A DNA stretch of 64,000 nucleotides from the NCBI RefSeq assembly GCF_000154285.1, contig NZ_DS483474.1, positions 124,001 to 188,000 of the forward strand. The letters are read 5' to 3'. The position numbers and the translations under genes were made by a program. The notes under the pieces are model-generated. The model worked only from the letters and a program-made list of their open reading frames with translations. It did not search any database and was not told the DNA's origin. Numbering within the stretch: position 1 is the first letter of the stretch; each line of letters begins with the position of its first letter. This document shows positions 1-64,000 of this stretch, in pieces. This DNA is from Amedibacillus dolichus DSM 3991 (lineage in GTDB: Bacteria > Bacillota_I > Bacilli_A > Erysipelotrichales > Erysipelotrichaceae).

Positions 1-192
1 AATATGTGTAACATCACTATCAAGTGATTCATCTCCCAACACATGAACATGATATGTTTTCTTTTCATTCAAAACAGATACAATAGGCTCATAAACATCT
101 ACAAATGTAATTTCAAAATCGCTTAAATATAATAATTGACCTAGAAACCCTCTGGCGATTTTCCCTGCTCCAAATAGAATTGATTTTTTCAT
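1..192 (-). CDS. Mannitol-1-phosphate 5-dehydrogenase-like protein (N-terminus, runs off left edge)
   Basis: Only the first 64 codons are in the window. The protein begins MKKSILFGAGKIARGFLGQ, the nucleotide-binding GxGxxxRGFxG motif typical of mannitol-1-phosphate 5-dehydrogenases and the wider polyol/uronate dehydrogenase family, followed by an acidic strand end (FVDVYEP) expected for NAD binding. A strong AGGAGG site lies just upstream of the ATG. It is the last visible gene of the mannose-family PTS operon, 86 bases after the aldolase gene, so it probably oxidises or reduces a phosphorylated polyol or keto-acid from the imported substrate. The exact substrate cannot be read from this fragment; fructuronate or tagaturonate reductase-like activity is an alternative. 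Confidence 0.75.
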   Translation of the reverse strand, partial: MKKSILFGAGKIARGFLGQLLYLSDFEITFVDVYEPIVSVLNEKKTYHVHVLGDESLDSDVTHI

Positions 193-278
193 TATTTCCT
201 CCTAGATTATTTATTCAAACTGCGTAATCAGAAACCTTGCTTATTTGTGTTTTTAAAAAGAAGAGGCTGTTAGCCCCT

Positions 279-926
279 TTAGTTTTCTTTTGCGATTTTT
301 GTAAATACCTGTGCACGCCTTGTCAGCTCTGCATAGTTTTCTTGAGCTATCATTCCCTTATCAAGCAGTCTTCCGCTAATCCCTGCCGAACAATATCCGG
401 CCTTCAAGAAATCAGCATAGTTTTCTTCATTGACACCGGCTGCTGCCATAAATTTTACATGATTGATCGGGCCTTTGACATCTTTAAGATATTTTAAACC
501 AAGCCAGCCTGCCGGAAATACTTTTACAATATCTGCGCCGGCATCATGCGCTTGTAAAATTTCAGTTGGTGTTAAAGCCCCGGGAATGGAAACCAAACCT
601 AATTCCTTGGACTTTTTTATTACCTCTAAATTTACATTCGGAGATAAACAAAATTCTCCTCCTGCTTCCTTTGTTGCAACTACATGCTCAACACATGTTA
701 CCGTTCCCGAACCGATTTTCATATCCGGAAAGTTTTCTTTTAACATCTTTATTGCTTGTCCTGTTTTTGAAATTGCGCTCGGATCAGCTTGATCAAATGT
801 TACTTCTGCCATCATAATTCCACCTGCATGCAACGCAGTAATTAAGTGCAATAGATCATCGCCATAAATTCCTCTGCAAATGACTAGTGTTTTATGATCT
901 TCAATGAATTTTACAACCTCATTCAT
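279..926 (-). CDS. eda: KDPG/KHG aldolase (2-dehydro-3-deoxy-phosphogluconate aldolase)
   Basis: This 215-residue class I aldolase would cleave a 2-keto-3-deoxy-6-phospho sugar acid to pyruvate and glyceraldehyde 3-phosphate. Visible family features are the Schiff-base lysine K135 in KVFPAG, E41 in AEVTF, R18 in CRGI, the phosphate-binding GSGTV (72-76) and the IPGALTPTE loop (114-122). Length matches Eda (about 210). An AGGAGG-like site precedes the ATG. It lies between the IIB gene and the polyol-dehydrogenase-like gene in the PTS operon, much as dgaF sits in the glucosaminate PTS operon of Salmonella (family knowledge). No dehydratase making its substrate is visible; it may lie beyond the left edge. 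Confidence 0.88.
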   Translation of the reverse strand: MNEVVKFIEDHKTLVICRGIYGDDLLHLITALHAGGIMMAEVTFDQADPSAISKTGQAIKMLKENFPDMKIGSGTVTCVEHVVATKEAGGEFCLSPNVNLEVIKKSKELGLVSIPGALTPTEILQAHDAGADIVKVFPAGWLGLKYLKDVKGPINHVKFMAAAGVNEENYADFLKAGYCSAGISGRLLDKGMIAQENYAELTRRAQVFTKIAKEN

Positions 927-940
927 AAATTCTCTTCCTC

Positions 941-1414
941 CTATACATATTTAGCAACATCTTCTTCTGAATCCGAAACCACTACTCTAAAAAACACCTT
1001 AATGTTCTTATCAATTAAATTTCTTAAATCTTTATTTTCTGCTTCACTCGTAGAAATATTTTTATACAATGTTTTTCGTCCGGCTTTAGCACCAATTCCA
1101 CCCACATTTACAAAATCCAATTTGATTCCCGCATCAGTTAATGCTACTAGGGCTTGTGGTGTTTTCACAAGAATGAATTCTTTTTTTCCATTATCCTCAC
1201 CATTCAAGTATTCAATCGCATCTTGTGTATTTAAAATCTTTAAACTGATTTTAGCCGGTACACTTGATTTCATAATCATTTGAATAAACGTATCTTTAGC
1301 AACTCCATCATCTACAATAACGACTTCATTAGCCGAAGCATGTTGAATCCATTGTGTCATCACCTGTCCATGAATCAAGCGATCATCTATTCTTGTCCAT
1401 ACAATTTGTTTCAT
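941..1414 (-). CDS. PTS mannose/fructose/sorbose-family IIB component
   Basis: This 157-residue cytoplasmic phosphocarrier would pass phosphate from IIA to the incoming sugar. The N-terminus contains TRIDDRLIHGQV, the family signature, with phosphorylated H15. The start codon lies 32 bases inside the upstream dehydrogenase gene but has its own AAAGGAG site, so translation is probably coupled. The order IIA-IIC-IID-dehydrogenase-IIB is unusual because an enzyme gene separates IIB from the membrane subunits. Substrate specificity cannot be deduced from sequence. Confidence 0.9.
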   Translation of the reverse strand: MKQIVWTRIDDRLIHGQVMTQWIQHASANEVVIVDDGVAKDTFIQMIMKSSVPAKISLKILNTQDAIEYLNGEDNGKKEFILVKTPQALVALTDAGIKLDFVNVGGIGAKAGRKTLYKNISTSEAENKDLRNLIDKNIKVFFRVVVSDSEEDVAKYV

Positions 1415-2351
1415 AATATTCTCCTTTTTCTATCCCAAAGAATTCTAAAATATGATCTACTGCACAGCTTGTCATCTTGTTAATAGCCTCCACACTAACA
1501 GCTGCGGTATGAGGGCTTAGCACCACATTATCTAATGCCTGAAATTTTTCATTGATATGCGGTTCTCCATCAAAAACATCTGTTCCATATCCATATATTT
1601 CATTATTTTCCAATGCTTCAAGTAATGCTTCTTCATCAACCAAAGATGCACGTGCGGTATTGATAATAACAGTATTTTTATTCATCAAACCAATTTCTTC
1701 TTTTCCTATAAGAGGAGTGCCATCAGGATTTCCCGGAGCATGCAACGTAATAATATCTGCTTTTTTAAATATTTCCCTAGGCTCTAATACTTCAATATTA
1801 TTTTCTTTACAATATGCTTTATCTAAGTACTTATCATATCCCAAGAAATGGCAATCAAATCCTTTTAAACGTTTAATCACTTGGCGCCCGATGGCCCCTA
1901 AACCAATCACACCAATCGTTTTATGGCACAAATCAAGTCCTGTTTCTTTTTTCCATTCCCCTTGTTTTAAGTTTGCATCTACATTAGAGATATGGCGAAT
2001 CGTTGCTAACATTAACCCAACAGCATAATCCGCAACGGCTTCGGTATTACAATTCTTAGTTACCGTTACTTCTATATTTCTTTTTTTCGCTTCCATTAAG
2101 TCAATATTATCAATTCCAACACCATAACGTGAAATAATCTTCAATTGATCTGCTTTTTCCAATACTTTTTTACTAACTGTATCTGACCCTAAAATAATGG
2201 CATCGACCCCTACTACCTCTTCCATCATTTCCGCTTCATTCATAATATGATGATATCGATTTCCAACTACCTGCCAACCCAACGACTCCATGAATTTCTT
2301 TGGTTTCGGATCGAATTTACCAAAGCTATTTGATGTAATTAAAACCTTCAT
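1383..2351 (-). CDS. D-isomer-specific 2-hydroxyacid dehydrogenase (phosphoglycerate-dehydrogenase-like)
   Basis: This 322-residue NAD-dependent dehydrogenase has the Rossmann motif GLGAIG (150-155) and the catalytic triad expected for the family: R234 in NTARASLVDE, E263 in DVFDGEP and H281 in SPHTA. It lacks the C-terminal ACT or regulatory domain of long SerA proteins. Its place inside a sugar PTS operon argues against serine synthesis and for oxidising or reducing a sugar-derived 2-hydroxy or 2-keto acid. Its 3' end overlaps the IIB start by 32 bases. Which hydroxyacid it uses is unknown. Confidence 0.82.
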   Translation of the reverse strand: MKVLITSNSFGKFDPKPKKFMESLGWQVVGNRYHHIMNEAEMMEEVVGVDAIILGSDTVSKKVLEKADQLKIISRYGVGIDNIDLMEAKKRNIEVTVTKNCNTEAVADYAVGLMLATIRHISNVDANLKQGEWKKETGLDLCHKTIGVIGLGAIGRQVIKRLKGFDCHFLGYDKYLDKAYCKENNIEVLEPREIFKKADIITLHAPGNPDGTPLIGKEEIGLMNKNTVIINTARASLVDEEALLEALENNEIYGYGTDVFDGEPHINEKFQALDNVVLSPHTAAVSVEAINKMTSCAVDHILEFFGIEKGEYYETNCMDKNR

Positions 2352-2364
2352 ATATGATCACTCC

Positions 2365-3192
2365 CTATACAATACCAATCAATCCACCAATAATACTAAC
2401 AACGAAAATACCTAATATTACTTTATTGATGCTTACCTTTTTCTTAGTAATCAGCCAAAATACAAGCATGATTACTAAGAAAGGAAGAAGATTCAAGGCT
2501 ACTGCATCAAAAATATCGGTTTGTACATTTAACGGTTTTTCACCAAAAGCAAATTCTAATGGTGTTGATAGCTTTACGGTATTCGCTGCTAATGCCCCGA
2601 TGGTGATTGCCCCAAGTGTAGTAATCATAGTCATGAATTTTTCCATGCGATTTCCATTAAAGAATTCGGCAACGAACATACTTCCCGATTGATACACCTT
2701 ATTGAATAATGTATAGCTAATACCCCAATTCAGTCCTAATGTAGCTACCATGTAAAAGATCGGAGCCAACAAATTTCCACTTTGACCTAAAGAAATTGCG
2801 ATTGATCCGATAATCGGAATCAATGTTCCTTGACGCAAGGTATCTCCGATTCCGGCTAATGGTCCCATTAGAGAGGTTTTTATTGCACTAATCGCTTGCC
2901 CGTCAATTTCTGCTCCATTTGCTTTTTCTTCCTCCATAGCAATTGCCGCTCCCAAAATCACCGGTCCGACAAGCCCGAATTCTGAATTATAAAACTCCAT
3001 GTGTCGTTGACATGCTTCGATTTTTCCTTCCGGATCATCTTCATATAACTTTTCAATTACATTTCGCATTCCACTGAAGAAACCCGGTGCTTGAAGGCGT
3101 TCATAGCTACAACAAGCCTGTGCGAAAATTTGAAATTTCCAATATGCTTTATTCAAGTCTTTTTTAGTTAATGCAACTTTTTTTGTAGCCAT
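2365..3192 (-). CDS. PTS mannose/fructose/sorbose-family IID component
   Basis: This 275-residue membrane component pairs with IIC to form the sugar channel. The sequence has the IID hallmarks: a long amphipathic N-terminal region (SYERLQAPGF), the PEGKIEACQRHMEFYNSE segment, the MGPLAGIGDTLRQGTL loop (about 109-124), and C-terminal hydrophobic segments ending in ISIIGGLIGIV. The start lies 3 bases after the IIC stop, and the ribosome site overlaps the IIC 3' end. It is co-transcribed with IIA and IIC. Confidence 0.92.
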   Translation of the reverse strand: MATKKVALTKKDLNKAYWKFQIFAQACCSYERLQAPGFFSGMRNVIEKLYEDDPEGKIEACQRHMEFYNSEFGLVGPVILGAAIAMEEEKANGAEIDGQAISAIKTSLMGPLAGIGDTLRQGTLIPIIGSIAISLGQSGNLLAPIFYMVATLGLNWGISYTLFNKVYQSGSMFVAEFFNGNRMEKFMTMITTLGAITIGALAANTVKLSTPLEFAFGEKPLNVQTDIFDAVALNLLPFLVIMLVFWLITKKKVSINKVILGIFVVSIIGGLIGIV

Positions 3193-3195
3193 GAT

Positions 3196-3954
3196 TTAAT
3201 CCTCCGTTTTAAATTTTAATTCTGCATATACGTATGCAAACACACCTGCAAAAATAGCGATAATCAGCATACCTAATCCGGAATACGTCTGTAAAAAGAA
3301 GCCTAATACAAAGAATAGCAGAATTCCACTTCGTGTATTTAACATTTGCAATAACATCGCAATACCGATAACAGGCAACAATCCACCGATTACACTAAGA
3401 ATATGTAATGGTGTACCTGATAACATTTCAATAGTACTCTGTACTACCGGCGCTCCTAAATACACCAATAAAGCTACTGGAATTGCTGTTACAAGATAGG
3501 CAAAAATTTGTGTAGGCCACAATTGCCAAAACGCCATTTTTTTGGTATCTCCGATTGCCGCATATTTATCCATTTTATGTACGAAATAAATATTTACCGT
3601 TTGACGTAACGTCCAAATCATCGTTCCCATAATCCCCAATGGTACAGCAATAGCGATTGCCGCTTCTGCTGTTGATCCGGAAGTTAAAGCAAGTGCGGTT
3701 CCGACAATACCACCGATACCGGCATCGGCAGGTAAGGTTCCACCGGCATTTACAAACCCTAAATATAACGTATTGATAGTTGCTCCAATGATACATCCTT
3801 GAACAACATCACCTAAAATCAAACCGGTTATCGTACCACATACAACCGGTTGACGAATAGATACACTTCCCAAGCCTGTGAGCGGTGGTGTTCCGTTATT
3901 CGTCAAATAATAAAGTGTACCTAACAAGATTGCTTGAATAATTGAAATCTCCAT
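3196..3954 (-). CDS. PTS mannose/fructose/sorbose-family IIC component
   Basis: This 252-residue integral membrane permease of the mannose family has several hydrophobic helices. The family signature is the region around TGLILGDVVQGCIIGATINTLYLG (residues about 43-66, given here in two overlapping parts: TGLILGDVVQGC and GATINTLYLG), followed by a glycine-rich AGGTLPADAGIGG loop. A GGAGAAGG site precedes the ATG, 14 bases after the IIA gene. With IID it would move the sugar for IIB-linked phosphorylation. Confidence 0.92.
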   Translation of the reverse strand: MEISIIQAILLGTLYYLTNNGTPPLTGLGSVSIRQPVVCGTITGLILGDVVQGCIIGATINTLYLGFVNAGGTLPADAGIGGIVGTALALTSGSTAEAAIAIAVPLGIMGTMIWTLRQTVNIYFVHKMDKYAAIGDTKKMAFWQLWPTQIFAYLVTAIPVALLVYLGAPVVQSTIEMLSGTPLHILSVIGGLLPVIGIAMLLQMLNTRSGILLFFVLGFFLQTYSGLGMLIIAIFAGVFAYVYAELKFKTED

Positions 3955-3968
3955 GTCCTTCTCCTTTT

Positions 3969-4388
3969 CTATATTTGAATTTTATCTCTTATACTAATGA
4001 TACTTTGATTTCCAATGCTTAAACATACATCTTTTAGTTCTTCTAAGCTCCTATAAGAAGCACTTGTTGCAACCTCCAACAGCATTGGTAAATTCACACC
4101 TGTTACGCATTCGACTTTTACACTATTCCCCAATTCATGCAAGCTTCTTGCAGTTACGTTTGATGGACTCCCACCAAACAAATCTGTTAGAACCAATACT
4201 CCATCGCTTTGCGATTGTACATTTAAACGAACAATCGCTGCTTTTACTTTTTCCTTTAATTCATCTACATCATCGCCATGATATAGACCATAACTTTCGA
4301 TCAAAGGAGCCTCCCCCATAATCAATGCCGCGCTATTTAATAGTGCTTTTGCTAAATCCCCATGTGTTACTAATAATAAAGCTACCAT
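3969..4388 (-). CDS. PTS mannose/fructose/sorbose-family IIA component
   Basis: This 139-residue cytoplasmic phosphocarrier accepts phosphate from HPr. The start was placed at 4388 because GGAGGTG lies just upstream and the protein then begins MVALLLVTHGDLAKALLNS, with active-site H9 in the usual position; an in-frame start 51 bases upstream would add a tail with no family counterpart. TDLFGGSPSNVTAR matches the conserved mid-protein motif. It is the first gene of the operon, transcribed away from the divergent regulator. Confidence 0.9.
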   Translation of the reverse strand: MVALLLVTHGDLAKALLNSAALIMGEAPLIESYGLYHGDDVDELKEKVKAAIVRLNVQSQSDGVLVLTDLFGGSPSNVTARSLHELGNSVKVECVTGVNLPMLLEVATSASYRSLEELKDVCLSIGNQSIISIRDKIQI

Positions 4389-4705
4389 ATATACACCTCC
4401 TCTTTGTATGCAAAATACCGCGATAATTTTTACATTCATATTGTAGTAAAAACATAATTCGTTGTAAAATCTGACAGTTTTTTACACATTATCAAATCTG
4501 TGTATCTCTGATAAAGCCTTTAAATAAGCACTATATATAAAATATACTAAGGTTATCAACCAAGTAAAAACACACATAATTACACTCTATCTACGAATTT
4601 CTTTCGCGAAATTGTAATATAAGAAGAAAACAACTTCATAATTTACACAATTTTCTTGCAAAATTTCCATATTTTTCTGTTATCCTTTGTATAGGAGGTA
4701 TTCTC
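4389..4705. promoter_or_regulatory. Divergent control region between the PTS operon and its regulator
   Basis: This 317-base AT-rich spacer must hold both promoters. On the plus strand a TTGCAA / TTATCC pair around 4659-4688 is a plausible promoter for the regulator, which has an AGGAGGT site at 4694-4700. At 4596-4613 there is a tight dyad: AATTTC, TTTCGC, GAAATT, containing the perfect palindrome TTTCGCGAAA (4602-4611), a candidate operator. I found no convincing TGGC-N8-TTGC element (sigma-54 promoter) on the minus strand ahead of the IIA gene. These assignments are by eye only. Confidence 0.35.
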
Positions 4706-7144
4706 ATGGATAAAAAGGAACACATCTTTCAATATATTCATAAAGACACCCTTAGCAAATTAAATAAACAGGAATATAAGGAGCTTGGTATTGATACTTT
4801 AAAAATCAGTCTTGATTTAAAAATGGATCGAGCAAATATCTCAAGAATATTGAATCAGCTCTATAATGAAGGGCGCTTAATTAAAACCAGCACTCGCCCT
4901 GTACTTTATGTCGATCGTTCTTCTTTAGATAATTATTTACAGGATTCTTTTATTCCTTCTATTATTCCTAAAGACAAAGAGCTTCAAGATTATCTAGTAA
5001 ACCAAAGCAATCCCATAAAAGCTGATTCCATAAACAGTTTTCATCGTTATATCACCAATCCTCGACATTCGAAAATGTATGAACCAATCAAAAAAGCAAA
5101 ATCTGCAATTCTCTATCCAAATAGATTGAATATTCTAATTTTTGGAGAACGTGGTTCCGGTAGATTTCAATTTGCAAAATCATTAGCGAATTATGCAAAA
5201 GAAGCTCAGGCTATTGATCCAAAATCAAAGCCAACGATCATTGAGTGTTTAAACTACAATGTTACTAACGAACAGAGCTTTCTTAAGTTAATCTTTGGAG
5301 AATATAATATAAAATCAAATATATACAAACGCGGAGTATTTCAAACAACTCAAAACAATATTATTATCTTCAACAATATTGATAATCTTCCTGCAAATGC
5401 ACTCAGTGCTTTATATAATGCCATTTTAGATAAATCCTTTGTTCCCATAAACTCTAATAAAATGATAGAGCTTAAATCATTAATTGTAGCTACTTCAACC
5501 TCTCAAGCCATTTTAGATAACATTGATATACGTCGATGCTTTCCGATGCTCATTGATATTCCTAATTTATATGATCGATCCATCGTCGAAAAAATCGTAA
5601 TTATTTTACAATATCTACAAGATGAAGCAACTTTAATTGATAAAACCATTCGTATTTCAAAAGATGCACTAAGTTGCTTTGTCATGTCAGAATATAAAGG
5701 TAATTTAGCTCAGCTTCGCTCGGAAATTCGTCAGGCATGTGCAATGGGATATCAAAACTACATAAATGAGAATTCGTTTTTCATAAATATTGAATTCGAT
5801 GAAATATCCACCTCTGTGCTTACTAATATCTTCAACATTAATGAAAGAATAAACGAATTAAACGATACTCTCAATTTATTCCATAATGATTATTTGTTTT
5901 TCTCTCCTTATCAACAAAATTCCGAACTCTTATTGCTATATGATTTAAACAGAGCTCCTAATACAGAAGATATTTCAAATGTGTGTCTGATTGATGAAGA
6001 ACTTATCAAACAATGTATTGCAGATATTGATGCCGCAAGCAGCATTCAACTAAACTCTATTCGTTCCGTTTTACTTCAAAAAATTTATGACTTAATTTAC
6101 CCTATTGTAAAAAATCATTCCATTTGTAAGAATGAAAACTTATTGTATGGGCTTCTTCATCACATTTCTAATGAAACCAATCGCTTAGCACTCGGTCAAC
6201 AAAGCTTCACTTTCTCTAGTTTAACGAGTAAAATTGCTAGAAAAAATGATTATGAATATGCTAATGAAATCAACCGTATTATTCAAAAGGAATATGACAT
6301 TGAACTATCTGATGCTGAAATTGACTATATTGCAACTTATCTATATTTATCAAGTCAATGGATTGATAAAAAATATATTCAATTATTGATCGTATCCTCT
6401 AATAAAGATATAGCTAAGAATTATGCCGATTACATTAACAGTCAATATTTTAAATCCTATACATCTTATTTAACATTTACACCAGAACAAGAAGATAACC
6501 AAATCGCACAATCAATCGTTGATAAAATGCATACAATTGATAGAGGAAAAGGAGTAATTATTGCAACGGATAGCCCCACTATATCGAAAATCAACAGTTT
6601 AATTGCCGAGCAATACCAAGGAGAATTTACTATAATCACGGATATGTCCGTACAAAAGCTCGTTTCTATTGCTGAAAAAATTGAATCTCTAGGTGTAACA
6701 ATACAATCAATGAATGTTTTTGATGATTTAAAAACCACAAAAAGCACCAGTCAAAATATTGTAGAGCCCCATGCTAAAAATTTACTACAAGATATTCAAA
6801 ACAAGCTATTATCGGAATCATTGATATTTCTAAATCCTGAAAAAGCTTGCCAAGCCTTGTTCAATATCTTATTAAACATCATAAATGATTTATCAATTCC
6901 ATATAGTGATGATTTGTTAATCAAGTTTCTATTTCATACCACATTTGCATTAGAACGCTGCATTCGAAAAGAACCTTATACATATCCTAAAGCCCGCTAT
7001 CTCATTAAAGAACATTCTAAGCTTTTTAATGTTATTGATAAAAATTTTAAAGTTATTAACGAAATATTTGCAGTTCAAATACCTACCAGTGAAATCGGAT
7101 TTATAATTGAAATTTTTCTGCCTTATTTAAACGCACCTCAATAA
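4706..7144 (+). CDS. LevR/DgaR-type PTS-regulated transcription regulator with degenerate AAA+ and EIIA sites
   Basis: This 812-residue protein has the LevR layout: an N-terminal winged helix (about 1-70), an AAA+ domain (about 120-370), PRD1 (about 440-555), an EIIA-Man-like domain (about 560-690) and a C-terminal PRD2 with a conserved histidine (FLFHTTFALER, near 744). Several key residues are missing. The P-loop reads GERGSGR (147-153), with arginine for lysine; the Walker B acidic pair is replaced in IIIFNNID (219-226); the sigma-54-contacting GAFTGA loop is not recognisable; and the EIIA strand reads LLIVSSNK where the phospho-histidine of THG should be. It is divergent from the mannose-family PTS operon and is the obvious regulator of it, probably through PRD phosphorylation. 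An ATP-driven sigma-54 mechanism looks unlikely. Confidence 0.8.
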   Translation: MDKKEHIFQYIHKDTLSKLNKQEYKELGIDTLKISLDLKMDRANISRILNQLYNEGRLIKTSTRPVLYVDRSSLDNYLQDSFIPSIIPKDKELQDYLVNQSNPIKADSINSFHRYITNPRHSKMYEPIKKAKSAILYPNRLNILIFGERGSGRFQFAKSLANYAKEAQAIDPKSKPTIIECLNYNVTNEQSFLKLIFGEYNIKSNIYKRGVFQTTQNNIIIFNNIDNLPANALSALYNAILDKSFVPINSNKMIELKSLIVATSTSQAILDNIDIRRCFPMLIDIPNLYDRSIVEKIVIILQYLQDEATLIDKTIRISKDALSCFVMSEYKGNLAQLRSEIRQACAMGYQNYINENSFFINIEFDEISTSVLTNIFNINERINELNDTLNLFHNDYLFFSPYQQNSELLLLYDLNRAPNTEDISNVCLIDEELIKQCIADIDAASSIQLNSIRSVLLQKIYDLIYPIVKNHSICKNENLLYGLLHHISNETNRLALGQQSFTFSSLTSKIARKNDYEYANEINRIIQKEYDIELSDAEIDYIATYLYLSSQWIDKKYIQLLIVSSNKDIAKNYADYINSQYFKSYTSYLTFTPEQEDNQIAQSIVDKMHTIDRGKGVIIATDSPTISKINSLIAEQYQGEFTIITDMSVQKLVSIAEKIESLGVTIQSMNVFDDLKTTKSTSQNIVEPHAKNLLQDIQNKLLSESLIFLNPEKACQALFNILLNIINDLSIPYSDDLLIKFLFHTTFALERCIRKEPYTYPKARYLIKEHSKLFNVIDKNFKVINEIFAVQIPTSEIGFIIEIFLPYLNAPQ

Positions 7145-7168
7145 ACGATACTCACCATCAATAATTTA

Positions 7169-7198
7169 TATACTCAAGAGTATAATACTTATAAGTAT
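7169..7198. repeat. Two adjacent perfect palindromes
   Basis: TATACT-CAAG-AGTATA at 7169-7184 is directly followed by the perfect palindrome ATACTTATAAGTAT at 7185-7198. They lie between the regulator stop and the decayed ATPase gene. They could be a weak terminator or a relic of the operator of the broken gene; there is no T-run supporting termination. Confidence 0.4.
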
Positions 7199-7220
7199 AT
7201 AATTGAACGGAGGAAATAGA

Positions 7221-7837
7221 ATGTTAGATAGAATAGAAGAATTAAACTATCTAAATGAATTATATGATAGTGAGAAGTTTGAATTTTTAGTGATGTACAG
7301 TCGAAGATGAGTTGGAAAATCAACATTGCTTCAAGAATTTTCAAAACATACAAATGCTGTCTTTTTTCCCGTACGTGAAAAAAACGATACAGCTTCATTT
7401 TGATAAACAATTTATTACACCATTTAAAAGCCGGGAAGATGCTTTTTCGTATATTGGTCATAAGGTGCAAGATCGAACTGCCCTCATCATTGATGAATTT
7501 CCATATATCATTGAAGAAAATCCTTCCGTAAAATCACTTCTACAACATGCTATTGACCATAGTTGGAAGAATAAAAATATCTTTTTAATTCTTTGTGGTC
7601 CCTCGGTTAGTGTCATGAAAAATGAAATCATGGAAGAAAAAGTCCACTGCATGATCGCCAAACCGCAACCTTGGAAATAACTCCATTCGATTATTTAGAA
7701 AGCAGTAACTTCTTCCCTAATTACAGTAATGAAAACAAGTTGATCGCTTATGGTATTTTAGGTGGTATTCCAAGATATTTGGAAGCCTTTGATGCGAATA
7801 AATCAATTCAAGAAAATGTAGCTTCTAAAACTCTTTG
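7221..7837 (+). pseudogene. Decayed AAA ATPase of the archaeal-type (DUF234-associated) family
   Basis: A good AGGAGG-like site (GGAGGAAATAG) precedes ATG 7221, and the product starts MLDRIEELNYLNELYDS. The P-loop region is broken by an in-frame TGA (SRR-stop-VGKSTLLQEF). After a frameshift near 7380 the reading continues in another frame through the Walker B segment ALIIDEFPYI, an SLLQHAIDH helix and ILCGPSVSVM. A second shift near 7670 returns to the first frame for ITPFDYLESS and AYGILGGIPRYLEAFD, then stops at 7837. This order matches single-copy ATP-binding proteins with a C-terminal DUF234 nuclease-like domain, of which nothing convincing remains. At least one stop and two frameshifts make it non-functional. 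Confidence 0.75.
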
Positions 7838-7968
7838 AAATAAAAGTGATAAAAAGCAATCTTTATGGAATGTAAATTCACATCTAGTCCTTGCCTTATG
7901 AAGAATATATCGACTTATCGGCTTATCATACTTTCCACTCAAAATTTAGGAAACAACGCCTCTACTTC

Positions 7969-7997
7969 TTGCATTTCTTTACACTTTGTATTATGAT
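7969..7997 (+). promoter_or_regulatory. Candidate promoter of the aro operon leader
   Basis: TTGCAT (7969-7974) and TATGAT (7992-7997) are separated by 17 bases. The -10 is good and the -35 weak (TTG only). It would start transcription a few bases ahead of the leader-peptide ribosome site. It was chosen by position and has not been tested. Confidence 0.35.
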
Positions 7998-8018
7998 ATA
8001 AAAAATGGAGTGATCACT

Positions 8019-8051
8019 TTGGCAAATAAAAAAATGTATTATTTTAGCTGA
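8019..8051 (+). CDS. Putative Tyr/Phe leader peptide of the aro operon (10 residues)
   Basis: A TTG-initiated frame encodes M-A-N-K-K-M-Y-Y-F-S-stop (TAT TAT TTT at 8037-8045). The site TGGAGTGATC (8006-8015) closely matches the 16S rRNA complement and is well spaced from the TTG; initiation at ATG 8034 would give M-Y-Y-F-S. Three of the last four residues are the end products of the pathway encoded downstream. Two hairpins follow directly and aroB begins at 8163. This is the arrangement of ribosome-mediated attenuators such as pheL. The short length makes chance possible, but the ribosome site and the placement support it. Confidence 0.5.
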   Translation: MANKKMYYFS

Positions 8052-8053
8052 TA

Positions 8054-8103
8054 TCGTTATAAAGCCAGCAATGAGTGGTTATTTTCCATATACTTTATAA
8101 CGA
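8054..8103 (+). promoter_or_regulatory. Perfect 11-bp inverted repeat in the aro leader (possible pause/competing hairpin)
   Basis: TCGTTATAAAG (8054-8064) is exactly complementary to CTTTATAACGA (8093-8103). The 5' arm starts 3 bases after the leader-peptide stop, so a ribosome stalled on the Tyr codons would cover it. The released 3' arm could then pair with TCGTAAAAG (8119-8127) in the following terminator stem-loop (ACGA with TCGT, CTTT with AAAG), giving an antiterminator. The arms are observed; the switching model is inference. Confidence 0.5.
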
Positions 8104-8107
8104 AAAC

Positions 8108-8145
8108 AAAAGCATCTATCGTAAAAGATTGATGCTTTTTTCTTT
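8108..8145 (+). terminator. aroB: Intrinsic terminator upstream of aroB (attenuator candidate)
   Basis: AAAAGCATC (8108-8116) pairs with GATGCTTTT (8131-8139), with further ATC/GAT pairing inside after one mismatch, and is followed by TTTCTTT. It lies after the short leader peptide and 18 bases before the aroB ATG, so it would stop transcripts before the operon unless prevented. Confidence 0.7.
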
Positions 8146-8162
8146 AAGAAGAGAGGGTTAGT

Positions 8163-9167
8163 ATGAAGCTACATGTAGATTTAAAAGAAAACGGATACGA
8201 TATTTTGGTAGAGCATGGAATTCTTGCTCATATCCAAGAGGTTGTTGATTTAAAACGCAAGGTCATGATCATTACCGATGAAAATGTACCTAAAGCCTAT
8301 ACAGATACGATTGCCAAACAATGCAAGGAAGCCTATATCGAGGTTCTTTCGGCAGGAGAAGCCAGCAAACAGCTATCTACCTTTCAAGCACTTTGCGAGA
8401 AGCTTTTAAACAATCACTTTTCCCGCAAAGATTGCGTGCTTGCATTAGGCGGAGGTGTAATCGGTGATGTAAGCGGCTTTGTCGCTTCTGCCTATATGCG
8501 AGGGATAGATTTCATTCAGGTTCCAACAACAACGCTATCCCAAATTGATTCCAGCATCGGAGGCAAGGTCGCCGTAAATTTAAATGAAGTCAAAAATATC
8601 ATCGGTGCATTTTATCAGCCACGCAAGGTCATCATTGATCCCGACACCTTACAAAGTCTGCCCAAACGCCACTATATCAATGGCTTGATCGAAGCTTTAA
8701 AAGCCGGTTTAATTTATGATGCTTCCCTATTCGAGCTATTTGAAAGCGAAGATATACAAGCGGTCTATGACACCATCTTATACAAGGCACTCTGTGTTAA
8801 AAAAGCAGTTGTGGAAAAAGATGAAAAGGAACAAAATCTACGTAAAATCTTAAACTTCGGACATACGATCGGACATGCGATTGAAAGCTACTATCACCTA
8901 GAGGAATACCTGCATGGAGAATGTGTCGCCATGGGAATGCTTTATTTTATAGACGATCCCAGCCTCAAACAGCGTGTGTTGCGTGTATATGAACGCTTGG
9001 GCATTCAAAAGGAAACAAGCTTTGATCCAACAAGCATCTATCATTTACTTTGTAACGATAAAAAAGCCAGTGGCAACAGCGTTACCTGCGTGCATGTAAA
9101 AGAGCTTGGCAAAGCAGAACTGATCGAAACACCACTTGAACTATTGAAAACAAAGCTAGGAGGTTAA
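8163..9167 (+). CDS. aroB: 3-dehydroquinate synthase
   Basis: This 334-residue NAD-dependent, metal-binding enzyme converts DAHP to 3-dehydroquinate, step 2 of the shikimate pathway. Visible features are the NAD motif GGGVIGD (96-102), PTTTLSQIDSSIGGK (121-135), and the metal ligands E177 (in LIEALK), H234 (in FGHTIGH) and H251 (in LHGE). It is slightly shorter than Bacillus AroB (about 360). GAGAGGG precedes the ATG. It is the first enzyme gene of the aro operon, behind the putative attenuator. Confidence 0.95.
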   Translation: MKLHVDLKENGYDILVEHGILAHIQEVVDLKRKVMIITDENVPKAYTDTIAKQCKEAYIEVLSAGEASKQLSTFQALCEKLLNNHFSRKDCVLALGGGVIGDVSGFVASAYMRGIDFIQVPTTTLSQIDSSIGGKVAVNLNEVKNIIGAFYQPRKVIIDPDTLQSLPKRHYINGLIEALKAGLIYDASLFELFESEDIQAVYDTILYKALCVKKAVVEKDEKEQNLRKILNFGHTIGHAIESYYHLEEYLHGECVAMGMLYFIDDPSLKQRVLRVYERLGIQKETSFDPTSIYHLLCNDKKASGNSVTCVHVKELGKAELIETPLELLKTKLGG

Positions 9168-9170
9168 TTT

Positions 9171-10265
9171 ATGAAAAATACCTTTGGAAATCTATTACAA
9201 ATTACCCTATTCGGAGAAAGTCATGGAGCGGCAATCGGCTGTGTTATTGATGGATTACCTGCCGGTATTGCCATTGATGAAGATTTAATAAAAAAACAAA
9301 TGGAAAAACGCAAAGCAAAAGGTCGTATTTCCACTCAACGTCATGAAGCAGATGAGGTGCATATCGTCAGTGGCTATTTCAATGGCTATACAACCGGTAC
9401 ACCCATAACCATTCTTATCGAAAATACCAACACCAGAAGCAAGGATTATACCAAAACCCGTTATCGACTTCGTCCTTCGCATGCCGATTATTGCGCTGAG
9501 GTAAAGTATAAGGGCTATCAGGATTACCGAGGCGGAGGACATTTCAGTGGCCGATTAACCGCACCATTGGTAGCGGCAGGAGCGATTGCCATACAAATAC
9601 TGAAACAAAAAGGAATTGAGATCGCGACGCACATTGAAAATCTACATGGGATCTGTGATACACCATTTCATCACGAAGAAACCATACTCACACAACAAAT
9701 CAACAAGCTTCACGAGCTGGAATTTGCGGTATTAGATGATACTGCAGCACAGGCTATGCACTCTTGTATTGAAGATGCTGCTAAGCAGGGAGACAGTGTT
9801 GGCGGTATATTAGAAAGCTGTATTTATAATCTTCCCTGTGGAATCGGAGAACCGTTCTTTGATTCCCTAGAAAGTCATCTATCCCATCTGCTTTTTTCCA
9901 TTCCGGCAATCAAAGGCGTTTCCTTTGGTCTTGGCTTTGATTTTGCCAAGCATTATGGAAGTGAAGTAAACGATGCCTTATATTTTGATACAAAGGTAAA
10001 AACCAAAACCAACAACAACGGAGGAATTAACGGTGGAATCTCCAATGGCATGCCGATTCTTATTCATACCGTTGTAAAACCAACGCCCTCTATTTATAAA
10101 CAGCAAGATACCATAGATGCCAAAACTAAGGAAGCGGTGAAGCTAGTGATTGAAGGACGTCATGATCCGGCTATCATACATCGAGCAAGAGTTGTCGTAG
10201 ACAGCGTATTAGCGCTTGGTGTTTTGGATTTATTATTGGAAAAAGAAGCAGCTTCACATTTATAA
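9171..10265 (+). CDS. aroC: Chorismate synthase
   Basis: This 364-residue FMN-dependent enzyme converts EPSP to chorismate, the last shikimate step. The N-terminal GESHG (15-19), the RPSHADY segment, RGGGHFSGRLTAP and the C-terminal GRHDPAI motif are the family signatures. Length agrees with AroC (about 360-390). It begins 3 bases after aroB with an AGGAGG site inside the aroB 3' end, indicating co-translation. Confidence 0.96.
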   Translation: MKNTFGNLLQITLFGESHGAAIGCVIDGLPAGIAIDEDLIKKQMEKRKAKGRISTQRHEADEVHIVSGYFNGYTTGTPITILIENTNTRSKDYTKTRYRLRPSHADYCAEVKYKGYQDYRGGGHFSGRLTAPLVAAGAIAIQILKQKGIEIATHIENLHGICDTPFHHEETILTQQINKLHELEFAVLDDTAAQAMHSCIEDAAKQGDSVGGILESCIYNLPCGIGEPFFDSLESHLSHLLFSIPAIKGVSFGLGFDFAKHYGSEVNDALYFDTKVKTKTNNNGGINGGISNGMPILIHTVVKPTPSIYKQQDTIDAKTKEAVKLVIEGRHDPAIIHRARVVVDSVLALGVLDLLLEKEAASHL

Positions 10266-10287
10266 AAAACGATAGGAGAATACAATT

Positions 10288-11304
10288 ATGATTATTACAA
10301 TGAAAAAAAATACCTCTGCTCAAGATATTGCAAAGGTTATGGATCAGTTAAAGGCACAAGGCTTACAAATTCATGAAAGCATCGGCGAAAACTATAATGT
10401 GTTTGGTGTCGTTGGTGATACCAGCCGCATCGACCCAAAACGTATTGAAGCCAATCCTCATGTGGATAGCGTCGTTCGCGTTTCTTCCCCTTATAAAAAA
10501 GCAAGTCGCTTGTTTCACCCTGATGATACCATTGTAGAAGTGAATGGCATTCGTATCGGCGGCAAGGAAAAGCTTGTTGTTATCGGCGGTCCTTGTTCGG
10601 TCGAGGGTGAGGATATGGTCGTACAGTTAGCCAAAGATGTCAAAGCGGCAGGTGCTGTGATGCTTCGTGGTGGTGCTTACAAACCCCGTACCAGTCCATA
10701 CGCTTTTCAAGGCATGGGAAGTGCGGGCATTCAGGCTATGGTTGCGGCACGTAAACAAACCGGCCTTCCGATTGTCAGCGAATTGATGAGCATTGATAAA
10801 TTAGATGAATTTGTGGATAATGTAGACATTATTCAAATCGGCGCTCGTAATATGCAAAACTTTGATTTATTAAAGGCTGTTGGAAGAACAGATAAACCGA
10901 TTCTTTTAAAGCGTGGCTTGGCAAACACCATTGAGGAATGGATCATGAGTGCGGAATACATTATGAGCGAGGGCAATGAAAAGGTGATTTTATGCGAGCG
11001 TGGTATTCGTACCTTTGAACCGGCAACACGTAATACCTTGGATCTAAGTGTTATTCCGATTATTAAAAAGAAAACTCATTTACCGATCATCATCGATCCA
11101 AGTCATGCGACCGGTGATTGGGAATTGGTAGAAGCTGCTTCACTGGCGGCAATTGCGGCAGGAGCTGATGGCTTGATGATTGAGGTGCATAACCAACCGG
11201 AATGTGCATGGAGCGATGGTGCACAATCTTTACGTCCCAATCGCTTTGCAGAGGTCATTCGCAAGGGACGTGCGATTGCGAAGGTCATCGGGAGAGATTT
11301 ATAA
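10288..11304 (+). CDS. aroF: 3-deoxy-7-phosphoheptulonate (DAHP) synthase with N-terminal regulatory domain
   Basis: This 338-residue enzyme condenses PEP and erythrose 4-phosphate in the first shikimate step. Residues 1-70 form the ferredoxin-like regulatory domain seen in Thermotoga-type DAHP synthases, which bind Tyr or Phe as feedback inhibitors (family knowledge). The TIM-barrel core carries the metal ligands C103 (GGPCS), H273 (DPSHATG), E299 (IEVH) and D310 (AWSDGAQS), each one residue beyond the Thermotoga numbering. AGGAG lies 9 bases before the ATG. Feedback inhibition plus the upstream attenuator would give two levels of aromatic control. Confidence 0.94.
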   Translation: MIITMKKNTSAQDIAKVMDQLKAQGLQIHESIGENYNVFGVVGDTSRIDPKRIEANPHVDSVVRVSSPYKKASRLFHPDDTIVEVNGIRIGGKEKLVVIGGPCSVEGEDMVVQLAKDVKAAGAVMLRGGAYKPRTSPYAFQGMGSAGIQAMVAARKQTGLPIVSELMSIDKLDEFVDNVDIIQIGARNMQNFDLLKAVGRTDKPILLKRGLANTIEEWIMSAEYIMSEGNEKVILCERGIRTFEPATRNTLDLSVIPIIKKKTHLPIIIDPSHATGDWELVEAASLAAIAAGADGLMIEVHNQPECAWSDGAQSLRPNRFAEVIRKGRAIAKVIGRDL

Positions 11305-12569
11305 TGAAAGCTCATCTATTGCCATCAAAAAGCACTGGCAGCATTCATATTCCTCCTAGCAAATCTATGTCCCATCGCGCAATTATTTGTGCGGCACTTG
11401 CTCATGGAGAAAGCATAATTCAAAACGTCGCTTATTCAAAAGATATTCTCGCAACGATAGAAGGCATGAAGCAGCTTGGCGCAAGTATTCGCAAAGATGG
11501 AAGCACACTCTATATTCGAGGTGTTCAAAGCTTTCAACAGTTAGCTGCCAAGGAAATTTTTTGTAACGAATCCGGCAGCACGTTGCGCTTCTTTATCCCT
11601 ATATTTTCCTTATGCAATCAAGATATTACCTTCACCGGTCAAGGCCGCTTGCTCGATCGTCCGCAAAAGGTTTATGCGGATATCTTTCATAAGCAAGGAC
11701 TGGATTTTACCCATACACCTTCAGGCATTCACATTCATCAGTCCTTACAAGCCGGAGGGTATACACTAAAGGGAGATGTTTCCAGTCAATTCATCAGCGG
11801 CTTACTATTTGCCCTTCCATTATTAACTGAAGATTCCACAATTCACATTGAGCCACCGTTTGAATCACGTTCATATATTGATCTAACCTTGGAAATGATG
11901 GAACGCTTTGGTGTGAAGGCATACTATCGTGATGAATTTACACTATACATTCCCGGTAATCAGCAATATCAAGCCTGCAATTATACCATTGAAGGAGATT
12001 ATTCTCAGCTTGCCTTCTTTGCCGTATTAGGTGCTATTTCCAATGGTATTACCTTACATGGTGTAACGCCAAGCTCCAAGCAAGGAGATAAACAGATCAT
12101 TGATATTTTAAAACAATTTGGTGCTTTGATTGATACATTAAAGGACGGCTATCGTATTCACCCTGCCAAGCTCATAGGACAAGCTATCAATTTAGAAAAC
12201 TGTCCGGATTTAGGTCCTATTGTTTGTGTACTTGGTATGTATGGAGAAGGCACTACCCATATTTATAATGCATCTCGTTTACGTATCAAGGAAAGCGATC
12301 GCATTGCGGCAATGGAGGAGGAATTAAGAAAGTTTGGTACGAATATTACCTCTACACCGGATACGATTACCATACAGCATAACCCTAATCCGATTTGTCA
12401 AACTTCTTTATATGGGCATAACGATCATCGCATTGTCATGGCGTTAAGTGTAGCGGCAATGGCTAGCCGACAAGAAGCAATCATCGAAGATGCCCAAGCG
12501 ATTGAAAAAAGCTACCCAACCTTCTTTGAAGATTTTAAAAAAGTTGGCGGAAAGGTGGATTTGTTATGA
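11304..12569 (+). CDS. aroA: 3-phosphoshikimate 1-carboxyvinyltransferase (EPSP synthase)
   Basis: The 421-residue product joins PEP to shikimate 3-phosphate. The start was placed at the ATG overlapping the aroF stop (TAATG), where the protein begins MKAHLLPSKS; an upstream in-frame ATG would add 34 residues that merely translate the aroF end. Family motifs include PPSKSMSHRAI near residue 20, NESGSTLRFF, and RIKESDRIAAM near the C-terminus. The one-base overlap suggests translational coupling. Confidence 0.95.
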   Translation: MKAHLLPSKSTGSIHIPPSKSMSHRAIICAALAHGESIIQNVAYSKDILATIEGMKQLGASIRKDGSTLYIRGVQSFQQLAAKEIFCNESGSTLRFFIPIFSLCNQDITFTGQGRLLDRPQKVYADIFHKQGLDFTHTPSGIHIHQSLQAGGYTLKGDVSSQFISGLLFALPLLTEDSTIHIEPPFESRSYIDLTLEMMERFGVKAYYRDEFTLYIPGNQQYQACNYTIEGDYSQLAFFAVLGAISNGITLHGVTPSSKQGDKQIIDILKQFGALIDTLKDGYRIHPAKLIGQAINLENCPDLGPIVCVLGMYGEGTTHIYNASRLRIKESDRIAAMEEELRKFGTNITSTPDTITIQHNPNPICQTSLYGHNDHRIVMALSVAAMASRQEAIIEDAQAIEKSYPTFFEDFKKVGGKVDLL

Positions 12570-13414
12570 TTACAAAAGATACACGTTTTCTCATCGTCGG
12601 TCTTGGTTTGATTGGAGGGAGTTATGCTTGTGCTTTATCAAAACAGGGCTTTCATGTCGATGCCATTGATCTTCAGCAGGAAAGCTTAGATTATGCAAAA
12701 GCACAAGGTATGATCAAACATGGGGCGACACTTGGAAATGAGCTGATTCAACAAGCCGATGTAATTATTTTAGCTGTATATCCAAATGCTATATTGCCAT
12801 GGATCAAGCAGCATCAATCTCTTATTAAAACAAATGCTTTATTAACCGATGTCTGTGGTGTGAAGCAAGGAATTGTGGAAGATGTTCAAGCCATACTACG
12901 AACAGATTTGGAGTTTATTGCCTCTCACCCAATGGCGGGGAAAGAAGTCAGTGGTGTGCAATATGCCGATGACACGATCTTTCACAATGCTAATTTCATC
13001 ATTACACCTACCGGAAATAACACCATTTCCGCCATTGAATGTATGCAGGAGTTTGCTGAACTGTTAGGGTTTGCGAATATTTCGATACTAGATCCGATGG
13101 AGCATGATAAAATGATTGGTTTTGTTTCACAGTTAACCCATGCCATTGCGGTTTCTTTGATGAATACCAACGATAATACCCATCTTGTTGATTATACGGG
13201 TGATAGCTTTCGTGATTTAACCCGCATTGCTCGCATCAATGAGGTTCTTTGGAGTGAATTGTTCTTCATGAATAAAGATATCTTGATTCGTGAAATCGAG
13301 GATTTTGTAGCTGAAATCAATCATTTGAAGAATACGCTGCAAAACAATGATGAAAAAGAATTGAAGCGCCTTTTTGTTCAGGCAACCGAGCGTAGAAAGC
13401 TTTTTGATCGCTGA
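12566..13414 (+). CDS. tyrA: Prephenate dehydrogenase
   Basis: This 282-residue NAD(P) enzyme converts prephenate to 4-hydroxyphenylpyruvate for tyrosine. It has the Rossmann motif VGLGLIGGSYA (11-21), a TDVCGVK segment, and the catalytic-site motif SHPMAGKE. There is no C-terminal ACT domain. It overlaps aroA by 4 bases (ATGA) and ends the operon. pheA, aroD, aroE and aroK are not in this window, so the pathway is completed elsewhere. Confidence 0.93.
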   Translation: MITKDTRFLIVGLGLIGGSYACALSKQGFHVDAIDLQQESLDYAKAQGMIKHGATLGNELIQQADVIILAVYPNAILPWIKQHQSLIKTNALLTDVCGVKQGIVEDVQAILRTDLEFIASHPMAGKEVSGVQYADDTIFHNANFIITPTGNNTISAIECMQEFAELLGFANISILDPMEHDKMIGFVSQLTHAIAVSLMNTNDNTHLVDYTGDSFRDLTRIARINEVLWSELFFMNKDILIREIEDFVAEINHLKNTLQNNDEKELKRLFVQATERRKLFDR

Positions 13415-13449
13415 GGGAGATAGAATTAGAAAGAATTGTAGGGAAAGAG

Positions 13450-13483
13450 CCTGCTAGTCCATAACCAATTAGCAGGTTTTTTT
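13450..13483 (+). terminator. Terminator of the aro operon
   Basis: CCTGCTA (13450-13456) pairs with TAGCAGG (13470-13476), followed by seven T. It lies 36 bases after the tyrA stop. Confidence 0.85.
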
Positions 13484-13620
13484 ATCGCTTTTCTTTGATT
13501 ACTCCGCCATCTATAAGCTTTCCTTCTGCCACTAAGGCACACAACACCTTTTTTGTCCTAGTTTCTTTTAGACCTAGTATTCCCATCAAATTACTAACTT
13601 TTCGATACTTTTTAAAAAAA
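13482..13620 (-). pseudogene. Remnant of a protein with a C-terminal winged-helix segment
   Basis: The minus strand keeps about 45 open codons (including KYRKVSNLMGILGLKETR and VLCALVAEGKLIDGG) ending at a stop at 13484-13482, with stops and no start upstream. The pattern of a helix-turn-helix followed by 'xxL(V/E)AEGKLxxxG' resembles the C-terminal DNA-binding part of AlbA/Fic-type regulators. The rest of the gene is gone. The stretch 13621-13778 shows nothing recognisable. Confidence 0.35.
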
Positions 13621-13778
13621 GCAACAGAATAATTCTATTAGGATCAATCACTTTATCCTTCCTCACATTAAAAAATATTCAAAGTTCATAGCCATCCATA
13701 CTTATTAAACAATATATGAAGATAAAATAAGCACACAGTTCAATTATTCCGCTCGATACATTTACAGCTCTTATTATG

Positions 13779-13800
13779 AAAAAGCCCACTCGGGCTTTTC
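13779..13800. terminator. Bidirectional terminator at the 3' end of Rpn copy A
   Basis: AAAAGCCC (13780-13787), loop ACTC, GGGCTTTT (13792-13799). T-runs occur on both strands, so it can end transcription from either side. Confidence 0.75.
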
Positions 13801-13836
13801 TTATGCTTTCTTATTTTGTAATAAACATTTTGATAC

Positions 13837-14790
13837 CTATTGCTTCATAGCTTGTTGTAGCTCTTCCCAAGTATTGCAGGTAAGTAGCTGATTGGAAAGC
13901 TCATATAGTTGAGATAGGCTTAAGGTGGATAACCACTCTTTTGCATCAATAGCGAATTTCTGTTTGATTAGTGTAGCCAATAAATTCAAAGTGCCAAGTC
14001 GATTGCCTTCTTCTAGACCAAGCTTTGTACCTTCCTCTAGACCTTTTTTCTTGCCTTCATCATAGCTATCCAACAGATTGTTCTTCTCTCTCCACTCTGC
14101 CATCTGCCTTGACATTGCCAGCGACCACAGCCCTTCATCATCTTTGAATTTCTCATGCTTTTCCATTAGCTTTCTCACCAACCTTTCCTTTGTCTTTAGT
14201 ATAGCATGATTCGCATTGTTTTTAAATAAGTAGCACACCTGTTCAAAATCATTCATTGCTTCCATTCCCTTTTCCTTCGCTATTTCATCAATCATCGGCA
14301 GTTGAATATAGATTCTGTGTAACAGCGGCTCTTTGCTTTCTGCCTCTCCATATGGATCTCGCATAATATAGCGATTGATCAATCGTTTCTCATTTTGTGG
14401 ACATGCATTTACAAAGATGATTTGATAAATCGGTTGCAGCTGACGATAGTTCTCTCCCTCTACGAGCTGCTTGCTAAGCATGTTTGCGCCATAGTATTCA
14501 AATCGTTTCCATTCCGATGCCTGTAAGAAGGTAGTTTGCATTTCAAAGTCATATTCATGACCTTGCTCGTCCTTGACATGAATATCCAAGATGCTTTGCT
14601 TTTGCGCAAGCAGTGTTGGATCAAGATTGGGATTCAAAACGATGCTTTCTTTTGGGTGAATACCGGTAACACGTTCAATGATGGTGTTACGGATATACGT
14701 GGAATCCTCATCTTCACTTCCAAGAGCATATTTAAAGAAAAAGTCATTGCAGTAATTCACTTCATTACTGCATGTTGTATTGGTAAGCAT
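13837..14790 (-). CDS. Rpn family recombination-promoting nuclease / PD-(D/E)XK putative transposase, copy A
   Basis: The 317-residue protein belongs to the PD-(D/E)XK 'transposase' family (PDDEXK_2 type). It has NDFFFKYALGSEDEDSTY near the N-terminus and the nuclease core KQSILDIHVKDE followed by EYDFEMQ, giving the D...ExQ catalytic pattern. The C-terminal quarter has glycine-rich GLEEG repeats (GLEEGTKL, GLEEGNRL) followed by a conserved helix. AGGAGAGG precedes the ATG. Members increase RecA-independent recombination in E. coli (family knowledge). It is almost identical to the copy at 20691-21668, which has one more 8-residue repeat. Confidence 0.88.
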   Translation of the reverse strand: MLTNTTCSNEVNYCNDFFFKYALGSEDEDSTYIRNTIIERVTGIHPKESIVLNPNLDPTLLAQKQSILDIHVKDEQGHEYDFEMQTTFLQASEWKRFEYYGANMLSKQLVEGENYRQLQPIYQIIFVNACPQNEKRLINRYIMRDPYGEAESKEPLLHRIYIQLPMIDEIAKEKGMEAMNDFEQVCYLFKNNANHAILKTKERLVRKLMEKHEKFKDDEGLWSLAMSRQMAEWREKNNLLDSYDEGKKKGLEEGTKLGLEEGNRLGTLNLLATLIKQKFAIDAKEWLSTLSLSQLYELSNQLLTCNTWEELQQAMKQ

Positions 14791-14921
14791 ATCGATCCTC
14801 TCCTTTCGCTGAAATATACCTACATATATCTCATACGAAGGAAAAAGAAAAAACAGTGAAAAATTATAGAAAAATAGATCTTTTTAAGTGGAATTCTCGT
14901 CAATTACGAAAAATAATAAAC

Positions 14922-14976
14922 GGAGATTTCAAACATGGTGAATCAAACAACTACCATATAAGAAATCTCCTAGTTT
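14922..14976 (+). terminator. Hairpin, possible terminator
   Basis: GGAGATTTC (14922-14930) pairs with GAAATCTCC (14962-14970), with an inner ATGGT/ACCAT pairing, followed by TAGTTTTT. It lies in the gap between Rpn copy A and a surface-protein fragment; which transcript it serves is unclear. Confidence 0.5.
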
Positions 14977-15045
14977 TTAGTTAATCTTCAATTTGGAAAA
15001 ATTCTTTAGTTTTAAAACTCTATTTTCAGTCTGCACCTTTATTTC

Positions 15046-15330
15046 TTACTTATTCTTATCAGCTCCTCTTCTTTTCCTATTCAACAAGATACCTCCGAGC
15101 AGTAAACCACTTCTTGCTAATAATGCAGCGTATGTTATTGCATTTGTATAATCTCCTGTATCTGTTGAATCTCCCTTGTTTGGTTTTTCAGGTTCTTCCG
15201 GTATGATCGGTTTTGTTTCTACCGGTTTTAGCTGTTCAATTGCTTCACTCAATGCATTCTTAGCTTGCTCTACTTCTTTCGCTGTTGCATCTTCATTACT
15301 TAATACTTCCTCTTCATGCTTTATTCCCAA
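15046..15330 (-). pseudogene. C-terminal fragment of a FIVAR-type cell-surface protein
   Basis: The readable 94 residues consist of the end of a FIVAR-like helical module (VEQAKNALSEAIEQLKP), a Pro/Glu-rich spacer (TKPIIPEEPEKPNKGD), then TDTGDYTN, a hydrophobic segment and NRKRRGADK. This is the architecture of a wall/membrane anchoring tail and resembles the tail of the GH20 protein at 31869-36881 (TGDSTNTG, hydrophobic stretch, KKKK). There is no signal peptide and no proper start (TTG at best), and the open frame upstream is unrelated. It is best read as what remains of a larger surface-protein gene, though expression of a small anchored peptide cannot be excluded. Confidence 0.55.
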
Positions 15331-15418
15331 TCCGCTTTTATGTGCATAATGCTCTGTTTTAATTATACAAAAGGAACGCTGGAAAGTATTAAAAAAATTG
15401 GTAAAATTTTAAGATTTT

Positions 15419-15447
15419 GAAAAAAAGCCGAACCTAATGATTCGACT
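15419..15447 (-). terminator. rsmI: Terminator after rsmI
   Basis: On the minus strand AGTCGAA (15447-15441) pairs with TTCGGCT (15432-15426, one G-T pair) and is followed by seven T. It begins 2 bases past the rsmI stop and closes the tmk-holB-ricT-rsmI operon. Confidence 0.75.
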
Positions 15448-15448
15448 T

Positions 15449-16303
15449 TCAGCTTAATTCATGAAATTCTTTATACACTTCATTTTTTGATAATCCCATT
15501 TCTTTTGCTACCCGTTTAATTGCGGCATTGGTAGTAAGACCTTCTTGGATATAACGATGAATTTCCTCATAAACAAGCGGTGAGGTTGCATCAACAATCG
15601 CTTCTTTTTCCTTTGCTCCCTCAACAACCACCACCATCTCGCCCTTGCACTCGCCTACGATTTCCAAGATTTCGGAAATCTTACCTCGAATCAGCTCCTC
15701 ATGCTTCTTCGTCAGCTCTCGTGCCAAGCAAATATTTCGATCTTCAAATACCGCTAACATGCTTTTTAACATCTTTTCTATGCGATGGGGTGCTTCATAA
15801 AACACCATGGTAAACGGATAATCCGCAAGAACTTGCAACTCCTTTACACGTTCCTTTTCTTGTGCTTTTAAAAATCCGTAAAATAAGAAATGCTGCGTAT
15901 CCAAGCCACTTGCGACAAGTGCTGCCAACATAGCATTGCTGCCACTGATGGGGATTACCGGATGCCCTTTTTCAATGACCTTTTGAACTGCCACATAACC
16001 CGGATCGGAAACAAGCGGATAACCGGCATCACTAACCAATGCTACGCTATTCCCTTTATCCAATAAATCAAGCAAGCCATCGGCACTTGTTTCCTCATTG
16101 TATTTATGATGCGCAATCAAACGTGTATGAATATCAAAATGAGCACATAGACGCATCGTATTACGGGTATCTTCTGCCGCAATAACATCGACACTTTTCA
16201 ACACCTCAATAGCTCTTGGAGTCATTTCGGATAAATTGCCAATCGGTGTTGCGACAATATACAAAGCAGCACCTTCTTTTTCAAAGCTTTTTTGACGTAT
16301 CAT
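15449..16303 (-). CDS. rsmI: 16S rRNA (cytidine(1402)-2'-O)-methyltransferase
   Basis: This 284-residue SAM-dependent enzyme 2'-O-methylates C1402 in the decoding centre. It has the family landmarks LYIVATPIGNL (14-24), AAEDTRNT, the SDAGYPLVSDPGY substrate loop and ISGSNAMLAALVASG. AGGAG precedes the ATG, 9 bases after ricT. Gene order with ricT, holB and tmk is the usual Firmicutes arrangement. Confidence 0.94.
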   Translation of the reverse strand: MIRQKSFEKEGAALYIVATPIGNLSEMTPRAIEVLKSVDVIAAEDTRNTMRLCAHFDIHTRLIAHHKYNEETSADGLLDLLDKGNSVALVSDAGYPLVSDPGYVAVQKVIEKGHPVIPISGSNAMLAALVASGLDTQHFLFYGFLKAQEKERVKELQVLADYPFTMVFYEAPHRIEKMLKSMLAVFEDRNICLARELTKKHEELIRGKISEILEIVGECKGEMVVVVEGAKEKEAIVDATSPLVYEEIHRYIQEGLTTNAAIKRVAKEMGLSKNEVYKEFHELS

Positions 16304-16312
16304 AACAATCTC

Positions 16313-17212
16313 CTAACGATTGGAAAAATCAATATCCGGCCACAACTCCTTAAAATCTAAGAATTGGACATCTTCCTTGTTTTCGATTTTTACCTGCTGC
16401 AACAAGACATTCATACTCGTAATACGATAGCGCTGTCCTTTATATTCCACCTGTGAATTCAGCTTCGGCAAGCCTTCACGTAACTTTTTGTATTGACTAT
16501 CCTCATAGCGTAAACAACACATCAGCTTACCGCACTGTCCGCTTAGTTTCTGGATATTTAATGCCAACAACTGATTTTTTGCCATATTGATGGAAATAAC
16601 CTCAAAATCATTCAAGAAGCGTGAACAGCAGGTTTCCATACCACAGCTTCCTAGTCCACCGATGATCTTTGATTTGTTCCTAGGTCCAATTTGACGCAAT
16701 TCAATACGGCATTTGAAAATACTAGCCAACTCTTTTAACAATTCACGAAAATCCACACGTTCATCTGCCACATAAACAAAAATAATTTTACTGCAATCCA
16801 GCGTATATTCCGCTTCGATCAAATTCATATCCAAATGTAGCTTTTGAATACATTCACGACAAATTTCCATTGCCTTCTTTGCTTTTTCTTCGTTTTCCTT
16901 AACCTGCTTTAGATCCTTTTCCGTAGCCTTGCGAAGAATCGGTTTAATTTCCATACCATTGGAGAAAAATGCTTCGCTTTCCTTCACAATTTCTCCCATT
17001 TCTAAACCACGTATTGTTTCTACAATGACCTTATCACCTACCTTGTAGGTATTCACATCACTACCAAAGGTATAAACCTTTTTCGATTCCGAAAACGATA
17101 CATAGGCTACATATTGATAGCTGCGAGCAGGCTTGCTATCTTCCTTACGCTCTTTGGGCGTATGCTGTTTCTGATGAGCATTGATTTTATGGGGGTTATG
17201 TTCGTAGCTCAT
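16313..17212 (-). CDS. ricT: PSP1-domain protein RicT (YaaT)
   Basis: This 299-residue protein has the PSP1 cysteine motifs GLGSCGMETCCSRF and SGQCGKLMCCLRYE near residues 195-240. In Bacillus, RicT joins RicA and RicF in an Fe-S-containing complex that promotes RNase Y-dependent mRNA maturation and affects sporulation and competence (family knowledge). The first 25 residues are basic and polar (HNPHKINAHQKQH), and the PSP1 core starts near QYVAYVSFSE. Its ATG overlaps the holB stop (ATGA). Confidence 0.9.
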   Translation of the reverse strand: MSYEHNPHKINAHQKQHTPKERKEDSKPARSYQYVAYVSFSESKKVYTFGSDVNTYKVGDKVIVETIRGLEMGEIVKESEAFFSNGMEIKPILRKATEKDLKQVKENEEKAKKAMEICRECIQKLHLDMNLIEAEYTLDCSKIIFVYVADERVDFRELLKELASIFKCRIELRQIGPRNKSKIIGGLGSCGMETCCSRFLNDFEVISINMAKNQLLALNIQKLSGQCGKLMCCLRYEDSQYKKLREGLPKLNSQVEYKGQRYRITSMNVLLQQVKIENKEDVQFLDFKELWPDIDFSNR

Positions 17213-18186
17213 TTCATCACCTCTTTCATTTTATATAACATTTGATCTGCCAACAACTGAATATTTACCGAACGAAGCAGCTTATCCTTCGTATCCATAA
17301 AAATCTGTGCTAGCTTGCGATAATCGTAATTTTTATCTGCTATACTTGTAAGCTGTTTTTGATACCAGCTATCCTGCGTAATCGCACTTCCCTTAAAGGC
17401 ATCTTTCATTAAAATATTAAGCATATCCACTACATAACCAAAGGCTTGCTTTCCATATTTTTTCTGTTTGCTTGGAAAGCCCTCCAACTGTAAAAACAAC
17501 AAAGCTTCATGCGGTGATACCAAATAGCGCTCCACCACCCCTTGAAAGACAAAGCGCGCGTGCTGATAATCCTCCGTTTCACTGGCAGCAACGATCGCAT
17601 CTTTTTGACGAATCCAACGACTTAATAAATACGCATCTAAATCATCAATCTCCGCCTTTGCCTCGTTGTAACAGACATCACTTCCCAAGGCAATAAAAGG
17701 AATGATCTGACAACGTGATACAATCGTAGGCAGCACACGATCCAACGCCTCCACAAGTAAAATCGCAATCATATCACTATTTGGCTCCTCTAAGAACTTT
17801 AACAATGAGTTCAGTGCATCAACCGTAGCATTTTCGGCATGATCCAAAATATAAATCTTTTTTCCCTTGCCTTCCAATCCCGTTTTACTAAAAGCGGATT
17901 GCAGTTTCATAATATCCTCTTTTTTGATTGCTTTGGTACTGCCATCTAAATAGATCATATCGCTGTATTCATTATGCAGCACTCTTTGACAGATCGCACA
18001 GCTTTCACAGGCAAAGCCTTCCGCATCGCACAAAATACTTTGTGCCAATAAATATGCCGCTTCCTTTTTCCCTGTTCCACTTGGCCCATTAAACATATAC
18101 GCATGTGCCAAGCGATCCTGACACAAAGCATTTTCAAGCGTTTGATAAGCGATAGGCTGCTGCTTGCGTAAGCGTTCCTTAAACAT
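17209..18186 (-). CDS. holB: DNA polymerase III delta' subunit
   Basis: This clamp-loader subunit (325 residues from the chosen start) has the AAA+ P-loop FNGPSGTGKKEAA, a zinc-binding cluster (C-x7-C-x2-C-x2-C around CDAEGFACESCAIC), and the LLKFLEEPNSD sensor region. The ATG at 18186 was chosen over a TTG 12 bases upstream because GAGGAG is too close to the TTG. The start overlaps the tmk stop. It works with DnaX and HolA to load the sliding clamp. Confidence 0.9.
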   Translation of the reverse strand: MFKERLRKQQPIAYQTLENALCQDRLAHAYMFNGPSGTGKKEAAYLLAQSILCDAEGFACESCAICQRVLHNEYSDMIYLDGSTKAIKKEDIMKLQSAFSKTGLEGKGKKIYILDHAENATVDALNSLLKFLEEPNSDMIAILLVEALDRVLPTIVSRCQIIPFIALGSDVCYNEAKAEIDDLDAYLLSRWIRQKDAIVAASETEDYQHARFVFQGVVERYLVSPHEALLFLQLEGFPSKQKKYGKQAFGYVVDMLNILMKDAFKGSAITQDSWYQKQLTSIADKNYDYRKLAQIFMDTKDKLLRSVNIQLLADQMLYKMKEVMK

Positions 18187-18811
18187 AAGGCTGAACAATC
18201 TCCTCTAAGACTTTCAAGGTATCTGCCAATACCTTTTCAACCTCTTGATCCGCATTAACAATATGCATTCGTTTCGCAAATTTCTCACGTACGATGGCAT
18301 AGCCCTTTGCGACCGCTTGATGAAAGTCCATGCTTTCTTGATCCATACGATCCAAATTACCACGTGATGCCACACGTGCTAAGCCAACCTCCAAACTCAC
18401 ATCTAAATAAATCGTTGCGTCCGGCATACAACCTTCAATCGCAAATTCATTGATACCATACACTTCATCGACACCAATACCACGTGCAACTCCCTGATAA
18501 GCCAAAGAGCTGTCCAAGAAGCGATCGCATAACACGATCTGCTTTTTCTCTAATGCCGGAAGCACCTTTTCAACTAAATGCTGCCGACGACTGGCAGCGT
18601 ACAACAACGCCTCACAACGTCCGTCCATCGCTGTATTTGCCGGATCTAAAATGATATGACGAATCTGCTCCGCAATATCAATGCCACCCGGCTCTCTTGT
18701 ATAAATCACCGGATATCCAGCCGCTTTCAAGCTTTCGTATGCCAACATGGAAATGGTTGTCTTGCCACTTCCATCATTGCCTTCAAATGTAATGAATAGT
18801 CCCTTTTTCAT
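18179..18811 (-). CDS. tmk: Thymidylate kinase
   Basis: This 210-residue enzyme phosphorylates dTMP to dTDP. The P-loop is FEGNDGSGKTT near residue 10, the DRF motif is LCDRFLDSSLAYQG, and the TREPGG loop is present. The ATG at 18811 follows GAGGTG by 6 bases; a GTG three codons upstream overlaps that ribosome site. It is the first gene of the tmk-holB-ricT-rsmI operon. A likely extended -10 (TGGTACAAT) lies at 18857-18849. Confidence 0.94.
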   Translation of the reverse strand: MKKGLFITFEGNDGSGKTTISMLAYESLKAAGYPVIYTREPGGIDIAEQIRHIILDPANTAMDGRCEALLYAASRRQHLVEKVLPALEKKQIVLCDRFLDSSLAYQGVARGIGVDEVYGINEFAIEGCMPDATIYLDVSLEVGLARVASRGNLDRMDQESMDFHQAVAKGYAIVREKFAKRMHIVNADQEVEKVLADTLKVLEEIVQPYV

Positions 18812-18990
18812 TCTGAGCACCTCAAATTTCGCAATACTTTGCTTTATTATTGTACCATAATTTCAAGCTTATTACGCTTTTTTAAATTCGAAGAGCGACA
18901 ATTTTTAGGAATTTTACGCATAAAAATAATGCATCGAAAAAAAAATAGTGCTATCATAAAAAAGTATATATACATAAAGGAGGATTTCCA

Positions 18991-19974
18991 ATGATTAGAG
19001 TCGGAATTATGGGATATGGTAATTTAGGACGAGGAGTTGAATGTGCCTTGTCAAAAACAAAAGATATGGAGCTGGTCGGAATTTTCTCACGTCGAGATCC
19101 CGCAAGCATCACACCACACGATGCCAACACACCGGTTTATACGATGGAAGCTGCTATCGAGATGAAGGATCGCATTGATGTTATGATTTTATGTGGAGGA
19201 AGTGCCAAAGATCTTCCTGAGCAAACAAAGGAATTTGCGAAATATTTCAATGTTGTGGATAGCTTTGATACACATGCAAAAATTCCTGAGCATTTTGCAA
19301 ACGTCGATAACAGCGCGAAAGCAAACAATAAAATTGCGGTAATTTCAGCAGGTTGGGATCCTGGCATGTTTTCCTTGAATCGTCTATATGCCAGTGCTAT
19401 CTTAACGTCCGGAAATTCCTATACCTTCTGGGGCAAGGGAGTTTCACAGGGACATTCCGATGCGGTGCGTCGCATTGAAGGAGTAAAGAATGCTAAACAA
19501 TACACCATTCCGGTAGAAAAAGCCTTAGAGGCTGTACGATCAGGGGCAAATCCGAAGCTGACTACACGTGAAAAACATACACGTGAGGTATTTGTTGTTG
19601 CACAAGATGGTGCAGATCAAGAGGAAATCAAGCGTCAAATCGTTACGATGCCAAACTACTTTGATGAATATGATACAACCGTACATTTCATTGATGAAGA
19701 AACCTTCTTAAAGGAACATAGCGGCATTCCTCATGGTGGCTTTGTTATTCATAGCGGCACAACCGGTTGGGAAGATGAGCATAAGCATGTCATAGAATAT
19801 CGTTTACAATTAGATTCCAATCCGGAATTTACATCTAGTGTTTTAGTCGCTTATGCACGTGCTGCCTATCGTATGAATCAAGAGGGCATGTCCGGTGCTA
19901 AGACCGTTTTTGATATTGCACCTAGCTACCTTCACCCACTCTCTAGTGAAGAACTTAGAAAGCAGATGCTGTAA
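18991..19974 (+). CDS. ddh: Meso-diaminopimelate D-dehydrogenase
   Basis: This 327-residue NADP enzyme aminates tetrahydrodipicolinate directly to meso-DAP, bypassing the acylated DAP pathways. The N-terminal GYGNLGRG (8-15) is the nucleotide-binding motif, FSRRDP follows, and SAGWDPGMFSLNR plus the WGKGVSQGHSDA substrate region identify the family. AAAGGAGG precedes the ATG. The preceding 170-base gap shows no lysine riboswitch that I can recognise. It is followed by yggS 9 bases later. Confidence 0.93.
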   Translation: MIRVGIMGYGNLGRGVECALSKTKDMELVGIFSRRDPASITPHDANTPVYTMEAAIEMKDRIDVMILCGGSAKDLPEQTKEFAKYFNVVDSFDTHAKIPEHFANVDNSAKANNKIAVISAGWDPGMFSLNRLYASAILTSGNSYTFWGKGVSQGHSDAVRRIEGVKNAKQYTIPVEKALEAVRSGANPKLTTREKHTREVFVVAQDGADQEEIKRQIVTMPNYFDEYDTTVHFIDEETFLKEHSGIPHGGFVIHSGTTGWEDEHKHVIEYRLQLDSNPEFTSSVLVAYARAAYRMNQEGMSGAKTVFDIAPSYLHPLSSEELRKQML

Positions 19975-19983
19975 GGAGCTTTT

Positions 19984-20631
19984 ATGAATATTGAAAAGAC
20001 AAAGCAAATTCTTCAAGAGCTGCCTTCTCATGTAGAGTTGATTGCTGTTAGTAAAACACGTACAAAAGAGGAAGTTGACGAAGCCTATCGTTTAGGCTGT
20101 CGTACTTTCGGAGAAAATAAGGTACAAGAGCTGGTCGCAAAATACGATCCTAAATATACTTGGCATTTGATTGGACACTTACAGAGGAATAAAGTCAAAG
20201 ATGCAGTGAAATATGCCGATATGATTGAAAGCTTAGACTCTATGCGTCTGGCACAGGAAATTGAAAAGCAATGCGCAAAAATTGATAAGGTCATGCCCGT
20301 ACTTGTGGAAGTAAACATTTCACAAGAGGAAAACAAAACCGGAATCGCTTATGAGGAGTGCATCAATTTTATAAAGGAGTGCCAACAATTCCCTCATTTG
20401 GATATCCAAGGGTTAATGTGTGTAGGTCCGCTTACAGATAATCAAGCCGACATAGAAGCTTGTTTTGAAAGTATGCACACCTTATTTCAAGAGGCACAAG
20501 AAGCCTTCGGACCATCTATTCACATTCTTTCCATGGGTATGAGTGATGATTATGAGCTTGCGATCAAGCATGGATCCACCATGGTACGTTTAGGAACGAT
20601 CTTGTTTGGTAAACGTGATTATACGATATAG
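19984..20631 (+). CDS. yggS: YggS/PROSC family pyridoxal-phosphate homeostasis protein
   Basis: This 215-residue alanine-racemase-fold protein binds PLP on the lysine in AVSKTRT (near residue 24) and buffers PLP levels. FGENKVQE, WHLIGHLQRNK, EVNISQEENKTG, and the C-terminal MGMSDDYELAIKHGSTMVRLG are family signatures. AAGGAG precedes the ATG. Its stop codon abuts the terminator of Rpn repeat copy B, so the repeat boundary coincides with the gene end. Confidence 0.94.
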   Translation: MNIEKTKQILQELPSHVELIAVSKTRTKEEVDEAYRLGCRTFGENKVQELVAKYDPKYTWHLIGHLQRNKVKDAVKYADMIESLDSMRLAQEIEKQCAKIDKVMPVLVEVNISQEENKTGIAYEECINFIKECQQFPHLDIQGLMCVGPLTDNQADIEACFESMHTLFQEAQEAFGPSIHILSMGMSDDYELAIKHGSTMVRLGTILFGKRDYTI

Positions 20632-20654
20632 AAAAAAGCCCGATCGGGCTTTTC
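20632..20654. terminator. Bidirectional terminator shared by yggS and Rpn copy B
   Basis: AAAAGCCC (20634-20641), GGGCTTTT (20646-20653), with A- and T-runs on both sides. It begins immediately after the yggS stop and also ends the converging Rpn gene. Confidence 0.8.
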
Positions 20655-21728
20655 TTATGCTTTCTTATTTTGTAATAAACATTTTGATACCTACTGCTTC
20701 ATAGCTTGTTGTAGTTCTTCCCAAGTATCGCAGGTAAGAAGCTGATTGGAAAGCTCGTATAGTTGAGATAGGCTTAAGGTGGATAACCACTCTTTAGCAT
20801 CAATAGCGAATTTCTGTTTGATTTGCATGGCCAATAAATTCAAAGTGCCAAGTCGATTGCCTTCTTCTAAACCAAGCTTTGTGCCCTGTTCTAACCCTAG
20901 TTTTGTACCTTCCTCTAGACCTTTTTTCTTGCCTTCATCATAGCTATCCAACAGATTGTTCTTCTCTCTCCACTCTGCCATCTGTCTCGACATTGCCAGC
21001 GACCACAGCCCTTCATCATCTTTGAATTTCTCATGCTTTTCCATTAGCTTTCTCACCAACCTTTCCTTTGTCTTTAGTATAGCATGATTCGCATTGTTTT
21101 TAAATAAGTAGCACACCTGTTCAAAATCATTCATTGCTTCCATTCCCTTTTCCTTCGCTATTTCATCAATCATCGGCAGTTGAATATAGATTCTGTGTAA
21201 CAGTGGCTCTTTGCTTTCTGCCTCTCCATATGGATCTCGCATAATATAGCGATTGATCAATCGTTTCTCATTTTGCGGACATGCATTTACAAAGATGATC
21301 TGATAAATCGGTTGCAGCTGACGATAGTTCTCTCCCTCTACGAGCTGCTTGCTAAGCATGTTTGCCCCATAGTATTCAAATCGTTTCCATTCCGATGCCT
21401 GTAAGAAGGTAGTCTGCATTTCAAAGTCATATTCATGATCTTGCTCGTCCTTGACATGAATATCCAAGATGCTTTGCTTTTGCGCAAGCAGTGTTGGATC
21501 AAGATTGGGATTCAAAACGATGCTTTCTTTTGGGTGAATACCGGTAACACGCTCAATGATGGTGTTACGGATATACGTGGAATCCTCATCTTCACTTCCA
21601 AGAGCATATTTAAAGAAAAAGTCGTTGCAGTAATTCACTTCATTACTGCATGTTGTATTGGTAAGCATATCGATCCTCTCCTTTCGCTGAAATATACCTA
21701 CATATATCTCATACGAAGGAAAAAGAAG
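20633..21728. repeat. Direct repeat unit, copy B (Rpn gene with its terminator and leader)
   Basis: This is the second copy of 13779-14849, same orientation, about 25 bases longer. Most of the difference is one extra 24-base repeat in the gene. Confidence 0.85.
20691..21668 (-). CDS. Rpn family recombination-promoting nuclease / PD-(D/E)XK putative transposase, copy B
   Basis: The 325-residue protein is nearly identical to copy A: the D...ExQ core lies in KQSILDIHVKDE and EYDFEMQ. It has three tandem repeats (GLEEGTKL, GLEQGTKL, GLEEGNRL) against two in copy A. The start at 21668 follows AGGAGAGG as in copy A; an upstream in-frame start would add 40 residues encoded by unique flanking DNA. 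Very few amino acids differ elsewhere (for example AMQIKQK for ATLIKQK), so the duplication is recent or is kept alike by gene conversion. Confidence 0.88.
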   Translation of the reverse strand: MLTNTTCSNEVNYCNDFFFKYALGSEDEDSTYIRNTIIERVTGIHPKESIVLNPNLDPTLLAQKQSILDIHVKDEQDHEYDFEMQTTFLQASEWKRFEYYGANMLSKQLVEGENYRQLQPIYQIIFVNACPQNEKRLINRYIMRDPYGEAESKEPLLHRIYIQLPMIDEIAKEKGMEAMNDFEQVCYLFKNNANHAILKTKERLVRKLMEKHEKFKDDEGLWSLAMSRQMAEWREKNNLLDSYDEGKKKGLEEGTKLGLEQGTKLGLEEGNRLGTLNLLAMQIKQKFAIDAKEWLSTLSLSQLYELSNQLLTCDTWEELQQAMKQ

Positions 21729-21780
21729 AATCGGTGGAAAAACATAAAAAAAGGAATACTTTTGCTTCCAAAGTACCCCT

Positions 21781-22515
21781 CTATTCATTATTTGTTTGTT
21801 CCAAAAGCTTTTTTACCACATAAGCCGCAATCGCAAGTCCGGCTGCACTTGGTACAAACGGAGAGCTTGCCGGTGGCATTTTTTGTTTTCGTGTTTTTCC
21901 TGCTTCATCAATTATCCTATTTTGTGTAATAGGGTGCTCAGAAGAATAAACAACCGGAATTTTTCCGCGAATATGATGTTTGCGTACCATATTCCGCATG
22001 ATTTTCGCAACCGGATCATAGCTTGTTTTCATAAGCTCGGTAATTTCAATCTTTGTCGGATCCATACGATTTGCCATTCCCATACTGGAAATAAACGGAA
22101 GCTTATTTCCTAGGCAATAGCGAATTATGCCAAGCTTCGACGTCATCGTATCAATCGCATCAACCACAAAATCAATCGGTTCACAAAATAATGCTTCATT
22201 TTGCGTTTCATCATAGAAAAGATCCTTACAGATAACCTCACAATCCTTGCGATAGCTTTCAATGCGTTCCTTCATTGCCTGTGTCTTGGAGGCATCTAGC
22301 GTATGAAAGGTCGCATGAAGCTGTCGATTTAAATTGCTCGGCGCAATCGTATCGCCATCTACAAGAATAAGCTTACCGATACCACTGCGTGCCAATGCTT
22401 CGGCAGTATAAGAACCAACGCCTCCTACTCCGATAATCATCACGCAGGAATGCTTTAACTTTTCGATTCCTTCCTTTTGAATCAAAAGCTCCATACGCTG
22501 TAATGCTTCTTCCAT
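21781..22515 (-). CDS. tcdA: tRNA threonylcarbamoyladenosine dehydratase
   Basis: This 244-residue E1-like enzyme forms cyclic t6A at A37 of ANN-reading tRNAs. It has the ATP-binding motif GVGGVGSYTAEAL, the LVDGDTIAPSNLNRQ segment and VDAIDTMTSK. The ATG at 22515 overlaps the miaA stop (TAATG), giving MEEALQRME. It follows miaA, another A37-modification gene, in the same transcript. Confidence 0.9.
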   Translation of the reverse strand: MEEALQRMELLIQKEGIEKLKHSCVMIIGVGGVGSYTAEALARSGIGKLILVDGDTIAPSNLNRQLHATFHTLDASKTQAMKERIESYRKDCEVICKDLFYDETQNEALFCEPIDFVVDAIDTMTSKLGIIRYCLGNKLPFISSMGMANRMDPTKIEITELMKTSYDPVAKIMRNMVRKHHIRGKIPVVYSSEHPITQNRIIDEAGKTRKQKMPPASSPFVPSAAGLAIAAYVVKKLLEQTNNE

Positions 22516-23423
22516 TATCCTAACCATTCCTTTACATCTTGAAGGATTGCTTCCACAGCATTTTGATCCTCTACATCATACCAATGTACCTGCATTTGAT
22601 TTTTAAACCAGGTATATTGACGCTTCGCAAAATTGCGGGAATTTTTCTTAATTTGTTCGACGCACTCTTCAATACCGGCATTGCCGATAAAGTGCTCCTT
22701 CCATTCCTTATATCCGATTCCCTGAAAGCTTTGCAGCTCCCAAATATGTTCTCTCTTTCTTACAAGGTCTTGTATTTCTTCATACAGTCCTTCCTCCATC
22801 ATCATATCCACTCGCTGATTGATGCGTTCATATAAACGCTCACGATCCATCGTTAAACCGATAATATAGGCATCATAGATCGGTTGGTGTTGCTGTGTTT
22901 CGATAATGGAGCTTTTTTTCTTTCCCGCATGTGCCATAGACAATGCACGTATTAGACGCTGACGATTGTTTGGGTGTAAATTATCGCAAGCCTTTGGATC
23001 GACCGTCTTTAATAAGCACCATAATTCATCGTTGCTGCGAGCTTGCAGAAAATGAAGAAAACTAAGATCCTCTTCTTGATCAAGAAATTCATAATCATAT
23101 AGCGTTGATTTAATATATAGACCGGTTCCACCACAGATGATCGGTAAATGCTTACGTTCACAAATCTCCTTTATATACTTGCGTGATCGCTCTTGAAATA
23201 TCTTTACATTGTATTCTTCATCAAAATGAAATTCATCTACCAAATAGTGTGGAATAGCTTGTTTTTCGCTTTCCTTGATTTTGGCAGTACCGATGCTCAT
23301 TTCACGATATACCTGCATGGAATCTCCGCTGATGATTTCACCACTGTATGCCTTTGCCAATTCAATGCTTAAGCTTGTTTTTCCAACTCCGGTTGGTCCT
23401 ACGATTACAAGTACCTTTTCCAT
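22515..23423 (-). CDS. miaA: tRNA dimethylallyltransferase
   Basis: This 302-residue enzyme adds a dimethylallyl group to A37 of tRNAs reading UNN codons. It shows the P-loop GPTGVGKTSLS (8-18), SGDSMQVYREMSIGTAK, ICGGTGLYIKSTLYDY, and the C-terminal RNFAKRQYTWFKNQ. It lies 2 bases after mutL in the mutS-mutL-miaA-tcdA run. Confidence 0.95.
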   Translation of the reverse strand: MEKVLVIVGPTGVGKTSLSIELAKAYSGEIISGDSMQVYREMSIGTAKIKESEKQAIPHYLVDEFHFDEEYNVKIFQERSRKYIKEICERKHLPIICGGTGLYIKSTLYDYEFLDQEEDLSFLHFLQARSNDELWCLLKTVDPKACDNLHPNNRQRLIRALSMAHAGKKKSSIIETQQHQPIYDAYIIGLTMDRERLYERINQRVDMMMEEGLYEEIQDLVRKREHIWELQSFQGIGYKEWKEHFIGNAGIEECVEQIKKNSRNFAKRQYTWFKNQMQVHWYDVEDQNAVEAILQDVKEWLG

Positions 23424-23425
23424 AC

Positions 23426-25405
23426 TTACCCCCGTTCAAAGTCATGAATCAAGTCCTTATCCTCATAACAGATCAGTGTCGGTCTGCCATGTGGACAATG
23501 GAAGGGTTGTTCACACTTTCCTAAATCTAAAATAACCTGTTTCATTTCCTCCATAGTTAAGGAGCGATGAAAACGAATCGAGCTATGGCATGCCATTGTT
23601 GCGATCGTATGCTTTCTTAGCTTGTCCAAGCTGATTTCATCGTCCTTTTGCCAAAGGTCGATCATATCCTGTAAAAAGGCTTCTTCCTTTGTATCCTTTA
23701 GCCAAATAGGAAGCTCTCGACATAACAATGTCGTATTTCCGAATACCTCAAAATGAATGCCTACCTGTTCCAACAGCGCATTCAAATCATCAATACGTGA
23801 AACGGCGGATATTGTTGTTTCAACTGTAATCGGAATCAAAAGCGGCTGTGTATCCTTCACTCCGCTTAGGATTTGTTTTTGAATCATCTCATAATGATAG
23901 CGCTCCTGTGCCGCATGTTGGTCGATGATATACAAGCCCTTTTCGCCTTCCGCCAAAATATAGGAATTATGAAATTGTCCGATAACATGCAGCTGTGGAA
24001 GGCTTGGGTTTATACTTTCCGAAGCAGGTTCTTGTTCTGCTTTCATGACGACCTCTTGAATAGGCACAATGTCCTTAAACAATGTTTCGGCTTGCTTGGT
24101 GGTAGAAACTTCTTCTATCACTTGATCCTTGATAGGTGCTTGTGTATCACTTGATTGACTTTCGCTAAGCTCCTGTTTCTTATCGACACTTTCTTGTTTT
24201 TCCGCTTCCACAGGTGCTTCTTGGGGTTCAACCTTATCAACTTGTACCTTGCTTTCTTCTGTTATCGTTTGTTTTGGCTTTCCATTATAATGAACAAAGC
24301 TGTCGTTTACCTCTGTATGCAACTTTTTAACCTCTTGATCGCGTGGATAGGTAAATTGAAGTTCTTGTATTTCTATCTTCTCTTTTTTGTTTTCCTTACG
24401 AGCTTGGATATTGGGTACCTCCATATCCTGCATTAACGCCGCTTTTATGGTTTGATACAGCAGCTTTTCCAATTGTTTTTCTTTTGATAAGCGGATTTCC
24501 CATTTCGATGGGTGCACATTTACATCGACAAGCTGTGCGTCCATTTCCATATTGATAACGGCAATCGGATAGCGATCCTTTGGCATATAGGGTGCATACG
24601 CGTCCATAACTGCCTTTTGCAAATGATAATTGCGGATCATACGCCCGTTGATATATAAAAGCACATAGTATTTGGTAGCTCTTTGAAACTGCGGCTGTAA
24701 AGCATACCCACGAATGGTATAATCCAAGTCCTGTCCATGCAGCTCAATGGCTGTTTTGGCGCCATCACGTCCGTATATCTGCATCAATACCTCTCTTAAG
24801 TTTCCATTTCCCTTTGTTTTGAAAACAGAGCGTCCATCATGCGATAGTTCAAAGCCGATATTGGGGTGAGAAATAGCAAATTTCTGTACGACATCGGAGA
24901 TCAAAGAAAACTCATATTGCGGGCTTTTTAAATGCTTAAAGCGTGCCGGTGTTTTTTGAAATAAATTTCTGACCTCCAGCATCGTTCCCTTCGGTGTTCC
25001 ACATGGACGAGCACTTTTTAGCGTACCGTAATAAATGATAACTTCACTGCTATCTATACCATCATTCGTACGCAGTGTTACCTGTGAAACAGAGGCGATC
25101 GAAGGCAGTGCCTCTCCGCGAAATCCCATGGTGGAAATTTTCCAAAGATCGTCAACCGCTTGAATCTTACTTGTCGCATGGCGTTCAAAAGCAAGGGTTG
25201 CATCTTGTGCGTCCATACCACACCCATCATCAATAATGGTAATGCAGTCAATGCCGCCTTGCAGAATTTGAATTTCAATATGCTTTGCCTTTGCGTCAAT
25301 GCTGTTTTCTACCAGTTCCTTGACAATACCGCTTGGTCTTTCCACGACCTCACCGGCCGCAATCATATTGGATAAATGCTCATCAAGCTGATGAATGCGT
25401 GCCAT
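23426..25405 (-). CDS. mutL: DNA mismatch repair protein MutL (endonuclease-type)
   Basis: The 659-residue protein has the GHKL ATPase motifs IAAGEVVERP, ENSIDA, DDGCGM and FRGEALPSI in the N-terminal 110 residues. After a Glu/Lys-rich linker (about 330-460), the C-terminal domain carries DQHAAQERYHYE, matching the DQHAxxExxxxE metal site of nicking MutL proteins, and a terminal CPHGRPT motif. The ATG at 25405 is preceded by GGAGGTG; a GTG overlapping that site is less likely. It lies 14 bases after mutS. Confidence 0.95.
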   Translation of the reverse strand: MARIHQLDEHLSNMIAAGEVVERPSGIVKELVENSIDAKAKHIEIQILQGGIDCITIIDDGCGMDAQDATLAFERHATSKIQAVDDLWKISTMGFRGEALPSIASVSQVTLRTNDGIDSSEVIIYYGTLKSARPCGTPKGTMLEVRNLFQKTPARFKHLKSPQYEFSLISDVVQKFAISHPNIGFELSHDGRSVFKTKGNGNLREVLMQIYGRDGAKTAIELHGQDLDYTIRGYALQPQFQRATKYYVLLYINGRMIRNYHLQKAVMDAYAPYMPKDRYPIAVINMEMDAQLVDVNVHPSKWEIRLSKEKQLEKLLYQTIKAALMQDMEVPNIQARKENKKEKIEIQELQFTYPRDQEVKKLHTEVNDSFVHYNGKPKQTITEESKVQVDKVEPQEAPVEAEKQESVDKKQELSESQSSDTQAPIKDQVIEEVSTTKQAETLFKDIVPIQEVVMKAEQEPASESINPSLPQLHVIGQFHNSYILAEGEKGLYIIDQHAAQERYHYEMIQKQILSGVKDTQPLLIPITVETTISAVSRIDDLNALLEQVGIHFEVFGNTTLLCRELPIWLKDTKEEAFLQDMIDLWQKDDEISLDKLRKHTIATMACHSSIRFHRSLTMEEMKQVILDLGKCEQPFHCPHGRPTLICYEDKDLIHDFERG

Positions 25406-25419
25406 TACGGACACCTCCC

Positions 25420-27960
25420 TTATTTATCTGTATGTAATTTAGCTTTTATTTCATATAAGCACTGCATAGCTTCCATCGGTGTCATTTTATTGATATCCAC
25501 TGCTTCGATGCGTTCAATAACTGCTTTATGCAATGGATTTTCCGTTTGGATAATCTGTGGTGCTTGAATATTTGCCACACCTTGATCCTGTTGCTCTAAC
25601 TGTTCTAATAATTGATTGGCTCTTTCTAATACTGAATCCGGTAAATGCGCTAAGCGAGCCACATTGATACCATAGGATTTATCTGCTTTCCCATCGCTGA
25701 TACGATAAAGGAAGGTTATGTGATCATCTTCCTCATGCACATCAACATGCACATTGCGAATGCTTTGGTTATGAACCGCCATATCGGTTAGCTCATGATA
25801 ATGCGTTGAGAACAAGGTTTTGGCATGAATATGATTGGTGATATATTCGATCATGGCTTGTGCCAATGCCATACCATCGTAAGTAGAAGTACCACGCCCG
25901 ATTTCATCGAATAAAATCAAAGAATTGGCAGTTGCATTTTGCAATGCGTTGTTTGCCTCGATCATTTCTACCATGAAGGTCGATTGTCCGGACATAATGT
26001 CATCACTTGCGCCGATACGGGTAAAGATCTGATCGAAGATTGGCATATCAACTTTGGCAGCCGGTACAAAGCAGCCGATCTGTGCCATAACAACAATCAA
26101 TGCCGTTTGTCGCATATAGGTTGATTTACCGCCCATGTTCGGACCGGTAATCATTAAGATATCATGTTCCTCGCTCATATCCAAATTGTTAGATACATAG
26201 CGTGTTTGTTTCATACTGCGATCCAAGATCGGGTGGCGTGCTTCCTCCATAAAAATCGCATGCTCACTATGAAAGTGCGGTCTTGTATAACCGTTTTCGC
26301 TTGATATTTCAGAAAGAGCATACAATGCGTCAATCGTTGCCAGTGCTTTGGCAACATCGTGAAGTTTTGGCAGATAAACACAAATATCGCTTAAGAGTGC
26401 ATGGAACAATTCCTGTTCCAAACGAATGCTTCTTTCCTGTGCATGCACAATGGCATCTTCTTTTTCTTTCAATTCCTGCGTTACAAAGCGTTCCGCATTC
26501 GCCAGCGTTTGCTTACGAATATAGCCAAATTCTTCTTTAATCTGATCCAGATTGGCTTTGGTAACCTCGATATAATAACCAAACACCCGATTATATCCGA
26601 TTTTTAAGGATTTCACACCGGTTCTTTCACGTTCTTTATTTTCTAACTCCAAGATCCAATTCTTTCCGCTTTTTCCGATGCGGCGAACCTCATCAAGCTC
26701 CGCATGGTAGCCTTCCACAAACACTCCACCGTCTTTTAAGCTAAGGGGCGGTTCTTCTACAATGGCATCTTTGATTTTGTCATAAAGTGCGATACAAGGA
26801 TCAATGCTTTGAAATTCCTCATACGCACTGCAATCCTTAAAGATTTCAAAAATTGCCGGTGTATGCTCCAAAGTTTTGATCAAACGTACGATATCTCTTG
26901 GATTGGCACTGCCATACGCAACTCTGGCACTTAAGCGTTCCATATCATAGACATAGCTTAAATGTTCTCTTAATTCATCTTTCGTAATGAAATTATCATT
27001 TAAAAACTCAATGGCATCTAAACGCTTATTGATAGCTTTGACATCTAATAGCGGATATTCAATCCATTTTCGTAGGGTTCTTGAACCCATAGAGCTTTTA
27101 CATTTGTCCAAAAAGCTCCATAGTGTAGTGCTGTTGGCATTGTTGCGAATACTTTGTGTCAGTTCTAGGTTTTGCTTGGTCGCAAAGTCCATTTGCATAT
27201 AGTCATGCTCATAGACAAATTCCACATGGTTTAAATGTGCCATACTGCGCTTTTGGGTATCATCTAAATAATTGGTTAAAATACCAAAGGCTTGATGAAT
27301 ACGTGTATCCTCAATATCACTTAATAAATGCATATAGGCAGGCTTGATTTCGCTGTTTTTCTGATAAGACAGTGTTACCTGTGGCATATCCTCCAGCATC
27401 TTTAACATCTTTTTATCAAAACCATCGCTTACGACAACCTCACGAACATTGTTGCCCATAATGACCTTTTGAATTGCCATGACCTGCTTATCAATCAGCT
27501 GTGCACGCATTTCTCCGGTAGTCATTTCACATAAAACGACCGCCAAGCCGAATTGATAGTCATGCAAAGCAGCAATGTAAACCGTATTTTTTTCATCGCT
27601 GACTTCGTCCATGATCGTTCCCGGAGTTACGATTTTGATGACATCACGCTTTACCAATCCTTTTGCGCTGCTTACATCTTCCAGCTGTTCTACAATAGCA
27701 ACCTTATAGCCCTTTTGGATCAAACGCTGAATATAGCCATTGGCAGCATGATGAGGAATCCCACACATTGGTACTTTTTCCTCTACACCGGCATTTCTGC
27801 CTGTTAATACCAAGTCCAATTCATTGGAAGCTGTCTTAGCGTCCTCAAAAAACATTTCATAAAAATCACCTAAGCGATAAAAAATAATTGCGTCCTTGTT
27901 GCGTTCCTTTACCTCTAAGTAGTGCTTCATCATCGGGGTATATCCGCTTGCCTTTGCCAT
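25420..27960 (-). CDS. mutS: DNA mismatch repair protein MutS
   Basis: This 846-residue mismatch-recognition ATPase has the N-terminal mismatch-contact motif FYRLGDFYEMF (27-37; the Phe-x-Glu is F33-x-E35 or F37-nearby), lever/clamp domains, Walker A GPNMGGKSTYMRQ, and the DEIGRGTSTYDG Walker B. The C-terminal tail ends with the usual helix-turn-helix. TAGGAG precedes the ATG. It starts the repair/tRNA-modification operon. Confidence 0.96.
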   Translation of the reverse strand: MAKASGYTPMMKHYLEVKERNKDAIIFYRLGDFYEMFFEDAKTASNELDLVLTGRNAGVEEKVPMCGIPHHAANGYIQRLIQKGYKVAIVEQLEDVSSAKGLVKRDVIKIVTPGTIMDEVSDEKNTVYIAALHDYQFGLAVVLCEMTTGEMRAQLIDKQVMAIQKVIMGNNVREVVVSDGFDKKMLKMLEDMPQVTLSYQKNSEIKPAYMHLLSDIEDTRIHQAFGILTNYLDDTQKRSMAHLNHVEFVYEHDYMQMDFATKQNLELTQSIRNNANSTTLWSFLDKCKSSMGSRTLRKWIEYPLLDVKAINKRLDAIEFLNDNFITKDELREHLSYVYDMERLSARVAYGSANPRDIVRLIKTLEHTPAIFEIFKDCSAYEEFQSIDPCIALYDKIKDAIVEEPPLSLKDGGVFVEGYHAELDEVRRIGKSGKNWILELENKERERTGVKSLKIGYNRVFGYYIEVTKANLDQIKEEFGYIRKQTLANAERFVTQELKEKEDAIVHAQERSIRLEQELFHALLSDICVYLPKLHDVAKALATIDALYALSEISSENGYTRPHFHSEHAIFMEEARHPILDRSMKQTRYVSNNLDMSEEHDILMITGPNMGGKSTYMRQTALIVVMAQIGCFVPAAKVDMPIFDQIFTRIGASDDIMSGQSTFMVEMIEANNALQNATANSLILFDEIGRGTSTYDGMALAQAMIEYITNHIHAKTLFSTHYHELTDMAVHNQSIRNVHVDVHEEDDHITFLYRISDGKADKSYGINVARLAHLPDSVLERANQLLEQLEQQDQGVANIQAPQIIQTENPLHKAVIERIEAVDINKMTPMEAMQCLYEIKAKLHTDK

Positions 27961-28001
27961 CTCATCAACTCCTATTTCGTAACCTATATTATAACAAATT
28001 T

Positions 28002-28330
28002 TTATCTTTGATTGTAAGAAATTTCAATGCTTTTTTCCGCTTTTCCCTTGTAAATTAGATAGGTTATATCGGTTAAAATTACTTTTCTTGGCTCTTGTGC
28101 AAAATTCCTATTGGCGATATTTTCTGCGATTGCATCTGTCTTTAGTGCTTTTGCCATTCGTCTATATGGATTGACTTTGCGAATCGGGCAAAAGAGTCCA
28201 AACTTCTTCATTAGTCATCTTATCTTCTTCACATTCATTTGAATCCCTTTATGTAGAGATACATTGAATACTTCTTGCCACTTTCTTGTAACCATGGTGT
28301 TTATATGTTTCTAAAATCAAATCAAAATCT
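28002..28330 (-). pseudogene. IS3-family (IS150-like) orfB transposase relic
   Basis: Reading on the minus strand, QMNVKKIR, an in-frame stop, then LMKKFGLFCPIRKVNPYRRM and RKVILTDITYLIYKGK match the helix-turn-helix and first catalytic aspartate (TDITY) of IS3-family OrfB. The frame stops at 28002, long before the second D and the E. Upstream, fragments such as ILETYKHHGYKK lie in another frame. No ends of the element were recognised. It differs from the intact IS at 45761-47088. Confidence 0.7.
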
Positions 28331-28339
28331 TTCTGATTT

Positions 28340-28608
28340 TCCTAAATACTATTTTTTGACTGTTGAAAAAGAGAAATATTAAGAGGCATTTTTAATTTCT
28401 TTTTCAAGATTCTTAGTTCTTGTTTTTATGATTGTAACAACTCTTTTAAGCCATTCAGAATATAAGTTTATACATTCTTCTTTTGAATATTTATAATAAT
28501 TATATTATCTAGAAATTTCTCTGTTGATGAAAAATCCCAATATTGATGAGAATAGTTTTCTTTCCCAGTAAACTAAAAGTGAATTTGCCACTATAAAACA
28601 TTAATTTA
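28340..28608. other. AT-rich gap with no recognisable gene
   Basis: All frames are broken by stops and nothing with family features was seen. It may be decayed insertion-sequence DNA continuous with the relic next to it. Confidence 0.4.
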
Positions 28609-29467
28609 TCATACGAGAACACCGCTATAAATATTTGATAAAATTGATGAAATTGCTTCATAAGTCATTTCAAACGAAATGTCTTTTACATAATCATAAT
28701 CTTTAGAATATTTATCCCAAATATCGTGAAGTCGCTTATTATTTTTGATAGTATCTAATATATCTTCATATTTATTTAATATATGTGTACTTCTTCTTTT
28801 AATTGTTGTTTTTTCTAAAGCTTCTCTTAATGTAGAAAAATTAATATCACTTTTATGAAGAAAGTATAAAATATAAATATCGTAATAATCTCTAGGTCGA
28901 GTATTAGCAATACTTCTTGAAAGAACAGTTTCTATTTTTTCTGCAAGAATTGTTTCTAAGTTATATGCTAATACATGAATTATTTTATCTTCGAATACAG
29001 AATTATGATGATATTTTATTTCTTTAGGTGTTATTACATCTCCAGTGGTTACATCAACTGTTAATGGAACGCTAATAGGGGAATAGTTAGCTTTTACTGA
29101 AACTCTAATTCCTGGATAATCATCTGTTTCTCTAATGTCAGTTACATTTAAAAATTCAAATGTAATATCGTCATCAATTTCAATATTACAAATTTCTTTG
29201 AATATATCTGTGATTGATTCATGTGTTAAGGTAAAACCTTTAATTGTGGTATCTAAATCCATAGTCGCTCTAGAACTTAATCCTACGATTGAAGAAATAA
29301 GAAAGCCCCCCTTTGAAAATGAAATTATCATGATATTTAGATAATGAAATTCTTTCTAATAATCTTTCTAACATGTAATTTTGCATTACAAGTTGAGGAG
29401 AAATATTCTTTTCTTTTGCCGTTTTCTTTATTATGGATTTAAATTGCATTGCATTTTTTGTAATCAT
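28609..29467 (-). pseudogene. abiEii: AbiEii-family nucleotidyltransferase toxin, frameshifted in a G6 tract
   Basis: Two frames together form one AbiEii protein. The first (29467 to about 29306) encodes residues 1-54, ending NFIFKGG; the second encodes FLISSIVGLSSRATMDLDTTIKG and the rest to 28609. The shift occurs in six consecutive G (minus strand; C at 29306-29311). With five G the reading runs from KGG into FLISS, giving about 290 residues with the family GG...S and DLD nucleotidyltransferase motifs and a DYYDIYIL segment. Its ATG overlaps the antitoxin stop by 4 bases. AbiEii proteins are the toxin of type IV systems that block phage (family knowledge). A one-base assembly error would make it intact. 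Confidence 0.8.
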
Positions 29468-30057
29468 AGAAGTACCTCCATATAACGTAATATTTTATCT
29501 TTAACCTTTAATTGTTCTGCATATTGCATAAGTAGATTAATGTTTTTTTCTTTTGAAATCGCATATTTTTTCATTGCTGCATTTATAATCTGAATATCGC
29601 TACCTTTACCTCTTAAAATATCGCAAAGGGTTCTTTCTAAATTATAGATACGAATAGTGTTATTACTAGGCGATTGTATTTCAATAATACCTAAATCATA
29701 ATTATCGGGAATAACTCGCACTACTTTAATATTTTCTTGTTTAATGGAGGGACTATTATATCCTTTAGGAAAGGTCATTGTATAAATACTAGGTGTACGA
29801 TCAGAATAGCCTAATAAGTATAAGGCAGTATCATGAGAATAGATACCTTTCCTATATTTTTTCTGTAATGAGAAAAAATCATCTTCCCAAGCACTATTAA
29901 TGGTATATAATCCACGACCAAATCTTGTTAGTTCCCCATTTTTAATAAACTTATTTAATGTGTTTCTTGTAATGTTTTCTTCGAAAACTTCTTGTGTACT
30001 GATAATTCCACTAGTGGATTTACTTATTAAATTTTTCATTCTATTCATACTATTCAT
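29464..30057 (-). CDS. abiEi: AbiEi-family antitoxin / transcriptional regulator
   Basis: The 197-residue protein has an N-terminal winged helix (SGIISTQEVFEEN, TLNKFIKNGELTRFGRGLYTI) followed by the AbiEi antitoxin domain (IYSHDTALYLLGYSDRTP, TMTFPKGYNSPSI, LERTLCDILRGKG). AGGTGAT stands 5 bases before the chosen ATG; two in-frame starts lie 6 and 9 bases upstream. In characterised pairs AbiEi represses the operon and neutralises the toxin. Here it remains intact while the toxin frame is broken. Confidence 0.88.
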   Translation of the reverse strand: MNSMNRMKNLISKSTSGIISTQEVFEENITRNTLNKFIKNGELTRFGRGLYTINSAWEDDFFSLQKKYRKGIYSHDTALYLLGYSDRTPSIYTMTFPKGYNSPSIKQENIKVVRVIPDNYDLGIIEIQSPSNNTIRIYNLERTLCDILRGKGSDIQIINAAMKKYAISKEKNINLLMQYAEQLKVKDKILRYMEVLL

Positions 30058-30066
30058 GATCATCAC

Positions 30067-30447
30067 CTATTTTAACACATTATATTTTATCAAAATGATG
30101 TGTGAAAAGCAATATTATTAGCTTTCGCTTAATGTAATGAGTCAACAAATATACTGAAAGTTACAAAATCGGCTAACTAATTAGAACACAAAGGTATTTT
30201 TATAGTATTAATAATACTTATCTTTCGAATTTTTACTTAATCTTTTGACGATGTAAATAATCATTTATTATCGTACGACTTTATCCATTATAACATGGTC
30301 AAATATTACTTACATAATCCATGCTGCTTGCATATCTTTTTAATTCTAGCACAGAAAGCATAAAACAAGTTCTCTTACAATTTCATTTCATTTATGATAT
30401 CCTATTCTTTACGTGATATAATAATTACGACTTGAAGGAGAAAACGC
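30067..30447 (+). promoter_or_regulatory. Non-coding gap with the rodA/ftsW promoter
   Basis: The stretch holds no recognisable gene. Near its right end an extended -10, TGATATAAT (30414-30422), precedes the GAAGGAG site of the membrane protein gene. No good -35 is visible, as is common for extended -10 promoters. Confidence 0.5.
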
Positions 30448-31662
30448 ATGAAGAATTACTTATCGAAAAGCAAAAGTCCAAATCATATTGACATGTTGCT
30501 GGCGCTTTATTTGGTGTTAATGGCTGTGGTAAGCTTAATTTCCATTTACTCCAGTTTTGGTTTGATTGGAGAAGCGGCAGGTATGCAAAATCTAATCAAG
30601 CAGGCAGGCTTTTATGTTCTTGGCTTTCTTGTAATTGCCATTCTCATCTATATCGGAAATGACGGTATCTTAGAGCTTGCCAAGCTTGCCTATTGGATTC
30701 TTATGGGCTGCTTGGTGTTGTTGGTCATTGGGCATCTTTATTATAAATTTACCGGAAATGAACGCTTCCTATATTTGATTACTACGGTAAATGGTGCTAC
30801 CTCATGGTTTAATTTTCCGGTTATCGGTTCGTTTCAGCCAAGTGAGTATATGAAAATCGTGCTTATTATTTTAACAGCCGGTATTATTGATGAGCATAAT
30901 CAAAACAATCCAACTGAATCGTATGAAATGGACTTCTCTTTATTTATGGAAGTAGCAAAATGGGCACTTCCACCGGTTGTCCTGATTTTATTACAACCGG
31001 ATACCGGTGTTGTGTTAATTATCGGTATTTCCTTATTGGCAATGGTTATCTGTTCCGGTATCAAACGAGAATGGCTCATTGTATTAGGTTCTATTCTTGT
31101 AATTGGTCTTATTTTATTTTTCTATATGTATTTCTTTCAATTTGATTTGTTAAATAAGCTGATCGGAGGGACAAACGGGTATCGCTTACAGCGTATCACG
31201 ACTTGGTTAAATCCAGAAAGCGATATTAGCAATGCCGGTATGCAGACCTACACTGCCTTGATGGTAATCGGTTCTGCCGGACTTAGCGGTTATGGTATGG
31301 GAGCGAACCTTGTATTTATCCCAGAGGCACATACCGACTTCATTTTTGCGGTCATCGGACAAAGCTGGGGCTTTATCGGTTGTGTTGCGATATTGGCTTT
31401 ATGCTTAGCCTTGGATATCCATTTATGTCGAATCGCAACCAAATCGCATAATATGTTTGAAAAGTATTTCATTTGCGGTATCCTCGGTTTACTGCTTTAT
31501 CAGCAATTCCAAAATATCGGTATGATCATAGGCTTATTACCGGTAACCGGAATTACACTGCCATTGATTTCCTACGGTGGAAGCTCTATTTTATCCTACT
31601 TGGCAGCCTTTGGAATCATCATGAATGCCAGTATTCGAAACAATACCAATGAATTTATATAG
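30448..31662 (+). CDS. FtsW/RodA/SpoVE family peptidoglycan polymerase
   Basis: This 404-residue polytopic membrane protein belongs to the SEDS glycosyltransferases that polymerise lipid II. It has about ten hydrophobic segments, the PSEYMKI motif near residue 131, QPDTG(V)VLI near 180-190, GYRLQRITTWLNPE in the long extracellular loop, and the C-terminal GLLPVTGITLPLISYGGSS (residues about 365-383). The last motif and the absence of sporulation context fit either RodA (elongation) or FtsW (division); no penicillin-binding partner is adjacent. It is a single-gene transcript with its own promoter and terminator. Confidence 0.9.
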   Translation: MKNYLSKSKSPNHIDMLLALYLVLMAVVSLISIYSSFGLIGEAAGMQNLIKQAGFYVLGFLVIAILIYIGNDGILELAKLAYWILMGCLVLLVIGHLYYKFTGNERFLYLITTVNGATSWFNFPVIGSFQPSEYMKIVLIILTAGIIDEHNQNNPTESYEMDFSLFMEVAKWALPPVVLILLQPDTGVVLIIGISLLAMVICSGIKREWLIVLGSILVIGLILFFYMYFFQFDLLNKLIGGTNGYRLQRITTWLNPESDISNAGMQTYTALMVIGSAGLSGYGMGANLVFIPEAHTDFIFAVIGQSWGFIGCVAILALCLALDIHLCRIATKSHNMFEKYFICGILGLLLYQQFQNIGMIIGLLPVTGITLPLISYGGSSILSYLAAFGIIMNASIRNNTNEFI

Positions 31663-31676
31663 TATAGATAGTCATA

Positions 31677-31703
31677 AAAGCAGCGAGTCAAGCTGCTTTT
31701 TAT
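31677..31703 (+). terminator. Terminator of the rodA/ftsW gene
   Basis: AAAAGCAGC (31677-31685) pairs with GCTGCTTTTT (31693-31702), 15 bases after the stop. Confidence 0.85.
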
Positions 31704-31748
31704 AGCATTTTATTATAATCTTAACACTTATAATACTGCTCAAAAACA

Positions 31749-31787
31749 GAGATAAGCAAACCTAAATAGGATTTACTTATCTCTTTT
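31749..31787. terminator. Second hairpin between converging genes
   Basis: GAGATAAG (31749-31756) pairs with CTTATCTC (31776-31783) with an inner CCTA/TAGG stem, followed by TTTT; A/T-rich flanks allow use from both sides. Confidence 0.6.
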
Positions 31788-31794
31788 ATTATAC

Positions 31795-31828
31795 AAAAGA
31801 CAGCCGATTTTCCAATCGACTGCCTTTT
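31795..31828 (-). terminator. Terminator downstream of the GH20 gene
   Basis: On the minus strand AAAGGCAGTCGATT pairs with AATCGGCTGTCTTTT around a GGAA loop. It lies about 40 bases past the GH20 stop and may work in both directions. Confidence 0.7.
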
Positions 31829-31868
31829 ATGCACGATTCTTCAAAGTGCTATGCAGCACTTAAGCCTT

Positions 31869-34800
31869 TTAATCTTTTAAGGCTTTCTTTTTCTTAATTA
31901 CAGCTAGGATAACAGCACCGAAGCTACTTAGTGCCAACATTGAAGCATATAGTCCTGTATTTGTGCTATCTCCTGTTCCAACATCACCCGGCTGCGTTTG
32001 TCCCGGTTTTGTAGGATTGTTACTTCCATTTCCAGGTTCTTCGTCAATACCCGGAACCTCTGCTTTTTCTAATGATGAAATTGCAGATTCTAATGTTAAA
32101 ATCGCGGATTTGATTTCATCTAATGTTGCATATTCATTATCATATACAACATTTGCATTGTTTAAGGCATCCTTCAATTTCTTCCATGATGCTTCTGTAT
32201 AATCTGCCTGATTATATGAATTTGCTTGATTGATTAGTGAAGCCAAGCTTTCTTTTGAATATATAGCAACCAAATCAGACTGCGCATTCAACAATCTTAA
32301 ATAAGCTGCTTCCAATTCTGCCTCGCTTACCTCAGATTTTGCCAATACTTCTTTTGCGAAATTCAATGCTTCTTTAAAGTTAGCCCATGAAGCACTTGTA
32401 TAGTCTTCTTCTAACAATGCCTCTGATTGTTCAACCAACTCTTTTAATGCGGACGTATCAACTTTTAATACCAATCGAACCATTGCATCAATCAATTCAC
32501 GTTTTGCAATTTCCGCATCATTGGCAATGATTTCTGTTTGCTTCAACAATTCCTTCGCATTATTTAGTTTTTCTTGCAGCACAGCATAAGAAGCTGCTGT
32601 ATATTTATCTGCTTGAACCTTTTCTGCATCTTTTATAATTGCTTCCAATCCGCTTGTATCTGCAACAGCTCTTGCATTATGCAATTTAATCTCAGAAGCG
32701 GAACCGTTGTTTCCTACTGCTTCAATGTATTTCAATGAAACATAACGTGTCTTAACTTCATCAAATCCAATTACCTTCTCTGTACTGTCATTTTTCAGTG
32801 TTCCCGCTTTGATCTTCTTCCAGCCGGTTGCCTCACTTACTTCCGTACCTGTCGGTTCGCTATCTCTAACATAAATTTCATATTTTGTTACATTACCATT
32901 GCTTCCGGTTTGGCGAGGAACATACGTTAAACCGTTGATATATTTCGGTTCTTTCATATCCAGCGTAATCCAATGAGGCATTTTCGTAACTGTCCAATCG
33001 GTATGCCACATAGTAGAAGTATCTCCATCTAACACTTTATCTGGTGAGCTTCCGTCCTTTTGATATGATGATGCAGTTGCTTTAATGGTAGATGAATCAA
33101 TGTAATTTACATTCACCTGTGCCTTTAATTCCAAGTTCGCAATTGCTCTTGCCAACTGAGTAGCATAGCCATCAACAGTAGATTGCATGCTTACCGGTAA
33201 ATCTCTTCTGATACCGGCTACAACAATTTCCAGTTCTTTTCTGCTTTCTTCAGTATAGATTTCCAAATACTCCTCATTGATAAGTGCTAAGTATTCATCA
33301 ACTCTCGTGTAATCAGCTTTTTTATACTCGGTTGCAGAAATCTCTTTTTGTATCTTTTGTGTTAATGTATTGATTTCTTCCTGTGTTGGATTGTATTTTG
33401 CCAATACTTTTTCCGCTTCTTTTAATAAATCAGCGAATGCATCATTTTCTTTCAACAATTGATTTGCCGTAATACATGCGTAATCCAATTCCATCGTTGA
33501 AGCAAATGTAGCATCTGTTCCGACTCTGATATCATCTACATAACCAACAAAGGCATTTGTTTTACTTCCGATTGTTGTAATTGGAAGCATAGTAGTTGCA
33601 TGCAATGGTTTATAATTTCCGGTTAAGTCAGCCAATTCATTAGAAGTCTTATCCTCTTTTGGATTGATAGAATCAACAAGCTTACCATTTACATATAAAT
33701 CTGTGCGATCCTTCGTATTTTTGAATTCCAATTCTACCCATTCATCAAGTGGCAATTCATAATTGAAAGAATAGTCATAGTTTTCTCTTGAGAAACCTAC
33801 TTTTCCGGTATTCTTCTGTACTGCCTTGATGCTTCCATATTCAGATTCAAACAATACTTGTTCGTTTGTACTTGTAGAAGTACGTTTTACTTTTACTCTT
33901 AGATCATTTCCAAGACCTGCGGTTTTTTCATTTGTAAGAACATAGCTTTCGCTTCCGTTTAACTTCAATGCTTCTTTTCCATCAACAGTTTCTTTTGTTG
34001 CATTCTTTGCTTTACTTACATCATTGAATGTTTCATGTAAGATAACACCATCTTTATCTTTTTCAACTTCATAAGCGAAATTGGTATTTGGCGCATCTCC
34101 CAACTGATCGGAAACATTTTGTGCTTGTTCTTGTGAATAAACACCTTTTCCCCAAAGCTTAGCAGCGAACAATGGTAAGCCTTGCTCGATACGATCGTAA
34201 ACATCATATTCACTGATACCGTTATTTAAGTAATCCGTCATATCATTCCATACTGCAAATGCTCCACCAATCATTTGTTCATCACCAGCCGGAATCGTTA
34301 CACCACCGACTGAGTTAATCGCCAAGTTATACATAATATCATTATTTAAATAGTCATAATAATATCCAGCAGCAGGAACGATATAGTAATGCGCATCATT
34401 ACAGTTAATTAAGTCAAAGCCTTCTTCATACATTTGATCCATGTTTGCCCAACCGAAGTTCCATAAATTCATTTGAACATCTTTGCTGGTAACATCTACA
34501 TCACCTTTAATAGAAGTTAAGCTTCCCCAAATACGTGCGGTTCTGCCGGAATTCTGCACATACGCTAACATATCATTACAGAATTTACGATAAGCATTTC
34601 CATCAGCACTGTATTCATCAGCACCAACATGAACTGTTGTTTGTTCATCGAATACCGGATTGGTTCCTGTCATATATTCCGCAAAGATACTTTTTACAAA
34701 CTCCAAGCTTTGGTCATATTTACTTGTCAAGTTCAAGTGGTCGTTTTGTCTTCCGCTTGTACCATGTCTTAAGTCCGGTCTAACCTTTGTAAGTGCCAAT

Positions 34801-36881
34801 GAGTGAGCAGGTGTATCAATTTCCGGAACAATGTTTACACCGTAAGTTCTTGATTCTTGAATATAATTTCTAAATTCTTCTTTTGTATAGAACACATCGG
34901 TGCTTGTCAAATCGGCTTTATTCAAACCGTTGTTTCCGCCTTTTTTAATATTTGATTCTAAGCGGAAGCCTGAATAAGCCTGCATCGGATCTTTTCCTTT
35001 ATTTGTGTAATCCTCTAAAGGAATTAAGTTGTCATTTAAGTGAATTTGCAAGTCATTCATTTTATACCATGACATTTCTTTTGTTAACTGCTCTAAATAA
35101 TCCATTGTAAATGTCTTTCTTCCGACATCTAAAATGAATCCACGTACCGGATACAGCGGATAATCACGGGTAATACCCTTTGCGATGCTGGTGTTATTGC
35201 CTTGCTTTAACGCTTGCAAAATGGTTCTGGTTCCCCAGAATGCTCCCGTCTGTGTATAAGCCTCAACAGTAACTGCATCATCAATGGTAATAAGATTTCC
35301 TTCCTCCATCAAACCTTTTGATGTATCTTTTGTTAAAGCAAAGAAAATATCGCCTTTATTTGCATCTTCCTTTGTTCCGCTTATAACCGTAAGCTTCTTT
35401 CCTGTCATATCTAAATAATCTTTCGCAAAAATTTCTGCGGTTTCTTTCAAGTCTGCACTTGCATAAATTACACGGCTGGAAGATGTCAATTCATAGTTTC
35501 CTTGCATACCCTTCCATTCTCTTAATTCAGGTAATACAAGCGGTGCTTTGTTATCCTTCTCTGTAACTTCATATTGTCCAGGAACGGTAACAGGAATTTC
35601 TTTAAATGAATATTCTTGTGTCTTTTTATCCACAAGTTTAAAGGATACTTTTACTTCTGTATCTACAATCGGCTGATAAATTGTTAAATCTTTATCTACA
35701 ACCTGTTCATAATCTGTACCGTTATACGTGATTTCATAATCCTCTGAGTTAGGGATATTAACTTTTAATTTTTTATCACCTTTTTGTACTTTTTCAACGG
35801 AAATCTTATTTCCGATTTCTGAACTATCTTCCTTGATTTCTCCGCCATATACTTCCATTTCATAGATAGAGATACTATTATAGCTGTCTCCACCATCTGG
35901 ATCTTCACTTGTAAAAGCATTGACCTTTAAACGTACATATCTGGCTTTCTGCACATCTTTTAAAACGATTCGCTCGTTCTTAGTAGAAGGTTTGTTCTTA
36001 TTGGAATAAACCGTTGTCCAACTTTCTTCTTTTTCAGGATTTTCAGTGGCAATATCAATTTGATAATCGGTTGCTTTTCTTGTTTCCCAGAAAACCTTTA
36101 CGGTTTTAACATCTAAAGTTTTTCCTAAATCGGTATAAATCCAATGAGGTCCGTCTCCTACATCACTTCCCCATCTAGAATCTCTGCTTGATGCATTTCC
36201 ATCAAATGCATTGCTTGCTTTTACGGATTCAGCTTCAATCGAAGAAGCTTTAGCATTTGTTTTCAGAGCTACGTTTTCCATAGGATCTTGTAGTTCACCA
36301 TCAGTCAATGATACTTTAAAATCTCTACAAGATACACTTTGATAACCATACATACCGGTAACTTCTAATTTAACGTAACGCCCTTTTACCGGTTCTTTCA
36401 ATACCTCAACGACTTTAACTTTCTTATTACCGCTGCGCTCTACAACCGGTTTTCCGAAGTTATTTACATCATCAGATACATAAATCTTATAATCGCTTGC
36501 ATATACATCTTCTTTTTCAAAAATAGCACTAAAGGTGTTCATGGAATAACTTTGTCCCAAATCAATATATGCCCACTGTGGTGGCGCTACTTCCGTAGAC
36601 CAACGTGATTCTTCATCGGCATCGGTTAAATTCTTTGCAGGCATTGTTGAAAATTCAGCACTTGCCTTAACCGGCTTATTTAATGCTAAATTGGTATTCA
36701 TCGGTGTTTCACTTTGTGCCTGTTCTTTTGCTGTGTCGTTTGAAGAATTCTTTGTTGCTTCATCAAAAACCGGATTTGCTGTACCTTCCGCAAATACATG
36801 AATAGGTGAAGTCATTGTCGGCAAAACCATACCGGTCGCTAATACTGCATTCAATACTTTTTTTAAGTTTTTCTTGTTCAT
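31869..36881 (-). CDS. Secreted multidomain GH20 beta-N-acetylhexosaminidase / lacto-N-biosidase-like surface protein
   Basis: The 1670-residue protein has a signal peptide (MNKKNLKKVLNAVLATGMV, cleavage after HVFAEG near 33), two F5/8-type C (discoidin/CBM32) domains (about 45-190 and 200-345), a GH20b domain (about 445-565), and a GH20 catalytic barrel (about 575-930; catalytic Asp-Glu near 754-755 in HVGADEY). These are followed by a LamG-like lectin domain (about 947-1110), a helical stretch, a third discoidin domain (about 1250-1400), three FIVAR repeats (about 1405-1615), and a tail with TGDSTNTG, a hydrophobic segment and KKKK. It would release terminal N-acetylhexosamines or lacto-N-biose from mucin-type or milk glycans at the cell surface. 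The tail is anchor-like but has no LPxTG. CGGAG precedes the ATG. Confidence 0.88.
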   Translation of the reverse strand: MNKKNLKKVLNAVLATGMVLPTMTSPIHVFAEGTANPVFDEATKNSSNDTAKEQAQSETPMNTNLALNKPVKASAEFSTMPAKNLTDADEESRWSTEVAPPQWAYIDLGQSYSMNTFSAIFEKEDVYASDYKIYVSDDVNNFGKPVVERSGNKKVKVVEVLKEPVKGRYVKLEVTGMYGYQSVSCRDFKVSLTDGELQDPMENVALKTNAKASSIEAESVKASNAFDGNASSRDSRWGSDVGDGPHWIYTDLGKTLDVKTVKVFWETRKATDYQIDIATENPEKEESWTTVYSNKNKPSTKNERIVLKDVQKARYVRLKVNAFTSEDPDGGDSYNSISIYEMEVYGGEIKEDSSEIGNKISVEKVQKGDKKLKVNIPNSEDYEITYNGTDYEQVVDKDLTIYQPIVDTEVKVSFKLVDKKTQEYSFKEIPVTVPGQYEVTEKDNKAPLVLPELREWKGMQGNYELTSSSRVIYASADLKETAEIFAKDYLDMTGKKLTVISGTKEDANKGDIFFALTKDTSKGLMEEGNLITIDDAVTVEAYTQTGAFWGTRTILQALKQGNNTSIAKGITRDYPLYPVRGFILDVGRKTFTMDYLEQLTKEMSWYKMNDLQIHLNDNLIPLEDYTNKGKDPMQAYSGFRLESNIKKGGNNGLNKADLTSTDVFYTKEEFRNYIQESRTYGVNIVPEIDTPAHSLALTKVRPDLRHGTSGRQNDHLNLTSKYDQSLEFVKSIFAEYMTGTNPVFDEQTTVHVGADEYSADGNAYRKFCNDMLAYVQNSGRTARIWGSLTSIKGDVDVTSKDVQMNLWNFGWANMDQMYEEGFDLINCNDAHYYIVPAAGYYYDYLNNDIMYNLAINSVGGVTIPAGDEQMIGGAFAVWNDMTDYLNNGISEYDVYDRIEQGLPLFAAKLWGKGVYSQEQAQNVSDQLGDAPNTNFAYEVEKDKDGVILHETFNDVSKAKNATKETVDGKEALKLNGSESYVLTNEKTAGLGNDLRVKVKRTSTSTNEQVLFESEYGSIKAVQKNTGKVGFSRENYDYSFNYELPLDEWVELEFKNTKDRTDLYVNGKLVDSINPKEDKTSNELADLTGNYKPLHATTMLPITTIGSKTNAFVGYVDDIRVGTDATFASTMELDYACITANQLLKENDAFADLLKEAEKVLAKYNPTQEEINTLTQKIQKEISATEYKKADYTRVDEYLALINEEYLEIYTEESRKELEIVVAGIRRDLPVSMQSTVDGYATQLARAIANLELKAQVNVNYIDSSTIKATASSYQKDGSSPDKVLDGDTSTMWHTDWTVTKMPHWITLDMKEPKYINGLTYVPRQTGSNGNVTKYEIYVRDSEPTGTEVSEATGWKKIKAGTLKNDSTEKVIGFDEVKTRYVSLKYIEAVGNNGSASEIKLHNARAVADTSGLEAIIKDAEKVQADKYTAASYAVLQEKLNNAKELLKQTEIIANDAEIAKRELIDAMVRLVLKVDTSALKELVEQSEALLEEDYTSASWANFKEALNFAKEVLAKSEVSEAELEAAYLRLLNAQSDLVAIYSKESLASLINQANSYNQADYTEASWKKLKDALNNANVVYDNEYATLDEIKSAILTLESAISSLEKAEVPGIDEEPGNGSNNPTKPGQTQPGDVGTGDSTNTGLYASMLALSSFGAVILAVIKKKKALKD

Positions 36882-37153
36882 TTTTTCTCCGGATATATTA
36901 AAGTCAATTCGATTGAATTTTTAATATACCTTTTCCTTTCTATCTACTATTGAACTAAGTTGACACGAGTTAATTATATGCATATTCTAAATAAGTATAT
37001 TTGAATTTGTTTCTCCTCCCATCTGCTACTCAAAATGTATGCGCTTACCATAAAAGATTATCATAATTCTGTCCATTTGGCAATATTTAACAATTCAAGT
37101 TTTGATGTTTTTGATTCAAAATAGAATTTGTAATTTCGAATTTCTCTCCACAG
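36882..37153 (-). promoter_or_regulatory. Upstream region of the GH20 gene with a nested dyad
   Basis: TATATTAAA (36894-36902) and TTTAATATA (36920-36928) are perfect inverted arms just upstream of the ribosome site, enclosing a CAAT-TCG-ATTG dyad. It could be an operator or a leader hairpin. The rest of this region is AT-rich and I see no gene in it. Confidence 0.4.
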
Positions 37154-37206
37154 AAAAATCCCACCTCCATTATACACATTACTTTGTGCTTCTACTTTAG
37201 TGGGAT
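37154..37206 (-). terminator. Terminator of the lactose-family PTS operon
   Basis: On the minus strand ATCCCAC (37206-37200) pairs with GTGGGAT (37164-37158) followed by a run of T. The loop is long (35 bases). It lies about 30 bases after the IIA stop. Confidence 0.6.
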
Positions 37207-37233
37207 CATTTTATTTCTTAAATCGAATACATT

Positions 37234-37536
37234 TTACTTTTTCTCAATTAACATAATAATCGTATTAGCTAAATCACGAATTGTTTCGGCACTTGATAAA
37301 ATCGTTTCTGCATGCATTAACAACAGACCTAATTCTAATTCACGATTTGTGTCTTTTTGTAAAGCTTGGTGATGAATTTCACTTGCTTTTTGAAAAGCAT
37401 CATTTCCTTCTTTTAGGAGTGAGATATAATCACTTCCGGTCTTTGCTGCTTCTATCGCTTCTAAAAAACAACTTTTGGCAGTGCCTGCATAAGAAATAAT
37501 TTGAAAGCAAATACTTTCGTAAACATTTTCATTCAT
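37234..37536 (-). CDS. PTS lactose/cellobiose-family IIA component
   Basis: This 100-residue all-helical phosphocarrier has the family histidine in LLLMHAETILSSAET (near residue 75) and the early AGTAKSCFLEAIEAAK helix. The length matches LacF/ChbA. It is the last gene of the operon, one base from IIB. Confidence 0.92.
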   Translation of the reverse strand: MNENVYESICFQIISYAGTAKSCFLEAIEAAKTGSDYISLLKEGNDAFQKASEIHHQALQKDTNRELELGLLLMHAETILSSAETIRDLANTIIMLIEKK

Positions 37537-37832
37537 TATAAATTCTCCTTGATGCTTTTATATACTTTCGCTCCGTCCATCATTCCATAAGCTTGCATAT
37601 CAATATCCATTACCAATGTATTACCTGCCTCTGCTTGTACCTTCTTTTTCATATAACGAATCTGAGGACCTAATAAAATAATATCAGCTTGTGAAATATA
37701 GTCGCTTGAAGTCGCAAGCGGAACTGCCTTTATTTCCATTTCCACCCCGTCCTTTTGTGCTTCTTGACGAATTTTATCACACATAATTGCAGTTGAAGCT
37801 CCTTGAGAACAAATCAATAAGACATGTACCAT
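37536..37832 (-). CDS. PTS lactose/cellobiose-family IIB component
   Basis: This 98-residue phosphocarrier has the phospho-cysteine motif LLICSQGASTAIM near residue 8. The ATG at 37832 follows AAAGGGTG; a GTG three codons upstream overlaps the regulator stop and is too near that site. It starts a few bases after the RpiR regulator gene. Confidence 0.92.
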   Translation of the reverse strand: MVHVLLICSQGASTAIMCDKIRQEAQKDGVEMEIKAVPLATSSDYISQADIILLGPQIRYMKKKVQAEAGNTLVMDIDMQAYGMMDGAKVYKSIKENL

Positions 37833-37837
37833 TAAAC

Positions 37838-38554
37838 TCACACCCTTTCTTTTTTATTAGCTTTTATAATTGCTAAAACACTTTCAACTAAATTAATCCC
37901 ATTTCCTATAAAATAATTCGGAGAATTTTTTTGCTCTCTTCCTTTTTTCAGAATAATACTGTTTTTCACATGTTGACATAAAGTGCCCTTCATATTTGCA
38001 CTCAACACATATACACTATATCCCAATGCCTGACATCTTTCTTCAATAAAAATTAAATCTTGTGTTTCTCCGCTTTCACTAATAAACAAAATCAATGATT
38101 TCTTATAATGCTCAAAATCTAAGGGACTTTTCGTTGTCGCAAAATAATCTAACTCGAGAAGTTTATCGCAAAAATATTCAGCAACATAACCGGAGTATCC
38201 AATTCCAATCACATGAAATCTCTCATACTCTAGGCTTAATATTTCTTGAATCAAGGTATCAATCGTATTTAAAGATGCTTCTGACATTGTAATTGAGCGA
38301 ATCGCATCACTACTTCTATATTCAATACTACTTACCAAATCACCTTTTAAACTATACAGCATTTCATTATAGCCACTATACCCTAATTTTTTTGCTAATC
38401 GAACAATGCTGGTAGTAGAAACATAAGAACTTTTTGCGACTTCGCGAATAGGAATTTTTGCTCTCCCATTTTGAATTCTTAATAAAATCTCTTTTAAAAT
38501 CGTAACTTCATTTGCTCTCAAATTATTGTTTTTTTCTATTTCATTAATGTTCAT
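37838..38554 (-). CDS. RpiR/MurR family transcriptional regulator
   Basis: The 238-residue protein has an N-terminal RpiR helix-turn-helix (IPIREVAKSSYVSTTSIVRL, near 35-55) and a C-terminal SIS sugar-phosphate-binding domain (VIGIGYSGYVAEYF; LFISESGETQDL). AAAGGTGATG precedes ATG 38554; an in-frame start 57 bases upstream lies inside the RDD gene. It is cotranscribed with the PTS and the GH4 enzyme, so it probably senses a phospho-disaccharide or a derived hexose phosphate and controls this operon. Confidence 0.9.
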   Translation of the reverse strand: MNINEIEKNNNLRANEVTILKEILLRIQNGRAKIPIREVAKSSYVSTTSIVRLAKKLGYSGYNEMLYSLKGDLVSSIEYRSSDAIRSITMSEASLNTIDTLIQEILSLEYERFHVIGIGYSGYVAEYFCDKLLELDYFATTKSPLDFEHYKKSLILFISESGETQDLIFIEERCQALGYSVYVLSANMKGTLCQHVKNSIILKKGREQKNSPNYFIGNGINLVESVLAIIKANKKERV

Positions 38555-38573
38555 TACATCACCTTTTATTTGA

Positions 38574-39086
38574 TTATACCATATTAACATAGGTATTTGA
38601 GATGATATCATGCAACATTCTTTTCTTCTTTGTTACTACCATACAAACAAGCGATAAAAGACCAATAATCATTGAAATTGTTACGAGATGTTCTACCGTA
38701 TTTCTTCCAACAAATTCCATAATTACCATTCGTATATAGTTACTCAAAGGATTGAAACACCCTTCAATCAAAATCATACCGATAAAATTTCGAATCAGTA
38801 AAGATAACATTGATAATTTTCGAAAAGAATATGTTTTAATTTTTACTATTTTCTTTCCTAATGTTTGACCATTCCATATAAGGGGGAATACACATGTATA
38901 TAGAATAAAGAATATGGATAATATCATCAATAAAAGGATTTGTAGTGATGGTTCAAAAAATTCTATTGAGACGAACCCTGCTACTAATTTTCCCTGACTA
39001 AAATAATATGATATTACTAATATTACATTCATAAAGAATGACATAATATACCAATCAATCGCATAGGCTATTAATCTTCTAATCAT
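38574..39086 (-). CDS. RDD family membrane protein
   Basis: The 170-residue protein has three or four hydrophobic segments and the RDD pattern: RRLIAYAIDW at the start (Arg...Asp), then NGQTLGKKIVKIK between helices, and HDIISNTYV near the end. Function in this family is poorly known; some members are linked to ion or compatible-solute transport. It lies between the PTS IIC gene and the regulator, 20 bases from each, and so is part of the operon, which is unusual. Confidence 0.8.
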   Translation of the reverse strand: MIRRLIAYAIDWYIMSFFMNVILVISYYFSQGKLVAGFVSIEFFEPSLQILLLMILSIFFILYTCVFPLIWNGQTLGKKIVKIKTYSFRKLSMLSLLIRNFIGMILIEGCFNPLSNYIRMVIMEFVGRNTVEHLVTISMIIGLLSLVCMVVTKKKRMLHDIISNTYVNMV

Positions 39087-39106
39087 GTTGTATCCACCCC
39101 TATATC

Positions 39107-40396
39107 TTATTCAACAGTTACTTCTTGTTCCTCTTCGTAATATTTTTTATCTAATGTTTTAATAAATGGGTAATATAAAATTCCCGCTATAATTAAAATC
39201 ACAATTTGCAATAATCCGCCTCGAATATCACCACACATTAGCCACCCACCTAGGAAAAACGGCATTGTCCAAGGTACTGCAACACCAGTTGGTAATGGAA
39301 CAATCCCAAAAGACATTGCAAAGTAAGCAAGTGCGGTGCAAACTATCGGTACTAAAACAAACGGTATTACCATAACAGGGTTCATAACAAGTGGTAATCC
39401 AAATATAATAGGTTCGTTTACATTAAAGATACCCGGTAATAAACCACCTTTTCCAATCGTACGAATACGTTTTGATTTACAACAGAAAATCATTTCTACT
39501 GCAAGTGGAATAGTAAGTCCTGTTCCTCCTAAGAAGATAATCATATTGGCAAAGTCATTGGTAACGATATACGGTCTTAATGCCAATGCATCAGCTTGAT
39601 ATACTAACAAATTTGCATCACGTGCTGCATACCATAAAGGTGTCATAACAGCGGAAACAACATTTGTTCCGTGTAGTCCAAAGAACCATAAGAAAGAGTT
39701 CAAGAATGTTATCACCATTGTACCGACAAAAGATGTACCAAGACCTGTTAATGGTGCTTGTAATAATCCATAAATTAAATTATAGGCTGTTTCAAATGGC
39801 GTTGTTTGAATAATAAAACGAACAGTTATAAACAACGCACCGGAAATCAGTGTTGGAATTAAAGCTGTAAATTGCTCCTCTACAAACTTTGGAATATTTC
39901 CCGGCATTTTAATTACCAAATTTTTCTTTAAACAAAATGCATAAATTTCACATGACACAATTGATACAATGATTGCTAAAAATAATGCTGATGATCCGAA
40001 TTCATTCATAGATAACATACTGTTTTCATCTAATGCAATGAGTAAGAAATAGCTCATCAAGGAAACAATAACACCCGGCATCATAGATACATTGTTTTTT
40101 CGACACAATTCATAAGATGTACCGATTAATGTAACAAACCCAATTAAACCAAATGTGGCAGGATTTAATACACTCCAGTTCCAACTTGCCCATGCTTCCT
40201 CACCAAATAAGTGAATCATAAAGTCTTGATAAGGCTGCCAAGGAAAATCACTGATAATGCAAGCAAAAGCTCCTAACAGTAACAATGGAATAGTTAACAT
40301 AATTCCATATTGAATAGATGACAAATACTTGTTTTGTTCAAAAAACATCGCAATTGGATAAACTTTTTTCTCTAGCCAATCTGTTAATTTTTTCAT
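39107..40396 (-). CDS. PTS lactose/cellobiose-family IIC component
   Basis: This 429-residue permease has about ten membrane segments and the signature NEPIIFGLPLVMNP (near residue 328), plus FFGLHGTNVV and GGTGLTIPL. It begins 14 bases after the GH4 gene with a GGAGG-like site. Lac-family IIC proteins usually import beta-linked disaccharides such as cellobiose, lactose or chitobiose. Confidence 0.93.
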   Translation of the reverse strand: MKKLTDWLEKKVYPIAMFFEQNKYLSSIQYGIMLTIPLLLLGAFACIISDFPWQPYQDFMIHLFGEEAWASWNWSVLNPATFGLIGFVTLIGTSYELCRKNNVSMMPGVIVSLMSYFLLIALDENSMLSMNEFGSSALFLAIIVSIVSCEIYAFCLKKNLVIKMPGNIPKFVEEQFTALIPTLISGALFITVRFIIQTTPFETAYNLIYGLLQAPLTGLGTSFVGTMVITFLNSFLWFFGLHGTNVVSAVMTPLWYAARDANLLVYQADALALRPYIVTNDFANMIIFLGGTGLTIPLAVEMIFCCKSKRIRTIGKGGLLPGIFNVNEPIIFGLPLVMNPVMVIPFVLVPIVCTALAYFAMSFGIVPLPTGVAVPWTMPFFLGGWLMCGDIRGGLLQIVILIIAGILYYPFIKTLDKKYYEEEQEVTVE

Positions 40397-40409
40397 AAAC
40401 TTTCCTCCC

Positions 40410-41816
40410 TTATTTAAATGTTGGCCATAAATCTTTGTTTACTTCGATAAAACGAGATATTAATTTTTTTGCTAAGTCCCCATCTCTTACAATACGATTT
40501 TCCGTAAACGCTTGTCTTAATTTCAATGCGTCTTTTTCTAAGATCGCATCAACCAATAATTTTTCGCAAGCATACTGGTTTTCTAACAATCCTTTCTCAA
40601 ATGCCGGTACACTTCCATAATGCAGAGGAACAATTTCTTCCTTACCAATACGACAAGATACCTCTAGCATCATCTCACTATCTAGATTTTGGCAAATACC
40701 ATCGTTTTTAATCATAACGAGTGCAATTTCATTTGCATTATTAATAATAGATAATACCAACTCTACTAAATAAGACGCATGGACATCATTATCTGCATAA
40801 ACAGTTGATGATGCTTGGGGATTATCAACTGTATAATCCGGATTGATTTTACTAGAAATATCAAACTCAGTACCTTTCATTCTTCCTAGCTCTGCAATTT
40901 TTCTACAATAATCAAATACCATAACCTCTCTTCCGTTCATGACCTCATCATAACGAGTATGGTGGATATTATAGTGCTTCAACGTCCTATCCGGATATAA
41001 ATAATATAAGTTATAGGTATTTGGTAATGAGTATGGAAAATCATGTAGCATTTCTAAATGATCCAAGAATGTAATTGCCCAATGATCATTTTTATCTTTA
41101 ATTTTTTTCTTAAACATTTCATGAATTTCATCATAATTTTCTTCCACATATTTTAATAAATCGGGTAAATAATCATGTCCTGTTTCTTTATCGTATAATC
41201 CGGTAAACCACCCAAAATGATTCAATCCGAAATAGCGTGGATATATTTGAGATCGTTTCACTCCAATCAATGGTAAATATGCATCTAATACAGAAGTTGG
41301 CATATCACAAATATTTACAATTTTTTTATCACTAGGGAAAATACGCTTCGTTGCTTCCGCAACAATAGCCGCCGGATTAGAATAATTAATAATCCAAGAA
41401 TCTTTACTATATGTACGAATATCTTTAATCAAGTCTACCATTTGTATTACGCTGCGAACTCCGTATGCTAAACCTCCGGGTCCGCAAGTTTCCTGACCGA
41501 TACAATCAAATTCGTATGGAATTTTTTCATCATTATTCCTTTGCTTCAAGCCGCCGGCACGAATTTGCACAAAAGCAAAATCAATATCTTCAAATGCTTT
41601 CCTTTTATCAGTAGTATAAAAGAATTCTAAATCCGGATAATATTCTTTAAACATTACTTCTCCGAATTTACCAACTACTTCTTGTCTTTCGCTATAAATA
41701 TCATACAAAATAACTTTTCGTAAAGGGAAGTCATTCTGCATCATACATAATAACTCCATCATATCAGGAGTATACGTACTTCCACCACCGCAAATTACAA
41801 CGGAATATTTTTTCAT
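40410..41816 (-). CDS. GH4 phospho-glycosidase, probably 6-phospho-alpha-glucosidase
   Basis: This 468-residue NAD- and metal-dependent hydrolase would split an imported phospho-disaccharide by the GH4 oxidation-elimination route. It has the N-terminal GGGSTYTPDM motif, ETCGPGGLAYGVRS, and NICDMP (near residue 173) followed by GLNHFGWF. In characterised GH4 enzymes CDMP marks 6-phospho-alpha-glucosidases (MalH, GlvA) and CNVP/CNIP marks the beta enzymes, so alpha specificity is predicted. This contrasts with the lactose/cellobiose-family PTS encoded beside it. It is the first gene of the operon and has a promoter and palindrome upstream. Confidence 0.85.
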   Translation of the reverse strand: MKKYSVVICGGGSTYTPDMMELLCMMQNDFPLRKVILYDIYSERQEVVGKFGEVMFKEYYPDLEFFYTTDKRKAFEDIDFAFVQIRAGGLKQRNNDEKIPYEFDCIGQETCGPGGLAYGVRSVIQMVDLIKDIRTYSKDSWIINYSNPAAIVAEATKRIFPSDKKIVNICDMPTSVLDAYLPLIGVKRSQIYPRYFGLNHFGWFTGLYDKETGHDYLPDLLKYVEENYDEIHEMFKKKIKDKNDHWAITFLDHLEMLHDFPYSLPNTYNLYYLYPDRTLKHYNIHHTRYDEVMNGREVMVFDYCRKIAELGRMKGTEFDISSKINPDYTVDNPQASSTVYADNDVHASYLVELVLSIINNANEIALVMIKNDGICQNLDSEMMLEVSCRIGKEEIVPLHYGSVPAFEKGLLENQYACEKLLVDAILEKDALKLRQAFTENRIVRDGDLAKKLISRFIEVNKDLWPTFK

Positions 41817-41840
41817 AAATACCTTCCTTTCTTAATTCAT

Positions 41841-41893
41841 ACTAGATCTAGTTCTTTATAACTGTAGTATATTCTAATTAAATACAATGTAAA
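41841..41893 (-). promoter_or_regulatory. Promoter and candidate operator of the GH4-PTS operon
   Basis: On the minus strand TTTACA (41893-41888) and TATACT (41871-41866) are 16 bases apart. The perfect 12-base palindrome ACTAGATCTAGT (41841-41852) lies just downstream of the expected start site and 25 bases before the ATG, a suitable place for the RpiR protein to block transcription. Confidence 0.55.
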
Positions 41894-41962
41894 TAGTTAA
41901 ACATGTTTTAGTAAAATGTGCCAAAAACCGTAACTTGTTACGCAGTAAAAACGATAAATATC

Positions 41963-41994
41963 AAAAAAAATGACACAGCTTTTGCCATGTCATT
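41963..41994 (-). terminator. Terminator of the rml operon
   Basis: On the minus strand ATGACA(TGGC) pairs with (GCTG)TGTCAT around AAAA, followed by eight T. It overlaps the last codons of rmlD. Confidence 0.8.
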
Positions 41995-42835
41995 CTATCT
42001 CTAATTCCTTTAAATAACGATGTAACGCATCTTGCCACGTCGGCAGACGATCAAATCCGTTTCTATCCAACTCCGTTTTATTCATACGAGAATTGCAAGG
42101 GCGCTTTGCCTTTGTTGGAAATTCATCACTTGATACCGGTGTAACCTGTACATTCATACCTGCCTGCTTAAAGATTTCACAAGCAAATTCGTACCAACTG
42201 CAAATCCCCTCATTCGTTGCATGATAAGTACCGTATTTATCACTTTGAATCATATCCAAAACAAGCTTTGCCAAATCATAGGTATAAGTAGGAGAGCCAA
42301 TCTGATCATTTACTACGCTCATCGCGCCTCTTTCCTTACCAAGACGAAGCATCGTCTTAATGAAATTATTTCCATTTTTACCAAATACCCATGCAATACG
42401 GATAATAAAGTGTTTCGCTAGTTTTTCTACTGCTAGTTCTCCCTCATACTTGGTCTGTCCATAAACATTCAGAGGAGCTCTTTTATCATATTCCTTCCAA
42501 GGCTCACTGCCTTGTCCGTTAAACACATAATCGGTTGAAAAATACATTATCGGAATATCCAATACTTCACAAACCTGTGCGATATTTTCCGTTCCCTCTT
42601 TATTTACCTTACGACAAGCTTCCTCCATATCCTCGGCTTTATCCACCGCTGTCCATGCCGCACAATGCACAACCGCATCATAGCCTCCCTTGGTTATGAC
42701 CTCACGCACCTGCTTTGCATCGGTAATATCCATTTCATCAATATCAACACCGACAGCTTCTACTCCACGCTTTTCTGCTTCCTTTACAACGTCATAGCCT
42801 AACTGTCCTTTCACTCCGGTTACTAACAGCTTCAT
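41990..42835 (-). CDS. rmlD: dTDP-4-dehydrorhamnose reductase
   Basis: This 281-residue short-chain reductase makes dTDP-L-rhamnose. It has GVKGQLGYDV at the N-terminus, the YFSTDYVF segment and the catalytic YGQTKYEGE (Tyr-x3-Lys). The ATG at 42835 lies a base after the rmlB stop; the open frame upstream is rmlB DNA. It is the last gene of the rhamnose operon, which probably supplies wall polysaccharide synthesis. Confidence 0.94.
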   Translation of the reverse strand: MKLLVTGVKGQLGYDVVKEAEKRGVEAVGVDIDEMDITDAKQVREVITKGGYDAVVHCAAWTAVDKAEDMEEACRKVNKEGTENIAQVCEVLDIPIMYFSTDYVFNGQGSEPWKEYDKRAPLNVYGQTKYEGELAVEKLAKHFIIRIAWVFGKNGNNFIKTMLRLGKERGAMSVVNDQIGSPTYTYDLAKLVLDMIQSDKYGTYHATNEGICSWYEFACEIFKQAGMNVQVTPVSSDEFPTKAKRPCNSRMNKTELDRNGFDRLPTWQDALHRYLKELEIE

Positions 42836-42836
42836 A

Positions 42837-43865
42837 TTATACGCGTCCTTTTTCCTTATACATTTTATCAAAGTAATTCTGATATTCACCACTCAAGATA
42901 TTTTGCCACCATTCCTTATTGTCAAGATACCATTGAATCGTCTGTTGAATACCGGTATCAAAGTTATACTTAGGAACCCAACCTAGTTCTGTTTCCAACT
43001 TAGTAGGATCAATTGCATAACGCATATCATGTCCTTTGCGATCCTCGACATACTTAATCAAACTTTCCGGCTTATTCAATGCCTTTAAAATAGTTTTCAC
43101 AACCTCAAGATTGGTACGCTCATTATGTCCTCCGACATTATAAACCTCACCGACACGGCCTTTGCGTACAATCAAATCAATCGCTACACAGTGATCATAT
43201 ACATGCAGCCAATCACGTACATTTTCTCCGGTACCGTAAACCGGTAGGCTTTCATTCGCAAGCGCTCTTGATATCATCAACGGAATCAGCTTTTCCGGAA
43301 AATGATATGGTCCGTAATTGTTGGAACAACGAGAAATCGTTACCGGAAGTCCATAAGTTCTATGATATGCCAAAACAAACAAATCCGCACTTGCCTTTGC
43401 ACTGGAATACGGGCTTGAAGTATGCAGTGGTGTGGTTTCGGTAAAGAATAAATCCGGACGATCAAGTGGGAGATCACCATACACCTCGTCTGTGGATACC
43501 TGATGATAACGAGTAATGCCATATTTCACACAAGCATCTAACAAGGTGGTCGTTCCCATAACATTTGTTTTCACAAAGATTTCCGGATCTTCAATTGAGC
43601 GATCCACATGACTTTCTGCCGCAAAATTTACTACGACATCAAATTTTTCCTTTTCAAACAGATCAAAGATAAACTCACGATCGGCAATATCTCCCTTGAT
43701 AAATTTATAGTTTGGCTTATCCTCAACCGGCTTACATGTTTCTAAATTTCCGGCATAGGTCAGCTTATCCAAATTTACGATCATATCATCAGGATAGTTT
43801 TCTACCATATAATGCACAAAGTTACCGCCGATAAATCCGGCTCCTCCGGTTACTAAAAATCTCAT
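42837..43865 (-). CDS. rmlB: dTDP-glucose 4,6-dehydratase
   Basis: This 342-residue SDR enzyme carries GGAGFIGGNFV, VNFAAESHVDRSI, the catalytic YSSAKAS, and RDWLHVYDHC motifs. AGGAGGAAG precedes the ATG, which starts just beyond the rmlC stop. It converts dTDP-glucose to the 4-keto-6-deoxy sugar. Confidence 0.95.
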   Translation of the reverse strand: MRFLVTGGAGFIGGNFVHYMVENYPDDMIVNLDKLTYAGNLETCKPVEDKPNYKFIKGDIADREFIFDLFEKEKFDVVVNFAAESHVDRSIEDPEIFVKTNVMGTTTLLDACVKYGITRYHQVSTDEVYGDLPLDRPDLFFTETTPLHTSSPYSSAKASADLFVLAYHRTYGLPVTISRCSNNYGPYHFPEKLIPLMISRALANESLPVYGTGENVRDWLHVYDHCVAIDLIVRKGRVGEVYNVGGHNERTNLEVVKTILKALNKPESLIKYVEDRKGHDMRYAIDPTKLETELGWVPKYNFDTGIQQTIQWYLDNKEWWQNILSGEYQNYFDKMYKEKGRV

Positions 43866-43866
43866 C

Positions 43867-44442
43867 TTACGCTTCCTCCTTATAAACGAATTGATTATTG
43901 GCATCTTCTAAAGTAGGTCCATGCGCATCTTTTTCACTCAATACCGGTTCAATCCCATTCAGCAATGAACCCCAATCGACATTTACGCTAGGATCATCGT
44001 ATCGCATACCACCCTCGGATTCCTTATTATAAACATTATCTACCTTATAGCGAAATTCCACATCATCGCTGATTGTTAAAAAACCATGTGCAAAGCCTTG
44101 TGGGATAAAGAACTGACGATGATTTTCCGCAGTTAATTCCACCGAAACCCATTCTCCATAGGTAGGACTTCCTTTGCGAATATCCACTGCTACATCAATG
44201 ACTGCTCCTTTGGTGCAAGATACTAATTTGGACTGTGCATAGGGAGGATTTTGCCAATGCAAACCACGAAGTGTTCCTTTTTGGGCACTGAATGACATAT
44301 TATCCTGTACAAATTCTACATCAATTCCAAGCTCTGCATATTTAGGCTTGGAATATGTTTCACTAAAATATCCGCGATGATCTCCGAATACATCGGTTTC
44401 GATAATTAAAACACCGGGTATTTTTGTTTTTATAGCTTTCAT
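43867..44442 (-). CDS. rmlC: dTDP-4-dehydrorhamnose 3,5-epimerase
   Basis: The 191-residue cupin enzyme has [32 protein letters not shown] and [10 protein letters not shown], the RmlC active-site segments. It overlaps rmlA by 4 bases. Confidence 0.95.
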
Positions 44443-45332
44443 TCTTTCACTCCTTTATCAATATATTTACGATCCATGATTTTTTTCAAATAAGCACCGT
44501 ATTGATTTTTCTTATATACCTCGTAGGTTGCCTCTAACTGCTTACGATCGATCCAGCCGTTGTCATAAGCAATTTCTTCTAGACAGGCAATCTTTCGATG
44601 CTGATGCTCCTCAATCGTTTTTACAAAGTTGGTCGCATCTACCAAGGATTCATGCGTTCCCGTATCTAGCCAAGTAAAACCATCACCTAAAAGACTTACA
44701 CTTAATTCATTATTTTCTAAATATATTCGATTCAAATCGGTGATTTCCAACTCTCCACGTGCACTTGGCTGTAATCCTTTCGCATATTCAACAACACGAT
44801 TATCATAGAAATATAACCCTGTAACAGCATAATTGGATTTTGGCACTGTCGGTTTTTCTTCTAAAGAAACAGCCTTGCCTTCCGCATTAAATTCCACAAC
44901 ACCAAAGCGTTGAGGATCTTCTACATAATAGCCGAACACCGTTGCGCCGCTTTCCTTTTCCGCTGCGGTACGCAAGCGCTTGGTAAGTCCATGTCCATGG
45001 AAAATATTATCTCCCAATACCATAGCCACAGAATCCTCACCGATAAAATCCGCTCCTAAAATAAAGGCTTGTGCCAATCCATCGGGAGAAGGCTGCACCA
45101 CATAGCTTAATTCTACACCAAACTGACTTCCATTCCCTAACAACTCTTGGAAGCGAGGGGTATCATCAGGTGTGGAAATAATTAAAATCTCACGAATTCC
45201 GGCACGCATCAAAATACTCATCGGATAATAAATCATCGGTTTGTCATAAATCGGAAGTAGTTGCTTGCTGGTTACTTTGGTTAATGGATATAATCTTGTT
45301 CCACTGCCACCGGCTAAAATAATACCTTTCAT
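44439..45332 (-). CDS. rmlA: Glucose-1-phosphate thymidylyltransferase
   Basis: This 297-residue nucleotidyltransferase makes dTDP-glucose. It has the N-terminal [28 protein letters not shown], and [10 protein letters not shown] motifs. It is the first gene of rmlACBD. GGAGG precedes the ATG. The gap upstream is AT-rich and contains no recognised regulatory RNA. Confidence 0.95.
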
Positions 45333-45552
45333 TTCATTTTCCTCCTATGAATACATAAATAGTTTCTTTATGTAGGCAAGTTCAGTATAAACCATTACGT
45401 AACGTCAGAGTCAACGGATTTTATGAAATTCCTATCTAATTCTTCTTTTATATTGTCATTTTAAATCTCTGTTTTATTTTATGCTTACTTACTGCCTGAT
45501 TTTTTATTGCATATCCTTAACAATATTGCTTCTTGCTTTGAAAAACGGATAT

Positions 45553-45583
45553 AAAAAACAGTCGATCATAACAATCAACTGCT
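45553..45583 (-). terminator. Terminator of the toxin-antitoxin locus
   Basis: On the minus strand CAGTTGAT (45581-45574) pairs with ATCGACTG (45566-45559, one G-T pair), followed by six T. It lies about 35 bases beyond the toxin 3' end. Confidence 0.7.
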
Positions 45584-45616
45584 TATTCTCACACTATATG
45601 ACATATTCTTCTCGTA

Positions 45617-45760
45617 TTAAATTTTCTTTAACTGTTCACTTATATCACGACCGCCATACATGACAGTAACGATACGCACAACCTTTTCTTCCAAGTAAGG
45701 AATATATAAAATAACGAAGTTATCTATCGAAAGAACTCGCATACCTCGACGATGCCACAG
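45617..45760 (-). pseudogene. C-terminal part of an IS-interrupted RelE/ParE-type toxin
   Basis: On the minus strand, from the duplicated CTG, the frame reads WHRRGMRVLSIDNFV and ends with RIVTVMYGGRDISEQLKKI, a typical RelE/ParE C-terminus. It has no start and is separated from its N-terminal part (47089-47268) by the IS. Joining the parts through a single CTG gives 106 codons. Confidence 0.85.
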
Positions 45761-45862
45761 TTTGATGCTAGAATAAAAACCGTATCAGTTAAATGTGAGA
45801 GTTAAAGCATCTTATGGTATACTGTCATAAATTATTAACACAGAAAGAAGAGGAATTTAATT

Positions 45863-46153
45863 ATGGCTAAACCTACATTTACAGATGAATTTAAACAAGG
45901 AGTTGTTCAGTATGTACTTGATCATCCTGATGAATCTAAACTTTCTATTGCTAAACGTTTTGACATTGCTGACAGTACTGTTCATAAATGGGTGAAAGAT
46001 GCTGATAAAAATAATGGTACTATTGTTTCCAGAGGTTCTGGTAATTTCTCTAGTGATGAAGCTAAAGAAATTGCTCGTTTGCGTAAGGAGCTTAAAGATA
46101 CACAGGATGCGCTTGATGTCTTAAAAAAGGCTATTGGCATACTGGGAAAATAA
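45863..46153 (+). CDS. IS3-family transposase OrfA
   Basis: This 96-residue protein has an N-terminal helix-turn-helix (SIAKRFDIADSTVHKWVKD, about 33-51) and a C-terminal leucine-zipper-like coiled coil (IARLRKELKDTQDALDVLKKA). The heptamer A-AAA-AAG at 46123-46129, in the TTA AAA AAG register, is ideal for a -1 frameshift; after slipping, translation reads GYWHTGKITKQELYYQ and continues into OrfB without a stop. Confidence 0.88.
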   Translation: MAKPTFTDEFKQGVVQYVLDHPDESKLSIAKRFDIADSTVHKWVKDADKNNGTIVSRGSGNFSSDEAKEIARLRKELKDTQDALDVLKKAIGILGK

Positions 46154-46221
46154 CGAAACAGGAACTTTATTATCAAATCAAAATAAAAAAGCAGAATGAT
46201 AATAATGCTTCGATTTCCGGT

Positions 46222-47040
46222 ATGCTCGATAAACTTAATGTCAGTAAATCAGGATATTATGATTATGTTAACAGAAAACCTTCTAAACAAAAAGTTAGAA
46301 AACAGGAACTCAGTAAAAAAATAAAAGCAATTCATGAAGAATCACATGAAATTTATGGAGCACCGAAAATAACTGTAAAACTGAATCAGTCAGGAATAAA
46401 AGTCAGCGAAAAATATGTGGGCAATATTATGCGTGAGATGGGTATTAAAGCCCATTATATCAGACCATGCACAATAACCACTAAGGACTGTGATTTTTCA
46501 TCAAAACTGAAGAATATTCTAAAACGTAATTTCAATCCTGAAAAGCCGAATTCAGCCTGGTGTACAGATATAACCTATATTTGGACACAGGAAGAAGGAT
46601 TTGTGTATCTGACAAGTATAATGGATTTATACTCAAGAAAAATAATAGCTTGGAAACTAACAAAAACAATGGAAGTAGAGGAAGTATTAAAATGTCTGGA
46701 AGAAGCAAAAAGGAGGAGAAAAACAGATAATCCGGTAGTAATACACAGTGACAGAGGTGTTCAATTCACATCAAAAAAATACTATAATCTAACGGTAGGA
46801 ATGATCGGCAGTTACTCTAAAAAAGGGAATCCATGGGATAATGCATGCATAGAATCATTTCATGCATTGATAAAAAGAGAATGGCTAAACAGAAAAAAGA
46901 TAAATGACTATTCAGAAGCTTATCAGATGGTATTTGAATACATAGAAGGATTTTACAATACAGTAAGAATACATTCTCATTGTGATTACCAATCTCCAAA
47001 CAAATATGAAAAAAACTACTACCAGAATAATTTAAACTAA
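46222..47040 (+). CDS. IS3-family transposase OrfB (DDE integrase core)
   Basis: The 272 residues from ATG 46222 have the HTH_21 segment (IKAIHEESHEIYGAPKITV) and the rve catalytic residues: D in WCTDITY (near 115), D in HSDRGVQF (near 175), and E in ESFHALIKRE (near 209). I count 33 residues between the second D and the E, where 35 is more usual. The frame is open upstream into orfA, so the working product is probably the frameshift fusion OrfAB. No stops or shifts are seen, so the element may be active. Confidence 0.9.
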   Translation: MLDKLNVSKSGYYDYVNRKPSKQKVRKQELSKKIKAIHEESHEIYGAPKITVKLNQSGIKVSEKYVGNIMREMGIKAHYIRPCTITTKDCDFSSKLKNILKRNFNPEKPNSAWCTDITYIWTQEEGFVYLTSIMDLYSRKIIAWKLTKTMEVEEVLKCLEEAKRRRKTDNPVVIHSDRGVQFTSKKYYNLTVGMIGSYSKKGNPWDNACIESFHALIKREWLNRKKINDYSEAYQMVFEYIEGFYNTVRIHSHCDYQSPNKYEKNYYQNNLN

Positions 47041-47088
47041 AAATTGAAAATTCTTATATTTTAGTTGTCCGAAATCTTGACATAGTAC

Positions 47089-47268
47089 CAGTTCCTTTTC
47101 ATAACGGCGATAACGTTCCGGTAATTCATCAAGGGATAGAATAGCCTTCCATAATCGTTTGATTTGCTTTTCTGCAATTGCAGGTGCACACAAATCCATT
47201 TTAATATAAAGAAAGATATTCCTTAAATCTCTGTCGGCTTTTTCTGTTAATTCTACTGCAAATTTCAT
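47089..47268 (-). pseudogene. N-terminal part of an IS-interrupted RelE/ParE-type toxin
   Basis: Codons 1-60 read MKFAVELTEKADRDLRNI... and ...SLDELPERYRRYEKEL, a typical RelE/ParE N-terminus. Beyond the CTG codon at 47091-47089 the frame enters IS DNA and stops at 47032. The catalytic C-terminal half is on the far side of the IS, so the toxin is inactivated. The ATG overlaps the antitoxin stop by 4 bases. Confidence 0.85.
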
Positions 47269-47570
47269 AAATCAAAATCTTTTTGCATTTCGGCAAATGC
47301 CTGTTTTGCGGGCTTTGTTCTTCCTGCCAAAATATCCGCATATCCTTTTTCAAGCTCTGCATTCAATCCCTCTTCATTAAGCGACTCCATGCAGACAGGG
47401 TTTTCATACGGCAATCGCACTTCAAAAGGAAGTCCTTTTTTTAAAACAATCTGTTTAAAAAACATATCAATCGCATTAGAGGTAGGAATACCAAGTGCAG
47501 ATAATATGGTTTCTGCCTGTTCCTTTAATACAGGGTCAATTCTTGCATATACGCTTGCTGATTTTGCCAT
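47265..47570 (-). CDS. RelB/DinJ-family antitoxin
   Basis: The 101-residue protein has the ribbon-helix-helix start (ASVYARIDPVLKEQAETIL), then LGIPTSNAIDMFFKQIVLKKGLPFEV, the RelB/DinJ signature, and a toxin-wrapping tail. The ATG at 47570 follows AAAGGAG; an upstream ATG would overlap that site. It is intact although the toxin is split. Confidence 0.9.
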   Translation of the reverse strand: MAKSASVYARIDPVLKEQAETILSALGIPTSNAIDMFFKQIVLKKGLPFEVRLPYENPVCMESLNEEGLNAELEKGYADILAGRTKPAKQAFAEMQKDFDL

Positions 47571-47717
47571 AACAACGACTCCTTTCATAGAAACAGTGTT
47601 TCTCTTTCTATGTTCATTATACTGTGATGTATTGATATAAGCAATACACTTTTATATGCAAACAAGCTACCAATCTACCTTCCTTAACGAATAATAGCTA
47701 CCGCAAGCTATCATTCT

Positions 47718-48881
47718 TTATTTTTCACAAATAAATACACCTGCTTCTTTTGTTATATAAATAGCACCCTCCTGCTCAATTTTTGCTTCTATAAAGCTTT
47801 TAAATTCCTCCATACGCTCTGCCAGCATATCCATTTGATTACCATGACAGCTCATGATATAAGAAAATAATGCCTGTGCATCATCTACCGATAAAGCATC
47901 TTTATATAATCGCTTCTCCGCCTTTGAAAAATATCGTTTCAATATTTCTTCCCCGTTTTCCAAACCGAAGATTTGCGGCAAGCTGCGATCGGACAGTGTA
48001 ATCTGTTCATCAAACTCTTTCACAAGCTGATTGATTTCCTGCATGTGTCGCTTACTATATGTACTGCAATAGAAATGTCCGCCTTTTTTTAATACCCTGT
48101 GAATTTCCTTTAAACCGGCTGTTACATCATTCAAATAAAAAAGCATGTGATTGGCAATCATCGCATCAAAGTATTCCTGTTTAAAAGGAATGCTGTTGGC
48201 ATCAATCTGCATATAGTTAAAAGCTTCTCCCAGCACCTTACGTGTGGACTCCAACATACCCTGCGAAATATCCGATAAAAAGATTTCCTTATTACGCATA
48301 TTGAGTGGCTGCTGCTTCCAAAGTTCTCCCGATCCACACCCCAGTTCCAATATACGATGCGCTTCTGTGAAGTCGATTTGCTGATACAACCAGTTAAACC
48401 AACCTTGTGAATTTTGAGAAAAGCGCTCATGTAGGGAAATACGAATCGACAAATGTCGTTCATCACGATAATGCTCGATAATTTTTTCTTCTTCGGTATT
48501 CAGCTGTAATACCGAAACCATTTTATCCCACGTAAAACTTCCTTGCCGTAACAGCTGTTTGGTTTGCACAAGCGAATCCTTTAAAAGCTGCGCATGACGG
48601 ATTTTCTTATCCAACAAATCAATTTGCAGCTGTAAAGATTCCTCCATTGCTGTATGATTGGTGTCAATATCCATCATTTTAATTTCATTTAAAGAAAAGC
48701 CCAGTTGTTTTAAGGAAATGATGCGCTGTAAACGAATAAAATCATCTTCACTGTATTTTCGATATCCGTTTTCCATGATAAAGGAAGGCTTCAAAAGCCC
48801 TTGTTTATCGTAGTAGCGTATCGTTCTTTCCGTAACATTGGCTAGACGTGCAAATTGTCCGGTGGTAAAATAGCTTTTCAT
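47718..48881 (-). CDS. MerR-family regulator fused to a SAM-dependent methyltransferase domain
   Basis: The 387-residue product has an N-terminal MerR domain (about 1-105: TTGQFARLANVTERTIRYYDKQGLL, then a coiled-coil dimerisation helix) and a C-terminal class I methyltransferase domain (about 175-300: RILELGCGSGELW, FLSDISQGML, and ALKEIHRVLKKGGHFY-like LKEIHRVLKKGG). It might respond to or modify a small molecule such as a drug or metal compound; no neighbouring target is evident. The ATG at 48881 lies only 6 bases after a TATAAT and has no ribosome site, suggesting a leaderless mRNA. A longer in-frame start would remove the promoter. Confidence 0.88.
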   Translation of the reverse strand: MKSYFTTGQFARLANVTERTIRYYDKQGLLKPSFIMENGYRKYSEDDFIRLQRIISLKQLGFSLNEIKMMDIDTNHTAMEESLQLQIDLLDKKIRHAQLLKDSLVQTKQLLRQGSFTWDKMVSVLQLNTEEEKIIEHYRDERHLSIRISLHERFSQNSQGWFNWLYQQIDFTEAHRILELGCGSGELWKQQPLNMRNKEIFLSDISQGMLESTRKVLGEAFNYMQIDANSIPFKQEYFDAMIANHMLFYLNDVTAGLKEIHRVLKKGGHFYCSTYSKRHMQEINQLVKEFDEQITLSDRSLPQIFGLENGEEILKRYFSKAEKRLYKDALSVDDAQALFSYIMSCHGNQMDMLAERMEEFKSFIEAKIEQEGAIYITKEAGVFICEK

Positions 48882-48883
48882 AT

Positions 48884-48915
48884 CGCTATTATAGCGTATT
48901 TCACTAGAGAAATAC
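48884..48915 (-). promoter_or_regulatory. Promoter and operator dyads of the MerR fusion gene
   Basis: TATAAT lies at 48893-48888 (minus) within the perfect odd palindrome CGCTAT-T-ATAGCG (48884-48896). Directly upstream is a second dyad, GTATTTC (48896-48902) and GAAATAC (48909-48915). MerR proteins bind dyads between -35 and -10, so autoregulation is likely. No good -35 was found. Confidence 0.5.
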
Positions 48916-49175
48916 AGAAAAGACAATATTGTTTTTATTGATAAGCTTTCGAGTACGAAATGTTTTCACAGACTTTTTATCTTAAAAATAGACTGCCGGC
49001 TGAATATCGTTTTTTCTTTTCAAAGCAAACAAGAAAAAATACAATCCGATTGGTGCTGGATCAGACAAGATTGTTGGTTAAGCAAAACAGTTTTCTATCA
49101 TATGTATAGCATCACTATATTTTTATGATTCCATCTTAACTAAGAATATTATAAAATCCATTATATAATATATAC

Positions 49176-49204
49176 TTTACATTATGTAATTTATAATATA
49201 TAAT
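49176..49204 (+). promoter_or_regulatory. Promoter of the XRE gene with overlapping dyad
   Basis: TTTACA (49176-49181) and TATAAT (49199-49204) are 17 bases apart, a near-consensus promoter. The odd palindrome TTACAT-T-ATGTAA (49177-49189) covers the -35 and is a candidate operator for autorepression. The stretch from 48916 to 49175 has no recognisable gene. Confidence 0.6.
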
Positions 49205-49238
49205 AAATATGTAAAAGAAAGGAGCAATACATAGCATT

Positions 49239-49448
49239 GTGAAGAATAAAAGAATAAAAATAGCCAGACTTGAATGCGATATGAGCCAAGAAGATTTAGC
49301 AAAGGCAGTAGGTGCAACACGTCAAACCATCGGGTTGATCGAAGCAGGTAATTATAATCCTTCGCTTAAACTTTGTTTAGCCATCTGTAAAGCACTTAAT
49401 AAAACTTTAGACGATTTATTTTGGGAGGAACAACATGAAAATAAATAA
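49239..49448 (+). CDS. XRE-family (Cro/CI-type) transcriptional regulator
   Basis: The 69-residue protein is a single helix-turn-helix domain: MSQEDLAKAVGATRQTIGL is the recognition core, and ALNKTLDDLFWEE ends the fold. The start is GTG; AAAGGAG lies 14 bases upstream, a long spacing, and an in-frame ATT between them is an alternative start. It overlaps the membrane-protein gene by 14 bases, a common arrangement for small XRE regulators of a membrane partner. Confidence 0.88.
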   Translation: MKNKRIKIARLECDMSQEDLAKAVGATRQTIGLIEAGNYNPSLKLCLAICKALNKTLDDLFWEEQHENK

Positions 49449-49920
49449 AATGAAAGACGAGCGTATCGTTCAATTAAATAACAAAATTCAAAGTGAAGCA
49501 TTTATTTTGACGATTATGATCTTAGCATTATCTATCTTTATAAAATCTTATATATTTGATATGGGTATACGAGAATATTTAATAGAATTGATTATTATGA
49601 TGGTTTCGATTGCATACCTTTCCATCAGAGGAGCTACGGTCGGTTACAGTTCAATGGATACTATATATTTTGGAAAGAAGTTCAAGATAATCGCTATCCT
49701 ACTTCTAGCAATTCTGATTACTATTTTTAACGGAATTAGAAATTATACTTTCTATGGTAAAAACTATGACGGAATATCTGATATACATTTTCTTTCTGTA
49801 ATTGGTGTTACATTTATATCTTCACTCATTTTTGTTTCTTTCCTTTTAGGTGCTGTATATTCTATTGAAAGAGTAGGACAAAAACGCCTTGAAAAACAGC
49901 TTGATAATAACGAGGAATAA
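49435..49920 (+). CDS. DUF6773-like membrane protein
   Basis: The 161-residue protein has four hydrophobic segments (about 20-40, 48-65, 83-102 and 123-148) with basic ends and no signal peptide. Its arrangement behind an XRE regulator resembles DUF6773-type proteins; the family name is from memory and the function unknown. GGGAGGAAC precedes the ATG. It is the second gene of a two-gene unit ending in a strong terminator. Confidence 0.7.
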   Translation: MKINKMKDERIVQLNNKIQSEAFILTIMILALSIFIKSYIFDMGIREYLIELIIMMVSIAYLSIRGATVGYSSMDTIYFGKKFKIIAILLLAILITIFNGIRNYTFYGKNYDGISDIHFLSVIGVTFISSLIFVSFLLGAVYSIERVGQKRLEKQLDNNEE

Positions 49921-49994
49921 ATACATTAAGCTATGATAAAGCATGGAAAGTTAATCATAACTTAGAGTAAAAGTAAATAATCATATTTATAAAA

Positions 49995-50037
49995 AAAATA
50001 GGAAACATACAGATATTCTGTATAACCTCCTATTTTT
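49995..50037. terminator. Bidirectional terminator between the XRE unit and galE
   Basis: AAAATAGGA (49995-50003) pairs with TCCTATTTT (50028-50036), and inner ATACAG/CTGTAT pairs 50007-50012 with 50018-50023. Confidence 0.8.
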
Positions 50038-50076
50038 ATTTTCCCATAGGTCAAGATGCATTTTTTCGAATATATA

Positions 50077-51078
50077 TTATTTTGTTGTCTGTAAGAAATG
50101 CCAAGCGTCCTTACACATATCCTCAAGATTTTTCTCAGCCTTCCAACCTAATTCCTTAAAGGCTTTTTCAGTGCTTGCATAGCATGTCGCAATATCACCC
50201 GGACGTCTTGGATCGATCTGATATGGCACTTCGATATCATTTACCTTTGCAAAGGTATTGACAACATCAAGTACACTATAACCGATTCCGGTTCCTAGGT
50301 TATAACAATCGACTCCGATTGGTTCCATTACCTTATTTACCGCATTCACATGTCCCTTTGCCAGATCCACTACATGAATATAATCACGAACTCCCGTTCC
50401 ATCTGGTGTGTCGTAATCATTTCCATATACATGCAGATAAGGAAGCTCTTTATTCGCAACCTTAACGATATAAGGCATCAAATTATTAGGGATATCATTT
50501 GGACTTTCTCCAAGCAAACCACTGGCATGTGCACCGATTGGATTAAAGTAGCGCAACAAAGCAATATTCCATTCATTATCGGAAATATGCAAATCACGTA
50601 AAATTCCTTCAATCAACAGCTTGGTTGTACCATAAGGATTGGTCGTCGGTCCAAGTGGGAAATCTTCAAAAATCGGAACACTTTTCGGATTTCCATACAC
50701 TGTTGCACTTGATGAGAATACCAAGCGTTTGCAGTTATGCTTTGCCATCACCTTGCATAGCGCTAAGGTACTCATAATATTGTTTTCATAATACATGATC
50801 GGCTTTTGAACAGACTCTCCAACTGCTTTATAGCCGGCAAAATGAATCGCCGCATCAATCGCATGCTCATTAAATATCGTTTCTAACGCTTCTTCATCAC
50901 AACAATCTGCTTCATAAAAAGCAGGACGTGTGCCGGTAATGCGTTCAATTTTATCCACAACATCACTTTGCGAATTGTATAAGTTATCAATAATAACGAC
51001 GTCATGTCCTGCTTCAATCAATTCCACACAGGTATGACTTCCGATAAATCCTGTACCGCCGGTAACTAAAATTTTCAT
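50077..51078 (-). CDS. galE: UDP-glucose 4-epimerase
   Basis: This 333-residue SDR enzyme interconverts UDP-glucose and UDP-galactose. It has GGTGFIGSHTCVEL, IDNLYNS, SSSATVYG, the catalytic YGTTKLLIE and RDYIHVVDLAKGH. AAAGGAG precedes the ATG. It is divergent from galU, giving a UDP-sugar supply pair. Confidence 0.95.
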   Translation of the reverse strand: MKILVTGGTGFIGSHTCVELIEAGHDVVIIDNLYNSQSDVVDKIERITGTRPAFYEADCCDEEALETIFNEHAIDAAIHFAGYKAVGESVQKPIMYYENNIMSTLALCKVMAKHNCKRLVFSSSATVYGNPKSVPIFEDFPLGPTTNPYGTTKLLIEGILRDLHISDNEWNIALLRYFNPIGAHASGLLGESPNDIPNNLMPYIVKVANKELPYLHVYGNDYDTPDGTGVRDYIHVVDLAKGHVNAVNKVMEPIGVDCYNLGTGIGYSVLDVVNTFAKVNDIEVPYQIDPRRPGDIATCYASTEKAFKELGWKAEKNLEDMCKDAWHFLQTTK

Positions 51079-51215
51079 AAGGTTTCTCCTTTTACATTTA
51101 CTTTTTTATTATAAGCCACCGATATCCGTTTTTCAATATCTTTATAGATACCTATCTTTCTCATTCTATGCTATACTACTATATAGAAAGATGAAAAGAG
51201 AGGAATCAAAAAATC

Positions 51216-52088
51216 ATGAAAGTAAAAAAAGCAATTATTCCGGCAGCCGGGTTTGGCACTCGTTTCCTACCTGCTACTAAAGCCGTTCCCAAAGAAATGC
51301 TGCCTATCGTGGATAAACCGACGATTCAATATATCGTAGAGGAAGCAGTCGCCAGTGGCATTGAGGAAATTTTAATCATTACCAATTGTTACAAAAGCTG
51401 TATCGAAAATCATTTTGATGTAAGCTTTGAATTGGAAAAGAAATTAGAAGCAAGCAAGGATCAGGAGCATTTGGAAATGGTAAAGGAAATTTCCAATATG
51501 GCAAATATTTACAGTGTCCGTCAAAAAAATCCACGTGGTTTAGGACATGCGGTGCTATGTGCAAAATCCTTTGTCGGTAATGAACCATTTGCGATTTTAT
51601 TAGGTGATGACATCGTTGTAAACAAAAACGGAAAGACCGCTACCCAACAACTTGTTGAGGCTTATGAACAATATGGCGGAAGTGTTGTCGGTGTGCAAAA
51701 GGTTGCGGATTCACAGGTACATAAATACGGTGTTGTTGATCCGTCTGAAAACATTAACGAACGCTGTGCTTCCGTAAAAGGCTTTGTGGAAAAGCCAAAG
51801 AAAGAGGAAGCACCTAGCAACTTTGCTATTTTAGGACGTTATGTATTAACTCCGGAAATCTTTGACTTATTGGAAACGCAAGAAGCCGGTAAGGGCAATG
51901 AAATCCAACTGACCGATGCAATCGATCGTTTAACAAAGCAACAAAAGGTATTTGCATACGATTTCGAGGGTGTCCGCTATGATGTCGGTGATAAAGCCGG
52001 ATTCCTAAAGGCACAGATTGATTTTGCCTTGGATCGTAATGATTTGCACGATGTTATGGTCGATATTTTAAAAAACACCAAGATTTAA
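51216..52088 (+). CDS. galU: UTP-glucose-1-phosphate uridylyltransferase
   Basis: This 290-residue enzyme makes UDP-glucose. It has IPAAGFGTRFLPATKAVPKE, PTIQYIVEEAV, GLGHAVLCAK and the ILLGDDIV segment. AGAGAGG precedes the ATG. A terminator hairpin follows directly. Confidence 0.95.
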   Translation: MKVKKAIIPAAGFGTRFLPATKAVPKEMLPIVDKPTIQYIVEEAVASGIEEILIITNCYKSCIENHFDVSFELEKKLEASKDQEHLEMVKEISNMANIYSVRQKNPRGLGHAVLCAKSFVGNEPFAILLGDDIVVNKNGKTATQQLVEAYEQYGGSVVGVQKVADSQVHKYGVVDPSENINERCASVKGFVEKPKKEEAPSNFAILGRYVLTPEIFDLLETQEAGKGNEIQLTDAIDRLTKQQKVFAYDFEGVRYDVGDKAGFLKAQIDFALDRNDLHDVMVDILKNTKI

Positions 52089-52090
52089 CC

Positions 52091-52115
52091 AAAGCTTCCT
52101 CAGGGGAGCTTTTTT
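52091..52115 (+). terminator. Terminator of galU
   Basis: AAAGCTTCC pairs with GGGAGCTTT around TCAG, followed by T residues, 2 bases after the stop. Confidence 0.85.
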
Positions 52116-52197
52116 CTTTGATAACCAAATACATGCGGCTATCTTTTTCATACCAGAAACGCTATAATAGAAACGATAAAAAAGGAGTGCTGATGAT

Positions 52198-54867
52198 ATG
52201 GATTTTTCAACCTTACCAATGGGAAGCATCATTCTTGCCGATGACTATCTCCACCCCATGATTCGCAAAGCTATGGCAGCATCAAAACAAGGAAGCCTCG
52301 GTATTCGAATTACCGATATTTCTGCCTTTCTTACAAGCTATTATTATAAAAAAGCACCTAGTCGCTACCAGGTTCTTTTTACGATCTATCAACAGGTTCA
52401 ACAGCTTGATAAAAAAGATTTCCCAACCTATCGCAATATCCTTTGCAGTAAGGACTTTTTAGAGGAATGCTACCAACTGCTCAATGAGCTTTCCTTTTGG
52501 GGAATCGACAGCAGCTCCCTGCCAAAGCAAAGCGCTTCGCAAAAAGAGCTGTTTACCATATTACAGCTTTTTAAAGATGTCGTATTTCCCAAGCAGCTGC
52601 TGCGCCTTGCTTGTGAGCAAATCAAGAAAAAGGATTTATCCAATGTCTATATCATAGATACCTATAACGATATTGCTAAAAATCAGATCATCAAGCAATT
52701 CCTTCAGCAAGGAGCAAAACTTTCCTCCTTTCCCAAGGAAGAACAGGAAATAGCTTTTTATCATGCAGTTAATAAACGTCAGGAAATCGAAGCCTGTGCA
52801 CAACATATCCTCAATCATTCCTTAGATGCCCAGGATATTCATATCACCTTATGTGATGCCTCTTACCCTAAGCTCATCGAGCAAATCTTTCAGCGCTATC
52901 ACATTCCTTATACACTGTTTCAACAGGAAACAAGCTCTCAGCTTCCTAAGCAATTTCTTGCGCTATTAAACTATGTATTCGATCCATGCAAGGAACAGCT
53001 ACTAGCATGCTTAGATAGTGAACTGTTTACCGGTGGAAACATTCATGCCCTGCGTGAATACATGCAGCTATTCGAGGTAGATCTTTTTGATAACTTCCAT
53101 CACCTTGAAACGATGGAAGATAGTGGAAACCTAATGAATATCTACACCCTAAAACAGCTTCAGGAATTGGAAAACAAGGCAGCTGAAGCACAAGCGGAGC
53201 TATTGCCTTTCTTTACACAATTAAATCAAAATATGCAAATAACAAATAAAGTTGAGCTTATCGTTAATGAGTTAAACAAACATATCCATACCGATGAGGA
53301 TCGAAGCATCTATCGCAAGATCACGACGATATTGTATGAGATCGGTGATGTGGTACAAACCAAAAACGACCTGCATTTTCTAGCTTCCTTTTTTGAAAAT
53401 ATCCAAGGAAGTAAAAAGCAGCCAAGCTATCAAGGTGTTTTGATCCACAATCATAAGCAAGAGGTATTGCCTAGGAAATATCACTATGTATTAGGTGCTA
53501 CACAAACGAATTATCCCGCTTTTCAAACCAAAAAGGGAATCTTTGATGAAGCTTACTATGCCTTGATCAAAGGATATCCAAGCATGGAGGAACGCTATGC
53601 TCATTATATGGAACAGATGAATCAAATACTAACGCACAGTAAATATCTCATTCTTTCCTATCCGGTGGGAAGCTATGAAGGAAAAAGTATGGAGGCAGCC
53701 TTGGAAATCGAGCAATATGCACAAACGCCAAGCCAACCCTATCCACTGCATGAAAACTATGCAGAGCTGCGTTTACAAGATACGCTATCTGCTGATATGG
53801 CAAAACAACTTTTCCTAAAAAACGGTTGTTTGCATGGCTCTATATCCAGCTTTGAACGCTATGTGAAATGTCCATTCTCTTATTTTCTACGCTACGGGCT
53901 ATCCTTAAAAGAGCCTTTTCAACCCGGATTTCCCGATGCCTATGCCGGCACACTATTTCACTATATCCTAGAAAGCTTAACCAATGCCTATGGAAAAGAG
54001 TATAGCGAGCAAAGCAGTAAACAATTGCGTAAAATCGTTGATAAAGAACTGGCGCATCTTACACAAATTTTTCCAAGTATGGAACTGGCACTGATGAATG
54101 TAAAAGAACGTCTGCTTATTTCCATGACACAAACCTTGGAGGTTTTGCAGGAGTTTGAAACGCATTCACAATTTTCACCAACTGCCAGTGAATTGGAATT
54201 TCATTATGATTTGCCATTGCAGGAAAATGTTACGATTGCTCTACATGGCTTTATCGATCGATTGGATACCTATCAAGACTTTGCTTGTATCCTTGACTAT
54301 AAAAGTTCTATCAAGACCTTATCCGAAACCGATATCTTTGCGGCCTTACAGCTACAACTATTAACCTATGCGATGGTCGTTCATCAGCAACAACAAAAGG
54401 AAATCATGGGTGCTTACTATATTTCCTTAAAGAATGAAACTATTCCCTGTCCTGCCGGTAAACTGACACGTAAAAAGCCGGTTACATATAATGAATATGT
54501 GAAAGAGGATTATATGCTCATGAAGCAAAAAGCACAGCGCTTCAACGGTTGGACAATGCAAAAGCAAGTGGATACCTTAGATGACAACGCCACTCATATC
54601 GTTGGTTTACGCATCAATAAAGAGGAAGAGGTCAAAGCAGGAAAACTCTACAATTTAGAAGCAATCAGCTCTTATATGAAGCAGCTTTATGAAATCCTTG
54701 CCTCTCGTATCTTAAACGGTGATATTGCCTGTACACCGTTGGAGCATGCTTGTGATTATTGCAGCTATCAGCCGATTTGTCGTTTTAAAGGCTTCTACGC
54801 CGATAAAAAACGCTTAGTAGAGCCACATGATGATTTATATTGGGACGGAGGTGAACAAGATGCCTAA
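52198..54867 (+). CDS. addB: ATP-dependent helicase/nuclease subunit B (AddB/RexB)
   Basis: The 889-residue protein is the B subunit of the AddAB double-strand-break processing complex. The C-terminal nuclease domain has ILDYKSS (residues about 697-703) and GRYV-type helices. The iron-sulphur cysteines are visible: one in RYVKCPFSY and three in CDYCSYQPIC near 854-863. The N-terminus begins MDFSTLPMGS and contains no P-loop, unlike Bacillus AddB (about 1166 residues) and more like streptococcal RexB, and is shorter than either. AAGGAG precedes the ATG and TATAAT lies near 52162. The gene overlaps addA by 8 bases. Confidence 0.9.
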   Translation: MDFSTLPMGSIILADDYLHPMIRKAMAASKQGSLGIRITDISAFLTSYYYKKAPSRYQVLFTIYQQVQQLDKKDFPTYRNILCSKDFLEECYQLLNELSFWGIDSSSLPKQSASQKELFTILQLFKDVVFPKQLLRLACEQIKKKDLSNVYIIDTYNDIAKNQIIKQFLQQGAKLSSFPKEEQEIAFYHAVNKRQEIEACAQHILNHSLDAQDIHITLCDASYPKLIEQIFQRYHIPYTLFQQETSSQLPKQFLALLNYVFDPCKEQLLACLDSELFTGGNIHALREYMQLFEVDLFDNFHHLETMEDSGNLMNIYTLKQLQELENKAAEAQAELLPFFTQLNQNMQITNKVELIVNELNKHIHTDEDRSIYRKITTILYEIGDVVQTKNDLHFLASFFENIQGSKKQPSYQGVLIHNHKQEVLPRKYHYVLGATQTNYPAFQTKKGIFDEAYYALIKGYPSMEERYAHYMEQMNQILTHSKYLILSYPVGSYEGKSMEAALEIEQYAQTPSQPYPLHENYAELRLQDTLSADMAKQLFLKNGCLHGSISSFERYVKCPFSYFLRYGLSLKEPFQPGFPDAYAGTLFHYILESLTNAYGKEYSEQSSKQLRKIVDKELAHLTQIFPSMELALMNVKERLLISMTQTLEVLQEFETHSQFSPTASELEFHYDLPLQENVTIALHGFIDRLDTYQDFACILDYKSSIKTLSETDIFAALQLQLLTYAMVVHQQQQKEIMGAYYISLKNETIPCPAGKLTRKKPVTYNEYVKEDYMLMKQKAQRFNGWTMQKQVDTLDDNATHIVGLRINKEEEVKAGKLYNLEAISSYMKQLYEILASRILNGDIACTPLEHACDYCSYQPICRFKGFYADKKRLVEPHDDLYWDGGEQDA

Positions 54868-57800
54868 ATGGAATGCCCAACAAAAGAAAGCCATTGAAAC
54901 CAAGCAAAAAAATATTCTTGTTTCTGCCTCTGCCGGAAGCGGGAAAACAACTGTATTGATTGCTCGTCTGATGGATCTGGTTATGAAGGATCATATCTCG
55001 ATTGATGAAATATGTGCCATGACCTTTACCGAAGCTGCTGCCAATGAAATGAAAAAACGTTTGGCAAGTGAATTACAAAAGGCGTATGCTGCGGCACAAA
55101 GCATGGAGGAGAAAGCCTTTATTACCAAGCAGCTTACCAATCTGCAAACGGCTCATATTTCTACTATTCATTCCTTCTGCCTTTCCATTATCCAAAAGTA
55201 TTACTACATCATCGGCTTATCAAAGAAACGAATTGCGAATATCATGGATAATGCAGCAATGACACATTATCAAGATGCTGCCATGAGCCAAGCTTTTCAA
55301 CGTCAATACGAACAACAAGATCCGATTTTCTTAGAGCTTTGCATGATGTTTTCCTCCCGTCCGGAAAATGATGATATGCTTCAAAAAACCATTGCCAAGC
55401 TTGCGACTACTGCCTCCAGTAAAGCAGACAGCGATGCTTGGTTGAATCGTCTTTGCGATACATACAGCTCCTGTAAACAAATCAACGATTTACCAAAAGA
55501 ACTGCTTGATTATTTCTATGACTATCTCACCATTCAAAGCCTACGTTATCAAGAGCTTTTAAACAGCCTGTTAGAGCGCTACCGGCTGCGCTATTATGAA
55601 GAAGAAAAAAAACATGCCCTTCTACAAGCAAAGTGCGACTTACTTCCAACCTTGTTTGAAGCCTTAAAAAACCGCAATTATATGGACTATCGCCAATTGT
55701 TTATCAATATCTGTCATGGTATTGTTCCTACCTCACCGGATAAAGAGGACAAGGAATATACCCGACTGCGTAAAGAAAGTCAAGAGCTGGAGGATAGCTT
55801 ACTTGCGATACTGTATCGTGAGGATACCTTAATACGAGATATGACAAAGTTAGCACCTTACGTTCAAAAGCTTGTTTGTATGTGCCAAGACTATCGTCAA
55901 AGCTATGCAGCCTTAAAGGCAAAGCATGAAATGATTGACTTTGACGATATGGAGCATTTTGCTTTGGCAATCCTGCAAGCCAACCAAGGCAGTATTGCGA
56001 AGCTATATCGTGAACAATTTGTAGAAATCATGGTTGATGAATTTCAAGACAGCAACGATGTACAAAACAGTCTTGTTCAACTGATTTGCCGTGAGAATAA
56101 TGTATTTCGTGTCGGCGATATCAAGCAATCCATTTACAGCTTCCGTCATGCAAAGCCGGATCTGATGAAATCCTTAATCGAACAAAAAGGAGAAAATGAT
56201 GAGGTCATCTATCTTTCCAACAACTATCGTTCTAAAAAAATGATTGTTGATTTCAATAACGAGCTGTTTAAGATTCTTATGAACATGGATCGTTTTTCTT
56301 GTAGCTATCGCAAGGAAGATGATGTCGATACCGGTGTTCCCGCCCAAGAAGAAAACAATGTACCGATTTGTTTTCATGCGATCTTCCACGATGAAATCAA
56401 GGAGGCGCAACAGCTCATTGTTGCGAAAAACACGCTTAAGGCAAACTATATTGCCAATCAAATCATTCATATAAAAGATAAAGAAAAGCGTCAGTGGAAA
56501 GACTTTGTCGTACTTGTTCGAAGCAATGCCCGTAAGGATAATTTAAAAGCTGCTTTTGATGAATTAAACATTCCTTACTTTATAGACATTAAATACGGCT
56601 TTTATCAATCAAGCAGTGTTCAGGTTATCTTATCAACCTTAAAAGCCTTATGCAATCCTCATGACGATATTTCCTTTGTTGCATGCATGATGTCTCCGCT
56701 ATGGAATTACAGTGCACAGGCAATGGCTGAAATCAAGCTGAAAAAGGATAAGCAGGAAAGCTATTATCGCTACATGTCCAAGCATACACCAGATGAGCTT
56801 GCGGATTTTGAAGCTTTACGCCAAAAGCGTTATACTTACAAGCTGCATGAAATCATCAATCAGCTGTTTCTTTTCCATGACTATTATGCAAAGCATACAA
56901 GCATTCAGGAAAAGACCAACTTAGATTTATTATTTGAAAAAGCGATTCAATTTGAAGCTAAAGAAGCCGGTAGTTTAGAATCTTTCTTAGCACAGATCGA
57001 TCAAATTCAAGATGCTCAAACAGCCGAAGCCATTCCGGTTGGCAGTGAAGCCGATGTCGTTCGTGTCATGAGCATTCATCAATCCAAAGGTCTGCAATTT
57101 CCGGTTGTATTCCTATGGTCAAGCGATAAACAAACACCGATTGAATTTAAGGATTTCTGTATCCTAGACGCTGAGCTTGGTATCGGTATGAAGGCGATGG
57201 AACTGCCTAAGCGCTATGTACGTACAACACTGCCACGCATTGCCATGGAGCATAAAAAAGATAAGGAAGAATTAGAGGAGGAAATGCGTATTCTTTATGT
57301 TGCCACTACACGTGCCCAACAACAGATGCACATTGTAGATTGCATATTATCCCTTGAGCCTTATCGCCACCCTTTAACCACCAGTGATATTTATAAACGA
57401 AAAGGCTATACCGCTTGGATCCTACAAGCCTTTCTTTCCATGCAAAGTCCTTTATTTACCTTAAAAGAGGTACATCATCTATGGGAAAATCAAGTACAGA
57501 CAAAACAGGCAACAACCTATAAAAAGCTTCCGATTTATACAAAGGAAGCGAGTTCTTGGAGGTTGTCAACTGCCAGTGAACAAAACATAAACACCACAGA
57601 GCCATTCCAATGGAAACAAAAAAATGATGGAACGATCTATGGTAGTGCCATGCATAAGTTGGTAGAGCTATCCCAAGGGAAATCCTTAACACCAAAGGAA
57701 TACAAAGCACTTGCGGAAACCATCAATTTTACGCTTCATGACAGCGACATCAAAAAGCTAAATGCATTACAAAGCAATCCAATCTATCAAAATGCCCTGC

Positions 57801-58069
57801 AAGTCTGGCATAGCTATGAGATGCCTTTCAATGTCGCAATCCATGATGAAATTCTTCATGGCTATATGGATTTTGTATCTATCGGTGAACAAGATATTAT
57901 TTTAATTGATTTTAAAACCGATGCCACACTTGATGCACAGGAATTAACCAAGCATTATAGGGAACAGCTTCATACCTATCAAAGAGCCTTACAAGCCCTT
58001 TATCCTCAGCATCAGATTCACGCATATCTTTATTCCTTTGCCTTGAATCAAATGCTGCCAATACAATAA
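54860..58069 (+). CDS. addA: ATP-dependent helicase/nuclease subunit A (AddA/RexA)
   Basis: This 1069-residue UvrD-like helicase with a C-terminal RecB nuclease domain has Walker A SASAGSGKTTVL (near 22-33), MTFTEAAANEMK, the DEFQDSN motif II, VMSIHQSKGLQFPVVFLW, and the nuclease motif IDFKTD near the C-terminus. The ATG at 54860 follows GGAGGTG; an upstream in-frame ATG lies inside addB. With AddB it resects broken ends for RecA. Confidence 0.95.
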   Translation: MPKWNAQQKKAIETKQKNILVSASAGSGKTTVLIARLMDLVMKDHISIDEICAMTFTEAAANEMKKRLASELQKAYAAAQSMEEKAFITKQLTNLQTAHISTIHSFCLSIIQKYYYIIGLSKKRIANIMDNAAMTHYQDAAMSQAFQRQYEQQDPIFLELCMMFSSRPENDDMLQKTIAKLATTASSKADSDAWLNRLCDTYSSCKQINDLPKELLDYFYDYLTIQSLRYQELLNSLLERYRLRYYEEEKKHALLQAKCDLLPTLFEALKNRNYMDYRQLFINICHGIVPTSPDKEDKEYTRLRKESQELEDSLLAILYREDTLIRDMTKLAPYVQKLVCMCQDYRQSYAALKAKHEMIDFDDMEHFALAILQANQGSIAKLYREQFVEIMVDEFQDSNDVQNSLVQLICRENNVFRVGDIKQSIYSFRHAKPDLMKSLIEQKGENDEVIYLSNNYRSKKMIVDFNNELFKILMNMDRFSCSYRKEDDVDTGVPAQEENNVPICFHAIFHDEIKEAQQLIVAKNTLKANYIANQIIHIKDKEKRQWKDFVVLVRSNARKDNLKAAFDELNIPYFIDIKYGFYQSSSVQVILSTLKALCNPHDDISFVACMMSPLWNYSAQAMAEIKLKKDKQESYYRYMSKHTPDELADFEALRQKRYTYKLHEIINQLFLFHDYYAKHTSIQEKTNLDLLFEKAIQFEAKEAGSLESFLAQIDQIQDAQTAEAIPVGSEADVVRVMSIHQSKGLQFPVVFLWSSDKQTPIEFKDFCILDAELGIGMKAMELPKRYVRTTLPRIAMEHKKDKEELEEEMRILYVATTRAQQQMHIVDCILSLEPYRHPLTTSDIYKRKGYTAWILQAFLSMQSPLFTLKEVHHLWENQVQTKQATTYKKLPIYTKEASSWRLSTASEQNINTTEPFQWKQKNDGTIYGSAMHKLVELSQGKSLTPKEYKALAETINFTLHDSDIKKLNALQSNPIYQNALQVWHSYEMPFNVAIHDEILHGYMDFVSIGEQDIILIDFKTDATLDAQELTKHYREQLHTYQRALQALYPQHQIHAYLYSFALNQMLPIQ

Positions 58070-58098
58070 AACAGCCGTTATGGCTGTTTTATTGTATT
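58060..58098. terminator. Long bidirectional terminator between addA and the minus-strand genes
   Basis: A perfect 17-bp stem (58060-58076 with 58082-58098; core AAAACAGCC/GGCTGTTTT) with a GTTAT loop contains the addA stop codon. It serves addA and the converging small gene. Confidence 0.85.
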
Positions 58099-58104
58099 TA
58101 GCTT

Positions 58105-58389
58105 TTATGCGTGTTTTACGCGATCTCTCTCCTCGGCACGTTTTCCGTTATTAAAGCGATCAACTGTACCTACCAAATAACCGGTGATACGACGAATCTT
58201 CTCAAAGCCTTCCGGTTGTAAATGATATCCTAAACCGACTTCCTCGCCATCGAAATCTAAAGAAATCGATGCGATTTCTTTACCCGGATTTTTTGAGTGA
58301 ACATAAGCGATATAAGCCTTTGCCTCTTTTTCTCCTACTGCTTCATTTGCACTGATTTCAATCCCATCTACTACCATTTTATAATCCAT
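58105..58389 (-). CDS. Small conserved protein with an NrdD-tail-like C-terminus
   Basis: The 94-residue soluble protein has a strong AGGAGGG ribosome site and is clearly a gene. The N-terminal part (VDGIEISANEAVGEKEAKAYI, then a DFDGEEVGLGYHLQ strand) is unrecognised. The last 30 residues (KIRRITGYLVGTVDRF, then NGKRAEERDRVKH) resemble the tail of class III anaerobic ribonucleotide reductase NrdD, but the glycyl-radical motif and the zinc cysteines are absent. It may bind or regulate NrdD, or the likeness may be only a shared fold. No nrdDG genes lie in the window. Confidence 0.6.
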   Translation of the reverse strand: MDYKMVVDGIEISANEAVGEKEAKAYIAYVHSKNPGKEIASISLDFDGEEVGLGYHLQPEGFEKIRRITGYLVGTVDRFNNGKRAEERDRVKHA

Positions 58390-58453
58390 AACAAACCCTC
58401 CTGCTTCTTTTCTTTAGTATAATCCTTTCCGATATGCAATTCAATTTTTTTGC

Positions 58454-59041
58454 CTACAAACTTCCGTTTCGCTCAAATCGAATATTCGAAAACGGATATA
58501 GGATATAAATGTCTTTACCTTTGAAATCACTTCTTTTAAATGGTCCCACAGCACGTGAGTCATGTGATTCAATGCGATTATCTCCCATTAGGAAATACTC
58601 ATCTTCTCCTAAGGTAACCTTATCAAAATCATGTGTAAACTGATCTCCTCGTGAACGAATGTCATTGGCATATTCATTATCCAAATAAGGCTCCTCAATT
58701 GCCAAACCATTAACATAGACAACATCGTCCTTGGCATAAATCGTATCGCCCGGTAATCCGATTACACGCTTTACCCATGCTTCTCCATTCGTAATTTCCG
58801 CATCATTTACAACAACAACATCATAGCGTTGAATATCATGAATCTTCATATCAATAATATTCATTAAGCCGATTTCATCATCATGTAAGGTCGGATACAT
58901 GCTTAAACCATCAACCTGCACCGGACGCATAACAAAGGTTGTAAATAGATATACGATAATGGCACATAGAACAAAGGTTTTTAAAAAATCAAGCAGCATA
59001 TAGCCGATACTGTCTTTATCTTTCTTTTGGTTTTCTTCCAA
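58454..59041 (-). CDS. lepB: Signal peptidase I
   Basis: This 195-residue membrane serine protease removes signal peptides. It has one N-terminal membrane helix (LKTFVLCAIIVYLFTTFVM), the catalytic serine in GLSMYPTL, the lysine in WVKRVIGLPGD, and the conserved MGDNRIESHDSR. The start was taken as TTG 59041, five bases after GAGGTGAT; the GTG three codons upstream overlaps that site. It lies downstream of the atp operon terminator. Confidence 0.93.
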   Translation of the reverse strand: MEENQKKDKDSIGYMLLDFLKTFVLCAIIVYLFTTFVMRPVQVDGLSMYPTLHDDEIGLMNIIDMKIHDIQRYDVVVVNDAEITNGEAWVKRVIGLPGDTIYAKDDVVYVNGLAIEEPYLDNEYANDIRSRGDQFTHDFDKVTLGEDEYFLMGDNRIESHDSRAVGPFKRSDFKGKDIYILYPFSNIRFERNGSL

Positions 59042-59084
59042 GCTTATCACCTCGGTTGTTTCATTATAGCACTAAAGTTTACTT

Positions 59085-59114
59085 ACGAAAAGAAGAACAC
59101 GCTTAAACGTGTTC
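59085..59114 (-). terminator. Terminator of the atp operon
   Basis: On the minus strand GAACACG (59114-59108) pairs with CGTGTTC (59101-59095), followed by TTCTTTTC. The atpC stop codon lies in its loop. Confidence 0.75.
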
Positions 59115-59501
59115 TCCATAAACATTGATACGATTGATTGCTTTGGCAAGCGCAACTTCCGCACGCTTGATATTGGTGCGTTCATCTTGTTTTGCAAGAC
59201 GTTTTTCAGCACGCTCCTTAGCACGTTTGGCACGTTCGATATCAATTTCTGCTCTGCCTTCAATAGCATCGGTTAAGATACGCATTTCGTTGTTGCTCAT
59301 TTGCAACAAGCCTCCGGCAAGTGCATAATCTTGATAAACACCATTCTCCTTTAAAGAACAACGGCATGTTGCTAACATTGCAACAAGCGGTACGTGGTGA
59401 GATAGAATCGTACGTTCTCCTTCCACGGTTTTTACATTAACAGCTTCGACCTCACACTCTTTATATAATCCAAGCGGAGTGATAATTTTTAATGCAATCA
59501 T
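59103..59501 (-). CDS. atpC: ATP synthase epsilon subunit
   Basis: The 132-residue protein of the F1 central stalk starts IALKIITPLGLYKECEVEAVN and has the beta-sandwich motif ILSHHVPLVAML followed by the helical C-terminal part (IDIERAKRAKERAEKRLA). It is the last gene of the operon, 3 bases after atpD. Confidence 0.93.
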   Translation of the reverse strand: MIALKIITPLGLYKECEVEAVNVKTVEGERTILSHHVPLVAMLATCRCSLKENGVYQDYALAGGLLQMSNNEMRILTDAIEGRAEIDIERAKRAKERAEKRLAKQDERTNIKRAEVALAKAINRINVYGEHV

Positions 59502-59504
59502 AGG

Positions 59505-61753
<2,249 letters not shown>

Positions 61754-61756
61754 AAA

Positions 61757-63277
61757 CTACCCTTCCAAGATGTTTGCAAATTCTTTTGCGAAAGCATCTA
61801 AGGCCTGCTTGATGCTTTCACTCAACGCTTCGTCAAGAGCCTGTTTTTCATCAATTTGGGCAATGATTTCATGATGCTCACGCTCCATATACTTCAGCAT
61901 TTCTTTTTCGTAAAGTGCTACATCTTCAACCTTTACATTTTTCAAATATTTATTTTTAGCCGCAAACAAAGACAATACCTGATGACTTGCGCTCATTGGA
62001 TCATATTGATTTTGAATCAATAAGCGTGTCAAACGCTCACCATGCGCTAAGGTTTCACTAGTCGCAGCATCTAAATCACTACCGAATTTCGCAAAGGCCT
62101 GCATCTCACGATACTGTGCCAATTCCAATTTCAAAGAACCACTAACCTGTTTCATCGCTTTAATTTGTGCCGCACTACCGACACGTGATACGGATAAACC
62201 GGAATCAACTGCCGGACGTACACCGCTGTTAAACAGTTCCGTCTGCAAGAAAATCTGTCCGTCGGTAATGGAAATAACATTGGTTGGGATATACGCCGCA
62301 ATGTCTCCTGCCTGAGTTTCGATAATCGGCAAGGCAGTTAAGCTTCCTCCACCCAATTCATCATTTAGCTTCGCAGCACGCTCCAACAAACGAGAATGCA
62401 AATAGAATACATCTCCCGGATAAGCTTCACGTCCAGGAGGGCGCTTCAACAGTAATGACATGGTACGATATGCCACCGCATGCTTACTCAAGTCATCGTA
62501 AACAATCAGTACATCATCACCGTTTTCCATCCATTCCTCACCGATTGCACAGCCTGCATACGGTGCAATATATTGTAGTGGTGCAGCATCACTGGCCGTA
62601 GAAGATACGATCGTTGTATATTCCATTGCGCCATGGCTTCTTAATTTTTCTACGATCTGTGCTACGGTACTGGCTTTCTGTCCGATCGCAACATAAATAC
62701 ATTTAACATTTTTATCTTTTTGGTTGATGATCGTATCAATCGCAATCGCTGTTTTTCCGGTTTGGCGATCACCGATGATCAACTCACGCTGTCCACGTCC
62801 GATCGGAATCATGGAGTCAATAACCTTCAAACCGGTCATCAGCGGCTGATGAACGCTTTTACGAGTCATAACACCCGGTGCTACACGCTCTACCGGACGG
62901 AATTTATCACTAACGATTGCTTCTCCTCCATCAATCGCTTGACCTAATGCATTTACGACACGACCAAGCATCATATCTCCTACCGGAACCTCAACGATCT
63001 TACCGGTTCTTTTTACCTCATCGCCTTCTTTAATTCCGGTATCATTTCCCATTAAAACGGCACCGACATGTTCTTCCTCTAAATTCAGCACCATTCCATA
63101 TACATCATGGGGAAACAGCAGCAGCTCTCCCGCCATTGCATTGCGAAGTCCGTAAACCAAGGCAATTCCATCACCGATGGTAATGACCGTACCTGTTTCA
63201 TCGACTTCCATTTCATCGTCATAACGACGAATTTGCTCCTTTAATAGCTTACTTATTTCTTCTGGCTTCAAACTCAC
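61757..63277 (-). CDS. atpA: ATP synthase alpha subunit
   Basis: This 506-residue F1 subunit has the Walker [20 protein letters not shown], and the C-terminal [15 protein letters not shown]. The start was set at GTG 63277, behind GAGGTGAA, giving [15 protein letters not shown], the normal AtpA beginning; earlier in-frame starts add unrelated residues translated from the atpH spacer. Confidence 0.95.
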
Positions 63278-63299
63278 TGCATTCACCTCACTTTCTTTT

Positions 63300-63833
63300 C
63301 TATTTAGAAACAATTTCTCGATGCATGCGTTCCAAGCGAGACAATGCACTGTTATCAATCAACGTATCGTTGATCTTCACACGTATGCCCGCAATCAATT
63401 CTTCATCAACTGATAAACGCATATCAATCGTTTTATTCAATTTTTCTTCCAGTGTCTTTTTCAAGCGCTTTGCTTCTTCCTCTTTTAAAGCAGCAGCACT
63501 CTTTACATAGACAACCTGAATATGATTTACCTCGTTATAGTTTCGGATATATTCTTTTACAATTTCATGCATTGCCTTGAAATGACCTTTATCAATCAAA
63601 AGCTTCATAAAATTTAAAAGTACAGGATCCAGATCATGCTTATAAACTTCCTCCAAAATTTCCTTTTTCTGTTTCTTGGAAATCTTCGGGTGTCCTAAAA
63701 CGGTATAAAAATCAGCATCTTTCATCGTTTGATCGACAAACAACAGCTGTTCCTTATACATATCCAGCTTATGATCTTCTTGAGCAATAGCGAAAATAGC
63801 ATCACAATAGCTTTTAGCAACTAAGCCTGCCAT
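63300..63833 (-). CDS. atpH: ATP synthase delta subunit
   Basis: The 177-residue stator subunit begins [19 protein letters not shown] and ends with the family motif [21 protein letters not shown]. It overlaps atpF by 13 bases. Confidence 0.94.
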
Positions 63834-64000
63834 GTGTCATCACCTGCATGTTCAATAAAATCATCTACATAGGCCTGCTGCTTGCTTTCGTCCATTTCCT
63901 TCTTGACGATTGCTTTGGCAGCTTCAAAGGCTACATCGACAATCGTTTGTTTCATTGCCTGCTGAGCCTGTGCCTTTTCGCGTTCCATATCCTGTTTGGT
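63821..64000 (-). CDS. atpF: ATP synthase b subunit (C-terminal part, runs off right edge)
   Basis: The 59 residues visible (DMEREKAQAQQAMKQTI, then VKKEMDESKQQAYVDDF) are the helical C-terminal end of the b subunit. They precede atpH in the standard order. The membrane helix lies outside the window. Confidence 0.9.
   Translation of the reverse strand, partial: TKQDMEREKAQAQQAMKQTIVDVAFEAAKAIVKKEMDESKQQAYVDDFIEHAGDDTWQA

Follow-up and report, generated by a model that had tools for sequence, protein, structure and literature searches.

A candidate ribosome-sensed Tyr/Phe leader ahead of an aroB operon, with counterparts across the Erysipelotrichaceae

The aroB operon and its leader

The window (the entire 64,000 nt stretch of DNA analysed) carries on its plus strand a five-gene aro operon (nt 8163–13414) with Pfam matches to PF01761, PF01264, PF00793, PF00275 and PF02153. 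These correspond to aroB (from nt 8163), aroC (from nt 9171), the DAHP synthase gene aroF (from nt 10288), aroA (from about nt 11295) and tyrA (nt 12566–13414), the same gene order that had been given in an earlier note on this DNA. The leader of the operon, also on the plus strand, lies between aroB and a decayed ATPase-like gene. The latter is apparently a pseudogene, a fragment of an archaeal-type ATPase gene in several frames (nt 7312–7680; PF01637, below cut-off), and further upstream (nt 4706–7144 and 3969–4439, minus strand) a LevR-type, PRD-containing, sigma-54-activator-like regulator stands beside an ORF resembling a PTS EIIA domain.

Reading of the sequence suggests a possible promoter, TTGCAT-17-TATGAT (nt 7969–7997), a pair that is not listed by the consensus scan, and from it transcription would be expected to start near nt 8003–8005. 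A Shine-Dalgarno sequence, GGAG (nt 8007–8010), precedes a leader ORF of ten codons, MANKKMYYFS (nt 8019–8051; start TTG at nt 8019–8021, stop TGA at nt 8049–8051). Strand B (nt 8054–8064), 2 nt past the stop codon, is the 5' arm of a hairpin whose 3' arm is strand D (nt 8093–8103); the B:D repeat is perfect over 11 bp and lies within 16-nt arms that are 88% complementary. The loop region holds an inner short hairpin (nt 8064–8079; GCCA, nt 8064–8067, with TGGT, nt 8076–8079), which is a candidate pause hairpin, as well as a loop strand, C2 (nt 8073–8085), and the hexamer TTATTT (nt 8079–8084), a match to the TTNTTT motif of NusG-dependent pausing. Strand C2 pairs with the leader ribosome-binding site, strand A (nt 8007–8019), which runs from the Shine-Dalgarno sequence to the first base of the start codon. 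An intrinsic terminator (nt 8108–8141) follows, with arms E (nt 8108–8116, AAAAGCATC) and F (nt 8131–8139, GATGCTTTT) and a T-run (nt 8136–8141). The TTG-initiated ORF with its ribosome site, the perfect inverted repeat and the T-tailed terminator ahead of aroB had all been pointed out in the earlier note, and are borne out here.

Taken by itself, the window leader is not convincing as more than chance: its ORF starts with TTG, no more than three of the codons are aromatic, and the fold z-score of this sequence alone is −1.9. For this reason, the DNA upstream of aroB was compared among relatives.

Tyr/Phe leader peptides in related genomes

Regions upstream of aroB were taken from most relatives found by protein search, and a leader was defined strictly, as a short ORF whose last eight codons include four or more for Tyr/Phe. 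Among 89 regions upstream of aroB in this family, 53 had such an aromatic-ended short ORF, against 4.3 expected from dinucleotide shuffles. The window peptide has fewer than four Tyr/Phe in its last eight codons, and was recognised by its position and architecture. The 49 curated leaders average 3.0 Tyr and 2.1 Phe per peptide and contain no Trp; examples from relatives are MHNKGYYYYR, MHNKGFYYYL, MRKNAYFYYYE, MHTSKFYYFYYE, MNQTACTYFYFYYR and MIINRSYYYYYFYF. Codon counts in this set are TAT 94, TAC 47, TTT 90 and TTC 12; each residue is encoded by both of its synonymous codons, which is to be expected where the amino acid, rather than the base, is kept. A TTG start like that of the window also occurs in L241 (MNKKLYYYKN). 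The earlier note had proposed aligning such leaders; in the comparison the Tyr/Phe codons are kept in relatives, and both the B:D and terminator stems covary. On this comparative footing, the case for conservation beyond chance appears overwhelming.

A constitutive, partial terminator accompanied by a chance Tyr/Phe frame in AT-rich DNA would account for the weakness of the window frame when viewed alone (see above), and TAT and TTT are indeed common because the DNA is AT-rich. Such a coincidence is very hard to reconcile with the 53 of 89 regions, with the coupled covariation described below, and with the further leader that this genome has before aroE, and it deserves practically no weight.

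Some leaders depart from the usual form. In L005 and L126 the leader ORF overruns the usual stop position and ends within the hairpin, in its 5' arm in L005 and in its 3' arm in L126. The leaders of L134 (MKWRYTYY, then stop) and L137 (MKWRYKREL, then stop) look decayed by deletion, while that of their genus relative L010 is intact. In Lachnospiraceae/Clostridia, aromatic-rich short ORFs occur in L065 (nt 3593–3697, beginning MKMMNKKFYFYYFEKGC) and L080 (nt 4744–4806, beginning MFFNAYFYYFIKDC); these are followed by terminators and then by chorismate mutase/prephenate dehydratase-like genes, and are possibly independent Phe/Tyr leaders.

Covarying helices of class A and class A' leaders

Two leader architectures were found in the family, class A (plus A') and class B. 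Class A comprises the window leader and 14 others, and class A' comprises 10 aroB leaders and most aroE leaders. One cultured relative with a class A leader is Longicatena caecimuris (L033). Their common layout is a B:D hairpin 0–5 nt past the stop codon, an inner CCA/TGG hairpin, a T-run and a terminator. Helices were sought by a blind, window-by-window scan, in which the duplex energy within each species was compared with the energy after swapping partners between species. Across 13 class A leaders the scan returned exactly three covarying helices: B:D (z 4.7), A:C2 (z 3.6) and E:F (z 3.3). With 29 leaders of class A, class A' and aroE pooled, the swap test for B:D gave z 8.4 (own −6.5 vs swapped −2.5 kcal/mol), and E:F and the inner hairpin gave z 5.4 and z 3.3, respectively. 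The inner hairpin is kept in nearly all class A and A' leaders, and covaries in A' (z 2.6).

The A:C2 helix, which joins the leader ribosome-binding site to the hairpin loop, was absent from the earlier note. In the window it is GGAGUGAUCACUU:GAGUGGUUAUUUU, a 13-bp duplex of −12.3 kcal/mol, compared with −5.0 kcal/mol when the loops of other species are substituted. Counterparts in relatives include CAUGCGU:ACGCAUG (L009), CAUGCGC:GCGCAUG (L122) and AUAUCCAUGC:GCAUGGAUAU (L126). The swap test for this helix gave p 0.0002 (14 leaders), a value obtained on the data from which the hypothesis had been drawn, the blind scan being independent. The comparison across species demonstrates, at the level of sequence conservation, a peptide, a hairpin, a terminator and a helix between the start region and the loop.

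The start-region helix was rejected for class A' (swap test, p 0.94). Leaders of class A' have an ATG near the −10 box and are without a clear Shine-Dalgarno sequence. The same arrangement, an ATG a few bases past the likely −10 box and no Shine-Dalgarno sequence, is seen in A' and many class B leaders (L011, L158, L159, L014, L143 and similar), so that leaderless transcripts may be the templates for these leader peptides. The terminator core GCATC/GATGC (nt 8112–8116 and 8131–8135 in the window) is nearly constant in class A and A', while the B:D arms vary freely; no pairing partner that would account for the conserved core was found in these leaders.

Folding with a parked ribosome

Strand A precedes B, and C2 precedes D, so that the A:C2 and B:D helices cross and are mutually exclusive in a nested fold. 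Equilibrium, nested folds were computed with the footprint of a ribosome masked (P-site −14 to +15). For the window leader without a ribosome, the probabilities of A:C2 and B:D were 0.98 and 0.02. With the A-site on the first Tyr codon these changed to 0.13 and 0.87, and with the ribosome at the stop codon to 1.00 and 0.00. Leaders L002, L009, L122, L124 and L127 switch like the window, and L003 is similar. In 12 of 12 class A leaders B:D drops when the ribosome is at the stop, to near zero save in L123 (0.30); the untranslated A:C2 state was absent in 4 of the 12 (L004, L006, L008 and L123). Exchange of the start region for that of another genus lowered the untranslated probability of A:C2 from 0.60 to 0.11.

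Several leaders, that of the window included, are already in the A:C2 (off) state with the ribosome at the last aromatic codon, and the first Tyr/Phe codon of the cluster would therefore be the sensing one. According to these foldings, the strands left exposed by a stalled ribosome differ from those exposed by a finished one, as in an attenuator, in the window and most other class A leaders, and also in class B. As computed at equilibrium, the leader would behave as a ribosome-dependent switch, and its predicted input logic matches an attenuator's: the off state both without translation and after its completion, and a distinct state with the ribosome stalled at the first Tyr codon.

Class B leaders

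Class B was compared in 24 leaders from several genera. Its order is stop codon, GGGC, and then strands C (AGATAATTGCC), D (GGCATTATCT..ATGG), E (CCATACGGATAATGCC) and F. Five helices emerged from the blind scan, namely E:F (z 7.5), D:E (z 4.5), peptide-end:D (z 4.3), B:C (z 4.2) and C:D (z 3.9), strand D being common to the stop-codon region, strand C and the terminator arm E. By its predicted helices, class B is a complete, textbook his-like attenuator. In parked-ribosome folding of L175, the terminator probability was 0.07, 0.01 and 0.02 with the ribosome mid-cluster, compared with 1.00, and in L165, L166, L161 and L159 it also falls mid-cluster and not at the stop. The other class B leaders displayed no equilibrium dip of terminator probability. 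A further class B leader, MIKLDKKGFYYFYYR (L240, genome G020), is on a contig with a DAHP synthase gene, away from aroB and with an extra ORF between.

Terminator control in class A

An antiterminator that excludes the terminator is present in class B (D:E) and was not found in class A. The best z for a covarying partner of the class A terminator, beyond its own arms, was 2.0 (13 leaders), and none of E or F rose above z 1.9 in the 29 pooled A, A' and aroE leaders. The computed probability of the class A terminator is near 1.00 in every ribosome state, and nested equilibrium folding was rejected as an account of its control, since the terminator nearly always forms. A search for strands pairing with the aroB start site gave nothing above z 2.1, the top scores being the terminator's own extension.

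The scheme drawn in the earlier note was that of a classical attenuator, in which the 3' arm (nt 8093–8103), freed by a ribosome over the 5' arm, pairs with the terminator loop region (nt 8119–8127) as an antiterminator. This pairing can be drawn in part in the window, as a 9-bp match with a 2-nt bulge, but is not conserved among relatives: L002 and L003 lack the partner sequence, and no pair with the terminator or its loop exceeds z 2.0 in class A. The logic is also reversed, as the 5' arm would be covered by a ribosome at the stop codon, when Tyr is plentiful, and not by one stalled at Tyr. Antitermination by this route is highly improbable, and that part of the note's claim is not supported. 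What does find support is Tyr/Phe control mediated by a ribosome, to which the conserved codons, the hairpin after the stop codon and the terminator all point. Nor does a pseudoknot fare much better, in which B:D forms together with a pairing of its loop strand to the 5' arm of the terminator: 8 of 9 pairs can be drawn in L002, L003 and L007, but L005, L011 and L132 fail, and the mean duplex energy equals that of shuffled loops (own −4.56 vs shuffled −4.86, and so rejected as no better), making it very unlikely.

With no base-paired antiterminator, and a terminator probability near 1 in all states, the step from B:D to readthrough is missing from the class A model. There are several options for it. 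Lying 5–13 nt upstream of the terminator stem, B:D might hinder the folding of the terminator or its A-tract; a tertiary contact might link B:D to readthrough; or A:C2 and its T-run might itself be the regulated stop. As no exclusive antiterminator was found in class A, the window leader is described here as working like an attenuator, and is not filed as a classical member of the trp/his type.

A candidate pause site

The NusG-dependent pause of Bacillus subtilis has TTNTTT at −11 to −6, and a hairpin 11–12 nt upstream of the RNA 3' end (PMC12288461). In the window, TTATTT (nt 8079–8084) comes directly after the inner hairpin (end at nt 8078–8079) and agrees in sequence with this pause element. 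The geometry of the motif would place the paused RNA 3' end near nt 8089, four bases before strand D begins. By eye, TTNTTT fits 12 of 14 class A leaders; most genomic occurrences of TTNTTT do not pause. The organism's own NusG has the segment RNTPGVTGF, the NT of which we take to be N81 and T82 of B. subtilis NusG. These two residues read the pause motif (PMC12288461). Polymerase may be expected to pause at TTATTT in the window leader. In tlrB and vmlR, such pauses allow time for translation of the leader (PMC6851288, PMC9226507).

The same features could be read differently: on leaders that are either untranslated or translated to the end, A:C2 and the T-run after it would act, assisted by NusG, as an early terminator or a long pause, and E:F would be a partial, constitutive terminator. 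In most class A leaders the A:C2 helix does run directly into a TTNTTT or a T-run, sites of a type on which NusG acts in B. subtilis (PMC12288461), and the lack of an antiterminator pairing with E:F would be accounted for. However, the loop would be about 55 nt, the gap from stem to T-run is 1–4 nt in most species, of the two candidate terminators E:F looks the stronger by a wide margin, and class A' is without the A:C2 helix. This reading is considered unlikely.

The combination proposed for class A, i.e. a ribosome-binding site as the partner in the off state, a NusG-type pause before the last strand, and a terminator opposed without a base-pairing antiterminator, would amount to a novel form of read-out for an amino-acid attenuator, and is put forward as a tentative possibility.

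A second leader before aroE

A covariance model, R1, was built from class A leaders and run over 316 genomes of the order. It also found paralogous leaders ahead of aroE (shikimate dehydrogenase) in relatives. The genome of the window has a second leader of this kind before its own aroE (L242, about nt 1351–1500 of contig C4), with the peptide MFLIPNHFYFYFQ followed by a hairpin (CCCGGAAAAC/GTTTTCTGGG) and then a terminator, the same architecture as before aroB. The consensus structure of R1 holds terminator pairs only, so that the aroE hits were found largely by sequence, and the terminator core GCATC/GATGC common to them is partly an effect of the search mode. From these shared architectures, the aroB operon and aroE are seen as a conserved, putative Tyr/Phe leader-peptide regulon.

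Comparison with known regulatory systems

No Rfam family matches anywhere in the window, and the leaders are without a T-box (RF00230) or other family. Elsewhere, the genome of the window has 17 T-boxes. In a sister family of the same order, a T-box precedes the aroF-aroB operon in 14 of 18 regions (L184, L182, L193 and 11 others, among L181–L200), and in the three of these that were read the presumed specifier position has UUC (Phe). No T-box was found in 20 further regions of the window's family that have no clear leader. T-boxes and the present leaders control, or would control, the same aro operon, but T-boxes have no leader peptide and the leaders of the window's family have no T-box. A leader controlled by TRAP has about 11 GAG/UAG triplets spaced 2–3 nt apart, and reading of nt 8003–8107 revealed only scattered GAG/TAG triplets. 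A scan of viral contigs with DAHP synthase gave no matches.

The earlier note had regarded a peptide attenuator in this lineage as new, which was too strong. His leader-peptide attenuators are described from Erysipelotrichales, Peptostreptococcaceae and Bacillus cereus (PMC9413887, PMC2965389), as are attenuators of hisS paralogs in Bacillus (PMC2965389). The S. aureus ilv-leu attenuator peptide is a case of leader-peptide attenuation in a Firmicute with genetic support (PMC5794164), and the uORFC-13-1 motif is a Phe-type uORF before aroF, known from 24 sequences of Acholeplasma only (PMC8632094). Leader-peptide attenuation is therefore a kind already published in Firmicutes for His, Leu and Phe; the novelty here lies in the aromatic regulon and in its variant form of the switch. 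Neither the start-region helix nor a Tyr/Phe regulon of Erysipelotrichaceae turned up in the open-access literature.

Like the trp/his-type attenuators (trpL, hisL, pheL), the present leaders have a short ORF rich in codons for the product, alternative arms just past the stop codon and a terminator before the first structural gene, and the class B relatives hold the full set of alternative helices. Class A differs in having no antiterminator that pairs with the terminator, and in an off state formed between the leader ribosome-binding site and the hairpin loop. The His attenuators share the bacterial order and an amino-acid leader peptide in a mostly T-box lineage, but belong to histidine operons, and the pause motif and start-region helix seen here are not reported in the accessible portions of those papers (PMC9413887, PMC2965389). 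Similarly, in uORFC-13-1 a uORF containing Phe codon(s) precedes a terminator and a gene of the shikimate pathway, but the motif is confined to Acholeplasma (PMC8632094); Rfam, which may not contain the motif, does not recognise it in these leaders. The ilv-leu peptide of S. aureus has Leu/Ile codons and is unrelated in sequence (PMC5794164). With vmlR and tlrB of B. subtilis (PMC9226507, PMC6851288) there is agreement in the uORF, in a NusG-dependent TTNTTT pause after a hairpin and in an off helix in which the uORF takes part; in vmlR, moreover, the pause hairpin forms the apex of an antiterminator (PMC9226507). What those systems sense, however, is antibiotics rather than charged tRNA, and in them the antiterminator and the terminator hairpin are mutually exclusive.

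Proposed mechanism and significance

Leaving the read-out of B:D out of account, the window leader is probably a ribosome-sensed switch for the aro operon that responds to the supply of Tyr and Phe. Its ten codons would be translated while polymerase pauses at TTATTT, with the RNA 3' end near nt 8089. With no ribosome, or with a ribosome at the stop codon, nt 8007–8019 would pair with nt 8073–8085 and block B:D; without B:D, the terminator (nt 8108–8141) would form and the operon would be off. When tRNA is uncharged, the ribosome would stall at the first Tyr codon, cover the start region and leave B (nt 8054–8064) free, so that B and the newly made D could form B:D and polymerase could read into aroB-aroC-aroF-aroA-tyrA. 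In this scheme, we infer translation of the leader, the pause, the starvation signal and the readthrough. Most likely, the Tyr/Phe leader turns on the aro genes when those amino acids run short.

Control of amino-acid genes in Firmicutes is mostly attributed to T-boxes and protein regulators, and here a whole family of gut bacteria appears to have a Tyr/Phe leader-peptide regulon. The polymerase of B. subtilis outruns the ribosome (PMC9226507), and attenuation sensed by a ribosome should therefore be hard. A family with leader peptides beside a sister family with T-boxes, at the same operon, is a natural setting in which to ask how such control evolves, and whether a built-in pause restores the timing that ribosome-sensed attenuation needs. 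Classes A and B would represent two solutions to one regulatory job.
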